From Siphonodentalium dalli (taxonomy: Eukaryota; Mollusca; Scaphopoda; Gadilida; Siphonodentaliidae), in assembly GCA_032622095.1 (NCBI GenBank), contig CP136061.1, positions 54,261,762 to 54,325,761 on the forward strand: 64,000 nt of DNA, read 5' to 3'. Position 1 is the stretch's first letter, and every line of letters begins with the position of its first letter. A program made the position numbers and the translations under genes. Shown piece after piece: positions 1-64,000 of the stretch. The notes beneath the pieces are model-generated. The model was given only the letters and a program-made list of their open reading frames with translations, searched no databases and had not been told where the DNA came from.

Positions 1-210
1 AAAATATTTTTGACACTGCATGTTTTGCTCCTAGGTTGTCTTTAGTAAACCAGAAAAACTGTAAGTTAGTATTGTGATATAGTACACACTCATTGGTTAA
101 TAGTTAAAGTTGATTCTCTTCAGTATAAAAATTGATATACTTTTTCAATAAAATAGAGCAATGCTTGAACTCAAGGTCTTCGCAGTGGATACATGTGAAA
201 AACCATAATA

Positions 211-1630
211 CAGTGAAACCTGCTTTGAGCGACCACTGCCAAGAGCGACCACCTCGCTTTAACGACCGCATTGGCTTTGTACGGACTGGTTTTACTATAT
301 AAATGACCTGCCGTGAGCGACCACCTGTCATACGCGACCAGCAGGCGGTGAATTGTGGCAAAAATGACAAAATTTACCCGTTATGAACGACCACCAGACA
401 TGAAAAATATTTCTTTAACCAGTGCTTTTCCGACATTAACACCCATTGTGAGCCCCAGATGCTTCAGCAGGATGCATTTCTTTGATTAAAATTATTTGCA
501 ATCAGTTGCTTCATCAGAGACAATGATTTGGGGATTCCCCACTGGGACATGTGACTAAGCGGAATTCCCAGCAGGGGATATAACATTGGTTAATTTTAAT
601 CCAAAAGTAGTATTTGGGAACGTGGATTATAAAAACTTCCATCACTCTTATTATTTTTGACATGAATGTTGACGATGTGTTTGACCTAACTAATAATATA
701 TGATGAAATACAAAAAAGATCCTATATTCCATAGTAGCATAAAATTGAGACTGCTTGGCTGTACTGTTGTTTTAGCGATAGGCCTATCATTAATCCAGTT
801 GCTGTCTAATTGTGGCGAAGCATGAAAACGCTTAGGGCAAAGTGCCAAACTTACTCAACGCGGGGATTTAATGTCTGCACCCCAAGCGTACAGCATAAAG
901 GAACCTTTGTTTAATAAATACAAGAGTTTGCGTCCTCCCGCTATGTCTCATTGAAAGAACCATCAACAAGCTGACAATGGGCATGCTTTCCAAGTTTTTA
1001 TAATGCTCATTCCCGGGCTTCATATTAAATTAAAATCATTCCATGTTACATCATCAAGTACTAGTAGAAGTTTGCAGACAATACGCAATGAACTATGTCG
1101 CAACAATTGAAATATCAAAGAGATATTCCATAGTAATGAATGGAGGTCAATCATGCACGTGTCCAGAATCATTACAGGTCACGGGTCAAGGACACCCACT
1201 GTTTATGAAATAAAGACATTGAGTGACGACTGATGTACGTTTATTCCCTTCAAGTTATCATGTTGGGAGTTGATTTGCGTCCTGTCAATTTGTCTTGTTC
1301 TTCCTTCTGTCATGACTCACGTGTCCGATGTGTTCTCTGATCGGCTGTTCTACTGCATTATTTAACATGCATTTACTTGTATAAATCTCTTTTTTTGTTG
1401 CTTACTAATATTAATTTAAAGTATACTTAATTAAAAACAAGATTAAACATATAATCACAATCATTTTCAACCAGTTTGTGTCTAAAAATAATTCACTTGC
1501 TCAGACATCTAACACTGATGATAGATGTCAGTTCAGTCGAAATTGGAACAAACCTGTCGTCGGCGACCACCTGTCATTAACGACCATTTTGTGTTGGCAA
1601 AATGGGTTGGTCTCATTACAGATTTCACTG
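211..1630. mobile_element. pogo/Tigger-like (Tc1/mariner) non-autonomous element
   Basis: The left end CAGTGAAACCTG follows a TA at 209-210. The right end, at 1619-1630, reads cagatttcactg, its inverse with one mismatch. Both ends continue with repeated GCGACCACC/ACGACC motifs typical of pogo/Tigger-type termini. The base pair after the right end is AA, so the second TA is decayed. No transposase is visible in the 1.4-kb body. It lies in the CCT2 intron upstream of exon A. Confidence 0.55.
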
Positions 1631-1681
1631 AACTCTGTAAAATCATCATTAATACCAAGAAGAACGTGAACACATAGTTCT

Positions 1682-2100
1682 TAGCTCAACTTAACAAAGT
1701 CAAGTTTGAGCTATTGCCATGGGTTAGTGTCCGTTGTCTCTCAACAAATTCCTTCAGCGCCCTCTGCAGGCCACATCCCTCATCTGATCGTCTTTAATTT
1801 CATATGGATCTTTGGATTGACCTTGGAGCCAACATATTTTTCCGAAATTCATTAATAATCATGACCGCCAGCAGCCCATACTTTTATTTTGTATTATTTT
1901 TTGAAAATGTGCAGTCATGTTTAGGATCACATCCAGATGGGAGCTGTTGAATTTGAATGATTTTCAATTAAAAACATGGCCGCCTGCAGCCATCTTGGAT
2001 TTTACTCTTTGCATGACTAAATCTTTCGTCACACCCCAAAGGCCACATCCCTCATCCGATTGTTGCATATCGATTAAACTGATGCTTGCTGATGTTCATT
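1682..2100 (+). mobile_element. Decayed pearl-like element (TAGCTCAACTT family)
   Basis: It starts with TAGCTCAACTTAACAAAG and the palindromic partner AAGTTTGAGCTATTGCCATGG, the same 5' hairpin as the arrays at 21027 and 33010-35592. The core has two degenerate monomers with 'gccatcttggatttta...actaaatc' phrases. It ends close to exon A of CCT2. The 3' boundary is not clear. Confidence 0.5.
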
Positions 2101-2131
2101 TCATTGACCTTAATACGATATCAAATTCCAG

Positions 2132-2259
2132 ATCTTTGGTTCTAAAGTGAAAGTTGATGCAGTATCTAAAGTAGCTGAACTGGAGTTAGCGGAGAAAGAA
2201 AAGATGAAGTCTAAAGTGAACAAAATTCTGAAACACGACTGTTCCGTATTCATAAACAG
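2132..2259 (+). CDS. CCT2: CCT2 (TCP-1 beta) exon A, first exon in window
   Basis: This exon encodes part of the beta subunit of the cytosolic chaperonin CCT/TRiC, the ATP-driven double ring that folds actin, tubulin and other proteins. It reads 42 codons plus two bases, from [10 protein letters not shown] to DCSVFIN with a split Arg codon, and matches the start of the substrate-binding apical segment of animal CCT2 (human has IFGSRVRVD at this place). The acceptor is attccag and the donor is AG|gtaatg. All seven exons join in phase to 858 nt, so about 250 N-terminal residues must lie left of the window. I found no further exon in 1-2131. The upstream flank of this exon is a decayed pearl-like repeat. 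Confidence 0.95.
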
Positions 2260-2479
2260 GTAATGGAAGTTAAAACATATGAGTTGTTTTAGATAGATAC
2301 AATTTCATTTATGAAGCAGGCTTTACATAGTAATGTTGGTGGTTGTACCCTACCTATGATTAGTTTGTCACATTGTTATGCACGCAAGAGGTCTCAGGAT
2401 ATATAGCCGTCCCTTATTGTGTACCTGATTTTGGATTCAGGTGCGCAATTTTGCTTTGGTGCACCTAGCGGGGAAATAT

Positions 2480-2780
2480 AAGTTATAACCAATGCATGTG
2501 CATGTAAACGGGTATATAGTAAACTCAAATAAGGATTAACTGTCATGTGGACTGTTTTTATGGAGATGTAACCGTGAGGTAAGTGGTCATGACATCTCCA
2601 TAAAAACAGTCCACATGACAGTTAATCGTTATATTTATATACATTTAGCGAAAAAGACACTTTTGTAAATGTATTTAAATCGAAAAGTCTCGTGACAAAA
2701 CCAGACCAAGATATACCATAGCACCCTTGGCAAAAGTTAACAGGAACAATTTCTCTTTATATTGAAACCCGATGATTTAT
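2480..2780. repeat. Fold-back repeat with perfect 36-bp arms
   Basis: Arms 2534-2569 and 2592-2627 are perfect reverse complements (gattaactgtcatgtgg onward) with a 22-bp loop. The sequence after it (ttatatacatttagcg ... aacaggaacaattt) recurs at 37080-37222, showing that it belongs to a dispersed element. In the second copy the palindrome is shorter. It lies in the CCT2 intron between exons A and B. Confidence 0.7.
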
Positions 2781-3910
2781 TAAGTCAATCCTGCACCCAA
2801 AACATTATGCGTTCGTCTTTCCCAAACCTATGACGCGACGATGTAATTATGAGCCTGGTGTTATGAGCTGCTGCGCGTTCACCAAGAAATAACTGCAACT
2901 AGCCACGTGGGCGCCGACCAATCAGAATGCTGGATTTAGTGATAATCACACTTAGTATGTAAATATATAACATTGCTTTGTGCTATTCTAATAAAATAAA
3001 ACTTCAAACAAAATAAAAGTGTTCATTGCTGGTTTACTTCAACAAATGTTCCTGGGATCGTTTTGTACACCGTCTACTCAAGGGACTGGCCGACTCCCAA
3101 CTGGGATCGCATTGTTTCGGATAAGTCATTATGGCAAATTGGTAATTCGTACCATTTACTTTTTCCTGTTTCGTATGGAATGGTGTTTGTTTCATTGTGT
3201 CTCGGAACTTGTCCCCAAGATATAATTGATTGTTTTGACTATGTTGTCTCTTTGATTCCATTGATGATCGCTTTGATCGTCTGTGACACACAATCATTGA
3301 GTATGCACATACCAATACGTCTACGGGTTAAAAATAACACTCCAGTGTATATAACCTTTGATGCTATGACTTCTAAGACAATCGTTGTTATCCCAACCCT
3401 TTCTGTGCTGCATTTTAATCATTAAGTAAATTTAACCAAGATCACAACCACAACTGTTTGCTCACTACTATTCAATTCCGGGCTCATGCAAGAGCTATTG
3501 TGCACCTCTAGTATAGACTATTGTAATTCCATGTCTGTCAATTCAAATATTTTGCATAATACATGTGCATTTTGATGTCCTGTATAGGGATAGACCAGCA
3601 AAAGAGGAAAGGTATGGTTTGTTTGATTTAAGAAATAGCTGTGTTTCAGTTCATACAAACATTGATGCAATATTTTAGTAACCTGATACATTGACACTGA
3701 TGAGCATAACCCCATCCAAACATACCATTGGGGGCATTTGCCACACTTGACATTGTGTTTGTTACAATCTTTATTTCTGAGACCAACAAGGGAATTTCAA
3801 ATTCAGCGTGCGGTCAGATTATAATCATAATAAAAAGGAGGGGGATTACTGGATTGGACCTCTGCTATCCATCTGGGCATATACCTTAGAAATCCATTAT
3901 CAGATCTTAA
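2781..3910. other. CCT2 intron, no recognised element
   Basis: AT-rich intron sequence. A 120-codon open frame on the + strand (3063-3425) and a 93-codon frame on the minus strand (3034-3315) overlap each other. Neither resembles a family that I recognise, and I treat both as chance or as decayed transposon sequence. Confidence 0.4.
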
Positions 3911-4450
3911 TTATACCCCCCGCAACGTAGTTAGGGGGGGGGTATACTGGAGTCAGCTTGTCCGTCCGTCCGTCCGTGGACACAAATTTGTCCGGAGTTT
4001 TTCTCAGTCGTTTTTTGATCAATTTCCGTGAAACTTATGACGTTTGTCTGTCTTTTTTTGGTGGAGTTATCCCCCCTTTTTCGACTTAGAAAATTTTCGC
4101 AACATGTATACTTTTGTCCGAGCTTTTATTCCTACATTTTTCGGTCAATGTTTTTTAATCTTGGCACTGATATTTAGTACCATGGGAACCTGTGCACCTG
4201 CGATTATGACGTCTGTCCGACATTTTTTGTGTGGAGTTATTCCCCTTTTTCGCAACATGCATAATTTTGTCCAAGCTTTTATTCCTACATTTTTCGGTCA
4301 ATAGGTATAAGATTAGGGTTATGGTTGTACACCTGCAATGGGAACTGTTATTTTATTATTTAACTAAATGTTTACTGACATGTGAAACATCTTAGTATTT
4401 TAAAAACAGGGGGGTATCCGTAGTCCCATTGGGACAGTCACACCTCTAGT
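3911..4450 (+). mobile_element. Pearl/HINE-like element, family P1
   Basis: It begins with a hairpin (ttatacccccc ... ggggggggtata), followed by a (TCCG)n microsatellite at about 3957-3978. The core has about one and a half monomers of a 165-170 bp repeat (ccatgggaacctgtgc). The 3' hairpin GTCCCATTGGGAC is at 4423-4435, then CTAG at 4446-4449 followed by T. Hairpin, about 10 bases, then CTRR-T is the 3' signature of Helitrons, and microsatellite plus tandem core is the pearl/DINE-1 plan. Open frames inside it (for example 4044-4304) only read through the repeat. Confidence 0.7.
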
Positions 4451-4787
4451 TAAATTTGGTTTGAAGATTTGCCACCAGGAGTCCTATCAAAAGAGGGTCC
4501 AATTACATTTGCACTTTTATACTCCCACAAATGTATAAAATGAGCCACCCATTATCTTTTGATGTATAAGCTCTTAACAAATGCTAGTACTCATTGCTTT
4601 CATACATGATCACCACAGAGGCGGTTACTTTTTCCTATTATAATATTGTTTTTGTTTTGACACACAGTTGACTCACATTCGAAGCAAACATTTGGTAAAA
4701 ACCGCACATTTATGCAACGTTTCTTGGTTCTTTCCTACATGAATATCGTAGAGATGGCTAATTTTTTTAAACATTTTATTTTGACAG

Positions 4788-4891
4788 ACAGCTGATATAC
4801 AACTACCCAGAACAACTGTTTGCTGATGCCGGTGTTATGGCTATTGAACATGCAGATTTTGAAGGTGTAGAGAGACTTGCCCTCGTAACAG
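4788..4891 (+). CDS. CCT2: CCT2 exon B
   Basis: The acceptor ttgacag joins the split Arg codon, then reads [17 protein letters not shown] and on to [10 protein letters not shown]. The conserved element is [18 protein letters not shown], in the apical domain of group II chaperonins. Human CCT2 differs here at only a few positions (for example AAGVM instead of ADAGVM). The donor is G|gtatat, leaving one base of a Gly codon. A Helitron-like element begins only 14 bp after the exon, at 4906, so the donor lies very close to a transposon boundary. Confidence 0.95.
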
Positions 4892-4905
4892 GTATATCCT
4901 ACACA

Positions 4906-5500
4906 TCTACTATATATTTTGGGACTTCTGTTTGTTTGTCTGTTAGCTATGGCCGGGAAAACTGCCGGACGGATTGAGCCCAAACTTCCTATCTAAGGGT
5001 AAAATCTCAGATGGAGTGTCATCGCACCGTTTTTTCTGAGAACGTCAGCACTCATTCTCCAATCCCCCGCCAAATGGCAATTCATGGGTTAATCACGTGA
5101 TAGTTAAAGAGCGTTCGTATCTGATAAAGAGCGTGTATGTGTCCAGACATGAGCGTGTTGTGTCTGTACAGACATGAGCGTGTTGTGTGACGTTCGTACT
5201 TCGGGGTTCCTGAGAATGGGGGAGATTTTCATCGTGTCAGTTTTTCCGCCCGAGGTGACCTTCACCTTGAATCGGGTACCCACAAATGATCTAATATATA
5301 TTTTGGGACTTCTGTCTGTTTGTTTGTCTGTTAGCTATGGCCGGGAAACTGCTGGACGGATTTCGACGAAATTTGATACCTAGGGATAATTTTGTGCGGG
5401 GAGTGTTTTGGACGGGTCAAATAGTGACTCCGACCTGACCTTGACCTTCAAAATGGTCAATTCAAGGTCAAAGCCTGGACGAAGTCGGGTCACCTGCTAG
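4906..5500 (+). mobile_element. Helitron-like element with two 5' ends
   Basis: It starts A|TCTACTATATATTTTGGG at 4906 and ends CTAG|T at 5497-5501. An imperfect hairpin (cctggacgaagtcggg) lies just before CACCTGCTAG. The A|TC...CTRR|T ends without terminal repeats or target duplication are Helitron hallmarks. A second copy of the 5' end, differing slightly, starts at 5290, so either two elements lie in tandem or the inner 211-bp unit inserted into a truncated one. No Rep/helicase coding is present. Confidence 0.65.
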
Positions 5501-5869
5501 TTAAATATAATTTTGCATCTTGCTTATAAGATGGATTTGAATCAGTTTGGTTACATCCCTGAGAATTTAGAAAAAATAGCACAGTATTAATTTTGCATAG
5601 GCAGAGATATTGGCTTCAATTCCAATTAAATCAGTTTATAAAATGGCCATTTCTAATAAATGAGAACTTCAAAATTGCGACATTCTAGTTTGTTTCAATT
5701 GGATACCTTAGTAATTGCGACATGAATTTAAGAATACCTTGCTTACAAAAAAATCAGCTGTTAGTATTTTATCTACATGTCAATACAGATACATCTTATC
5801 ACTACAGAGAATTTATCTGGTCAAGATCGCTGGATCAAATGATTGTAGTTTGATCTGACATTGTCCATG
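5501..5869. other. CCT2 intron, nothing recognised
   Basis: AT-rich intron sequence between the Helitron-like element and the TTAA MITE. I see no open frame, repeat or motif that I can support. Confidence 0.4.
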
Positions 5870-5873
5870 TTAA

Positions 5874-6127
5874 CCCTTTCATGACGGGAGCTGTGCTGGT
5901 GCAGCATTAAAAATCCCATGCCAGTGCATTATCTTAAATATGCGAGTCTCCCATAGGGTGCCTCACATATATAAGAGAATGATCTGCTTACAAGATCAGG
6001 GTAAATATGGTTAGGCCAATGCATTCTCTTATATATGTGAGGCTCCCTGTGGGAGACCTGCTTATATAAGGGAATGCATTGGCACAGGGTTTTCGCAAAA
6101 AATCAGGAAGCTCCCGTCATGGAAGGG
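5874..6127. mobile_element. TTAA-flanked MITE, CATGACGGGAGCT ends
   Basis: TTAA duplications lie at 5870-5873 and 6128-6131. The terminal inverted repeats are CCCTTTCATGACGGGAGCT and, on the other end, its inverse with one mismatch. Two internal hairpins carry the CCAATGCATTCTCTTATA core shared with elements at 14948, 25364, 26932, 44598 and 52700. TTAA duplication with CCC-starting ends is the piggyBac pattern. Confidence 0.75.
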
Positions 6128-6169
6128 TTAAGCGTTCAGTTGGATTCATGCTGTGTTGATATGTTACAG

Positions 6170-6277
6170 GTGCAGAGATTGCTTCAACATTTGATTCCCC
6201 CGACCATGTTAAGCTAGGTTACTGTGATCTTATAGAGGAAGTGATGATAGGCGAGGACAAACTCCTCAAATTCTCAG
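6170..6277 (+). CDS. CCT2: CCT2 exon C
   Basis: The acceptor gttacag is followed by GT completing Gly, then [17 protein letters not shown] and on to [15 protein letters not shown]. The string [11 protein letters not shown] is a CCT2 signature that separates the beta subunit from the other seven CCT subunits. The donor is G|gtaagc. A TTAA-flanked MITE (5874-6127) ends 38 bp before the acceptor AG, so little native sequence is left for the branch point region. Confidence 0.95.
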
Positions 6278-6317
6278 GTAAGCTAAATTAAACCAACCTA
6301 TCAAATGAAACAAAGGG

Positions 6318-6500
6318 CGCAATTTCTCATACTAACCCTTTTTACACTAAATGGATTTTCACACTCAGTTATAATATCATACATTGGCATTATTCATTTG
6401 GACGACAGATAATACAAGTAAAAAAGGAGTCCTATTTATTGCAGGGAAATGTTCAGATAATAAGTTCAACAAATGACATTTATACAAAAAGTGATGCAAT
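6318..6500. repeat. Copy of dispersed TTAACC-type repeat (family H)
   Basis: Phrases 'cactcagttataa', 'cattggcattattcattt' and 'gaaatgttcagataataagttcaacaaatg' recur, diverged, at about 17467-17650, 24834-25030, 26400-26620, 38064-38260 and 41775-41840, in both orientations. No clean target duplication is visible. Confidence 0.45.
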
Positions 6501-6999
6501 GTTTACATTGACAAAATTCGCTATAACTAGTTAGTCATGCAGTACATTCAATAACACTGTCAGTGAAGTATCCAGAGATTTTTTGGGGACACCTGTTTTT
6601 GGGCAATGATATGCCAAAGGTATATCCCGAAAACCTGAGCAGGCAAGGTTCGGGAGGGGGTATCCCCCTGCTGATGGTGGGGGTCTGGGGGTTCTCCCCC
6701 TGGAAATTTTTTGAAAATCCAATGTATTGAGAGCTAATCTAGGGCTCTCGGAGTCGGTATTTTGAATTTAACTGAGAGGTCAATTTGACCAAGTTTCTCA
6801 AGCTTAACTTTTGAAATTTTTATATATGTATGGATAGGAAATAAAAGCTATCTTTTGGTTCAATGGATTATGCTTATCCTGCTTGAAATGAGACCGTTAT
6901 CACTCTAATTCATATAATAGGCTATTATCTAAAATTCAAGTGAGAGACACATACATAATATACTGGTAGTACAGAAATAATGTCTATTAAGTTGGTAAT
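6501..6999. other. CCT2 intron, no recognised element
   Basis: Contains a G-rich stretch (about 6650-6700) but no repeat partner elsewhere in the window that I could find, and no credible exon. Confidence 0.35.
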
Positions 7000-7774
7000 T
7001 ATACCCCCCGCAACGAAGTTAGGGGGGGTATACTGGAGTCAGCTTGTCCGTCCGTCGGCGTCGTCCGTCCGTGGACACAAATTTGTCCGGAGTTTTTCTC
7101 AGTCGTTTTTTGATCAATTTCCGTGAAACTTGGCACAGACATCAATCACCATGGGAACCTGTGCACCTGCGATTATGACGTCTGTTGGACTTTTTTTAGT
7201 GGAGTTATCCCCCCTTTTTCGACTTAGAAATTTTTCACAACATGTATACTTTTGTCCGAGCTTTTATTCCTACATTTTTCAGTCAATTTTTTTAAAACGT
7301 GGCACAGATATTTAGTACCATGGGAACTTGTGCACTTGCGATTATGACGTCTGTCTGACATTTTTTGGTGGAGTTATCCCCCTTTTTTTATTTAGAAACT
7401 TTTTTTGCAACATTCATAATTTTGTCCGAGCTTTTATTCCTACATTTTTCAGTCAATGTTTTTTAATCTTGGCACTGATATTTAGTACCATGGGAACCTG
7501 TGCACCTGCGATTATGACGTCTGTCCGACATTTATTGGTGAAGTTATTCCCCTTTTACAACTTAGAAAGTTTTTCGCAACATACATAATTTTGTCCAAGC
7601 TTTTATTCCTACATTTTTCGGTCAATAGGTTTAAGATTAGGGTTATGGTTGTACACCTGCAATGGGAACTGTTATTTTATTATTTTAACTAAATGTTTAC
7701 TGACATGTGAAACATCTTAGTATTTTAAAAACAGGGGGTATCCGTAGTCCCATTGGGACAGTCACACCTCTAGT
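7000..7774 (+). mobile_element. Pearl/HINE-like element, family P1, three monomers
   Basis: It has the same 5' hairpin (ttataccccccgcaacg ... gggggggtata) and (TCCG)n run as the copy at 3911. The monomer phrase ccatgggaacctgtgc begins near 7149, 7319 and 7490, a period of about 170 bp. The 3' hairpin GTCCCATTGGGAC is at 7747-7759 and CTAG at 7770-7773, followed by T. The 61- and 86-codon frames inside are repeat read-through. Confidence 0.72.
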
Positions 7775-9134
7775 TACTCTTATGTTAATTATTCATTTGG
7801 TATTATGAGATCCCACATGATAACCAGGTTGATTTGATCAAATTGTCACTGTTCCTGTACTGTATTGTGTAATTTCACTTGAATTTGATTGAAATACTGA
7901 AGTCTGAACGCTGATTGATAACATGAACATGAACTAAAACTATTTGAAGTTTTCACAGATGAAAGCCAAACATACTTTACAGTATGATACCAAATCTTAA
8001 ACTTAAATCATTTTGTAAACTTACAATATATAAATATATATATATCTTGTTATGATGTGAATTTGGACCTGAATTAAAAAAAATAAAAATAAAAAAAAAA
8101 TATTTTGTGGGCGCCTAAACCGGTAAACGATATTAAAAACGGTCTGGATATGTCCCTGACTGTTATCTCCTAATCTAACTGCAGTGTAGCCAGTTTCCGA
8201 ACACAAAACGAAAAATAGATTAATAATACTCTTAGTTGACAATATACAATAAGCAATGACATTTATCCGCTGGTAGATTTATGATTGCATGCGAGGCCAG
8301 CAGGCAATGACATAATGTGAAATATGAATGGAGAATGAGTTACATCCTAATTATGTCAATTGTCCAAGGAGTTATCTGTGCATCTACCCTTTTAACTCTT
8401 TCACCACGACTGCCAGTTTTAGCGGGCACACATAATTTACTTTTACCATGGCAGCAGGTAAAGTGGGCAGAGCGTAATTTTCAGGAATAATACAATATTT
8501 CCAGGGATAAACAAACTATTTTATTTATTAGCGACTTTGATATACTTTGGTGATATTCTGTATCAATATTAATTGATCAGTGTGTATGCAGAATGATACT
8601 AAGGTAGTACTGGTTTGTTCTCGCCTTTGATAAACCAATTATGTTCAATGAACCGATTGGTAAAACATGGGAAACCATGCAGGATGTCATCACAAACACA
8701 TATTATACACCACACATGCAAGAAATTGATAAACATGTACAAGTAGTTGTGGGACACATTGTTATGCAAAGTTGCTATTCAATATATCCCAGATACAGGT
8801 GATACAACTAGTGTATATTTGGGTTAGAAAGTCTCTTCTCAGATCTCACCTGTAGACACCTGAGATATAATTTTGAGGTGATGTCGCCAACTGGTATATA
8901 ACAAAAATTGAAGGACCTTACTAACGATAAAAACATGGGAGTTTTACGTATCTGACATCACTCTAAATATAGTATTGACGCATTACATCAGGGGAAAATA
9001 ATTTTACTTAGGCAAGCTGTAAATCCAGGGTTCTTGAATATCTATTTTCAGTGATGAAAGTGTTCCGTATTTTTACCAATGAAGTTTATATTTCCTGGCA
9101 CCAGGATATGCAATTTTTGACATTTCTATTGTAG
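7775..9134. other. CCT2 intron C-D, right part
   Basis: AT-rich intron. It has an (AT)n run at 8026-8046, an A-rich run near 8080-8100, and a TTAACTCTTTCACCAC string at 8393-8408 that resembles a TTAA MITE end without a clear partner. No exon beyond exon D is visible. Confidence 0.4.
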
Positions 9135-9275
9135 GTGTGAAATTAGGTGAAGCATGTACGATCGTAATACGAGGGGCCACCAAACAGATTCTCGACGAAG
9201 CAGAACGATCCCTGCATGATGCACTGTGTGTCCTGTCTCAAACTGTTAAGGAAACCAGAACTGTCTTCGGAGGAG
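9135..9275 (+). CDS. CCT2: CCT2 exon D with catalytic aspartate
   Basis: It reads [17 protein letters not shown], then [18 protein letters not shown], and ends TRTVFGG. The Asp of HDAL (codon at 9218-9220) aligns with the ATP-hydrolysing aspartate of chaperonins (GroEL Asp398). [15 protein letters not shown] is the strongly conserved return from apical through intermediate to equatorial domain. The exon ends in the GGG nucleotide-binding motif, which is split between this exon and exon E. Acceptor attgtag, donor G|gtatct. Confidence 0.95.
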
Positions 9276-9886
9276 GTATCTATCCACTTATACTCTGTAG
9301 AATCTAGGTATTCCTACACAGATGTGTCATTCAATTGCTGGAAACTAGATCAGTTCTATGCCAGAGATGTTGCACAAACCTTGTCCTTTGCATAGGAAAA
9401 GTGTAATTTTTCAAAGTGTTTCTTTCGTATTGTACATGACGCCATACATTTATGAGTCCAAGGAAGCTATTTAGAATTCCTGACAAGGGCAAACCGGAGT
9501 GCAGGATAAAAAGAAATAGTTGTTTGCTTCTTCGATACCTGTTTGAAACTTTCCTTGTTCTAATATTTCATAGATGCTTCAGAATGAGAAAACATTAACT
9601 TTTTTTTCAATTTTTTTTTATAAACTAAAGCGAATTAGTGCTGAAAAAAGTTCTGAGTCGTACTGATTACATTTAGGCCAATTACCATTGTGGCTAGTTA
9701 TTGCATATCTAATTGTGTCATGAAAATAGTGGTAATAAAATAAGCTATATTGGTCCAATAAATCTATGTTTAGTGAGTGGTGGATATATCATATCTTTGG
9801 CATCAGGCATTTACTTTCCAGCTATGGATGACACTATTTGTGCAGACCATGTTGTCGGATAGTACTCTTTTTTTCTCCATTTCATT

Positions 9887-11248
9887 TAGTCCAAGTCTTC
9901 TCGTACTAAAACCAGCTAAGATATTGGGTTGGCTAGATGCTGGATTTTAGTCCGAGTTCGTCCCGTATGGTCTCTTATGACACGACTTACGCCCAAGGTT
10001 AGTGGCGGGAATTTGTTGTGTATTTTACTCGATTTACCTAGCAAATCAATACGTGATGCTATATACATCGGAAAGAGTGACATCTTATGGTCATAATGGT
10101 GTATAATAATCTAACTTTAATGTTAAATTACACATAGAATATTCCGGTTGATTGCCACAAACATCGCTTTTTTTCTCTGTTTGTTTACGTTTTAACTGAA
10201 AGCCGAAGTGGTCCGAATAACTTCGGCATAATCCGGAGTTTGTTCTGGGTATTCTAGTTTCTGTTTCTATATATAGCGCGGGGTTTTCCAAACAAAATGG
10301 CGAAAACCGATCGCCCCAATGTCCAGTTTCCTATGTGCTTTGAGAACAATTCCCGCACTAAAAACTTAATGACATAATGGAGGATCAGAACGGTAGTTTT
10401 GTTGACAATTTTCGCAAGCAACTTGTCAAAATTGGAGCAAATTAGAACTCTTGTGTCTGACTTGCCATGCGTGTGATTTTCATCCATGTGCATTTTGACT
10501 TTTGTGTTGATAAAATAATCGGAGAACCGAATCACACAGTTTCGAAATATAGTTCTTCCGTTTTAGTGGGACTTTTCAAACTTATGGTTCAAAATTTATA
10601 TTTGATTTTTTGTGTGCTTAACAAGAGCAGTATATTGCTCTGTTCGCTTAGTATATATCTTAATTTCGCGGAAGTCCACCAAATGTGGGTGAAATGTAGC
10701 ACCATATTATTTATTCTAATGCTCGTTGTGTTTACACTGTTTTAAACTTTGAGAGGGTTGTAATTCCCGTAATTTATTTAATGTATTACAATTATATCTT
10801 CAATGTTTAATTAATCTATTTATTTTTTATTTATTGACACACATAATTACAATTACAATGGAGAATTCATCGTAATTTGCATTGTTAGTCGAAAATCTAC
10901 GGAATATTTTCAACGGAAAATGCCGAAACACAGTTCGCGAGGTCAACTGAGTTCGCATACTTTTAAAAATTTGTAAACATTGCGATAAATGTCTCTTTTC
11001 GCATTAAATTACCGCTTTCAATTCACAACTGATGTGGATTTCAGATCAAATAGCATGTCTTCTGCTGAAAATATCTGTTTATTGTCGCAATTGTGATATT
11101 TTATTTCATATAATTGTGGTTTTATTTGAGCGGGTCATTAACGCTTAACTCGTGTCATAAGAAGGCTATGCGCGCGATCTCGGACTAAAATCCAGCATCT
11201 CGCCATACCAATATCTTAGCTGGTTTTAGTACGAGAAGACTTGGACTA
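9887..11248. mobile_element. Mutator-like (MULE) non-autonomous element with long TIRs
   Basis: The ends TAGTCCAAGTCTTCTCG and its exact inverse bound a 1362-bp element. The terminal inverted repeats extend about 100 bp with scattered mismatches. The flanks carry a perfect 9-bp duplication catttcatt at 9878-9886 and 11249-11257. Long TIRs plus a 9-bp duplication point to the Mutator superfamily. Internal frames (10091-10291, 10254-10535 minus; 10467-10745 plus) match no transposase that I recognise. It sits in the CCT2 intron between exons D and E. Confidence 0.8.
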
Positions 11249-11484
11249 CATTTCATTGTACTAATAAGATTTGCCTACAGCAGCCTACATTGTAATCTAG
11301 AGTTATTGTCCATGCATTGCACATTCTTAATAACATGTATAAAATAATAGAGAGCTTATAGAAGTACTGCCTTGAAAAGTTTTATATTATGAATTTAATA
11401 GCTCATTCTAGAATTTCAGTCATTCTCCAAATTAAGTTCCCAGGGCAACCATAAATTACGTAGTCCAGATATATTTTTTACCTC

Positions 11485-11580
11485 TAGAATTCTCATTGGA
11501 GAATGAGAACCTGTGCACCTGCGATTATGATGTCTGTCCGACTTATTTGTGTGGAGTTATTCCCATTTTTCGACTTGGAA
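11485..11580 (+). repeat. Solo fragment of pearl-like P1 monomer
   Basis: It contains gagaacctgtgcacctgcgatt, then gtgtggagttattccc and tcgacttggaa, clearly one partial P1 monomer. The flanking hairpins and microsatellite are absent. Confidence 0.65.
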
Positions 11581-12680
11581 CAGACTAAACCGATCGTTAT
11601 AAACGTAATTCTTAATTTGCTGCCTCTATGCAAAAATATAAAATCTCTTACATCCAGATGGATTCTGAAACAAAAAATAAAATGTCTGCTTACAGGCTTG
11701 AAACTTTTATTCACAATGTTACGTTGACAAAATATTATAATTTTAACTTAGGATCAAACAAAATTCTATTCTGAACTTGACCAAGATGGATTTTCTAGCA
11801 ATTTTAACCACTGCTTTTGGCAAAATTTAGCTACATCTATTTTCGCGATTCAAACATTATAACCATCTGCCCCATCTTAGTTGTCTTTAGTCAGTGCCTT
11901 CTAGTATGAATCTTGATTTATTGATCTGCATCTTTTTATATCAATTCCGTGATATTGCTGTAACCGGATGCATTCAATAAGAATGTAAACAATCATCTAC
12001 ATGTTAGAGATGTGGAGTTAACCAAAAGACTCGGATCGGTTTCGGTTATGTCTATTAACAGAAACCGCCTTCCATCACAAAAAACCCGTATTCGCGTGCT
12101 TCAAACATAAAAACATGACCGAAAAGCGATCAACCAACAGAGCCGTGTTGGGCATACTCTCCGTTCCCCAGTCCAGCGATGCTAATCTCCAACCCCTCGG
12201 CCAGAAGAGCTGTGTTCCGGCCCCCATTTCAATTTAGGCATACTAATAATTATTATTTTAATCAATATTAATCCTCAAACAGAATACACGCCATTCACTG
12301 TACCGCACACAGTTAAATCTAGTCGGAGAATGTAGCCCCCAGACAACAATCACAATTTATCTGTTTATAAGCTATCGCAGTCTCTTTAGAGCATGCGATT
12401 AGGTTCCATATGGGGACTATTAAATTCATGTCAATTTATCTATAAGCTGTCATGTTGTGCATAACTGCACATAGTTATATCAAATTAGTCCGGGATAATC
12501 CTGGGTATTTTGGGGAAAGGGTCTATGCCCCTACAATTGGGAAAATTATACACCGTGGCGGGGTAAACTGGGAACTTTTCGAATTGAAATGCACAAATCT
12601 AACACATGTCTTATAAGTCTCTTATTGTCATTGAGTGCATTGAGTTATCCTACTTCCATTGCGATCTTCAAATTCACCGC
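11581..12680. other. CCT2 intron D-E, no recognised element
   Basis: About 1.1 kb. The stretch 12060-12230 is less AT-rich than its surroundings but has no long open frame and no match that I recognise. Confidence 0.35.
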
Positions 12681-12684
12681 TTAA

Positions 12685-13118
12685 AGGTACTCAATCCGAA
12701 TTAACGCTCGCCAATTACTATTTCCTTGGCTTCGGGGGTAAAAAATATTTGATTCGAGTCGAGGAACCCATCCATCACAGCTCAGAGTGATCAGATATCG
12801 ATGTTTGAAATCTATTATTTTAATTTTAAGTGGCCCAATAGTCAACGAGAAGAATTTCATTGACCAAATTGCGGGTAAAGATGGATAACTCTAAAATCAA
12901 GTGGCTTTTTGTGTCAGATATTTGACAAACCGGCAAAATTTCGTTGAACAAAATGTTGATAAATAACAGGTTTTGTGCAATTTTATACTTATAGTTAATT
13001 GTGCTTTTCGTTATTTTTGGGCAATTATTAGATTCTGATAACTGAAGCGGCATTTAAAAAAATGTTGTTGTTGTTGGAATGTGATGATATGGGGACCCTC
13101 TGATCGGATTGAGTACCT
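12685..13118. mobile_element. TTAA-flanked MITE, AGGTACTCAATC ends (copy 1)
   Basis: TTAA at 12681-12684 and 13119-13122 brackets inverted ends AGGTACTCAATCCGA and TCGGATTGAGTACCT. A second copy lies inverted at 50696-51121 and shares internal phrases (gaatcaaatattttt..., ccgaagccaa...). The TTAA duplication suggests piggyBac-type mobilisation. It ends 166 bp before CCT2 exon E. Confidence 0.75.
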
Positions 13119-13288
13119 TTAAATTTCTGGTTGAGAATGCAGTTTGGCTATGCCGTAATCACGTTTTAAAACGTTTTGTTTTCTCGAAATAAAAAATAAA
13201 ATCCTACCTCCCTTGTCCTTATCTTTCATTTCTTAAATGAAACTGATCACTCGCTTATATAATCTTACTCGAGTGTTACATTTTACAG

Positions 13289-13392
13289 GATGTTCCGAGA
13301 TGCTAATGGCAAATGCGGTATCAAATCTCGCACAGATAACAGCAGGCAAGGAGGCCATTGCTATGGAAGCATTCTCTAAAGCACTGAGAGCT
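13289..13392 (+). CDS. CCT2: CCT2 exon E
   Basis: The acceptor tttacag completes the third Gly of the GGG motif, then reads [33 protein letters not shown]. This is equatorial-domain sequence (human has CSEMLMAHAVTQLANRTPG). The donor gct|gtatgt ends the exon on a codon boundary. The intron before it (9276-13288) holds the 1362-bp Mutator-like element and a TTAA-flanked MITE. Confidence 0.95.
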
Positions 13393-14591
13393 GTATGTAT
13401 TTCTGGAAATAATTAAAACCACTCGTAACTTTTATTATACTAAATTATAACCCTGAAAAACAATGTTGGAAATTACGTCTGAACATGCATTTTTAGTAGA
13501 TTGATCAAAAATATTATGTGAGCTAATTAACTAGTTTTAATACAAGTTCGTTGGAATGCGATGGTACAATGACAAACATAGATGTGAGTTATACCACACG
13601 GCACGACAAACGAGTTCAATAACTAGTTAACCAGTGCACACCACTGCATCATTCTATGTTTATTACACACCTGTAGACAGTAGCTTGCAGACCACTAACA
13701 TCGATGCTGGTACTTCTTTATTTAATTGAACAAATTAGTTATTTAGATAGAGTATACCTCATTATGAAGACCTTTTCCATTAGAGTTGATGTCAGGAACC
13801 ATGTCAATGTATCGATTGGTGTTGCCCTCGGCAAGACGGATTCTTTCATTGTACGTCTTAAAATCTTCTGCCTGTTGATGTATATCGCAAAAATAAAGCC
13901 ATGGGTGTGCAATAAATTTGATTGCAGAAATGTCATAGCCAAATGTTGCAATTAAACAGGGATGAGCCTTCAGATATTAATTCCTGTAGCATTTCCCTCG
14001 ACGGCAGTATGGTGCTGTAGCGCAAACATAGAATTGACATGGCTGCTTATATAGCTAATCACCTTTGTTCCCCATGCCTCTTTAAGTGCATACAGATCTT
14101 CTGAAATGATGTACTGTCAGACAATTGGTGTGTATTTAATAGAACATGTAGTCCAAAGCATCAATTTATTATGATATGAAATGAGTCGTTAACTCCTTTA
14201 TAGACATGGATTCTTTATTCAGGAGCCTTTGATCCTTCTAGGGATCTTTCACAAGTTCATATGATTATTAAGAATTGGCTACCAATTGATCTATTGCATC
14301 TGACATTTAACTCATATAATATAATATATTTACATCAATCCAGGCGGTCATATTTATTAAATCATTGCCTGCCATAATGTGTATATATATATGCTTTATG
14401 ATCTGGGAGTTTTCTCTTTCTGTTTTCCCATATTCACAGTTTCAGTGAACGAAAAACCATGTAGATATTTTAAATAACTTTTAGACCAAGACATAAAAAT
14501 TACTGTCCAAGAACAACCATTAAAATCTCTTAAAATTTCTAACCGAAAATACTTGGTAACTTGGTAAATATTTACATTTCGTAAAACTGTA
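13393..14591. other. CCT2 intron E-F
   Basis: AT-rich intron. Overlapping open frames at 13704-13955 (+) and 13739-13951 (-) show no recognisable domain. Nothing else can be supported until the pearl-like 3' end at 14592. Confidence 0.4.
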
Positions 14592-14619
14592 TTTGAGCTT
14601 CATTGTCATTGACACTTTT
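14592..14619 (+). repeat. Pearl-like 3' hairpin at the exon F acceptor
   Basis: The string tgtcattgacacttt (14604-14618) with upstream ttgagct occurs also at 22652-22678, the 3' end of the pearl-like array, and alone at 50197-50222. Here it supplies the pyrimidine-rich tract running into tttccag and exon F of CCT2. Confidence 0.5.
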
Positions 14620-14627
14620 GTTTCCAG

Positions 14628-14727
14628 ATTCCAACAATCATTGCTGATAATGCCGGATACGATAGTGCACAGCTGGTCTCTGAACTCAGAGCAGCACACA
14701 CCGACGGCAAACACACATGTGGTCTGG
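14628..14727 (+). CDS. CCT2: CCT2 exon F
   Basis: It reads [17 protein letters not shown], then [26 protein letters not shown] is the conserved equatorial nucleotide-pocket segment. The donor is G|gtaagc. The acceptor tttccag (AG at 14626-14627) lies directly after a 15-base string at 14604-14618 that also forms the 3' hairpin of pearl-like repeats elsewhere in the window, so the pyrimidine tract may be transposon-derived. Confidence 0.95.
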
Positions 14728-14947
14728 GTAAGCAACTATGTATATAACATAGGTTTTTTGAAAAAAGATCACTCTCTCCTAGGATCTCTCTTCTTACCCA
14801 TAGTCTACAATGAAAAATATGATTCTTCTCAATTCATCTGATGTATAAAAGCATATAAGTAACACTCTTTAATAATTACCACTTTATGCAGGGTTCGTAC
14901 ACCAAATTACAAGTGCTTAAATTTGCCCCACTTTAAAAGTGCTTTAA

Positions 14948-15329
14948 CCCTTTACCCAACAAACCGGCCAAATAAAGCTTCAACAGCCTAAAATATCTTC
15001 GGTCTGTCTCAATAGAACCATACAAATATGGATATCATTGGAACAGGCTCCTTGACCACATTGTGATAGTTACAGTTATGCCCTGTGCCAATGCATTCTC
15101 TTATATATGCGAGTCGACCATAGGTCGCCTCGCATATATAAGAGAATGCATTGGCCTAAAAAAAATCTGTTTTTAACACTTTTTACCATTTTTTCTTACG
15201 TTCTTTAACAATTTTATAAGTTTTAATGTGTTAAGCCAATGCATTCTCTTATATATGCGAGGCGACCTATGGTCGACTCGCATATATAAGAGAATGCATT
15301 GGCACAGGGCCCTTCTGTTGGGTAAAGGG
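14948..15329. mobile_element. TTAA-flanked MITE with double hairpin core
   Basis: TTAA at 14944-14947 and 15330-15333. The ends CCCTTTACCCAACA and TGTTGGGTAAAGGG are perfect inverses. Inside are two hairpins of about 70 bp, each built on CCAATGCATTCTCTTATA, in inverted order and separated by about 80 bp of AT-rich spacer. A 380-bp copy in the opposite orientation lies at 44598-44977. It sits in the CCT2 intron between exons F and G. Confidence 0.82.
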
Positions 15330-15333
15330 TTAA

Positions 15334-16262
15334 GGCCAAACAAAAAAATATATTTGATTCTCAGGCAATTTTTGTTTTAAATCAATGCGGATGCGAGGGT
15401 TTTATTTGTTATTTTGTTCTGCCCACCGACTGGTATAGTAATCATGGGTTATACCTTCACAGGTCCAGAAATTGTAGGGAGAATTTGTAATGGATTTAAA
15501 CTGATATAAAGAATGACAAATTATGACATTATACAACCTGTACATCATATAGGGATTACCTAGAATGATATATATATATTGATATGACTTTAATTCCTTT
15601 GAAAATGGTTCTTAAGGATCAATTTATTGAATATTTTTAGGAAAATGTTAAAAGCTTCAACATATTTCAGACAGTATGATTATTACTGATATAATTTGCT
15701 ATAAAACATCCATAAAACATCAAACTACGTCTTCATGTGCAGACATGCGTGACCTCAGCCATTAGTTCAGTTTAACACATTTCTGTCAGGGAAATGTGGA
15801 CAGAAGTTACATTTTCATACCATTTAGGTGGCAAAATAGGCATGGTTAAGGGCTGTAAAAGGTAATAAATGTAAAGTTGGCTTAAATATATGTAAGAAGA
15901 AATTAAAACAACATTTTTGGAGGATATAGTTAAGATGTTGTTGTGTCGAACGATAAAATTTATCTTAAATTACGATAATGAAATATTCCTTAAAAATGCT
16001 TTACCAGTCCTCAAAAAGTGCTTAATTTTGATTTCCAGAATAGAGTACGAATGTATATGGAACATTACAAATTGAATTGCGTTCCTGGACTTTTGAGAAT
16101 GACTGGCCTGGTTATATTTCATTGGCCAGTTAAACTGGGACCTAGTTCAGTGGCAGTGTAATACAGTGAGCCAACAGATTGCGACAGTGGTATTGTTACC
16201 ATCCTGTTATCAGGAATGTACTAAGATGTGAATGCAGGTGCATACATAATGTGTGTATCGGA
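15334..16262. other. CCT2 intron F-G, nothing recognised
   Basis: About 930 bp of AT-rich sequence without an exon or element that I can delimit. Confidence 0.35.
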
Positions 16263-16696
16263 CAAGCCTGCAAACAGTGCATCTGTCATTTGCAGAATGA
16301 GGTCCCCAGAGGGTGAATTTAGTGACGCTATCCCTCATAGTGGGCTAGCATCACCAAATTCACCCTCTGGGAACATCATTCTGCTTAGTCCTGAGAAGTA
16401 TCTATAGTCTCAAATTAGCATTTTTTTATAGTTACTTTTTCCCTTCTGGGAAGTTTCTATATCACCTAATTTGCAGAAGATAAAATGCATAATCGAGGTA
16501 ATTATGTGTGAACATCAACTTCAACTAGGAAACTTCAATCTGATCATAGGTCTCCCATAGCAGTTTATGCCTAAGCAGAATGAGGTTACCAGAGGGTGAA
16601 TTTAGTGATGCTAGCCCGCAGTATGGGATAGCATCACTAAATTCACCCTCAGTGTGTCTGTCATATGCAGATTGAGGTCCACAATTTGCAGGCTTG
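16263..16696. mobile_element. Nested-hairpin MITE, CAAGCCTGCAAA ends (copy 1)
   Basis: Outer ends CAAGCCTGCAAACAGTG and TTTGCAGGCTTG are inverted. Just inside each end is a separate hairpin of about 90 bp (GCAGAATGAGGTCCCCAG ... its inverse), at 16292-16384 and 16575-16680. Further copies lie at 17678, 20284, 51441, 55110, 56589 and 63542. No target duplication is obvious. Confidence 0.75.
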
Positions 16697-17466
16697 GCTT
16701 TGAAGGATGTTCATGATATACAGAGACAGAATACTAGAGTTATGGCCAGTAGATTAGAAAGCACAAAGTGACTATTCATACTGATGCTGGATTGATAGGC
16801 TTTATAAGTGAAAGGATGATTCGCACCAAGCCAAATATTAATCTTGCTCAGTCTCGCATGTCACTTCACCTGGCACACATATCATATTTTATCATGCTGG
16901 CCTGTAAGATTGACCAATGAAAATAGAGATCTACTAACCCGAGACCTTTAGGTTCGCTTCAATTGACAGAGAATCCATGTTAACCCCTGAGCTCTTTCCA
17001 TCAATATATCACATTATTATAATCAATGAATTTGAAAAATGATCAAGGAAATATGGGTTGATACAAAAATCGGACTTGACACTGAAAGGGTTAAAACTCC
17101 AGAGGGCATATTGATTAAATGTGAGTTTGATGTCTTGTTTTTTTTTTTTCCTCGGTTATCAGAACTCTGGTGCCTCAAGCATATTTACATACTTAAAAAC
17201 ATAGTGTCATGTATTAAAACCGAAATGTTATATATTTGATGAATTCTAAAAGTGCATGATTATCTAACCCTTACCAGACTTAGTTGACTTCTAAGTCCTT
17301 CGGGTGTGACTGTTACGTTACATACATGGATAGCTATAGACCACACATGACGATTCTGATGAAGTTTGTACCAACAATTCAAACTCACACTCAGACAGCA
17401 TGATAAAATCAGAACTCTTAGTTGCCACATCTTCCCCATGTTGTCTGCTTGCACATTTTAGCATAT

Positions 17467-17650
17467 TTAACCTTTTCTAGACAGAATAGATTCTCACATT
17501 CAGTTGTAAAAGTATACATTGGAATCATCATATTCATCTGGGGGGGGGGGGGTGTTCAGAAAATATAAGTGCAGTCTCATTGGAGAGAAATGTTATATTA
17601 AGTTCAATAAATGGCCTAGGCTGTGTTGGCTTATTACCCGAACATTTACT
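17467..17650. repeat. Family H repeat copy with G12 tract
   Basis: Matches the phrases of the copy at 6318 (cattcagttgtaaaagtatacattgg; aagttcaataaatgg). A run of G at 17541-17552 interrupts it. Confidence 0.4.
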
Positions 17651-17677
17651 AAGGGAACTAAACAAAGGTTTAAGAGC

Positions 17678-18099
17678 AAGCCTGGATATAGCATGTCTGA
17701 CATTTGCAGAATGGGTCCCCAGAGGGTGAATTTAGTGACCCTATCCCATACAGCAAATATACCCTTTGGGGACCTCATTTTGCTTAGGCCTCATCTTCTT
17801 GGAAGTATCTATAGTCTCAAATTTCATTGTTTTCAGTTACTTTTTCCCTTCTGTTCAGTTTCTATATGCCCTAATTTGCAGAAGATATTACATAATCGAG
17901 GTGACTATTGGGTGAAGATGACCAACTTTAAGTGGGGAACTTCAATCTGATCATAGGCCTCCCATAGGAGTTGAGGCTTAAGCAGATTGAGGTTCCCAGA
18001 GGGTGGATTTGGTGATGCTAGCTCACGTGTGGGTTGTATCTCTAAACTCACCCTTTGTGGACCTCATTCTGTAAATGTCAGACACTATTTCCAGGCTTG
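17678..18099. mobile_element. Nested-hairpin MITE (copy 2)
   Basis: Same architecture as 16263-16696: CAAGCCTGG at the left and CCAGGCTTG at the right, with inner hairpins near 17708-17790 and 17980-18075. A 143-codon frame (17519-17950) runs through it and is not a gene. Confidence 0.72.
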
Positions 18100-18118
18100 G
18101 TTAAGAGCTCAAACTGTT

Positions 18119-18488
18119 AGACATATTATGGACTTGTTCAGATGCGTAGAACTGATAAGTTAGTATTCAGGCGCTATGCCAACTGAAGGAATGTAGCATT
18201 CTACTAACATCGCTGAAAATCTCAAGCAAACTGACCTTACTACTCCATAGAAAACATAGCCTGAACAACACTCAATTGTAAATATTTACTTCTCGATTTG
18301 GGGCGCAACTATTTGCAATAAACTAACGAAAATGATTTCACCACCAAGAGTCACTGCGTTTAATTAATGTATAATAATTATGTTGTTTGCTTTGTCAATC
18401 TGGATATAATATCTGTAAAAATAACTACTTTGAGCAAGAATATTCTTCATTTATATTTAATCACCCTACCGGAGTGTTTCACATAACT
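18119..18488. mobile_element. TTAA-type MITE, AGACATATTATGGAC / AGTGATGTGAAACAC ends
   Basis: The left end is acatattatggacttgttc after a decayed TTAG. The right end is gtgtttcacataact followed by TTAA at 18489-18492. Copies with intact ends are at 57901-58247 and, interrupted, at 25246-26291. The end lies 47 bp before the acceptor AG of CCT2 exon G. Confidence 0.65.
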
Positions 18489-18539
18489 TTAAAAACTGCA
18501 TTGTCACTAAAGTGGCTTTACCCCCCATTTATTTGACAG

Positions 18540-18712
18540 ATATGGAGTTGGGTGAGATCGGCGACATGCAGGAGCTCGGAATCACCGAGTCATTCCAGGT
18601 CAAGAGGCAGGTACTGTTGAGCGCTGCAGAAGCTGCGGAGATGATCTTACGAGTCGATGACATCATAAAGGCGGCACCGAGACCCCGACAGCAGGATGAT
18701 CGATGCCATTAG
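18540..18712 (+). CDS. CCT2: CCT2 terminal exon G, C-terminus and stop
   Basis: The acceptor ttgacag completes an Asp codon, then reads [47 protein letters not shown] and the tail PRQQDDRCH, ending in TAG at 18710-18712. [14 protein letters not shown] and ILRVDDII are the near-invariant C-terminal equatorial motifs of CCT subunits. The length downstream of IKAAPR (10 residues) fits the family; the tail itself differs from human (human ends in PDHHPC). A TTAA MITE ends 47 bp upstream of the acceptor. Confidence 0.96.
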
Positions 18713-19575
18713 TACATTTAGTGCTTTAGAAAAAATTTCCATTTGCTCATCACTCACTCGCAGACCTGCAACGAAAAATATGAAGGGTATGAATGTGTCA
18801 TTCAGTGCATGAATGTGTGATTCATAATTTCATGAGGAAAAGTATGAAACAGTAATGAGAACTCATTTGATAATAAATATTTTTCTGGTCATCTACAAGG
18901 GCCGATATTGAGCCACCTTCATCAATGCCAAACTTCCAAAATCGTTTTACACAGTTAGCAACCCCAATTTGTCACATAATTTTTTTGTCTTGATGGACCT
19001 TGGCTTGTGTTAATTCAGATGATTGTAGATTACTTCATTCCTGCTAACCAAAAAAATGTGTTATTTCCTAAATTATCTTCCTATTTGAACTTTGTAACAT
19101 TCTCAATGCTAATATCTAGTGTGCCATTTTTTTCCATTGACATCGACTCCTTTTGAAATTGGAGCAGATAATCTCTATAAAATACACTTAGATTGTCCAT
19201 TCAGTTCCATTTAATTGGAGAGTTCTTGTTTAATTTTTTTTTTACCTTACCACTTTCATTGTTTTCATAACAATTTTCCATCAATTTAGTCGACATCTGA
19301 TAAATTATGCCAGGAATTCACTTTATGAATAAATTTCCAGCATTGTTAGCGTATGGCAGTGAGTGAGCTCGAGACTATTTTTCCTGCATTCATTATTTAT
19401 TCTCATGTTTGTGCTAGAAATTTTCAGAAGTTTATAATAAACTTATACCAACACCAAAAACTGTTCACTCATATTTTATGCTTGTGGATCCACTTTGATA
19501 TTGAAAGATCTCCAGCAATGATATTCATATTAACATTGGACTTATTTTATAAATAAACAAGTTTATTTCCCCCTA
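18713..19575 (+). other. CCT2: Probable CCT2 3' untranslated region
   Basis: After the CCT2 stop the sequence has no repeat structure that I can see until about 19.6 kb. It contains AATAAA signals at 18872-18877, 19328-19333 and 19552-19557. The last is followed by a GT-rich stretch (tttggtgg near 19582), which suits a cleavage site near 19575. Use of the first signal would give a 3' UTR of about 180 bases. Which site is used cannot be decided from sequence alone. Confidence 0.55.
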
Positions 19576-20210
19576 CAAACAGTTTGGTGGAGGATATAGA
19601 TATGGGCTCAGTCCGTGACAAATTTGAAGCTCTATATCTTGGTTATCATCAGTCAGATTTTAATTATCTTCGGTACCCGGGTATGCTGATGAACCAACTA
19701 GCGGGTTTCGTTCATTGAATTGTGCCAGATTTACAGCCCTTATTGAGAAATTGGACTTAGTGTGAAATGGAATTTGGGGTGACTGCTAGATGGGAACTAT
19801 AAAAAAATTCCCAAATTTCATTAAAAACATGTCTGCCAGTGGCCATCTTCGATTTGACATTTTAATCCATCGGTACACCCTGCAACCCACAATTATCGGA
19901 GAAATATTTTTGAAACTTAATACAGGCATGTTCAGGATCGCCTCTAGATGGGCGCTATTTAATTTGAACGATTTCCGATGAAAAACATGGCCGCTGGCAG
20001 CTATCTTGGATTAAGATTTTTGCATGACTAAATCCATTGGGACCCTCCTTCCGAAGTTATGGTCTTTAGAGTGTAAGATGCGCCCATCCCTGAATCTCTG
20101 TCATATTAGATGGGATGTGAATATTCTGAAAAACATAATGGGATACATCCTACTGATTTTGTTCAGTCATCACGGGCCAGATTATGACATCTATCGAATT
20201 AAGCCATAAA
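19576..20210 (+). repeat. Diverged pearl-like tandem repeat
   Basis: Two or three old monomers with 'cagtggccatctt', 'aatccatcggtacaccctg' and 'cctctagatgggcgct' phrases related to 1860-2010 and 49290-49720. It starts with a 'ggaggatatagatatgggctc' segment like other pearl 5' ends. Boundaries are uncertain. Confidence 0.45.
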
Positions 20211-20283
20211 ATTAATAAACCTCGGCGGAAAACCCCCTTTGTGTGGGATTCACTGTTCGGTGCACTTGTTTGGTATAGAGATA

Positions 20284-20519
20284 CTCAAGTCTTGCAGAAT
20301 GAGGTCCCCAGAGGGTGAATTTAGTGATGCTACCCCCGCATAGTGGGCTAGCATCACCAAATTCACCCTCTGGGGACCTCATTCTGCTTACACCTCGGCA
20401 GAATGAGTTTCCCAGAGGGTGCATTTGGTGATGCTAGCCCACTATGCGGGGTAGCATCACTAAATTCACCCTCTGGGAACCTCATTCTGCAAATGACAGG
20501 CACACTATTTCAAGGCTTG
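20284..20519. mobile_element. Nested-hairpin MITE (copy 3, short)
   Basis: Two hairpins of the GCAGAATGAGG type lie almost back to back (20294-20390 and 20399-20490), with the spacer reduced to a few bases. The right end reads caaggcttg. Confidence 0.7.
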
Positions 20520-21026
20520 GAGATACTACTATATGTGATTCTCACTGGCTGCGATCGTGATAAGCATGATCACAGGTATGATCAAATCGCCTTGACTGGA
20601 TAATCTTTACCTTTGTTGTAAGGGCAAGCGACAACCACAGATAACCTGGCCAGTGAGTATAAACCACCTTGTCTATTTTACAATCTTAACTGGTGGATAT
20701 GACTGCTGAATAGCTGAAGTTATGAAGAATTTGGAGAGGTGGGGGCTAAGGAGATATGATTCATCTAGTGTTTTCTGTTTCTCCATTTTAAAATTCAACA
20801 AATTTGGGGGGTGGGGGGTATATGCTGTCAGTATATTTAACTGTTTTGCCTAAAACCTAGTAGTCAGATGCCTGTAATCTGTGTTCTACACATGGTTACA
20901 TGTGAGAAAAGCAAAAGTAAAACACCCTCAATATTTTGTATTGACAAGCCATACCTTGGGTATTCTGATGTCGCATTTTTGAATGACTGGTCGTCCATAT
21001 CCATTCGGCAACACAATTACCTACTT
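20520..21026. other. Intergenic, nothing recognised
   Basis: Short direct phrases such as gatcgtgataagcatgatcac form a small palindrome near 20551-20572. There is a G-rich run near 20805. No gene or element can be delimited. Confidence 0.35.
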
Positions 21027-22678
21027 ATTAACTCAACTTTACTTTGTAAAGTTTGAGCTATTGCCATGGCTTTGTCGTCCGTCGTCTGTGTGTGCGTGTG
21101 TGTGTGCGTAAGGCGTCAACAATAGAGGCTACAGGTCGTACCTTTGATCGGATCATTATGAAATTTGTCATAGCTGTTGACATCAACATTTGTACCGGAA
21201 TGATTCATTTTGGGGTCATTCGGACAAAAAACATGGCCGCCAGTGGCCATCTTAGATTTCAAAATTCAATCCATTAGCACAGGCTACAGGCCGTACTGTT
21301 CGTCTGATCATCATGAAATTTGTCATGGATGTTAATATTGACATGTAGATGGGAACGATTAATTTTGGGGTCATTCGGCCAAAAAACATGGCCACCAGCA
21401 GCCATCTTCGATTTTACTCTTTGCATGACTAAATCCTTTAGCACGGGCTACAGGTCGTACCTTTGGTCAGATCATCATACAATTTGTCATGGATGTTAAC
21501 AATGACATGTAGATGGGAACGAGTCATTTTTGGGTCATTCGGGCAAAAAACATGGCCGCCAGCAGCCATCTTGGATTTTACTCTTTGTATGACTAAATCC
21601 TTTAGCACGGGCTACAGGTCGTACCTTTAGTCTGATAATCATGAAATTTGTCATGGCTGTTGAAATTGGAATGTAGATGGAACGAGTCATTTTGGGGTCA
21701 TTCGGACAAAAAACATGGGCGCAAGTGGCCATCTTTGTTTTCAAAATTCAATCCATTAGCACAGGTCGCACTGTTCGTCTGATCATCATGAAATTTGTCA
21801 TGGATGTTAATATTGACATGTAGATGGGAACGAGTCATTTTGGGGTCATTCGGCCCAAAAACATGGCCACCAGCAGCCATCTTGGATTTTACTCTTTGTA
21901 TGACTAAATCCTTTAGCACGGGCTACAGGTCGTACCTTTAGCCTGATCATCATAAAATTTATCATGGATGTTAACAATGACATGTAGATTGGAACGAGTA
22001 ATTTTGGGGTCATTCGGCCAAAAAACATGGCCGCCAGCAGCTGTCTTGGATTTTACTCTTTGTATGACTAAATCCTTTAGCACGGGCTACAGGTCGTACC
22101 TTTAGTCTGATCATCATGAAATTTGTCATGGTTGTTGAAATTGGTATGTAGATGGGAACGAGTCATTTTGGGGTCATTCGGACAAAAAACATGGCCGCCA
22201 GTGGCCATCTTGGATTTCAAAATTGAATCTATTAGCACGGGCCACAGGTCGTACTGTTTGTCTGATCATCATGAAATTTGTCATGGATGATAATATTGAC
22301 ATGTTGATGGGAACGAGTAATTTTGGGGTCATTCGGCCTAAAAACATGGTCGCCAGCAGCCGTCTTGGATTTTACTCTTTGTATGACTAAATCCTTTAGC
22401 ACGGGCTACAGGTTTTACCTTTAGTCTGATCATCATCAAATTTTTCTTGAATGTTAATAATGACATGTAGATGGGAACGAGTCATTTTAGGGTCATTCGG
22501 CCAAAAAACATGGCCGCCAGCAGCCATCTTGGATTTTACTCTTCGTATGACTAAATCCTTTAGCACGGGCTTCAGGTCGTATTAGACATTCAACTTTCCA
22601 CATTCCTAATCGCTCCATTGACTGTAATACATTAAATTATTCCCTTTCCAAGTTGAGCTACAGTGTCATTGACACTTT
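21027..22678 (+). mobile_element. Pearl-like element, family P2, nine-monomer array
   Basis: The 5' hairpin aactcaactttactttg/taaagtttgagctattgc is followed by a TCCGTCGTC-type microsatellite. The core has nine monomers of about 154-164 bp (acatggccgcc phrase near 21231, 21385, 21549, 21713, 21861, 22025, 22189, 22346, 22508). They alternate as B-A-A three times, where type B has 'caaaattcaatcc' and type A 'actctttgtatgactaaatcc'. It closes with agttgagcta and the hairpin agtgtcattgacact. Frames inside on either strand are read-through. Confidence 0.75.
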
Positions 22679-22679
22679 C

Positions 22680-23109
22680 ATTATATAGCGCTGCACGACA
22701 TTACCGTGTAATCACAAGCATTTTCAATCTGGGAACTTTGATGTTCTTACAGGCAAGTTTATAACATTGAAAAAACAGTGCAGCTGATATTTCTTAGTTA
22801 ATTCTATTTCCTTAATGTATTTCACAGTAGGTGAAGTTCGCAGCTAGATATTTAGGTGACTTTGTTGAGCCGATTTTGATTTGCATCGCTTACAATCATG
22901 GAATCAATTAGAATTATAATGCGATATCGACTCGCATGAAATCATGCAATCTTGAGTTGGGACAACCTCCTTCTGTGGAATAGAATTTTAAGAAGGTGCC
23001 CCATTTGTGAATTATCAAAAATAATCTCAATTTCAAACTAAAATTTGAAGGGGAAAATCATTATCCTTTATAACCAATATATGCTATAGTACTATAATAA
23101 CAACTTTCT
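22680..23109. other. Intergenic, nothing recognised
   Basis: AT-rich sequence between the pearl-like array and the fold-back element. No exon or repeat could be supported. Confidence 0.35.
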
Positions 23110-23612
23110 TGGAGGTAGGTTTGATGGGGAAATATTTGCCAAAAAACACACTGCATCCATTATCAGGCTTATGAACCCAAGGCCTCAGTTTATCTGAAAT
23201 CATTACACTCCGTGAGTAACTAAATGTAAACATTTTTCATTACATATTTTAGTTTTTGATAGCCATTTGCAGAACTATTTTTTATCGTTTGATGGACCAA
23301 ACAACATACAACAACATAAATATTATTCAACCACATTTGCAATAATCTGGCAGGCATAAACACTCAATACTGATTCATTTTTTCAGACGTTATTTTGTTT
23401 TACGGTGATTTTCCTTCCAAAAAAATAGTTCTGCAAATGGCTCCCAAAAAACTAAAATATCCAATGAAAAATGTTTGATTTATTTTCTCACGGACAGTTA
23501 TTATTTCAGATGGTAGACTGAGCGCATAGTCCAGTTGGGTTCATAAGCTAGATAGTATGTTTTATGCAAATATTTCCTGTCAAACTCTTATCGATTTACC
23601 TCAAAAAGGTTG
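23110..23612. mobile_element. Fold-back element with long imperfect arms
   Basis: The left arm (aggtttgatggggaaat ... ggcttatgaaccc ... ttgcagaactatttttt) is mirrored by the right arm (aaaaaatagttctgcaa ... ttgggttcataagct ... aaatatttcctgtcaaa). The arms are each about 190 bp with indels and the centre about 110 bp. Confidence 0.65.
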
Positions 23613-23639
23613 TTTCTATTTTTTTAAACCACTTTTTTT

Positions 23640-24166
23640 TAAAAGTGGATTATCTCTTTGTAAACATGTATTATATAGTTACTGGGGTATAAAATATTAG
23701 ATCTGAGTCGAAGACTCCTGTCCGGAAATGCTTCTATCGATTAATATTGATTTGATTTAGAATATTTTCTGGTCTAAAAAGGTGTGGTTGTTTTGCTAAC
23801 GAACAATAGTAGTTACTGTTAACAGAGACCAGAAATTTTATTGCGTAATTTTGTCACAAATAGACGTTAATTATACCCATTATCGCTTATAACTATGGAA
23901 TAAAACAATACAACCGATCAATCTAGGACATTTGACGTTCGGTACTTAGCCATAGGAACAGCCGAATGCTCTCTATCGCTATATGGTATCACCTGAATGA
24001 TCTGTTCTAAAAATAGACAAATAAACGGGCCCAATAAAATATTCGAAATAAAATCAATATTAATTGATAGAAGCCTTTCGAACAGGGGTCTTCAGTTCAT
24101 ATTGATTATTTTATACCCACGCAACTATTTAAAATTTGTTATTTAAAGAGATAATCCATCTTTAAT
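23640..24166. mobile_element. Second fold-back element directly adjacent
   Basis: Ends aaagtggattatctcttt and aaagagataatccatcttt are inverted. The arms continue through 'gggtataaaat' and 'gaagactcctgtccgg' to 'tatcgattaatattgat', matched by the right arm (atcaatattaattgata, gacccctgttcg). Arms about 125 bp, total about 525 bp. Confidence 0.65.
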
Positions 24167-25241
24167 AATTAGAACATCTCTCATATTGCGACTGGAACAG
24201 GTATTGTTATAGAACTATATTATACTTTGATTATAGAAGATAATAATTTATAGTTCGGAGTTTTTTTAAATTCACAAAGGAACAAGTGTCAACAAATAAT
24301 TATATTCCGTGTGTTTGTTTAATTTCATAAAGTTCTCGGTCAGAACATCGAAAAGTTCCCATGTATTGAACAGGTGGAATATGATCTCTACAGGTGGAGC
24401 CAGAGTAGAGATTCAATGTACGGTCTGCATCCATATTGAAACATATCGAATATTAAGTCAACAAACATGCTCAATTAATATTGACAATTCATTTTCTCTG
24501 GCTCCATCCCAATACTCAGTTTTATTTCATATATTTGTCTTTTGAAGCCAAAAGTGGTTTATCTGGAAAGACCGGATTGGATTGCAAACATCCGATAGAT
24601 TACCATAATTCAGACGGTATTTGGTTAGTCTGGCTCTCAACCCGCTATATGATGATTTTGAATGTTTTCTGATAATTGGTATGGTATAATGACATGTATC
24701 CTGATATCTCGGTAACTTGGACATAACTGAATACAGAGACGTGACCAAATCTAAGCTTAGTTAACTGGTCCTGCCATGATGCTTGTGGTGTCCTGATAAA
24801 TTGGTTATGACAGCAGCATGGAAGGTGATTCTGTTAACCCTTTCTTTACCAAATAAATTCTCCCATCTGTTATAAAAAATATATATTGGAGTAGTCTATA
24901 ATTCATTTGGAGAGAATTTAAGAAAATATGATCAGACAACACACAAACAGATAAAACCAGTGCCGATAAACTCTTATGCATTGGTGTGAAATGTTTGGCC
25001 ATTTGTTGAACTTGTTACCTGAACATTTCCAAATTGAACTACTCGTCAATGAGTAGTAAGAGTTGGTCAATCTTTAACGTATTATCTGAGCATTTCCTAT
25101 GGGAACTATCTACAAGCATTTGAATAGCCATAAAGCTCATATATAGTTTCTAATACCTATGGACATATTTCATGCAGATAATGAATAAAATAAAAAGCTC
25201 AAATTGGTTTTAAAAAGTCAATATTGACACACCTTATTCAT
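24167..25241. other. Intergenic with one family H repeat
   Basis: 24834-25030 matches the dispersed family H (ttaaccctttctttacc, attctccca, ttgttgaacttgttacctgaac). Frames at 24309-24545 and 24481-24672 show no recognisable domain. Confidence 0.4.
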
Positions 25242-25245
25242 TTAA

Positions 25246-26291
25246 AGTGATGTGAAATACTTCACTGATGTGTTCCAAACGGAACAGCAAATAATCATCC
25301 CAAAATAAGTTATTTTCATAAATTTTATATCCAAACAGTCAGAAAACACCATCTTTGTTTTAACCCTTTGAGTGCCAGGTCCGAATTTTGTATCAACCCA
25401 TATACCCTGTGCCAATGCATTCTCTTATATATGCGAGTCGACCATAGGTCGCCTCGCATATATAAGAGAATGCATTGGCCTAACAATTTTTCATCATTTG
25501 TTATTATTTTTTACAATTTGTTTTACAATTTTAATAATGTTTTCTTATATTCTTTAACAGACTTATTTTGTAGGTTTAGTGCCAGGGAATCTCACGTTTT
25601 TCATGGACATCAAAATTATTACTTTGAATACTTGGTGATAGTTTTTAGTTATAACATGCCCCTAAGGTTTTATCCAGTTTGTTTTTAAATTCGCTATAGC
25701 ATGCTTAAGCATACCCACAAATTCAACCAAAAAAATCATCTTTAATTTAGGGCCGATTTTACAGGGTTAAACTGAGAGGGTTAAACGAATAAACACAGTT
25801 ATATCATTGGCACAATCATTGCTGTAATGTTTATGCCAAATAAAGTGTCTCTAATAAAGTAGTAAATATTTAACTGTGTGCCTAGTTCAACCAATGTGTT
25901 CTCCGAAATGGTATAGTCAAAGTGTTTGGAAATTTCGACAATCTTAGTTCATTGTTACATTCAATGGCATATAGCAAATTTTGGTATGTACCCATGGATT
26001 GTAAATTAGTTCAGGGAATATGTTTTCTAATTTGTAGGTAATGTTCCCTGGTATTAAAGTAAGTAATGTAACAATTATAATTGGTAAAGTAACCAGAAGT
26101 AACCACAGGTTCTAAGTTTCTAAATTTGTACTTCTGAAATGTAACCGGTGTACCCGACGTGACAACAGGGTACAAATGTTCTGAAATTTTTGCTGCATAC
26201 CAAAATTAGACGTACAGATCTATCCAATGGGGATAGTGTTTTGATATTAACTGATTTGTTTTATTCAATGAAATGAGTCCACAATATGCCT
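25246..26291. mobile_element. TTAA MITE (AGTGATGTG type) interrupted by a second TTAA MITE
   Basis: TTAA at 25242-25245 is followed by AGTGATGTGAAATACTTC. The other end reads gtccacaatatgcct then TTAA at 26292-26295, matching 57901-58247. The body is split by the element at 25364-25780. The right half shares 'gtatagtcaaagtg...tttcgacaat' with 58140-58185. It is longer than its relatives even without the insert, so other insertions are likely. Confidence 0.55.
25364..25780. mobile_element. TTAA MITE with CCAATGCATTCTC hairpin, nested insertion
   Basis: TTAA at 25360-25363 and 25781-25784. The ends CCCTTTGAGTGCC and actgagaggg are imperfect inverses. One complete 70-bp hairpin of the shared core lies at 25409-25481; the second has been lost. 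Confidence 0.6.
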
Positions 26292-26399
26292 TTAAATTTA
26301 AACGGTTTTAAACCCACACATATATCTTTTGCTAATATATGGTACAGCATGTGACTTCACCCTTTCTTTAATAAATACTCATTGACTCGTAGTTCCCTT

Positions 26400-26620
26400 A
26401 GGAAATGTTTGGATAATAAGTTCAACAAATAGGTCGTTTGTTGAACGTATTATCTGAACATTTCCCACCAATGAAGAGGAATCCCTCTGCTCTTCTATTA
26501 ATATATATTCGTCTGTCTGCAGTCGGCTCTTTTTCATGAACATCCCTCCAATGAATAATAGACCATTCAAATGTATACTTTTATAACTGAGTGGGAGAAT
26601 CCATTTATTATATAAATGGT
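26400..26620. repeat. Family H repeat with palindromic end
   Basis: The segment 26400-26466 is an inverted pair (ggaaatgtttggataataag ... its inverse) and is followed by 'caatgaataatagaccattc' phrases shared with 38064-38260 and 41775-41840. Confidence 0.5.
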
Positions 26621-26699
26621 TAAAGCAACATAAAATCCTCAAGTCGTAAAGTAAACTTAGTAATTTCACTCTTTTGTCTTGTCCATGGATCGTCTTCAC

Positions 26700-27730
26700 C
26701 AGAACCATAAGACCGAATCGGTTCATATTTGGTGTGGATGTTCCCAAGGTGACTCACATTCAGATTTGTTCAAATGAGGTCACCAGATCAAATAGTTGTG
26801 AATCCAGGGCCATAACTCTTGCCCTCCAGAGTAATTCTTAAAACAACTTCTTCTCAAGAACCATCAGGCCGATTTATCTTATATTTCCTATGGAGGGGTC
26901 TTGTGTGCCAATGATTAATATTTGTTCAAATGTGACCCGCCATATCAAATCCAGTCGTAAGTCGGGATTTTTTTTTACCCTGTGCCATTGCATTCTCTTA
27001 TATATGCGAGTCGACCATAAGAGAATGCATTGGCCTAACAATTTTTTACAATTTTAATAATTTGTTCTTGTATTCTTTAACAATTTTATAATTTCACCCA
27101 TACAGAGCCCCAGATAAACATGAGCAGACGACACTCTTCTATGTGCTTCTATATATGTGTGGGGCTCCCTGCAGGGTAAAGGATGTTTTTTTATTTTATG
27201 TCCTAAAAATTGTAAAAAACATTTATTTAAAAAACATGAAAAAAATTGTTAAGCCAATATGGTCGACTCGCATATATAAGAGAATGCATTGGCACAGGGT
27301 AAAAAAATCCCGACTTCCGACTGGATTTGATATGGCGGGTCACAAATGGGGTGGCTGGGTCAAATACATACAAAGTGAGGGCCATAACTCCTTCCCTCCA
27401 TAGTAATTCTTAAACGTCTTGTACCTTGGAGACTTGGATTCAAATTTGTTCAAATGGGGTTGTCAGGTCAAAATATGGGCAGAGCCAAGGACATTACTCT
27501 TTCCCCAACAGTAATTATTAAAACACTTCTTGGAGATAAGAAACATCAGGCAGATTTAGCTTATATTTGGTATGGAAGTTCCTTGTGTGACTGGGATTCA
27601 AATTTGTTCAAATGGGGTCACCGGGTCAAACATGGGCATAGCCAGGGACATAACTCTTTCCCCTGATAGTAATTCTTAAGAACAACTTCTTCTCAAGCAT
27701 CGAGGTCTTAAGGACTTCAAATTTTGATCT
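26700..27730 (-). repeat. Pearl-like tandem repeat, about 150-bp monomers, split by a MITE
   Basis: Monomers share 'gggccataactc', 'agtaattcttaa' and 'ttcaaatttgttcaaatgggg'. Copies lie at about 26765-26931 and 27347-27730. The element at 26932-27343 interrupts one monomer, and the neighbouring monomers show the empty target site. Orientation is a guess. Confidence 0.6.
26932..27343. mobile_element. MITE with 55-bp TIRs and AAAT target duplication
   Basis: The ends GTGACCCGCCATATC and its inverse run about 55 bp with few mismatches. The 4-bp duplication AAAT lies at 26928-26931 and 27344-27347. The empty site ttcaaatggggt is visible in sister monomers at about 27436 and 27608, which fixes the boundaries. 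The interior contains the CCAATGCATTCTCTTATA hairpin core, here partly deleted, otherwise found in TTAA-type MITEs. Confidence 0.75.
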
Positions 27731-27735
27731 TTTAA

Positions 27736-27873
27736 AGACATATTATGGACTTGTTCTGGTACGTTAAACTGTTAAGTTAGTATTCATACACTATGCCAAC
27801 TGGAAGAATGTAGCATTGTACTACATCGCCGAAAATCTCAAACAAATCTACCATACCACTCCATAGAAAACAT
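27736..27873. mobile_element. Truncated TTAA MITE (AGACATATTATGG end)
   Basis: TTAA at 27732-27735 then agacatattatggacttgttc, matching 18119 and the right end of 57901-58247. It is cut off at 'ccatagaaaacat' by the pearl-like P2 sequence starting near 27876. Confidence 0.6.
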
Positions 27874-27875
27874 CA

Positions 27876-28190
27876 CTGTAGCTCAACTTGGAAAGGGAAT
27901 AATTTCATGTGTTACAGTCAATGGAGTGATCAGGAATGTGGAAAGTTGAAAGGCCTAGTTATGAAAAGAGTAAAATCCAAGATGGCCACTGGCAGCTATG
28001 TTTTTTTGCCGAATGACCCCAAAAAGACTTGTTCCCATTTACATGTCACTGTTAACATCCATTACAAATTTCATGATGATCCGACAAAAGATACGACCTG
28101 TACCCTATGTGAAAGGATTTAGTCATGTAAAGAGTAAAATACAAGATGGCTGCTGGTGGCCATTTTTTGGGGGCGAATGAACTCAAAACA
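27876..28190 (-). mobile_element. Pearl-like P2 element, two monomers, inverted
   Basis: It starts with the inverse of the P2 3' end (tagctcaacttggaaaggg) and continues with 'aagatggccactggcagc' and 'aagatggctgctggtggcc' monomers. It ends abruptly next to the acaagaggtgtgcactc element. Confidence 0.6.
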
Positions 28191-28686
28191 AGAGGTGTGC
28201 ACTCGAGTGCTAGCATACCCCCACCGTGGCAAATTAAACCTGCATTATCCGTAAACCCAACAAAAAAGATTTAACTTTAAAGAAAAATTTGGATTAATAA
28301 TTTTGATATTGGTTCATATTTGTTCGAATGATTGCAGAAACCCCAAAAAAGGGTAGAAAATGAAATGCAACCTTAACATCTAAGATGGCTTTTGTCGAGT
28401 GTGATAGCATCCAAAAAAAAGGAAGTTTCAAATATCTACGATCAAAACTGTAGGAGGAGTTGATTACACCATGAAGGTAACCTCACACAGAAAAACAGAA
28501 AATTATTTTTTTTAAATTCAAAGTTGAAAGGCCCATAACTTTGGGAAAAATCATTGGATCAAACTCAAATTCGAACTTGACCTGTATTTTGATATGAACG
28601 ACCCACAAAAAAAAACAGAATTTCCAATTAAACAATCCAAACTTGAGTTATCATCTGGAAACCAAAGAAGAAAAAAAAAATTCTAA
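28191..28686 (+). mobile_element. Pearl-like P3 element, left part
   Basis: It opens with acaagaggtgtgcactcg and gtgctagcatacccccac, then diverged monomers with 'cataactttgggaaaaatc' and 'caaactcaaattcgaactt'. It is interrupted by the long-TIR element at 28687-31255 and resumes at 31256. Confidence 0.6.
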
Positions 28687-31255
28687 TAGTCCAGGCACAT
28701 AAGGTTTCACTAGTGTAAAAAATCGGGGAAAACTGATTTTTTCAGGGATCAATAAGAACATGTTTATGAACAACGTGTCAAAAGTCCCCTAAAATCCGAG
28801 TTGAGCTTTTTGAGATATCTTGATTTTTCGGAATGGTTCAAATTCTGAAGCATCTCCATCAGGCCATATGGGAATGCAGTCATGTGTAGATCAATTAATT
28901 CCAAATTCATCATACATTGACATACATACAAACAATGCTTAGCCGTGAACCATATAAGTTGAATTGAAGTCCCAAAATGGCCGCCAAAATGGCCAAAATA
29001 GAATGAAATTTACATTTTATGCATAATTGAATAGCTAGTCCCATAAGAGTGACAACACGCTCGAAATATGTGAGGAAGAATGATTGCAGAGAATAAGAGA
29101 AACATTTTATCGGGTATGTGCGAATTATCTCTAATATATATCGCGAGAGATATAGCGAAAAGCAAGGTCTCATAAAATGGTTAAATCTGGACTTTTTGAC
29201 CGCAAAGAAACGGGAGAATAAGGCACATTTTTCTGCACTATTGATCTTGAATCGTGTGATATATATGTACACTACACTGTAAAATGAAATTTAATAGCGA
29301 AGAATTGATTCTGTGACCTTTCATAGAAGCCGAAATATATGTGCTCATAGCAGTATCACTAATGTGACCGGTCATCGTTTCTTTTGATATATACACCATC
29401 AAACCTTTCGAAATACACTGCTATAGAGCAGTATGAGAGATATTCATAGAGTAATGGGTGAATTGTGTAGATTATATTCTCCGTGTCTTAAAATATTAGT
29501 AATTTTTGCCTAAGAATAAGTAATAAAACACGAATATTTCGCTGTTATCACAAGAATGCATGGTGGTATACTATGAAAGCAATTTATCAAAACACAAAGG
29601 AGTACCATATACTTTCTTTAAAAAAATCTAAACTTGACCAAAATTGCCCACATACTCTGTGACAGAGACTGTCTTTACACCTGGAAATAATATTTGGTTA
29701 TATTCACCAAGGTCACATATACGCGAAGGGTACTATGTTTTCTGCAACCGCATTACCATGTGTATCCCTTCTCCCTAATGTTACACATATCTGCTGAACT
29801 AACAACCATAACTAGCAACATTGAGTCAATGTTCAACGCTGAAATAACAGCTTTAAACGATGATCACCTGATATTTTGCACATGTTCATGGGTGGTTTTG
29901 GCAAGATATTTTCAAACAACAAAATACGGAAAACTAATATTGTACATTGCGTAATAGCATATTCCAGTTACAAGTTGCCGACTGAAGTAAGTTGAACAAA
30001 TTGTTTACTAAGAGACCGGTTTGGAAGCAGCACGAAAATTAGTCGTATATCAAATGTACGATGTGCTGTCTATTTGATCAGGTGTGATGCAGTGCTAATC
30101 TTTTGAAGAGGTGGCGGTTTTCTTTGCAATATAATAAGAATTGCAACATACGTGTGTGGTTTATTATCATGTACAGTGATGAACAATCCGGAAATGTAAC
30201 TACTATTTATACCGCAAGGATATGCACTTAAGTTTCTGCGTTCCATTCAATAATTTATCATCACGCCGAACGAAACTACCATACACTGTGTGGCGAAACA
30301 TTACTTCGTATGTTGCATGCCCGAAATTATTATTATTGGCCCCGACTGTAAACAGAAAACCCGAAATTTTAAAGACGTAATTCATTGGGTTTGACCTGCG
30401 TTGCAATGGCCGATAAATCCTCCACATGGGCTTGTTTTAATGAACTGTGTACCTTTAAAGATATTTAACAACAGACTTGTATATTGTGAATACGTATTTT
30501 ACCTACTAGGTGGTTATATAATAAGTTGCCATCATTTCGGCTTAGCTTGGTGGTTGCGGCCATTTTGACAGCCATTTCATGACCGCGTTTGTAGTATTCT
30601 GATCGTGTCACTATATTCGCTCTCGTACTCATATTTCACATATACTGGTATAACTTAGTAATGCATATAACTAGCTTAGACAAAATAGAATATCAAAATA
30701 CGACCAGATCGTTGACAACCAGTTTCGGGGGTAGGGTTATGTTTTTACAAGTTTTGACAACTTATGATGTGCGTACTCGCTAGTTCTGCCTATTATAGCG
30801 ACGGGGTGGTGTCTGTGCAGTTTTTAAAATAGATAGCTTGCGCCTATGTTTTGAGAAGCCTGAGAAATCCGACATCGAATACATCAGTTTGTCTTCAAAA
30901 TCGTCAGTATTTTGGCTCAGTGTTTTATTTCATATCTATATATGCGAAATTCATTCGATATTTCCCTTTGAATGGGTGTCGTTGGTTCGAGAATTGTATA
31001 TCGAACAATATTGAGTGCTTTTTGTATACGTTTCGGCTGAAAAATTGTTACAACATCCAATTATTTCCATCATTGTGAAAAATATTGTTTTGTTTAATTA
31101 TATGGAAAAAATGATGTAACTCAAAGCTCAAATCGGATTTTAGGGGACTTTTCGTGACGCGTCCGCGATGTTATGGCCAAAATAATAAAAAAAAATCAGC
31201 TTTCCCCGATTTATTTCCTTACTTTTCCACTTCCATGTCTAATGTGCCTGGACTA
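28687..31255. mobile_element. 2.57-kb element with long TIRs inside pearl-like P3
   Basis: Ends TAGTCCAGGCACAT and ATGTGCCTGGACTA are perfect inverses. Similarity continues inward for about 145 bp (aaaatcggggaaaactga; cctaaaatccgagttgagc) with indels. No target duplication longer than the terminal TA is clear. Open frames inside (28910-29272 minus, 29694-29954 plus, 30203-30427 minus, 30851-31078 plus) show no transposase domain that I know. It may be a non-autonomous DNA transposon. Confidence 0.6.
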
Positions 31256-31740
31256 TAAGTTGAAAAGCCCATAACTCTGAGAAAACTCATCGGATCAAAC
31301 TCAAATTCGAACTTGATCTGTATTTTGATATCATTGACTCACACAAAAACGGAATTTTCAATTGAACAGTCCAAACTTTAGTTATCATCCGGAAAAGTCC
31401 ATTACTCTAGAAAAAATCATCGGATCAAACTCAAATTCGAACTCAACATGTATCTTGATATGACTGATCTACAAAAAAACGGTATTTGCAAATAAATTAT
31501 CCAAACTTGAGATATCATCCGGAAACCGAAAAAGTGAGAAATTTTCTAAGTCGAAAATTAGGCGTAACTTTAAAACAAAAAGTCGGACCGAATCGCAATT
31601 AGCATCATGCATTATTGAGTTATGAGGTCGGACAGACGGACGGACACACGGAGGGAGAAAGAGTGACGGACAGACGCAGTCAATCCAGTATACCCCCCAT
31701 TTTCTTCGAAAGTGGCAGGGGGGAGTCTGCAAAAAAATTC
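31256..31740 (+). mobile_element. Pearl-like P3 element, right part
   Basis: Two more monomers ('cccataactctgagaaaa', 'tccattactctagaaaaaa') lead to an inverted microsatellite (gacagacggacggacac) and a closing 'agtataccccccattttc' segment. The 125-codon minus frame here is repeat read-through. Confidence 0.6.
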
Positions 31741-31984
31741 CGTATATAGGGCCGGGGTGGGTGGGTGGTCCAGATGCCGAAAAAATCGTGCTTGTAATTT
31801 TTTTCCAAAATGGTTTTATTTCAAACAATTTACAAGTGCTGACCATGTAATGTTGTTTGTAAGCATGTTAGTACCATGCTTGTTGGTATAGGGCTATATA
31901 TGCAGCTATAGTGACTCTTTAGCCTCAGATTTATCAACATTCTGGATTTCACAGGATCCCGGCCCACTTCACAGTGGACCACCG

Positions 31985-32415
31985 TAATAGCGTTCAGGAA
32001 ACTTAACCCATGGTTGAGTTATAATAATGCAAAACGTGTTTACGGATGGAACAAGGCCGGTAACTCTGGTATGCATTGATATGCAGTAATATTTGCATAC
32101 ATCCTTCCCCTATCATTCTGGTCTATCACCATACCAAACCACATCAAAATTCGACAACCGACACTTAACTTATATTGCAAAAACTTTGTACGGACTGAAT
32201 TTCATAAAGTCGAACAGGGCCCATAACTCTGGTAGGCATTGATGGTCACAACCCGTGATATTATGCATATTCGTTCCCCATTTCTGGTCTGTCACCATGC
32301 CATAGGTCATCAAAATATGACAACCGACTCTTGAGTTATAATGCAAAATGTTTGTACGGACTGACGCACGGACAGCTCGAGACGTCAACTATATACCCGC
32401 CGACTAATATCGGGG
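31985..32415 (-). mobile_element. Pearl-like element with two 180-bp monomers
   Basis: Two monomers share 'taactctggtatgcattgat'-type phrases (32058, 32228), 'ctatcaccataccaaaccac'/'ctgtcaccatgccatagg', and 'caaccgac'. It ends with 'gtacggactgacgcacgg' and a 'tatacccgccgac...gggggtata' hairpin. Confidence 0.55.
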
Positions 32416-32429
32416 GTATAATAACCATA

Positions 32430-33009
32430 TATCTAGGACTCTAGGTGTATACCTAACCAAAACAATTCCCCTCCCCCACCCTACACCGGTGGATAAGACT
32501 AAAGAGTTCTTTGGTCATGCACAAATAATTGTGGAACCCCTGACCTGTTTACCACTATTTACACTGGCCCGTGTGCTCTGTCAGACACAACACACTCGAT
32601 ATATTAAGGCTATATAATGGGGTCTAGGGCGATTTGTGACATATAGTGTACCTACACAATGCTTTATTATTGTCGTTAGATACTGAAAACAGTTTATTTT
32701 TCGTTTTTCTGATCTGTCTTTACCAATTAAGCATGTTATTGCTTGAGTCTTAATGGTACACAGCAAGAGTTTGCACCAAAAAAAATGATAGTGGAATGGG
32801 ATTGTAAGGCACACAGTTATTGAAGAACGGCTAAAAAAAAACTCTGAAATTTTGATAAAAACATGAGAAAGGGGGGTGGGTCCCCAAAATTTTGGAGGAA
32901 AAACATATTTTATTTGCACAAATGGGGTGGTGGGTCCCTCGGGTCGGAAAAAACTTTTTGGGCCCTATATGTGCAATTTTTTTCCAGACCTGAAAGTGGG
33001 GGTATAATG
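32430..33009. other. Intergenic, nothing recognised
   Basis: G-rich phrases (ggggggtgggtccccaaaa, 32873-32891; ggggtggtgggtccctcggg, 32924-32943) form a loose direct pair. No gene is visible; the 112-codon minus frame (32581-32919) has no recognisable domain. Confidence 0.35.
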
Positions 33010-35592
33010 ACCCGTTTCCCATCTACATGTCATTGTTAACATCCATGACAAATCTCATTATGATCAGATCAAAGATACGACTTGTAGTCCGAGCCAAAGG
33101 ATTTAGTCATGCAAAGAGTAAAATCCAAGATGGCTGCTGGAAGAGATGTTTTTTTGGCCGAACGACCCCAAAATTACTCGTTCCCGTCTACATGTCAATA
33201 TTAACATCCATGACAAATTTCATGATGATCAGACGAACAGTACGACCTGTAGCCCATGCTAATAGATTGAATTTTGAAATCCAAGATGGCTGCTGGTGGC
33301 CATGTTTTTTTCGCCGAATGACTCCAAGATGCCTCGATCCCATCTACATGTTAATGTCAAAAGCCATTACAAATTTCATAATGATCCGACCAAATGTAGG
33401 ACCTGTAGCCCGTGCCAAAGGATTTAGTCAAACAAAGAGTAAAATCCAAGATGGCTGCTGGTGGCCATGTTTTTTGGCCGAACGACCCCAAAATTACTCG
33501 TTCCCATCTACATGTCAATATTAACATCCATGATAAATTTAATGATGATCCAACAAAAGATACAACCTGTAGCCCGTGCTAATGGATTGAATTTTGAAAT
33601 CCAAGATGGCCACTGGTGGCCATGTTTTTTGGCCGAACGACCCCACCATGACTCGTTCCCATCTACATGTCAATGTCAACAGCCATGACAAATCTCATAA
33701 TGATCTGACCAAAGGTACGACCTGTAGCCTGTGCCAAAGGATTTAGTCATGCAAAGAGTAAAATCCAAGATGGCTGCTGGTGGCCATGTTTTTTGGCCGA
33801 ACGACCCCAAAATGACTCGTTCCCATCTACATGTCAATATTAACATCCATGACAAATTTCATGATGATCAGATGAATAGTACGACATGTAGCCCGCGCCA
33901 ATGGATTTAATTTTGAAATTCAAGATGGCCACCATAGGCCATGTTTTAAGGCCGAATTAACCCAAAATGACTCGTTCCCATCTACATATCAATGTCAACA
34001 GCCATGACAAATCTCATAATGATCTGATCAAAGGTACGACCTGTAGCCTGTGCCAAAGGATTTAGTCATGCAAAGAGTAAAATCCAAGTTGGCTGCTGGC
34101 GGCAATATTTTTTGGCCGAATTACCCCAAAAGGACTCGTTCCCATCTACATGTCATTGTTAACATCCATGACAAATTTCCTGAAGATCCGACCAAAGCTA
34201 CGACCTGTAGCCCGCGCCAAAGGATTTAGTCATGCAAAGAGTAAAATCCAAGATGGCTGCTGGCGGCCATGTTTTTTGGCCGAACGACCCCAAAATGACT
34301 CGTTCCCATCTACATGTCAATATTAACATCAATGACAAATTTCATGATGATAAGACGAATAGTACGACATGTAGCCCGCGCCAATGGATTTAATTTTGAA
34401 ATCCAAGATGGCCACCATAGGCCATGTTTTTTGGCCGAATGACCCCAAAATGACTCGTTCCCATCTACATGTCAATGTCAACAGCCATGACAAATCTCAT
34501 AATGATCTGACCAAAGGTACGACCTGTATCCTGTGCCAAAGGATTTAGTCATGCAAGAGTAAAATCCAAAATGGCTGCTGGCGGCCATGATTTTTAGCCG
34601 AATGACCCCAAAAGGACTCGTTCCCATCTACATGTCATTGTTAATATCCATGACAAATTTCATGAAGATCCGACCAAAGCTACGACCTGTAGCCCGCGCC
34701 AAAGGATTTAGTTATGCTAAGAGTAAAATCCAAGATGGCTGCTGGCGGCCATGTTTTTTGGCCGAACGACCCCAAAATGACTCGTTCCCATCTACATGTC
34801 AATATTAACATCAATGACAAATTTCATGATGATAAGACGAATAGTACGACATGTAGCCCGCGCCAATGGATTTAATTTTGAAATCCAAGATGGCCACCAT
34901 AGGCCATGTTTTTTGGCCGAATGACCCCAAAATGACTCGTTCCCATCTACATGTCAATGTCAACAGCCATGACAAATCTCATAATGATCTGACCAAAGGT
35001 ACGACCTGTATCCTGTGCCAAAGGATTTAGTCATGCAAGAGTAAAATCCAAAATGGCTGCTGGCGGCCATGATTTTTAGCCGAATGACCCCAAAAGGACT
35101 CGTTCCCATCTACATGTCATTGTTAATATCCATGACAAATTTCATGAAGATCCGACCAAAGCTACGACCTGTAGCCCGCGCCAAAGGATTTAGTTATGCA
35201 AAGAGTAAAATCCAAGATGGCTGCTGGCGGCCATGTTTTTTTGCCGAACGACCCCAAAATGACTCGTTCCCATCTACATGTCAATATTGACATCCATGAC
35301 AAATAGCATGATGGTCAGACGAACAGTACGACCTGTATACCGCGCCAATGGATTTAATTTTGAAATCCAAGATGGCCGCCAGCGGCCATGTTTTTTGGCC
35401 GAATGACCCCAAAATGACTCGTTCCCATCTACATGTCAATGTCAACATTCATGACAAATTTCATAAAGATCAGACCAAGGTACGACCTGTAGCCCGAACC
35501 AAAGGAAATTGTTTACGGACACACAGACACACGGACGACGGATGCCAACCCATGGCAATAGCTCAAACTTACAAAGTAAGTTGAGCTAAAAA
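33010..35592 (-). mobile_element. Pearl-like P2 element, fifteen-monomer array, inverted
   Basis: Inverse of the 21027 family. Fifteen monomers of about 160 bp lie in order A-B-A-B-A and then B-A-A repeated with period 481-483 bp (type B starts near 33900, 34383, 34864, 35345). The array ends with cggacacacagacacacgg, then ccatggcaatagctcaaac and the closing hairpin acaaagtaagttgagct. Segments 34385-34866 and 34867-35348 look almost identical. The 165-codon frame at 33027-33524 only reads through monomers. Confidence 0.75.
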
Positions 35593-35758
35593 TTATATAT
35601 GTCTGGCAATAATTTGTCAAGCTTAATAGTTAGTCCCATGACTTCATGAAAAAGAATATTTATATGTTATTTCATAGGTGAGACTGAATCAAAACATATT
35701 TTGAAGTAATTTTTTATCAGACAGTCTTGCTTTGTTATACCTCTGGATGAATATTATT

Positions 35759-36590
35759 GTCCCCCCCCCCCGGAAAAATTAATTTTCGGGGGACTATAGA
35801 AACGGGCTCCGTCCGTCCGTCCGCTCTCACTAGAGCGTATACTTGTGGGGTGCGATGAAATTAATATTTTTTTTTACTAACTGTTTTATTCCACAAACAT
35901 CTCCGTTATTTCGTTAATATAACATTTCTCAGATTATGTAATACGTCTGAAATACGTATTTAGAGAAAATAAATATTTAGAAAAACGTAATATTAACGAA
36001 ATAACGGAGATGGTTGTAAAACAGTTTATGACACCACTATTGACCGGTGCACCCCACAAGTCATGCAAACAAAAGATCGCACCTCACAAGTACCATGTGG
36101 TGCGTATAGGCGTCCGTCCGTGCGTTCGTCCGTCACACTTTTGAGTACCTTCGTGGTGTAATCATCTCCTCCTACAGATTTCATCCCAGAGATTTTAAAC
36201 CTCAGAATTTTGTTGCCCATATATTGAAGATGTGCACCATGTATATAGATGACGGAAAAATTATTTGTTGACAGAGTTATTAACCCTTTTCGACTTAGAA
36301 CATTTCAACATTTTTTATAATTTTCTGTATGAGGATACCTTCATGGTGTAATCAGCTCCTCCTACAGTTTTTATCATAGATATTTGAAACTTTAGAGTAT
36401 TGTTACCCACATATTGGAGATGTGCAACATGTATATAGATGACGGAAATTATTTGTTTTGACAGAGTTATTAACCCTTTTCAACTTAGAAAATTTCAACA
36501 TTTTTTTTAATTTCTTTAACAAAGCGGCATCGACTTGCCATGTTTTCGGGGGACACTGTGGTCTGCTGACCTTTTATTTCTCTTTAGATG
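35759..36590 (+). mobile_element. Pearl-like P5 element (ccgaaaaattaattttcgg start)
   Basis: It begins with a C run and the hairpin ggaaaaattaattttcgg, then ggactatagaaacggg and a (TCCG)n microsatellite. Two monomers with 'gtaatca(g/t)ctcctcctaca' and 'gttattaacccttttc' follow. A fold-back MITE (35842-36090) splits the microsatellite. A cleaner copy is at 44097-44592. Confidence 0.6.
35842..36090. mobile_element. Fold-back MITE inserted in the P5 microsatellite
   Basis: The end cttgtggggtgcgat is matched by gatcgcacctcacaag at 36075-36090. Inner arms aactgttttattccac and acatctccgttatttcg are mirrored at 35990-36030. Absent from the sister copy at 44097, which gives the empty site. Confidence 0.6.
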
Positions 36591-37028
36591 GCCGACCAGT
36601 CAAAAAGAAGCTGAGATACAGATTTAACACTTTTCCTTTCAGTTAATTCACGTCCAACTCCTAAAACTGACACTTGACTGTGAAAGGTCCTTGGTTGACA
36701 TAGGGGCATAGATATGAAATTTAACACTTCCCACCCACCTTTCTCCAAGAGAAAGTATGCTGTTGAATTTAAGTTTTGTACCAATATATAGAATCCTATA
36801 TATTATCATAGTTCTGATATATGTCAGTTATATATTATATTAATCCTTTTCGTCTATGTGCTCTCATGTGGCTAATAATAATGTCAGCACTATTATTAAT
36901 TTTGGAGAAAATTTTTTGTTGATAACATTTCGGGCACTGCAGCAGTAGCGTTTACATAACAAAAGTTTTAACATGTGACATCTCCTCATTGGACAGTCAT
37001 CAATAATAAGAATAATAACAAACATGTA
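36591..37028. other. Intergenic, nothing recognised
   Basis: No element or gene could be supported. Confidence 0.35.
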
Positions 37029-37225
37029 TATAAGGATGTAACCGCGAGGTGAGTGGTCATAACATGGATGTAAAACCCTCCACATGACAGTTAATCCTTA
37101 TATTTATATACATTTAGCGAAAAAGCCACTTTTGTAAATGTATTTAAATCGAAAAGTGTATCGTGAAAAAAACAGCCCAAAATATCCCATGGCACCCTTG
37201 GCAAAAGTTAACAGGAACAATTTAT
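37029..37225. repeat. Second copy of the 2480-2780 repeat
   Basis: Shares 'ggatgtaaccgcgaggtg', 'catgacagttaatcctta', 'tacatttagcgaaaaag' and 'cacccttggcaaaagtt' with 2563-2750. The palindrome arms are mostly lost. Confidence 0.65.
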
Positions 37226-37231
37226 CTTATA

Positions 37232-37338
37232 GTAGAAACAGCCAATCACCGCTCAGTGTTAGAATCGAGGTCCTCATTTTAATATTCATTATAACCTTAC
37301 CTCGATTCTAACACTGAGCGGTGATTGGCTGTTTCTAC
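37232..37338. repeat. Perfect 40-bp inverted repeat
   Basis: Arms 37232-37271 and 37299-37338 are exact reverse complements, beginning gtagaaacagccaatc, with a 27-bp AT-rich loop. Part of the loop (aatattcat) is again mirrored at about 37366-37385. Confidence 0.8.
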
Positions 37339-38063
37339 CATGTCAGTCATGGAAAGGTCAGGTCACAATGAATATTAAAATTAGGAACTGTGTGACTTGA
37401 CAATTTTTTTTTTTAAGTTGGAATTATCGACAGATTTCTCCTCTATAAAAATTGTTTACTGACAATCCGTTGATTTGTATGAGTAAATAAATTATTAGCC
37501 GACAAGAAATCACTAAGTTCCAGATATTTAGTTGATCGTTTGACCGATTTTGAATGATAGTAAACTGTATGGGTGGTGAATTTAGAGACACGTGTCGGCC
37601 ATTGCTTCTGAGCCGGATCAATCCTAAAAAATACGCTCTCCGGAGACAATATTCGGTGGTTAAAATTTTATCAAATGCAACGTGTGTATGAATGTTTCTG
37701 ATGGGAGTTTGTGGTATTTATTGAAAGATGAATTCTTTGCCGATCTATCCGTGTATATATCGTTATCATTACTGGGGTGAATGGGCTAAATTTGTGCGAC
37801 TCCCGAGCGATGGTCAAACGTTGAATTTCTACACAGTGCCCCTTGTCTATATAATGTTCCATTAACGCGAAGAAGGCGCGTATATAGATGAGGCGTATAT
37901 GGGCAGTGCAAAATGGGGGGGGGGGCGGACAACGGAGCGCGTTACAGGCCCCTGTGCATCAAGCCACGAAGTAAACTCAGTAATTGCACGCTTTTGTCGT
38001 GTCTATATATGGTGATCAAAATAGGTTGATTAAATCTTCAAACAGAGACTTCATATGCCTCGA

Positions 38064-38260
38064 TGTCGTTTGTTGAACTTATTATCTGAACAATTCCCTC
38101 CAAACAACAGGACCTCTTCTGCACTTTTATTATATTTTGTCTGTTTATTTTTACTAAACGCCGCTCAGCGGATGAATAATAAATCATTCCGATGTAGTAT
38201 ATACTTTTATAACTACTGAATGGGAGAACTTATTCATTATAGAAAGGGGTAATTTAACGG
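38064..38260. repeat. Family H repeat copy
   Basis: Contains 'tgttgaacttattatctgaac', 'gaataataaatcattcc' and 'atacttttataact', matching 26430-26620. Confidence 0.45.
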
Positions 38261-38306
38261 TTAGGCCCTATTTAACCAAAATATGGATACATATCACATG
38301 CCATAA

Positions 38307-38700
38307 CTTTATTATAGGGTTCCGCTTGTCCGCTTCCGTCCGTCCATCCTTCAGTCCGTGGACACAACTTTGTCCGAGCTCGTATTCCTACATTTTTCAG
38401 TCAGTTTTATCTTAAAACTTGGCACATAGATCTAGTGCATTTGAAACTGTGCACGTGCGATTATGAGTTCGGTCCAACATTGTTTTATTGGAGTTATCCC
38501 CCTTTTTCGACTTATCCAACTTGTTTTAGTGGGGTTAACCCCCTTATTTACTTAGCAATGTTTTGCAACATGCATAACTTTGTCAGAGATTGTATAACTT
38601 ATGTGTGTTTGTTTGTTTGTTTTTTTGCTATCATTAATGTAGCGCAATTTCAATGCGGTGGTATCCGTATATAGTCCCACTACGACTGTCTCACCTCTTT
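38307..38700 (+). mobile_element. Diverged pearl-like P1 copy
   Basis: Has 'ccgtccgtccatcc', 'gtggacacaactttgtccgag', 'gtgcacgtgcgattatgag' and 'gagttatccccctttttcg', ending near 'agtcccactacgactgtctcacctc'. Older than the copies at 3911, 7000 and 58637. Confidence 0.55.
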
Positions 38701-38788
38701 TTTAAAACCATAATTAGATATATTATATAGTACGACATGCATGCATAATGCAACACAGGCCCATGGGGATAAATACCAGATATACAAA

Positions 38789-39211
38789 TATATGAGGGTA
38801 TCACCCCCCCCCCTTCCGGTACGCGGGATTCAGGGTGTTTTGAAGCCGTACGCGGGATTCATACCCCCGAATTAACTGGTATTCAGGTTCAAGCAAAACA
38901 TCTTGGACGCAGGTTTTGATGGCGCAAACTAATATTTTTGTGCTAGTTATCTGTATGAATGAGTGGATAGAATAGCTTTTTGGGCATATTCGACCACCAT
39001 GCCATCATAAAGTATCATTAATCGTATCATAAGGCCTCGACATAACGCCCATTATAACGCGACCGGCGTCAATTTGTATGTCATTTATCGCATATTATTT
39101 CTTAACGCGTATTCAGGATTCACCGCCCAAAATTAACTGGTATTCAGGATTCACCCCCCAAAATGAACTGGTATTCATGATTCAGGGGGGGGGGGTGATA
39201 CCCTCATATAT
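38789..39211. mobile_element. MITE with C/G-tract TIRs and AACTGGTATTC repeats
   Basis: The ends tatgagggtatcaccccc and gggggtgataccctcata are perfect inverses, each running into a homopolymer. Inside, 'aactggtattcaggattca' and 'gtacgcgggattca' phrases are repeated, three on one side and two or three on the other. A relative with 'aactggtattccgtattcc' is at 41578-41965. Confidence 0.6.
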
Positions 39212-40619
39212 ACTATAACAGTCACTGGTATATAGTATATATTGGTATATCTATATATATTCCCCAGGCGCCTGTGTAATGCATTACAATACTCCGCCAC
39301 TATATATTGGCCAGATAACATGCTGTGTGGGTGCGACGATTGTGTGAATGTTATATCCAAGGTTACGAATCCCAAATATTAGCCTTTCAAATAATGAATC
39401 TTGTTCAACTAATATTGATGATGTAGTTTTATCAGCGCCGTCAATTTGTCGTGATGCCAATTTCCGATACCCAAAATGATGTAACGGATAAATTCAAACT
39501 GCTGACTGGGTTACATGAATTGATAACATTTGTCTTATATGCAAAAGCAGCAAAACCAAATGGGAGCAAACTCCCAGTGTTTGCTGCCATTGATTAAAAC
39601 GGTGTGTTATTTGCAAAGCCTGACTGTCAAAACTTTGCTGGGTAAGTTAGAATTCCTTTGGATAATTGGTATGGTATATGTCTAATTTGTATATTTGCCC
39701 CGGGGGAGGGGGTCTTTAAACAAATTTGCAGACACAGGGTCGAAAATATTTGTTTCAGCTATCTAACCACACACCCTCTGTGCAAATTTTATTCTGCGGG
39801 CCAACTTTTTGTGACACCCCCTCCCCCAATGAGAAAATAGATCAGGTTAAGTAAAAAAAATAAAATAATATCAGTCCGGTTCTTTCCAACAAGTGTTTTC
39901 TAGTCTATCGAATATATTCTTAGAACCCCCAAAACAGTGGAATGAAGTAACGTTTTCACAAACGAGATCATAAATGGCAAATAAACTAAATCTATTACTA
40001 TAAATTTATCACTGGTAGCCGGCTAGCTGCCTCTCACTCTCCCCCGACATTCAGTCGGAGGACTATAGTAACGATCCTTGTCCGTCCGTCGGGGCGTGTG
40101 TCTGCGAAAATATGAACTAGATTAACACATTTTCAATATCTTTGAAAATACGTACAATTCTAGTATGTATACTTGTTCTGTCTGATCTTTCCCCAGTTAT
40201 GAAGTAACGTACATCATATCAGTTTGATTTCTAACATGTATGACGTTTGATCAGTTAAGATACGCGACGATAACGCGTATAGTTTATTCGACATCTTCAT
40301 AATCTATGCCACAGTCAAACAACGCGGGTGTGTCTTGTGTGTATAAGTGATTATTAATTGATTTTGTGTGAAGCTGTCGACTGTTCAAGCAACGCATCCT
40401 AATTTGATGCAGCAAGTAATTTCATTGGCGCGATTCCTCCGTTTGAAATAATTTATTCCATATGAGTCGCTATACCTATAGATGTTAATTGTAATGAAAC
40501 ATTGGTCTAGTTTTTAGCAGACTGGTCAGTAATAAACATACCATTAAGGAACGCATTTGACCTTGGGCAATCGGAACTCACTTCGTCTGAATTTGTCGCC
40601 TGTCGTTGAAATTTCCGTG
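39212..40619. other. Intergenic, mostly unrecognised
   Basis: Contains a small pearl-like start at about 40036-40100 (ccccgacattcagtcgg, gtccgtccgtcgggg). The rest shows no gene or delimited element. Confidence 0.35.
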
Positions 40620-41373
40620 TTCGACGAGCGTGTGCCGAATGCTCCTCTGGTTGGAATTTTCCATTTCAGTGGTATAGGCTGCATGCACCTCGGCTGGAAA
40701 TGTCCTACATACTAGACAAGACCATTTATGAACATATGACCATATACTTCATGTACATGAATTACTATATATTTTTTAAGTTTCTAAATCTATACAGAAA
40801 TTTAAAAACTTTGAAAAAATATTTTTTTTTTATTGAAATTTGTTTTTAATTTAAAAAAGAAATAATTTTTTTTTTGTTGAACAGCAGATCAAAGTTTAAT
40901 CTAAAAAAAATAATAAAAAGTGAATTTCAATAAATTTGTTTAATTTTTTTAATCAAACTGGATAAAAGATTAAAATTGCACGAATCATATACATGGGTCT
41001 GTTTCAGCTTTTTAACATAAGGGCAAGTGCTGATGTGTTCACTTCGGAAGTCGATCTCGGGTAACAAATAATATTGATGTGGATAAAGTCTTTTTACCAG
41101 TGGGCGGTACTAACACTGTGGGTGTGGCCTCTGTGGACAGCTCAATTGCGCTGAAGCGCAATTAATTTTCAATTGCGCTGAAGCGCAATTGAATTGCGCT
41201 TCAGCACAATTATTAATAAATGTGAATTTGGCATCCCATAGATTTCGACGAACGTGTGCCAAATGCGCCTTGGGTTGGAATTTTCCATTTCAGTGGTAGG
41301 TTGCATGCACCTCGGTTGGAAATGTCCTACCAACTAGACATGACCATTTATGGACATATATGACCATGAATTA
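40620..41373. repeat. Direct repeat of about 130-150 bp bracketing an AATTGCGC cluster
   Basis: 40620-40770 and 41246-41373 share 'ttcgacga(g/a)cgtgtgcc', 'ggttggaattttccatttc', 'ctgcatgcacctcgg' and 'gaccatttatg(a/g)acatat'. Between them are an AT-rich block and an AATTGCGCTGAAGC palindrome cluster (41144-41218). Confidence 0.65.
41144..41243. repeat. Palindrome cluster AATTGCGCTGAAGC (copy 1)
   Basis: Three tandem short palindromes of the form AATTGCGCTNNAGCGCAATT are followed by 'ttattaataaatgtgaatttggcatcccata', a decayed version of the end of the element at 42741-43300. Confidence 0.65.
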
Positions 41374-41577
41374 CTAGATTCTCATCCATGTTCCACAACT
41401 TTTTTTGGAAAATTGGGGAGGGCGGGCGAATTATAATTCTTTTTATTTATTTATTTTTTTTAATTCTTGATCGGGCGCGAACATTAATGGCCGGGTGACA
41501 TGTCGACCGCCAATGTACCGTTAGCCTATACGCATCGGTGTGTGCACGCTAATTTAGTAAAGAACGCTACTGTCAAG

Positions 41578-41965
41578 GAGCCCCCCCCCCCTTTTCGTAC
41601 GCCGCATTCCATGCCCTGTTGTGATATACGCCGTATTCCGACCCCTCTGCTAGGAGGTATTCGGTATTCCAAAAATACCGGTATTCGTACGCCGACCTTC
41701 CAAAAAAACATATTATCCTAACATTTCCCTCAGTAAATCAAACTAATTCTGAAATTAAATTTTTTCTCATCTGCTTCATTTTCACGAACACCCCTCCAGT
41801 TGAATAATAGACTATTCCCATGTATACTTTTATTACTTTTAGATCCTTTTATCATCAATAAATTATCTTATCTGATCTTAACTGGTACTCCGTATTCCAT
41901 ATGGCTGTTAACTGGTATTCCGTATTCCACCCTCTGTGTTAAGTGGTATTCCGTATTCCAGGGGG
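41578..41965. repeat. Repeat with AACTGGTATTCCGTATTCC units
   Basis: A C run at 41580-41590 leads into 'cgtacgccgcattcc' and 'tacgccgtattccgacccc' units. After an interruption that contains family H sequence (41775-41840), three 'aactggta(c/t)tccgtattcc'-type units lead to a G run. Same plan as 38789-39211. Confidence 0.5.
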
Positions 41966-42740
41966 TGGGGTGGGGCCTCGTCCAGAGTCACCACATGCAT
42001 GGTTATAAAGTTACTCGGCCGTGGTAGCACCAGGACCAGTGCGTATATAAGGCTATAACCATCCTGCACTTAAATATCTACAGACATATATACAGATGAA
42101 TGATCTGGGGATCTTTTCACATTTCCCGCGGTTTCCACCTTTTATTGACGTCACTATTAACTGATTAGCCAATCACAACATTTGTTCCTGTTCCACATGG
42201 CGCCATACTATTAACCGGAATCCGATTTTCGTGGTATTTCCACTGGTCCACGTGGTCAGTCCTGTGCACGACAGGTCGGTCCTGACACCTCAACCAATTA
42301 TGTTATCTTTATCGACGATTCGGTGTTCTCCGTCTGTTAAACTATACAAACATAGATAGCCATACAACGACACACACTGTTGTGTTGTTTCTCATAGTGG
42401 AAGGTAATACAAGTTCACATCAGCCTGAGCAAGGCCGGAATAATTGTTAAGTCTAAGACTGAGGGTCGTGGGGGGGGGGGGGGGTGGTCGTTGGGGAGGG
42501 GTGGGTGGTGTCCGACTTATATTATAATCGAGGGAACATCATAAAACTCTCTGACTTAGTCCATTGTGATATTGAAATCATAATATTGTTGTTGGAGTTG
42601 AAGCGCAATTATTCCCATTTCACACTCCTGCCAACCGCCTCCGTTAGTGGTCTTAGTGGCCAGATGACTATAGTTGGCTCTGTGGAGCGCCTTTTGGATT
42701 GTACATATATGTAAAACCAAACTAATGGTGCGATATTCCT
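41966..42740. other. Intergenic, nothing recognised
   Basis: Contains a G13 run near 42471-42483. No exon or element could be supported. Confidence 0.35.
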
Positions 42741-43300
42741 TTATGGGAGGCCGTTTCCAAATTTATTAATAATTCCACTTAAGCATAATATAAAATTGCT
42801 TAATTGTGCTTTAGCACAATTACTAACATCTCTACCCAATTGAGCATAATTCAATTGTGCTTAAGCACAATAAACATATAACCAGCTTTCACCCCTTGAA
42901 GATAAAATGAGGTTCATAATCAGACTTGGCTGGTTGTTTTATCTTTTATGAAAAAAATATATCACCTGATACTGCCTGATAGTCTATATTCTATAAGAAT
43001 ACAGGGGGGTTTTCTTTATGCATGGTGCTCAATAATTGTGCTTACGTTCAATTACGGAGTTAATAATTCCACTTAAGCACAATTGTGTCTACATAATGTT
43101 TAATGAATTGTATTTAAGCGCAATTGAATTGCTATTTAAGTGCAATATAATTGCGCTTATCACAAATGGATTTCGTTTATGTACAACTAGCACAATTAAT
43201 TGTACTTAAGTTAAGCTCAATTAATTGTGCTTATGTGCAATTCAATTGCGTTTGCGGTTAAGTCCAGTTATTTATTAAATATGGAAACGGCCTCCCATAA
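42741..43300. mobile_element. TIR element filled with short AATT-type palindromes
   Basis: The ends ttatgggaggccgtttcc (42741) and ggaaacggcctcccataa (about 43283-43300) are perfect inverses. The interior holds at least eight degenerate palindromes of the type AATTGYGCTTNAGCRCAATT (for example 42808-42832, 42857-42873, 43068-43084, 43109-43160, 43190-43240). No coding sequence. No clear target duplication. Confidence 0.7.
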
Positions 43301-43354
43301 TTCTTAGCTATTTGGGTTTAAATATTTCATTATTTCTCGGATGGGACTGAAAGC

Positions 43355-43490
43355 ACCATTCATTTTTAATTGCGCTTCAGCACAATTGGATTATGCTTCA
43401 GTACAATTTGATTGTGACTGGGCTACATTGATTGCACTTCAGGCTCAGCATTTAAGTGCAATTAATAAAATGAAATTGGCCTCATATAAA
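43355..43490. repeat. Palindrome cluster (copy 3, decayed)
   Basis: Begins 'taattgcgcttcagcacaatt', has four further degenerate units and ends 'aataaaatgaaattggcctcatata', a decayed right end of the 42741-43300 element. Confidence 0.55.
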
Positions 43491-43863
43491 TATGAGACCA
43501 TTACAAATATTGTAGGCTTCTCAGCATAAGCGAAGAAACAAATGCCCCCATCATAAACAACCTGTATGGACAGATAAAATTCAGAGATAAAATATCTGAA
43601 ATTTAAGTTGAGATTGGTCTTTCATGCAATCGGGTGTCATTGGGAGGAACTGGAAAGCACACAAAACCAATTGAGATCAGTTCATTTCCATTGTTGTTCC
43701 CACCCCACCTCCCCGTAAGCATATTTTTGCAGATATACCTGAATTCACATGTCAGTTACATTCAGTTTAGCTAAATAGCACAAAAGGAAGATAAACTTAT
43801 TCTTGTATCTTGGAAAGTTTGTCAGTTGCAAGGGGTCAGTGGTTTCTATGTGCAATGGAGTTA

Positions 43864-44073
43864 CAGTAATGCCCTAAATAATCGACTCTTTAACCACAGC
43901 AGAATTATGGGTAACTTTTCAGGATTTAGTCGGAAATATGGCTTGTTGCCATTCATCGGAAAGCTCTCACTGAGCTTTCCAAGAATGGCAACAAGCCATA
44001 TTTCTAACTCAATCCTGAAAAGTTACCCATAATTCCGCTGTGGTTAAGGAGTCGATTATTTAGGGCATTACTG
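43864..44073. mobile_element. 210-bp palindromic MITE flanked by TA (copy 1)
   Basis: TA at 43862-43863 and 44074-44075 flanks CAGTAATGCCCTAAATA and its inverse. The two halves are near-perfect inverses throughout, with a very short centre (ctctcactgag). CAGT ends and TA duplication fit Tc1/mariner (pogo branch). Further copies: 48582, 49811, 57372 (half), 63087, and a solo end at 54914. Confidence 0.8.
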
Positions 44074-44096
44074 TATATCCCCAATGGAATTTTTTT

Positions 44097-44592
44097 TGTC
44101 TCCCGAAAAATTAATTTTCGGGGGACTATAGAAACGGGGTCCGTCCATCCGTCTGTCCGTTCGTCTGTCACACTTTTGAGTACCTTCATGGTGTAATCAT
44201 CTCCTACAGATTTCATCCCAGAGATTTGAAACTGCAGAATATTGTTGCCCATATATTGAAGATGTGCAACATGTATATAGATGACGGAAAAAATTTACGG
44301 AGTTATTAACCCTTTTCGACTTATAATTTTCTGTATGAGGGTACCTTCATGATGTAATCAACTCCTCCTACAGTTTTGATTGTAGATATTTGAAACTTCG
44401 GAGTATTGTTACCCACATATTGGAGATGTGCATCATGTATATAGATGACGGAATTTTTTTTTTTTTTACGGAATTATTAACCCTTTCGATTTAGAACATT
44501 TCAACATTTTTTTTTATTTCTTTAACAAAGCGGCATCGACTTGCCACATTGTCTGGGAACACTGTGGTCGGCTGATCTCTTATTCATCTAGA
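44097..44592 (+). mobile_element. Pearl-like P5 element, uninterrupted copy
   Basis: Hairpin cccgaaaaattaattttcgg, 'ggactatagaaacgggg', (TCCG)n microsatellite, then two monomers ('gtaatcatctcctaca'; 'gtaatcaactcctccta'), ending near 'tcatctag'. The TTAA MITE at 44598 follows immediately. Confidence 0.65.
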
Positions 44593-44597
44593 ATTAA

Positions 44598-44977
44598 CCC
44601 TTTATCCAACAGAAGGGCCCTGTGCCAATGCATTCTCTTATATATGCGAGTCGACCATAGGTCGCCTCGCATATATAAGAGAATGCATTGGCTTAACACA
44701 TTAAAAATTATAAAATTGTTAAAGAATGTAAGAAAAAATGGTTAAAAGTGTTTTTTTAGGCCAATGCATTCTCTTATATATGCGAGGCGACCTATGGTCG
44801 ACTCGCATATATAAGAGAATGCATTGGCACAGGGCATAACTGTAATCATCACAATGTGGTCAATGAGCCGGTTCCAATGATATCCATATTTGTATGGTTT
44901 TATTGAGACAGACCCAAGATAATTTAGGCTGTTGCAGCTTTATTTGGCCGGTTTTGGCCGGTTTGTTGGGTAAAGGG
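44598..44977. mobile_element. TTAA MITE with double hairpin core (inverted copy of 14948)
   Basis: TTAA at 44594-44597; the other site reads TTAG at 44978-44981. Ends CCCTTTATCCAACA and TGTTGGGTAAAGGG. Both 70-bp hairpins are intact. The sequence is nearly the reverse complement of 14948-15329 over its whole length. Confidence 0.82.
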
Positions 44978-44981
44978 TTAG

Positions 44982-47300
44982 GCTTCTGCATGGTCATGTT
45001 TTGTTATTAGATTTGTTGTCTATATTTCACATCAATAACCTATGTTCGATCTTTGTACTTTGTGCTTGCCAAGTAAGGTTCCTCAACCTGTTTTACACAA
45101 CTTAGAAGGTTATGTTTTTGTCCCAGAATTTTTTTTTTTGGGGGCCTATTAAAATACCCGGTGTCCGTCAAGCCGACCATCCATCCGCATGAGAACTTTA
45201 TTTTGGCCAATCGGAACCAAATTCGGTTTGTGAGTTAATCAGCTAAAACCACAGGTCAAGTTCGAATATGGGTTTGGTCCGCCCATTTTTGCCAGAGTTA
45301 TGCCCCTTTTCGACTTAGAATCTCTCTGTACATCCATTTGGAAAGTTTCCGGATGATAACTTTATTTTGGGTAAGGCCAAAAAAAAAAAGATGCTATGTT
45401 TCCGTACATCGACCGACCCTAAAAATAACCCGCCGACCCTAATCTTTTTATTGATATTTTCATTATTTTGAGAAAAAGTCACAATTTTCTAAAAAAAACA
45501 AAAAAAAACATTTTTTTTATTGTTTTTACCACTAATGCACATAAATATTGATGGTCATTAGTGTTCAAAACACATGGTTTCTAACATATCCCTGTGAAAA
45601 GTGACCATGAAGTGACTGCTGTCTCAAACGCCCCCAGGTGTGTGATGGGTTGTTGACTGATGGGCATGCATTTTTCAATTTTAATTTCCTGAGAGTGGAT
45701 CTCATGCCTGCTTTATGCCTTGTTTGGGTCTTATGGAACATAGGAACACTATCAACAGACGTGGTGGGTGTTTATCTGTATATATACATGTACATGTATA
45801 GAGGTTATAACCACATGTTAGGTGTACATGTATAGCTACTGTTTCCAAAAAATCAGGCATGCTAGGTTGGGTGTACTCATGACTACCTCCAGACAATGGG
45901 ATGTAGTCGTCACAATACAAGTACGGTATAATGGCGGTATTATGTGTAAAATTCTTTTAAAAAGTTAGCGACATGAATTTCGTACCAAGTTTATAGCCAA
46001 ATTTATGAAAATATGGAATGTGAATAATAAAAAACATACTTTATAAGCATGAAGTAAGTTTGATCTTTTATCAATCTTAATGTATATTTTCACCGTGTTG
46101 ATCAAGTAGTACTTTCCCCTCAACCCGAGTTGGCATTTTATGTCATTTCGGTCGAGGTAGTTTATTATTTCTGAAGCTGGATAGAAAATATCAAAATAAA
46201 ATTAAAAAAAAAGATTTCCCTACCTATACCTACCCTAATTTTTTCGCTCCGTTATCGGAAACATACAATCTTTTTTTTTTGGCCTAATCGGATCGAAACC
46301 AAATTTGGTATTTTGAGTTTATGAGCTAAAAATACAGGTCAAGTTCAAATATGGGTTCACTCCACCCATTGTTAATGCAACTTTATAATGAAGTTATATC
46401 CTCTTTTTGACTTAGAACTTTTGTCATTTCCAGATGATAACTTTAGTTAGTGTGATTGAATCGGAACCAAATTTTGTACGTGAGATTATCAGCTCCAAAT
46501 ACAGAATATGGGTTCGGTCCGCCCATTTTTGCTGGAATTATGGTCCTTGTCGACATAGAAAGTTAGAATTTTCCGTTTATTTTGGTTTCCGGATGATAAC
46601 TTTAAGTTTTGTATTTAAATTTTGTATGTGGATTAACCACATGAAGATACACATAAAGTTCGAATTAGGGTTTGGTCCACCAATTTTTGTTGGAATTATG
46701 GTTCTTGTCCACTTAAAATTTGCCGATTATTTTGGTTTGCGGATGATAACTTTACTTTTAATTATGTGATTGTTTTTAAATTCAACTGAATCTCTTGATA
46801 TTTTGTACGTGGTTCAAGTTTGAATTTGGTCATGGTCCGATGAATTTTGACAAGAGTTAAAAAGAAACTATCCTAGTATCCTTACTAAAATGCCACCTTT
46901 TCGGGGGAAAAGTGGTCGACGACCTTTTTTTAACATTATCTTGTCAATAACTCGGGCAACTAATAAAACACTTTCCATATTATATGTCTTGTTCTCAGAT
47001 ACGTTATCTATGTTTCACCTCTTAGTCAGTCTTTGACCAATGTTCGATCTTTCATCTTTGTATGTGATAGTCGAACAGGGTTCTTCCCCTTACACAAGGT
47101 TATGTTTCTAATCTAATTTTGTCAATAACGCGGCAACTAATAAAGCCCTTTCCATATAATATGTTTTGTTCTTTGACACATAATCTATGTTTCACCTCTA
47201 TGACCAGTGTTCGATCTTTGTAAGTGCTGGCCCAATAGGGTTCCTCCTCTTTTGCATGAGGTTATGTTTCTAATCTTATTTCGTCTATAACACGGGCAAC
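44982..47300 (+). repeat. Composite pearl-like arrays split by a Harbinger-like element
   Basis: Two monomer types are present. One, with 'gttcgatctttgta', 'ggttcctc' and 'aaggttatgttt', occurs at 44982-45120, 46950-47110 and 47110-47290. The other, with 'tccggatgataacttta', 'aggtcaagttcgaatatggg' and 'cgacttagaa', runs at 45190-45374 and 46285-46850. The second type recurs at 60735-60880. Confidence 0.55.
45375..46284. mobile_element. PIF/Harbinger-like element, 910 bp
   Basis: The ends GGCCAAAAAAAAAAA...GATGCTATGTTTCCG and CGGAAACATACAATC...GGCC are inverted, with a TAA direct repeat on each side (45372-45374, 46285-46287). GGCC ends with a 3-bp TWA duplication fit PIF/Harbinger. No transposase or Myb-like frame is recognisable (the 65-codon frame at 45638 is not informative). 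Confidence 0.6.
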
Positions 47301-47679
47301 TAATAAGTTACAAAGCAATTTATTTGGTGCTGTGCCTTCTTGGAAACATAATTAGGAGCCGCCAAAGAAGATGTCACATTCCACAGGGGAAATCTTGGAC
47401 TGACAGACTTATGTTATTCCTGACAAGTCATATTAACCTTCAATTTATCTCCAAGATGAAAAAACTGTGCAGAGGGAAATGTTCTTACAAGAGTATAAAT
47501 AATTGGAAGAATTAATTGGCTCTATTGGAAGCATCGATATAAGCTTTTTTTTTACTCTTCTTTTGTATTGGAAGCAGTGATATGATGTTTTTGTAAAGAG
47601 TTTTTTTCCAGTTTGTTTGGTGAATATGGTATTCTTTGCATTTATTTCATAGGCTAAATATTTGGAAAAATATTATATG

Positions 47680-48020
47680 CCCCCCCCCCCCCCCCCCCAC
47701 TTTTCGAAGAAAAATGGGAGGTATACAGGATAGACTTTCCCCGTCTGTACAGTCAAATATTTTGCACCATGGTTTTCTGGATCTGAATGAAATTTGATAT
47801 GGAGGTTTCTCATCAGGACTGCTTCAAAAGATGACCTAATGACGTTACTAGTAGTATTTTCTTTTCAAGAGTTATCCTTCTTTGTTTGTCTGGAAATAAT
47901 GTTTTTTCTGTCCATCCACTTAAGTATCTCTGTCATAGGTTATATAATCTCATTGAAATTTGATATGAATGTCCGCCATCACAAGGCTTGCAAAGACATT
48001 CTCTATTAGAGTCGTTCTGC
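47680..48020 (+). mobile_element. Pearl-like fragment starting with C19
   Basis: A run of 19 C (47680-47698) precedes 'cttttcgaagaaaaatggg', 'aggtatacaggatag' and two monomers with 'tcatagg/catggttttctgga', 'atgaaatttgatatg'. Related phrases occur at 56832-57180. Confidence 0.5.
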
Positions 48021-48580
48021 ATTGTTTGTCTTAATTTTTGGATTCATCCTGCCCATGTGTTAATTTGCCACTGTGGGGGAATGCTAGTGCCATTGATAAT
48101 CTTGGGGTTGGTCAGTTAGTTAGGGTTTTATTTGGCTTCCAGCATCCATGGCCATATAATGATGTTATGAGCATTCTTGAAACAGTGTTGACCTTAATTA
48201 AATTGTTATTCAAGCCTTTCACTATAGTTCAGATCATGTACATTTTATGGCAGTTATTTATTTCCAATCAATTTGTATGCTTGCTGAGAACGATCCTTCC
48301 AAAATTTCCCTTAAAAAATATAATTAAAGTAATCTTTTTTACATTTTTTGATGTGGTCTTCAGATAGCATAGATTCCTTCCTGTGGTGCACTAGTTTAAC
48401 AATTAAGTAGTTTTCTGTGTAGGTTTTATCTAAACGTTCCACATCCTGAGATAGGCTAGGCGTGGAAACCCTTTTTATAAACAAGTTGAAATAAAATTGT
48501 CTCTTGCTTTCGTAACGTTTAAACACTATAGGAATATTTTTATGAATTGACTAAAATGACAAACAATAGACGAATCTGGT
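48021..48580. other. Intergenic, nothing recognised
   Basis: A 109-codon frame (48038-48367) has hydrophobic stretches but no recognised family, no splice support and no repeat relation. I do not call it a gene. Confidence 0.35.
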
Positions 48581-48581
48581 A

Positions 48582-48807
48582 GAATTATGGGTAACTTTTC
48601 AGGATTTAGTCGGAAATATGGCTTGTTGCCATTCATCGGAAAGCTCTCCCTGAGAGGCTAAAGCGACATAAAACCCTAATCAATCAATCAATCAATCAAT
48701 CTGAGAGCTCTCTGATGAATGGCAACAAGCCATATTTCCGACTAAATTCTGAAAAGTTACCCATAATTCTGCTGTGGTTAAGGAGTCAATTACTTAGGGC
48801 ATTACTT
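48582..48807. mobile_element. Palindromic MITE copy 2 with a SINE-tail insertion
   Basis: Lacks the first 35 bp of the left arm. The right arm is complete to 'agggcattact'. Its centre is split by the 44-bp insert at 48657-48700. Confidence 0.7.
48657..48700 (+). mobile_element. 44-bp 5'-truncated SINE/LINE tail, (ATCA)n
   Basis: The insert GCTAAAGCGACATAAAAC then (AATC)n is flanked by a perfect 7-bp duplication CTGAGAG (48650-48656 and 48701-48707). A gcgac...taaa-acc tail ending in AATC repeats resembles molluscan SINE 3' ends. Confidence 0.7.
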
Positions 48808-48809
48808 TA

Positions 48810-49290
48810 TATCGGTGTTTTTCAGGTGAGTCTATTTTTACAGGATGGACTGAAATGGGTGTTTTCTTTTCTTTTCCACATCCGGGAAGTTCTGACATAA
48901 TACACCCTGATTTGGGTGACAATAGACAAATCAACAGATCGCAGTCATTGATGCTGATAATATTAATATAAACCATGCCTCCCCATACCTACGATCGGGG
49001 GCTCAAACAGATACTTTCCATTGTGCATGCACATGTGAGTTTATGACAATAGAATAGACAATATGCGTTGCAATTCAACAACATTTTTATGTTGGTATCG
49101 GTGTACGTATCGTGGCTCCTGTACTGCGGTGCACCAGTTTATCTTACCACCCCTATTATAGACCTATTATGTTTGGTAAACTTTTGACTATACAACCTCT
49201 TCCTCGGGCCTCAGATAGAAGGGTTTAAATTGAGAGAGAGAGAGTAGTTGTAAAAACTTCACCAAATTTCATACTGATCTTCAGGGTGAC
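48810..49290. other. Intergenic, nothing recognised
   Basis: Contains a short (GA)n run near 49231-49243. No gene or element. Confidence 0.35.
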
Positions 49291-49725
49291 CTCCAGATGG
49301 GAGCCATCTTAGATTTCACATTTGAATCCCACATTTATTGCAGAATTGTTTTGAAAATTTACAGGTATGTTTAGGATCACCTCTAGATGGGAGCTTTACT
49401 GAATTTCGTTAAAAAAAACACAGCGGCCATCTTGGAATTTACATTTGAATCAATTGGTACACCCTGTAGCTCACATTTATTGGAGAAACATTTTTTTAAA
49501 TTACAGGCATGTTTAGGATCACCTCTAAATTGAACAATACAAGGTGATTGAAATTGAACAATTTTCGATGAAAAACTTGGTAGCTGGCAGCCATCTTTGA
49601 TTTTACATATTGCATCACTAAATCATTCGAGACGTACTGTGAGCCCGCATATTTCATCCCATTGATCCAAAATTCCATATGGATCTTCAGGTGACATCCG
49701 GGTTGCAAACAAGATCTCAGTTTCG
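49291..49725 (+). repeat. Diverged pearl-like monomers
   Basis: Three old monomers with 'aggatcacctctagatggga' and 'gccatctt(g/t)ga' phrases, like 1917-2010 and 19800-20000. Confidence 0.5.
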
Positions 49726-49810
49726 CAGATATGTCAGATGATCCGATAACAGTAGTCTAAGACTGTCTTTGATCTGATTGTAAGGGAGTTATTGCTACAA
49801 TTATATTAGT

Positions 49811-50023
49811 GTTGAAATGCTCTAAATAATCAACTCCTTAACCACAGCAGAATTATGGGTAACATTTCAGGATTTAGTCGGAAATATGCCTTGTTGCCAT
49901 TCATCGGAAAGTACTCACTGAGAGCTTTCCGATGAATGGCAACAAGCCATATTTCCGAATAAATCCTGAAAAGTTACCCATAATTCTGCTGTGGTTGAGG
50001 AGTCGATTATTTAGGGCATTACT
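49811..50023. mobile_element. Palindromic MITE copy 3
   Basis: Both arms are present (aatgctctaaataatc ... gattatttagggcatt) with the centre gtactcactgagagc. The outermost CAGT bases are decayed on both ends. Confidence 0.75.
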
Positions 50024-50196
50024 ATAGCTAACGTTATTAACTGGTTTTGCATAGTTCCTCATTCAATATGTGTATGATGAACACAGGTTAATTTACTCCT
50101 TTGCGATCACTTAATTTACAATATACCACATTACAATCCGTTACTTACATTATTTCCTTTGAGATGTCGACGCTATACCCTAGAACATGTCTACAG

Positions 50197-50222
50197 TGAG
50201 CTATAGTGTCATTGACACTTTG
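50197..50222 (+). repeat. Solo pearl-like 3' hairpin
   Basis: gagctatagtgtcattgac then acttt matches the 3' end at 22652-22678 without an adjacent array. Confidence 0.5.
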
Positions 50223-50322
50223 TAAAGGTTTTTAATGCTTAGATCATTTTTCATTAATTATATTATATATTGTTTCCTTGTAGGTGACACAATAGGGGAT
50301 ATTTTATTGTGTTTCATTATAG

Positions 50323-50457
50323 ACTGAATTAAATAACCTTACCTTTGGGGAATCAGAATCTGCCTTGCGGTGGCATATATTGGATCTTCTTGACAGTCTG
50401 ATGAGTTTATGCCGTGACCCTGATTTGACTAGCTGCTGTGAATCTTACTGTCTATGA
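50323..50457 (+). CDS. Candidate terminal coding exon, unrecognised protein
   Basis: Downstream of a good acceptor (attttattgtgtttcattatag) an open frame of 44 codons plus TGA starts in phase 0: TELNNLTFGESESALRWH, then ILDLLDSLMSLCRDPDL, then TSCCESYCL. The middle looks like an amphipathic helix of the HEAT/armadillo or coiled-coil kind. It is not part of any repeat seen here. I do not recognise the protein and found no partner exon upstream. It could be a chance frame. Confidence 0.35.
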   Translation, partial: TELNNLTFGESESALRWHILDLLDSLMSLCRDPDLTSCCESYCL

Positions 50458-50695
50458 CTTCAACTGAGTCAGATGACATGACTTATCAACAACTTAGTGC
50501 CATGAAATTTCTTTTTATAATATACAGTTTCTTCATGCAGGTAAGTTCTTATTTCATTTTTCAAAAACTCTTATAATCGTAAATGTAATCAAATTCATAA
50601 GGAATAGTCTTGAATTCATTTTGTGATATATATTTACACAGTATAAATAAACTAATATAAATTGTTTTGCAGTCACTTTCTAAAATGAATATTAA

Positions 50696-51121
50696 AGGTA
50701 CTCAATCTGATCAGACGGTCCCCATATCATGTTACAACATTTCTTTAAAATACGCTTTTGTTATCAGAATCGATTAATTACAACAAAATAATACTAACCG
50801 CGCTGTCAACTATGGTATAAAATTTCCCAAAATGTGTTATTTATCAACATGTTGTTCAATGAAATATGGCCACATTATAACTTGCGTATCACAAAATTTG
50901 GCCCTATTACCACTTAATTTTAGAATTATCCATCGTCATCCGCAATTTTGTCTTGAGACCATCGGTTTGATGGCTCTTTTTCGAGAAATAATAAATAATT
51001 TTTTTTTATATCTGATCACTCTGAGCTTTGATGGGTGGGTGCCTCAACTCGAATCAAATATTTTTCACCCCCGAAGCCAAAGAAATAGTAATTTGGGAGC
51101 ATTAATTTGGATTATGCATCT
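50696..51121. mobile_element. TTAA-flanked MITE, AGGTACTCAATC ends (copy 2, inverted)
   Basis: TTAA at 50692-50695 precedes AGGTACTCAATCTGATC. The other end (ggattatgcatct, then TTAA at 51122-51125) has diverged. The 97-codon frame at 50832-51125 lies wholly inside and is not a gene. Confidence 0.7.
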
Positions 51122-51440
51122 TTAATCCTTGAAGGTGTCCCATCTGATTTGACAACAAATTTTATAGCCAAAATTTTTCAGGCTAGTTTTACATTTATAT
51201 GGCACAAGAACAATTATAATACTTGAGATCACTATCATTTGTTTGCGAAGACATCATGAAAATCTACAAAGGCACCCATCGGTAATACATTGAAAACGAG
51301 TGCATAAGATCACATTGAGATTGCTCTTGATTTTATTACCTATACCGCTTTTTGAAAACAAAATCATTGGCGCCTGTTTTCAGAGATGATCATTGGATTT
51401 TTGCTCGCCTGACAAAAATTCCAAGGGGTGTTGAAACAAT

Positions 51441-51892
51441 CAGGTCTGAGTTTAGTGTGCCTGTCATTTGCAGAATGAGGTCCCCAGAGGGTGAATAGTG
51501 ACGCTGTCCCGCATAGCGGGCTAGCATCACTAAATTCACCCTCTGGGGACCTCATTCTGCTTAGGCCTCATCTTCTCTGGAAAGTTTCTTTATTATCAAA
51601 TTTCTATAGAAACTTCTTAACAAAGATTCTATTTCTTTTTTAGTGTAGTTTCTCTTTATTCCCAAACGACGCATTGCATAATTGAGGTTCCCAATGGGTG
51701 TACAACACAATATTCACCATTTGGGAATTTCAATCTGAGTCTATGTCTCCCATAGCAGATGAGGCCATGCAGAATGAGGTCCCCCAGAGGGTGAATTTGG
51801 TGATGCTAGCCCGCTATGCAGGATAGCGTCACTAAATTCACCCTCTGGGGACCTCTTTCTGCAAATGACAGGCACACTAATCTCAGGATTGG
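51441..51892. mobile_element. Nested-hairpin MITE (copy 4)
   Basis: Two GCAGAATGAGG hairpins (51470-51563 and 51769-51866) lie inside inverted ends with 'agtgtgcctgtcatttg' and 'caaatgacaggcacact'. Confidence 0.75.
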
Positions 51893-52699
51893 AACAATGC
51901 TCTTTTGAAAGCTGATATCTGACTGTTAGAATCTCATATTGATGGGCTCATGGTACGATCTAGTTATTTTCTGGTACAGAAAACATACCATTGTAGTTTT
52001 ACAATGTCATATTGGATGGGGCATCTTTATTTCTTCATGACACTGCCATGGTAATTGCTGTGGTGATCACTTTTTGTCATGGCATTTTATTGCCGTGGCA
52101 GTTACGCGGCGGTGAACAAGTGTATTTGTAAGTACATGTAGTACACAGTAATCATGTAGATAACAGGACGTGGTAATTGTCGTAGTAGATACTCGGCTCT
52201 GAAATGATGAATTCATTACTAGTAGTGAATTACATTGTAGAACTGCAGGTAACGTGATATATTTAATATATACGCCCCACTTTCGTGTTGTGCGGTTAAC
52301 CGAGAAAACAACTCGGTTTCGGTTTTAAAAAATACCGACCGAAACCGACCGACGTGATTCTGCCCCAACCGACATTACGTTTTTTTTTTGTATGTTTATT
52401 TTTCAATTGAATCGACTTGTTAGTTGATACTGTTGTCAAATAATCGGCCTCTCTGATAAATTATATATCGGAATGTACCCATACTACTCATCTTAGGGGA
52501 GATTTTGACACATTTAAATGTTGTCAATATAAGTTGAACACAGCCGTGATAGCAGGGTTTTGGAAATTATTCATCAGTCAACTCGACCGAGAGAGGTGAT
52601 AAAATGGAGAACAAATGACAGCCATTTTAGTATGATGGAAGTGCCCTGTCAAAGCCATGGTAAACTGATTTATCCACAGCAGCATGTTGCCGTGGCAAT
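51893..52699. other. Intergenic, nothing recognised
   Basis: Includes short imperfect palindromes around 'tgccatggtaattgc' and 'gccgtggcagttacg' (52045-52105) and a T-rich run near 52380. No gene. Confidence 0.35.
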
Positions 52700-52967
52700 T
52701 TATTCCCAATTTCGAGGGCTGGGAGTCTCGCTGGTGCAGCGTTAAATATTGTGCCAGTGCATTCTCTTATCTATGCGAGTTTCCCATAGGGAGCCTCGCA
52801 TATTTAAGAGAATGCACTGGCTCACAAGGTCAAGGTAAATATTGTTAGGCCAATGTATTCTCGTATATATGCGAGGCTACTTTTGGCAGACACACATATA
52901 AAAGAGAATGATTGCATTGGCGCAGGGTTTTTTCGCAAAATTTCAGAAAGCTCCAGTCATGGAATGG
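52700..52967. mobile_element. TTAA MITE related to 5874-6127
   Basis: The right end 'gctccagtcatggaatgg' is followed by TTAA at 52968-52971. The left end is degraded (gctgggagtctcgctggtg). Two inner hairpins with the AATGCATTCTC / GTGCATTCTC core are recognisable. Confidence 0.55.
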
Positions 52968-52971
52968 TTAA

Positions 52972-54300
52972 ATAATTAATACCACTATAGTATAATTAGG
53001 ATCTCGAACACTGAGAGAGCATGACTTTAAGATCTCCATTTATCTTTGCTGTCACCTCTCAGTTTAAATCCATTAAATATTTACTTCGGCAATCATTTAT
53101 TTCTTTGTCCAGCTTAAAAGTGATGACAGATTCCGCTGAAGTCGTTGTCTAGACCCTGGTGTTCAATTTGAATTATTCATTCGCCTCGTTTTTTCAGTCT
53201 TAATGTAACAATACTTTCTCGATCCTTTTGTCTCAATTTGTTCACAGAATGCGTCAATCAAATAGCTGTTTCTTAGATTTGCTGAGATCGATATTTGAGA
53301 TTTATCAGGGGCACCCCCTGAGATGAAAAATTCATTAGCGTTTTGCTCTTGTATTATACTGGTCTCCACTTAAGAAATGGATGTTCATATGCTTGTGTTC
53401 CATGTAGTATGGATAAATGTTTGACTGACATTTCGTGTTCCAGACATAAAAATATCAGATCAACTTGCATCCAAACTCTATGGAATACAGCAACATCAGC
53501 ATTCAGTCCTTATATTTACTATCAGCTGGCAGATTATAAGAGAATTTATAGCGCCCATTTTCATTAATCTGGCAACACATTGCAAGTTGCTTCAATACAA
53601 TATGGAAACAAGTTAAGGCCTGGGTGTGGTGTCACATGACATGATTTAAAACCAACCAACATCCTGTTTTCAAGATCCACAGCGCAAATACTTGTATGAG
53701 TGTTAATATTGGCAGTTAATTGGTGTTTTGTTTCATAATAATTAGCTTGAGGTAAAAAGACTCATTTATAATTTTATGAACCTGACCCCGGTGGAGATAG
53801 TAAAACTCTAGACAAGATTGATTCCCGAATGGACTCTGTTTTTATTTTGATGATGGATAACTTTAACATGATTTATTCCATAAAAACAGAGTCAAAGTTT
53901 TAAAACAATATATGTATAACATGATATCTAAAAATATATGTGTGATAAGCTATATATATCGAGGTGGACGACAAATTCGCCACAGTTGAAGCGGATCAAA
54001 CTCTTTGTCACTAATTTGTTTCTGCAAATAATTTGGTACGCTTCAACTCGGCCACCAAAGGAGCAGGACCTGGAATTAGTGGTGAGCCAAAGAACATTCG
54101 GGATGGTTTGATGAACATGGGTGTAGGAATATAATGGAAATGTGCATGCATATGATTATAGTAGGCATTTAAGAGGAAACAAAAATTAAAAACAAATCGC
54201 CTGATATGTAACGAAGAGGTAAAACAGGCTATGACTAACTATTTATCTGGACGGATAAAAGAAACGGCTCTAAATGACTCAAGTTGATGTACGTCGTTTA
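52972..54300. other. Intergenic, nothing recognised
   Basis: Frames at 53163-53369 (-) and 53343-53567 (+) show no recognised family. A small inverted pair 'gactctgtttttat ... ataaaaacagagtc' lies at 53833-53894. Confidence 0.35.
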
Positions 54301-54339
54301 ACGTGCCATACTATAGGTATAAAATATTTGGTCCCTGTA

Positions 54340-54535
54340 CAGAAAGAGAATCCCCAACATTATAATGGACGCCCATGCCAAGTCCGAGATGTTGGGGTCT
54401 GCCTTTCGGTAGGAACATGAATTGATAGAGGATTTTGTAGACCGCAGAATGAACCAAACCTCGGAAAGAGATTTCGATGCCTCACATGTGATGCCCATGC
54501 CTAGTCTGAGAGGCATCGACCTTCCTTTCGGTGGT
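54340..54535. other. Two paralogous hairpins with covarying 9-bp stems
   Basis: Two units 122 bp apart share flank, loop and tail but not stem. Unit 1 has stem CCCCAACAT (54352-54360) and ATGTTGGGG (54389-54397). Unit 2 has CGATGCCTC (54475-54483) and GAGGCATCG (54510-54518). Both are preceded by GAAAGAGA. Both loops contain GCCCATGCC plus A or T inside a small GAY/GTC stem. Both are followed by CCTTTCGGT (54402-54410, 54524-54532). They lie just downstream, on the minus strand, of the recombinase remnant. This looks like a structured RNA or a protein-bound folded DNA site. Confidence 0.6.
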
Positions 54536-54564
54536 CTCGGCTGATCCTGATTGTCTGTTGTTGC

Positions 54565-54816
54565 TCACAAAGGAGTGTGGCGAATATAGCGACGAAAGGC
54601 ATCGGTTTTCCAGCGACCCAAATGTTGGATCTGTAAGTCCGTGAATCCCACCTGAGCTGCTAAGGTAGCCGCGCCGATTCGGAAAGAGTGCCCTTTGAAG
54701 ACGTTGGTATTTATTTGACAGAAATTAAGTACCTGGTAAAGTTTTTTATCAAAAGTTTGACCATTATCATCAATATTTTTATTCAGGAACCAGTCGCACT
54801 GACTCTTAGTCCCCTG
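54565..54816 (-). pseudogene. Tyrosine recombinase C-terminal remnant
   Basis: Minus-strand frame of about 83 codons, open from an in-frame TAA at 54817-54819 to TGA at 54565-54567. It contains GHSFRIGAATLAAQVGF, then LQIQHLGRWKTDAF and RRYIRHTPL. The H-x-x-R box (HSFR), the HxxGRW motif and the tyrosine in RRYIR are the second arginine, His/Trp and nucleophile region of tyrosine recombinases. Animal relatives occur in DIRS-like and other YR transposons; the superfamily cannot be set from this piece. The N-terminal half with the first catalytic Arg is missing and there is no start codon near. Confidence 0.75.
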
Positions 54817-54913
54817 TTACAAGTTAATAAAATACAGATTGTCACAATCAAATTTACATTTCAAAAGTACACATTTATAAAAAATGAGTCATAAGCACTT
54901 CTCGTTTATTATA

Positions 54914-54943
54914 CAGTAATGCCCTAAATAATCGACTCCTTAC
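54914..54943. repeat. Solo end of the 210-bp palindromic MITE
   Basis: TACAGTAATGCCCTAAATA and about ten more bases match the outer end of 43864-44073, then the match stops. Confidence 0.65.
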
Positions 54944-55109
54944 AACTGTTACCCGCATAGCTAAATGGTACATATCTACTCAAACAGACCACGCGCACAC
55001 CCAACCATCCAAATACCCGCACAAACGATGTTAACCCACACTCCTCACTTCCAGGACTTCGTGCTTATTTATAATTACCACCACAAACGCTAGATAACCG
55101 CACTTGTAA

Positions 55110-55340
55110 CCTGCAAATTGGCAGACGACACACTGCATAATCAAAATGGTGAATATTGTGATGTACACCCATTGGGAACCTCAATCCGAGTCTGTCTCCC
55201 ATAGCAGATGAGGCCATGCAGAATGAGGTCCCCAGATGTTGAATTTGGTGATGCTAGCCCGCTATGCGGGATAGCGTCACTAAATTCACCCTCTGGGAAC
55301 CTCATTCTGCAAATGAGAGACACACTAAACTCAGACTTGG
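55110..55340. mobile_element. Nested-hairpin MITE (copy 5, right half)
   Basis: Contains the 'cccattgggaacctcaat' spacer and one complete GCAGAATGAGG hairpin (55217-55312) with the right end 'gagacacactaaactcag'. The left hairpin is missing. Confidence 0.65.
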
Positions 55341-56588
55341 TATCTGGGCATGGTTTTCAACTCCTTTCCAGGCATTGGTGATTTCAACATGCAGTGGAGT
55401 GATATCGCATTGAAATTAACCCTATCTCTGTACTCTCTTTCCTACATCCATAAACAGCAATAAATTACTCCTGCATAACAGGTTACGGGAGCAATTGCTC
55501 CCGCAATTCACAAATGAGTAAATGTTCATCTTATTGGTAAATTGAATAGTTATTACTGTATAATATATATTAACATTTTAATTTACAATGTACATGTTAT
55601 TGTTTCTACTTTGTGTTTGTGTTGATTTAAATTGTTATTCCCTGGGGTCTTATTACAATGAATGCCAAGTCAATTACTAGTAGGGTCCATGAAATTTTAT
55701 TAATAAATAATTCAATTAAAATAAATCTATGAAAACAATACTAGTAGCAGTTGTTGTACTATTTTCGGCATCAAGTTGCTCGAAATGCACAGCACTCAGG
55801 TGGTTTTTTTGTTTAAGTGCTGCTCCAGAGTCCATTTGGAAATAAAAGACTAACTGGCTGCCATTTCGTCAAACTGTTTTAAGGCTTTACCGGTAAGTTT
55901 TTTTCCAAACGCGGTCAGAATGCTTGGCGCATGCTTTACAATAAGCTTTCATGATGATTGTTTTGCCATCCCTGTACTCATTCTCATAACCAAAAGATAT
56001 TTTAAACGTCCATGATAGTTCGGAACATTGACAGGAAAACCATGATTATTATTTTTTTTTCAAAATGTGGGTGCGTTCGATATGGTTTGCCAGGGTTTCC
56101 GGTGAGAATACATTCCGGCCAGAAGTTCACACTAAAGCGCAGGTTTCCACTGTAAAAAAAGACGGGAGCGATACATCAAGCCAGGGAAATCGAAAATGCG
56201 GGCGCTGCCGGGCGCAAGCGCAATAGCGCCCACTGAGGAGGACTGCATAAAACTGGCAATGTCCTGATATGGCCTAGCAGCTTAAATGATACCAAACCCC
56301 AATAATTCAAACTCATACATTATGTATTGTCTGAACTTTTTTTGTTTTCTGCATTATTAAGCTCAGCCTGTTAAGCCCACAATCCTGTTTCAATTATTAA
56401 AGAAAATTTATTGCTGAATATTTCTTGAATTTCATTCCCAATATCCTGTTCTTCTCTTGAAATCAAAGTCTTCGTAATTACCAGAGTGTCTCATTGACGT
56501 CAGCCATACTGCTTGGTAATGCAAAGTCATGTTTTTACAACTTGCAATATCACGGTTCTTTAGTTGTCTGCCTGTCAGGGGAATAGGC
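55341..56588. other. Intergenic, nothing recognised
   Basis: About 1.25 kb of AT-rich sequence; 56156-56250 is more GC-rich (aaatgcgggcgctgccggg). No gene or element can be supported. Confidence 0.35.
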
Positions 56589-56790
56589 GCAAGCCTTGAA
56601 ATAGGGTGTCTGTCATTTGCAGAATGAGGTCCCCAGAGGGTGAATTTAGTGATGCTACCCCACTTACAACTCAGCAGAATGAGGTTCCCAGAGGGTGAAT
56701 TTGGTGATGCTAGCCTGCTATGCGGGGTAGCATCACTAAATTCACCCTCTGGGGACCTCATTCTGCAAATGACAGGCACCCTAGTTCAGC
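56589..56790. mobile_element. Nested-hairpin MITE (copy 6, short)
   Basis: The left hairpin is reduced to one arm (56619-56660); the right hairpin (56676-56764) is complete; ends read caagccttgaaatagg and gacaggcaccctag. Confidence 0.65.
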
Positions 56791-56831
56791 ACATTGATTT
56801 TGTTGTTACCAGCCTGAGGGATATGGGGATT

Positions 56832-57330
56832 TTTATGCCCCCATCCAAAAATGGGGTATATTGGATTAAATGTGTACATCCTTATGTCTGTCCATATGTC
56901 CATCCATCCATCCATGCATCCAGCCACTCATATCTCAACCAGGAGGGCTTTCAAAAGAGGGTTCATTGACGTTGTTCCCATTTTCTGTTCAAGAGTTATC
57001 CCACTTTGTTTATCTGAAAAATGTTGGATTTCCGTCAGCTCATATATCTCAACCATGGGTTATCGGATCTCGATGAAATTTTGTTTGCATATTTGGCATC
57101 AGTAGCTAGGGCTTTCAAAAGAGGTTTCATTGACGTTGTTCACATTCTCCATTCTGCTTTCCGACCTGCCCTTATTTCAATTTGTCACCATGGGGGTAAC
57201 CCAGCACCACGGGTGTGCAACCTCTTGTTTTGTTGGGTGTTTAGGGGTGGGTGGGTTGGGAAGGAGGTGGTTAAGCTGTCTACTCCCCTTTTACTTTGGC
57301 CAAATTTTTCAACCAAGAACAGAATTTCTT
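56832..57330 (+). mobile_element. Pearl-like element with (CCAT)n run
   Basis: Opens with a 'ccccatccaaaaatgggg' hairpin and 'tatattggattaaatgtg', followed by a (TCCA)n run near 56900-56925. Two monomers share 'agggctttcaaaagagg(g/t)ttcattgacgttgtt' (56944, 57108). Frames at 56851-57105 and 57021-57347 read through it. Confidence 0.6.
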
Positions 57331-57371
57331 GCTTGACTGTGCAATAGTTGGAAACTTCAGACTAATAGTAT

Positions 57372-57476
57372 AGTAATGCTCTAAGTAATCGACTCTTTAA
57401 CGACAGCAGAATTATGGGTAATTTTTCAGGATTTAGTCGGAAATATGGCTTGTTGCCATTCATCGGAAAGCTCTCC
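57372..57476. mobile_element. Half copy of the 210-bp palindromic MITE
   Basis: Only the left arm is present (agtaatgctctaagtaat to ggaaagctctcctcgag). The partner arm is absent, as if deleted at the centre. Confidence 0.7.
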
Positions 57477-57896
57477 TCGAGAACAGAATGTTAGGTGTGT
57501 ACTGGAAAATTGTGAACATAACAATAATTAGCTTTGAGACCAAATTTCCAGGTCTACCCCTTCTGCTGTCGGACTAAATATAGACAGTATCCATAGTATG
57601 AGTGGAAATTCAAAGTGACATGGCAATTAAAATTAGCTTGTGGTCACAGGCTACTGCCTGTTAAACCACCGGTGACCTATAGGAGATCAATGATTTACGT
57701 GACATGATGTCAATGCTTCCATTTCAACATTCCTGTAATTTTAGTAATTTGTCACGTTTTAGGTCCGGTCCTCAATGGTTACTTGGGACCTTAAATCCTT
57801 CCTAATCCAATTTACAAACCCAATAATGATTTGAGAAGATTGTTCATAGTGTGTGGGTTGGTAGTAAATTACTTGTTCAAGACTGAACAGGAGAAC
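57477..57896. other. Intergenic, nothing recognised
   Basis: No gene or element could be supported. Confidence 0.35.
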
Positions 57897-57900
57897 TTAA

Positions 57901-58247
57901 AGTGATGTGAAACACTTCGGTAGTGTGATCAAATAGAAATGGAGAAGTTTGCTCAAAGTTGTTATTTTTATGAATATTAATCCAAATTGACAACACACAT
58001 TGTCATTTATATGTATTAATTAAATGCAATGACTCTCGATGGCGAAATCGTTTGCGCTAGTTTATCGCCAATAGTTGTGTCCTGAATCTGATGTAAATAT
58101 TTACAATTGAGCGTATTTCAGACGATGTTTTCCATGGAGTGGTATGGTCGATTTCTTTTAAGTTTTCGACAATGTTAGTATAATGCTACATTCCCCAGGT
58201 AAGGCATATCACTTGAGTACACACCCGAACAAGTCCATAATATGTCT
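57901..58247. mobile_element. TTAA MITE, intact copy (AGTGATGTG / AGACATATT ends)
   Basis: TTAA at 57897-57900 and 58248-58251. The left end is AGTGATGTGAAACACTTC, the right end GTCCATAATATGTCT. It lacks long terminal inverted repeats but ends and target site agree with the copies at 18119 and 25246. Confidence 0.7.
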
Positions 58248-58408
58248 TTAAATGTATATTTTGCACTCATCAAACCGAATTTGTCACAATCACATTATTG
58301 TATTATAATATTATTGGGTATTTAATTTAATTACCCAGTTTCGCAAAAATGGTATCTGAAAGGTTACTGAGGTTTGCTGAATCTACAGTCCTAAATTAAA
58401 CTAGATAC

Positions 58409-58630
58409 CCCGGCGGCTCAGTTGGTAAGGTGCATGCCACATTAAGCAAACATATAAAGCTGTCCAGTGATGGTGAAGCTGGTTCATATCTAGATCATGT
58501 CATGAATATCTACTATGGCTTACACCCGTAGAGTTCATATTCCACCAGTAAAAAACCTTGGGAACTTTTTAAAGTTTTGACAAGGAACCTAATAAAGTTG
58601 ATAAAAATAACATGGGAAATATATTTCTTA
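58409..58630 (+). mobile_element. tRNA-derived SINE
   Basis: 'ggcggctcagttggtaagg' at 58412-58430 resembles a tRNA/RNA polymerase III A box and 'ggttcatatc' at 58481-58490 a degenerate B box. The spacing (about 50-60 bp) is wider than in a true tRNA and no cloverleaf forms, so this is a SINE head, not a tRNA gene. The tail boundary near 58630 is a guess. Confidence 0.6.
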
Positions 58631-58636
58631 GTTACA

Positions 58637-59834
58637 CCGTGGACACAAATTTGTCCGGAGTTTTTCTCAGTCGTTTTTTTATCAATTTAGACATCAACCA
58701 CCATGGGAACCTGTGCACCTGCGATTATGACGTCTGTCAGACTTGTTTTGGTGGAGTTATCCCCCCTTTTTCGACTTAGAAATTTTTCGCAACATGTATA
58801 ATTTTGTCCGAGCTTTTATTCCTACATTTTTAGGTCAATTTTTTTTAACTTGGCACAGATATTTAGTACTATGGGAACCTGTGCACCTGCAATTATGACG
58901 TCTGTCCAACATATTTTGGTGGAGTTATCCCCCTTTTTCAACTTAGATATTTTTTTGCAACATGCCTAATTTTGTCCGAGCTTTTATTCCTACATTTTTA
59001 GGTCAATGTTTTTATACCGTAACGAAGTTAGGGGGCGTATACTGGAGTCAGCTAGTCCGTCCGTCCGTCCGTCTCAGGTTTTCTCAGTCGTTTTTTGATC
59101 AATTTCCTTGAAACTTGGCACAGACATCAATCACCATGGGAACCTGTGCACCTGCGATTATGACGTCTGTCGGAACTTTTTTGTTTGAGTTATCCCCCTT
59201 TTTCGACTTAGAAAATTTTCGCAACATGTATACTTTTGTCCGAGCTTTTATTCCTACATTTTTAGGTCAATTTTTTAAAAACGTGGCACAGATATTTAGT
59301 ACCATGGGAACTTGTGCACCTGCGATTATGACGTCTGTCTGACATTTTTTGGTGGAGTTATCTCCCTTTTTTGACTTAGAAATTTTTTTGCAACATGCAT
59401 AATTTTGTCGGAGCTTTTATTCCTACATTTTTCTTTCAATGTTTTTTAATCTTGGCACTGATATTTAGTACCATGCGAACCTGTGCACCTGCGATTATGA
59501 CGTCTGTCCGACATTTTTTGTGTGGAGTTTTTCCCCTTTTTCGCAACATGCATAATTTTGTCCAACCTTTTATTCCTACATCTTTCGGTCAATAGGTTTA
59601 AGATTAGGGTTATGGTTGTACACCTGCAATGGGAACTGTTATTTTATTATTTTAACTAAATGTTTACTGACATGTGAAACATCATAGTATTTTAAAAACG
59701 GGGGGTATCCTTAGTCCCATTGGGACAGTCACACCTCTAGTTTTAACTAAATGTTTACTGACATGTGAAACATTTTAGTATTTTAAAAACACGGGGGTAT
59801 TCTTAGTCCCATTGGGAAAGTCACACCTCTAGTT
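58637..59834 (+). mobile_element. Two overlapping pearl-like P1 elements
   Basis: The first part (58637-59010) lacks its 5' hairpin and has two monomers. A second 5' end (ttataccgtaacgaagttagg, then the (TCCG)n run) starts near 59013, followed by three monomers. The 3' end occurs twice: CTAG at 59737-59740 and, after a 90-bp repeat, at 59829-59832. The frames at 59115 and 59395 are repeat read-through. Confidence 0.68.
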
Positions 59835-60350
59835 TATATCGGTTCCTATTCAACAATATTCAAGGCCCTGATTTTTTGTCAACTCAAATCTAATACCAGA
59901 CCCACAATTGTATTAAATGCGTCAAAGATGCGTCGTATGAAATAATTAGATGTGTGTCAGACGCACCACAGACGAATCTCCGTCCAATTCAGACGATTCT
60001 TCGTCGGTGATGTGTCTAAAATCCGTCTTTGTTTTATACAACGGATTTTTGATGATTCGAATCTAATACATGTTACCAGAAAAGCCGAAAGCTGCCGAAT
60101 TACCGAATGCAAATAATATGATAATTATATGATAATGAGGGAGTTCCCGATATCTGCGGAAATGCCCACATGACGTGATTTGTCTAACGCTCTCTTTATT
60201 ATAAAATTGTAGACATATATATGGTACATATAGCATGGCTTAGGTAACATTGTGCAAATTGTAATTATTAGAAATTATTCTGGTAGTTTGTTTTCTCAAC
60301 CAACAGGGGATGTCACATCTTATAATGGATATGGTACCACTGATTTATAA
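59835..60350. other. Intergenic, nothing recognised
   Basis: Contains repeated 'agacga(a/t)tc' phrases and a direct 'tc(a/g)aatctaatac' pair at about 59886 and 60058. An inverse of the same word appears at 62427. No gene. Confidence 0.35.
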
Positions 60351-60354
60351 TAAT

Positions 60355-61390
60355 TCATATATACCGGTATTCCTTATTATAAGGGGTAGGGGGTGGTAGC
60401 CTATGATTTATAATAATTCATATATACCGGTGTAACAGTTTATCTTACTCTAATCAAATTTTGCTCATATAAAGTTAATTTCTCGCCATTTCATGACTAT
60501 ATAAAGCAAATTAAACGATAGAATCATAAGGTAATATTTTGACATATTTATGCTATTATTGGGTTAAGTTAAACTTCAAAATAAAAAAAAAAAAAAAAAA
60601 AAAAAATAGTTTTCTCGGCATTTCTTACCATAATAATATAAAATAAGTGAGGGGAAAAAAAATGTATGAGTGGGGGGGAAGATACCCAGGGTGGGGGGGG
60701 GAAGATACCCCGGGGTATTTTGACTTAGAAAATCCCTGAAATTTGTTGTCCGGATGATAACTTTACTAGAGCTTATCAGATTCAATGATAATTTGGTATA
60801 TTACTTTCTCCCACCAAAACACAGGTCAAGTTCAAATTTGAGTTCCGTCCGCCAATTTTTACCAGAGTTATGCCCCTTTTTTTTACCAGTTTCCGCCGAC
60901 CCAAGAGAGGGCGTATGTTGCACGCCCAGCGTAGCTCTTATTATAAGGGATATGGGGTGATACCCTGATTTATAATAATTCATATATACATGTATTCCTT
61001 ATTATAAAGGGTAAGGGTGGTACCACTGATTTATAATAATTTAATATACCAGTATTCCTTATTATAAAGGGTAGGGGTTATAGTTGTGGTCTCTGATTTA
61101 TAATAATTTCTACCCGGTATATAACGTTATTCCTTATTATAAGGGTAGAGTGTGATAGCCTATGACTAAAATAATGCATATATACCGGTATTCCTTATAA
61201 GGGATAGGGGGTGGTACCACTGATTTATAATAATTCATATATACCAGTATTCCTCATTGTAAGGGGCAGGGGTTGTACCACTGATTTATACTAATTCATA
61301 TATACCGCTGTTCCTTATTATAAGGGGTAGAGGGTGGTAGTCTCTGATTTATAATAATTCATATATACCAGTATTCTTTATTATAACCTT
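60355..61390. repeat. Tandem array, about 75-80 bp unit, interrupted
   Basis: The unit reads 'gatttataataattcatatataccggtattccttattataagggg' with a 'taggggtggtaccact' segment. At least seven units lie at 60935-61390, and one or two at 60355-60431. The stretch 60432-60936 is inserted within one unit; it has an A24 run (60583-60606) and a P6-type pearl monomer (60735-60880). Confidence 0.7.
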
Positions 61391-63086
61391 ATATTTACAT
61401 GCATGGTATACATATACATGACAATGGGTTGCACGATACAACATTGATTTGTACTGTGCCTATTATAGTATTTTATAGCGCCTGCTCTCCCGTGGCGAAG
61501 CCGTGGAAGCGAAGCGACCTATGGTTTACGTATGCGAATATGAGATATACTAATCAACTTTTTCAGCCAACTCTAAACATAGATTGAACTTACCGAAAAT
61601 AGAATAATTTATTCATAACTCAGGGGTCAGCGGAGTCCAAAAAATTATTGTTGGCAGCGGCCACCATTTTGTGTTGATTAATACCACCTCGATATGTGTA
61701 GCCTAATTGGGCAAAATGCTCCAGGGCAAAAATAAAAAACTTTGTTCCGGCAAATATTAGCTATACTTCATCATATGTACATGTAGGAACATCATGCTCC
61801 TAAAGCCAATGATATTTAAAAAAAAATTAATGTAGATTAAACCGAAGCTATGGTTAACAAAAAGTAAAATTGCATGAAAAAGTTTTGTTTACATATTTTA
61901 TAAAATTATTAAAAATATTCGCCCCAAAAGAGGAATCTAGGGGCCTTACTGGCCGTTTAGATATTATCTTCTAATTTCTAACGGTATTTCCGCCGAAAAG
62001 ATTGATGAATTATTCGACAAACGGAAACTATAAGTTCCGATTGAAAGAGTCCTTTTAAGATTGCTTCTTGGGATCTTATATTTACATATACCGGTATATC
62101 ATTTTCTTGTGTCCCGTTACGGTTTATCATCAAATCCTTCTAAAGATAAAAATTCATCCGATAATCCCATGAACATGCAGTAACAAACGGGTGCAAATTA
62201 CGTTTACGTATGATCATATTATATCTATATGTACTATATACATCCTCATATACATGTGCACATATATATATTTGTGTGCAATCGCGCACATACATATAAT
62301 AATTTATACTGTATTTTAATATATATATGTATAACATACCAATATATGTAGGCCTCTATATCTACAAGTGACCATTTTGTGATGGTAACAGGGAGTGCAT
62401 GCACCTATAAATATATCAACCGATGTATTAGATTCGACATGACGAAGTTGCGTCTGTCTGAAACAAAATTGACCGCAGTCGCATCACCGATGGATTTAAT
62501 ACAATTAGATTCGAGTCGACATATATCCGTCGCTTAAACAGGCCTCAGGTGCTATTATGTTTTTTAATACAAGTTTATCACCAAAAGTAAACTGCAGATG
62601 ACCATTCTGGTCCAAGCCTGGGAGTGGAGAATTGTGATATGTATAAACTTCGCGGGTACATACTTCGTAATTTCGTAATTTATTACGATCGACTATCTGA
62701 GCGCTTCTCCACTTCTCATATGCCATCATGAACTTCTTCCTAATCTACTTGGGAATGCGAGTTGATTAGATTTTGAGGGGAATTGGTTCATTTGAGAGGA
62801 CTATACTGTCACTATAGGCAATCAATGGAGTGTTGGTTCTTCACTGGACACTTTTAAGAGGAATGTAAAGTGACCAGTATTTGATGCTGATTTATGTTAA
62901 ATTCTCCAGCGCATACCATATATAAATATTAATATTTAGAGCTGAGACCATGCGATACTTCTCAAATCTTAACATTTTGAAGATAAAAGTTTATAATTAT
63001 CAGTGTAAAGAGAATACAAATTAATTTGGGTGAAGGAGAAGATCGCTCAATCATTTCGACCATCCCGGGCACTTCGCACCCAAATA
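61391..63086. other. Intergenic, nothing recognised
   Basis: AT-rich, with an (AT)-rich run near 62230-62340. No frame has a recognisable domain, and no repeat partner was found apart from the short word noted at 59886. Confidence 0.35.
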
Positions 63087-63303
63087 CAGTAATGCCCTAT
63101 AAGTAATCGACTCCATAACCACAGCAGAATTATGTGTAACTTTTCAGGATTTAGTCGGAAATATGGCTTGTTGCCATTCATCGGAAAGCTCTCCCCGAGA
63201 GCTTTCCGATGAATGGCAAGAAGCCATATTTCCGACTAAAACCTGAAAAGTTACCCATGATAATTCTGCTGTGATTATGGAGTCGATTACTTAGGGCATT
63301 ACT
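63087..63303. mobile_element. Palindromic MITE copy 5, flanked by TA on the left
   Basis: CAGTAATGCCCTATAAG after TA (63085-63086), a complete pair of arms with centre ctctccccgagagc, and the end ttagggcattact. Small indels in the right arm (ccatgataattctg). Confidence 0.78.
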
Positions 63304-63541
63304 AAAAACTGTTGATATTGAGATATTCATCAAAGTTTGGTTCAAGATTTATCTTTCTTTGTTTATCATGAAATGTAAGTTGAGTTTATTGTCTGTGGGC
63401 CTGCCTGGCTTCATAAATCAGCTTTGGGTGTGGGACATGAATACGCTCAGCTTATTCTGTGGTATGCCACCTAGGGCCTAGGCATAATACACCACTATGT
63501 CATGGACCCTGGTAGTGGTGACTTACTCAGTGAGGCGCATT

Positions 63542-63981
63542 AAGCCAACGTAGTGTGTCTGTCATTGGCAGAATGAGGTCCCAGTGAGTGAAATTAGTGA
63601 TGCAATCCAGCACAGCAGGCTAGCATCACCAATTCACCCTCTGGGAACCTCATTCTGCTTAGGCCTCATCTTCTGGGAAGTATCTATAGTCTCAAATTAA
63701 CATTGTTTTTAGTTACTTGTTCCCTTCTATGAAGTTTCTATTTCCTCAAATTTGCAGAAGATAAAATGCATAATCGAGGTGACTAATTGCTGAACATCAG
63801 CAACTTCAACTAGGGAAATTCAATCTGATCCCATGTCTCCCATAACGTTTGAGGCCTAAGCAGAATGAGGTTCCCAGCTGGAGAATTTGGTGATGCTAAC
63901 CCGCTGTGTGGGATAGCATCACTAAATTCACCCTCTGGGGACCTCATTCTGCAAATGACAGACACACTATTTGCAGGCTTG
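63542..63981. mobile_element. Nested-hairpin MITE (copy 7)
   Basis: Hairpins at 63569-63658 and 63859-63955 inside the ends 'agtgtgtctgtcattgg' and 'caaatgacagacacact', closing with ttgcaggcttg. The right end is a very close match to the copy at 16263-16696. Confidence 0.75.
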
Positions 63982-64000
63982 GTCAACATAATCTATCCAG

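What the first reader, a model, noticed from the sequence alone, without database searches (positions are those of the whole stretch)
54340..54535. Twin hairpins with fully replaced but still perfect 9-bp stems beside a tyrosine recombinase remnant
Seen: two units 122 bp apart share flank (GAAAGAGA), loop (GCCCATGCC) and tail (CCTTTCGGT), while their stems differ almost completely (CCCCAACAT versus CGATGCCTC), yet each pairs perfectly with its own partner. In the loop a C-G pair becomes T-G, allowed as wobble only if the + strand is the RNA. Such covariation is hard to explain without selection on a fold. Inference: either a structured RNA of a tyrosine-recombinase transposon, or folded single-strand DNA sites used by the recombinase. 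It is unlike bacterial attC sites, where the arms rather than the loop carry the conserved sequence.
Basis: partly seen in the sequence, partly recalled or inferred. Interest (0 to 1): 0.72.

Follow-up and report, generated by a model that had tools for sequence, protein, structure and literature searches.

The report
Twin covarying hairpins beside recombinase gene
Two related hairpins in an animal-like genome keep the same loops and spacing while most of their stem pairs were swapped for other matching pairs, which suggests that the folded shape matters, but no further copies could be found to prove it or to show what it does.

Summary
Two ungapped 78-nt units (54336-54413, 54458-54535; start to start 122 bp) are 48 of 78 identical. 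In a common 10-bp stem register 6 columns are changed on both sides, 1 on one side, 3 not at all; all 10 pair in both units. Identity is 7 of 20 in stem columns, 39 of 49 in the rest of the core. Independent substitutions kept all 10 pairs in 135 of 1,000,000 simulations. 'Fully replaced' is overstated, but the compensatory pattern is unlikely to be chance.

The neighbour is a tyrosine recombinase: an open 83-codon stretch aligning with Cre and with annotated bacterial recombinases. It reads like a last exon, not an obvious remnant.

No Rfam family matches. No relative was found, but the collections searched are viral and prokaryotic, so that is uninformative. Function is inferred from two paralogous copies. 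Best reading: a tandem pair of cis-acting structured RNA elements at the 3' end of a recombinase element. Folded single-strand DNA sites are not excluded, though the attC R-box is absent. The strand is undecided, with a weak lean to plus.

The parts
54336..54413 (+). Unit 1 (distal): outer helix GAAAG/CTTTC, 5x5 internal loop (AGAAT/TCTGC, one A-T possible inside), 10-bp stem CCCCAACATT/GATGTTGGGG, apical part with GGAC/GTCC and loop GCCCATGCC
54458..54535 (+). Unit 2 (nearer the recombinase): same plan, stem TCGATGCCTC/GAGGCATCGA; apical GAT/GTC with one T.G
54414..54457 (.). 44-nt spacer between the units; not similar to the sequence after unit 2 (11 of 44)
54384..54409 (+). Possible pseudoknot in unit 1: CCGA 54384-54387 with TCGG 54406-54409 (unit 2: CTGA with TCGG); competes with the inner part of GAAAG/CTTTC and with GGAC/GTCC; not statistically established
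54568..54816 (-). Open C-terminal stretch of a tyrosine recombinase (83 codons); an acceptor-like CAG covers its first codon, so a last exon would start at 54813 (read by eye, no splice predictor run); TGA at 54565-54567, 29 nt from unit 2

Best explanation
The two units are paralogous cis-acting structured elements in the non-coding segment that follows the stop codon of a tyrosine-recombinase gene, most likely the 3' region of a recombinase transposon or YR retrotransposon. They most likely act as RNA: the apical loop (GCCCATGCC plus AGTC.GAGA) and the internal loop next to the outer helix (GAAAGAGA / CCTTTCGGT) would be the contact surface for one and the same protein or RNA partner. The stems hold these loops at a fixed distance and are free to change in pairs. 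Different stems in the two units would also stop them from pairing with each other or from slipping during copying. Shown: two units, equal spacing, conserved loops, compensated stems, recombinase next door. Inferred: RNA rather than DNA, the partner, membership in the recombinase element, and the use (for example packaging, priming or 3'-end control of the element's transcript).
For: Six both-side changes with all 10 pairs kept; 39 of 49 columns identical in the rest of the core against 7 of 20 in the stem; no indel in 78 columns; three one-sided differences kept as wobble pairs on the plus strand; recombinase confirmed, its stop codon 29 nt from unit 2; on the recombinase's strand the first AATAAA beyond the stop (53500-55100 scanned) lie at 53872 and 53841, which would leave both units inside its 3' UTR.
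Against: Only two sequences, so no tree-aware covariation test. Strand evidence is mixed, and the weakly favoured plus strand is antisense to the recombinase. No transcript data. No copies elsewhere to show that hairpins and recombinase travel together. No further recombinase piece in the window by tblastn with a recalled consensus (next best E 0.29).
Confidence: 0.42

Rival explanations
1. Folded single-strand DNA sites bound by the recombinase: outer helix, internal loop and inner stem would stand for the two recombinase boxes and the unpaired spacer of a folded site, as in integron attC, with recognition by structure.
For: Next to a recombinase gene; both units also fold well as DNA, three of four strands at z about -3.5 or lower; helix, internal loop, helix and apical part resemble a folded attC in outline (recalled).
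Against: No GTTRRRY R-box on either strand of either unit. The apical loop is conserved, whereas in attC that part varies (recalled). No double-strand core-like site (arms 11-13, spacer 6-8, up to 2 mismatches) in 53700-54570, though such matches occur 211 times in the window.
Confidence: 0.15
2. A host or antisense non-coding RNA gene with two hairpins, lying by chance beside a recombinase exon.
For: The weak wobble lean is to the plus strand, opposite to the recombinase; an AATAAA lies on the plus strand at 54826.
Against: No Rfam match at gathering score; at E up to 10 only 4 matches in 54200-54600, best E 3, all far below gathering. The recombinase stop codon is 29 nt away.
Confidence: 0.16
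3. Perfect arms kept by template switching between the arms during replication (quasi-palindrome correction) after an old duplication, without selection for a fold.
For: Would also give paired changes; perfect hairpins are common in the window (223 in 70 clusters).
Against: Does not explain why loops, internal loops and exact spacing are conserved (39 of 49) while the stem is the least conserved part (7 of 20).
Confidence: 0.12
4. A pair of self-cleaving or pseudoknotted catalytic RNAs of an undescribed class, which would release a 122-nt unit.
For: Conserved unpaired blocks, variable stems and tandem arrangement; possible pseudoknot C[C/T]GA-TCGG with no nucleotide between it and the stem.
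Against: No match to any Rfam family, ribozymes included; no CUGANGA; the pseudoknot is short and competes with other helices.
Confidence: 0.08
5. The units are the repeated B parts of Ngaro-type split direct repeats (B1-A2-B2 downstream of the recombinase).
For: Position just downstream of the recombinase, as in Ngaro (passages of PMC4157794; PMC8547959; PMC9210276).
Against: B1 and B2 are described as identical (passage of PMC9210276); here 48 of 78 are identical and the stem differences compensate.
Confidence: 0.03

Closest known systems
Integron attC sites (folded bottom strand)
   Same: Near a tyrosine recombinase; helix, internal loop, helix and apical part in one imperfect hairpin (attC anatomy recalled)
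   Different: No R-box; apical loop conserved and inner stem variable; animal-like DNA
Ngaro/DIRS/PAT retrotransposons, 3' repeat region
   Same: Repeated sequence just downstream of a recombinase gene
   Different: Units are not identical repeats; reverse transcriptase was not systematically searched for
Cryptons (recombinase-only DNA transposons)
   Same: Only a recombinase is recognisable here
   Different: PMC3212892 (passages, 12 of 15 places) describes short terminal direct repeats; hairpin, stem-loop and palindrom do not occur in its main text
Protein-binding twin hairpins of retroelement and viral RNAs (recalled class)
   Same: Conserved loops, variable stems, tandem
   Different: No Rfam match

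Membership tests
Integron attC site | Conserved R-box GTTRRRY / complement in the outer arms (motif recalled) | tested here: not met
   No GTTRRRY on either strand of either unit
Integron attC site | Recombined as a folded single strand by its integrase | not testable with these tools
   Needs biochemistry
Tyrosine recombinase (the neighbour gene) | C-terminal catalytic H-x-x-R, H/W and Tyr (residue roles recalled) | tested here: met
   HSFR, GRW and YIR align with Cre (15 chains listed at E 0.64-0.93, 14 of them Cre or Cre-derived; weak alone); tblastn to annotated bacterial recombinases, best E 6e-5, 517 plasmid records at E up to 1. Against: no Pfam match at E up to 1, no match in phages
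Ngaro-type split direct repeats | Identical B1 and B2 downstream of the recombinase | tested here: not met
   48 of 78 identical with compensated stem differences
Ngaro/DIRS retrotransposon | Reverse transcriptase and RNase H in the same element | not tested
   No systematic search; translations of 51500-58500 were only glanced through
Crypton | Recombinase-only element with 4-6 bp terminal direct repeats (PMC3212892) | not testable with these tools
   No second copy or empty site at hand to set the borders
Any Rfam family | Score above gathering | tested here: not met
   0 matches in the window; at E up to 10, 4 matches in 54200-54600, among them MIR477 over unit 1 at E 7.1 with 13.4 of 65 bits
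Hammerhead ribozyme | CUGANGA core (recalled) | tested here: not met
YR core site in double-strand DNA | Inverted repeats of 11-13 bp around a 6-8 bp spacer (PMC3212892) | tested here: not met
   None with up to 2 mismatches in 53700-54570

The most novel reading that the evidence does not exclude
A eukaryotic recombinase element carries two orthogonal folded single-strand DNA sites (or catalytic RNAs) recognised by loop and internal-loop sequence while stems drift freely: an animal counterpart of structure-recognised recombination, with the conserved and variable parts swapped relative to attC.
Probability: 0.12. Interest if true: 0.85.

Novelty: new variant of a known kind. Interest (0 to 1): 0.47.

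Why it matters
If copies confirm it, this would be a structured nucleic-acid motif linked to a eukaryotic tyrosine recombinase. How these elements choose and join their ends is poorly understood (the abstract start of PMC4157794, calls tyrosine recombinase elements rare and poorly understood), so a recognisable folded site or RNA signal would give a handle for experiments. If it is only a pair of arm-homogenised hairpins, it is a warning that two-copy covariation can mislead.

Tried and rejected
Relatives. Recombinase stretch in viral contigs: 2 pattern matches, none confirmed; with an alignment, 96 pattern matches, none confirmed. Codon patterns of HSFRIGAA / GHSFRIGAA: 0 and 1 (locus L005; by my reading of the translations it is not a recombinase). 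Unit patterns in viral contigs: 0; one search had gap limits that excluded the window's own units, so it shows nothing. Unit pattern in genome contigs: 4 loci, all titled as bacterial MAGs. L003 was read and looks like the end of a coding frame (not translated by a tool); the L001 match was printed and folds differently (whose script then stopped with an error); L002 and L004 were not inspected one by one. The covariance model finds nothing in L001-L005 (5 loci, E up to 5), in the genomes of L003 and L004, or in 232 genomes of the phylum of G001. These negatives say little, since the collections are viral and prokaryotic.

Structure prediction of the 83 residues without an alignment was poor (mean pLDDT 49.5) and was not used. 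tblastn in phages: no match. A weak TEP1_N hit (E 0.016 over 10 residues) came from a read-through frame and was rejected.

I saw no description of such twin hairpins in the titles and abstract starts listed (lists were capped). Passages only were read of five papers: PMC4157794, PMC8547959, PMC2632668, PMC3212892, PMC9210276; in these main texts 'hairpin' occurs only once, in the reference list of PMC2632668.

Full report
What is there. The window reads as animal-like DNA (inference from 37% GC, interspersed short repeats and few long open frames); no genome is held for it. At 54336-54413 and 54458-54535 lie two units of 78 nt that align without a gap, 48 of 78 identical. The next best ungapped match of unit 1 in the window is 36 of 78, and the similarity ends at the unit borders (17 of 80 before, 11 of 44 after). 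No other unit is found in the window by pattern or by a covariance model built from the two (E up to 10).

Anatomy, plus strand. An outer helix GAAAG/CTTTC is unchanged. Next comes a 5x5 internal loop (AGAAT/TCTGC in unit 1), then a 10-bp stem, then an apical part with GCCCATGCC and AGTC.GAGA. Outside the outer helix a few more pairs can form in each unit, two of them changed on both sides (54336/54413, 54338/54411). The stem is the least conserved part (7 of 20 columns identical); the remaining core has 39 of 49.

Is it chance? A single perfect 9-bp hairpin is common in this window (223 in 70 clusters), so one unit alone would mean little. The argument rests on the pair. In the common register 6 of 10 stem columns differ on both sides and still pair, 1 differs on one side (T.G against C-G), 3 are unchanged. 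With the same number of substitutions per arm placed at random, all ten pairs were kept in 135 of 1,000,000 simulations (register chosen on these data). Over all registers, 3 of 20,000 random pairs of 78-nt stretches shared a helix of 10 or more. Free-energy z-scores are moderate and do not separate the strands.

Which strand? Three differences (54361/54388, 54363/54386, 54370/54382) are C-G against T.G and pair in both units only on the plus strand. Against this, a constant A.C (54347/54402) pairs only on the minus strand, as do three further positions in unit 1 (54350/54399, 54364/54385, 54365/54384); 54336/54413 in unit 1 and 54348/54401 in unit 2 pair only on the plus strand. Under plus-strand rules the main helix is 10 bp and the outer 5; under minus-strand rules 9 and 6. 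This is a weak lean to plus, which is antisense to the recombinase, and G.T pairs form in single-strand DNA as well.

The neighbour. On the minus strand 54568-54816 is an open 83-codon stretch ending in TGA at 54565-54567, 29 nt from unit 2. Its HSFR, GRW and YIR align with Cre (E about 0.7, weak alone; catalytic roles recalled), and tblastn finds annotated bacterial tyrosine recombinases down to E 6e-5. Pfam gives nothing at E up to 1. Its first codon is part of an acceptor-like sequence (read by eye), so it looks like the last exon of a spliced gene rather than an obvious remnant. A recalled consensus found no further piece of the gene in the window (next best E 0.29), so the upstream part is missing, beyond the window, or too diverged. 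AATAAA signals on its strand lie at 53872 and 53841, beyond both units.

What it may be. Conserved unpaired blocks, exact spacing and compensated stems are what is expected of structured RNA signals, and also of DNA sites recognised as folded single strands. I favour a tandem pair of cis-acting RNA hairpins of a recombinase element (0.42). The stems may differ so that the two units do not pair with each other; that is inference. A possible pseudoknot between C[C/T]GA and TCGG would suit a more compact RNA, but it is short, competes with other helices and is not significant by itself.

Against known families. There is no Rfam match, no attC R-box, no hammerhead core and no canonical recombinase core site in 53700-54570. 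Ngaro split repeats are described as identical copies (passage of PMC9210276), which these are not. In the main text of PMC3212892 (Cryptons) the terms hairpin, stem-loop and palindrom do not occur. The literature searches listed under Tried and rejected showed no description of such hairpins; that is a limited search.

Limits. Everything about function rests on two paralogous sequences in one locus. The collections searched for relatives hold viral, phage, plasmid and prokaryote DNA, so the absence of relatives of the units is uninformative. Template-switch homogenisation of arms is a real rival for the covariation, though it does not explain the conserved loops.

Noticed in passing
window 53832-53893: Perfect 14-bp inverted repeat (GACTCTGTTTTTAT / ATAAAAACAGAGTC) with a 34-nt loop, further downstream of the recombinase exon.
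   Followed up: no
window 53984-54048: Another imperfect hairpin: arms of 24 nt, 83% complementary, with AGTTGAAGCG/CGCTTCAACT perfect at its base.
   Followed up: no
window 54679-54688 and 54593-54601: Inside the recombinase stretch, TCGGAAAGAG repeats the left flank of unit 2 (54461-54470) exactly, and CGAAAGGCA is the reverse complement of 54400-54408 of unit 1; possibly chance.
   Followed up: no
window 55217-55311: Near-palindromic MITE-like element, arms of 46 nt, 87% complementary, 3 nt apart; just before it 55144-55185 has a 97.6% inverted copy at 51681-51722.
   Followed up: no
window 54910-54942: Short dispersed repeat with 8 further copies at E up to 0.01 (near 43862, 44045, 48779, 49816, 49998, 57369, 63084, 63276), in the presumed intron upstream of the recombinase exon.
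   Followed up: no
window 14976-15173 (+), 25372-25554 (+), 44745-44939 (-): Repeated stretch whose translation reads ...CANAFSYICESTIGRLAYIRECIGL, an interspersed repeat.
   Followed up: no
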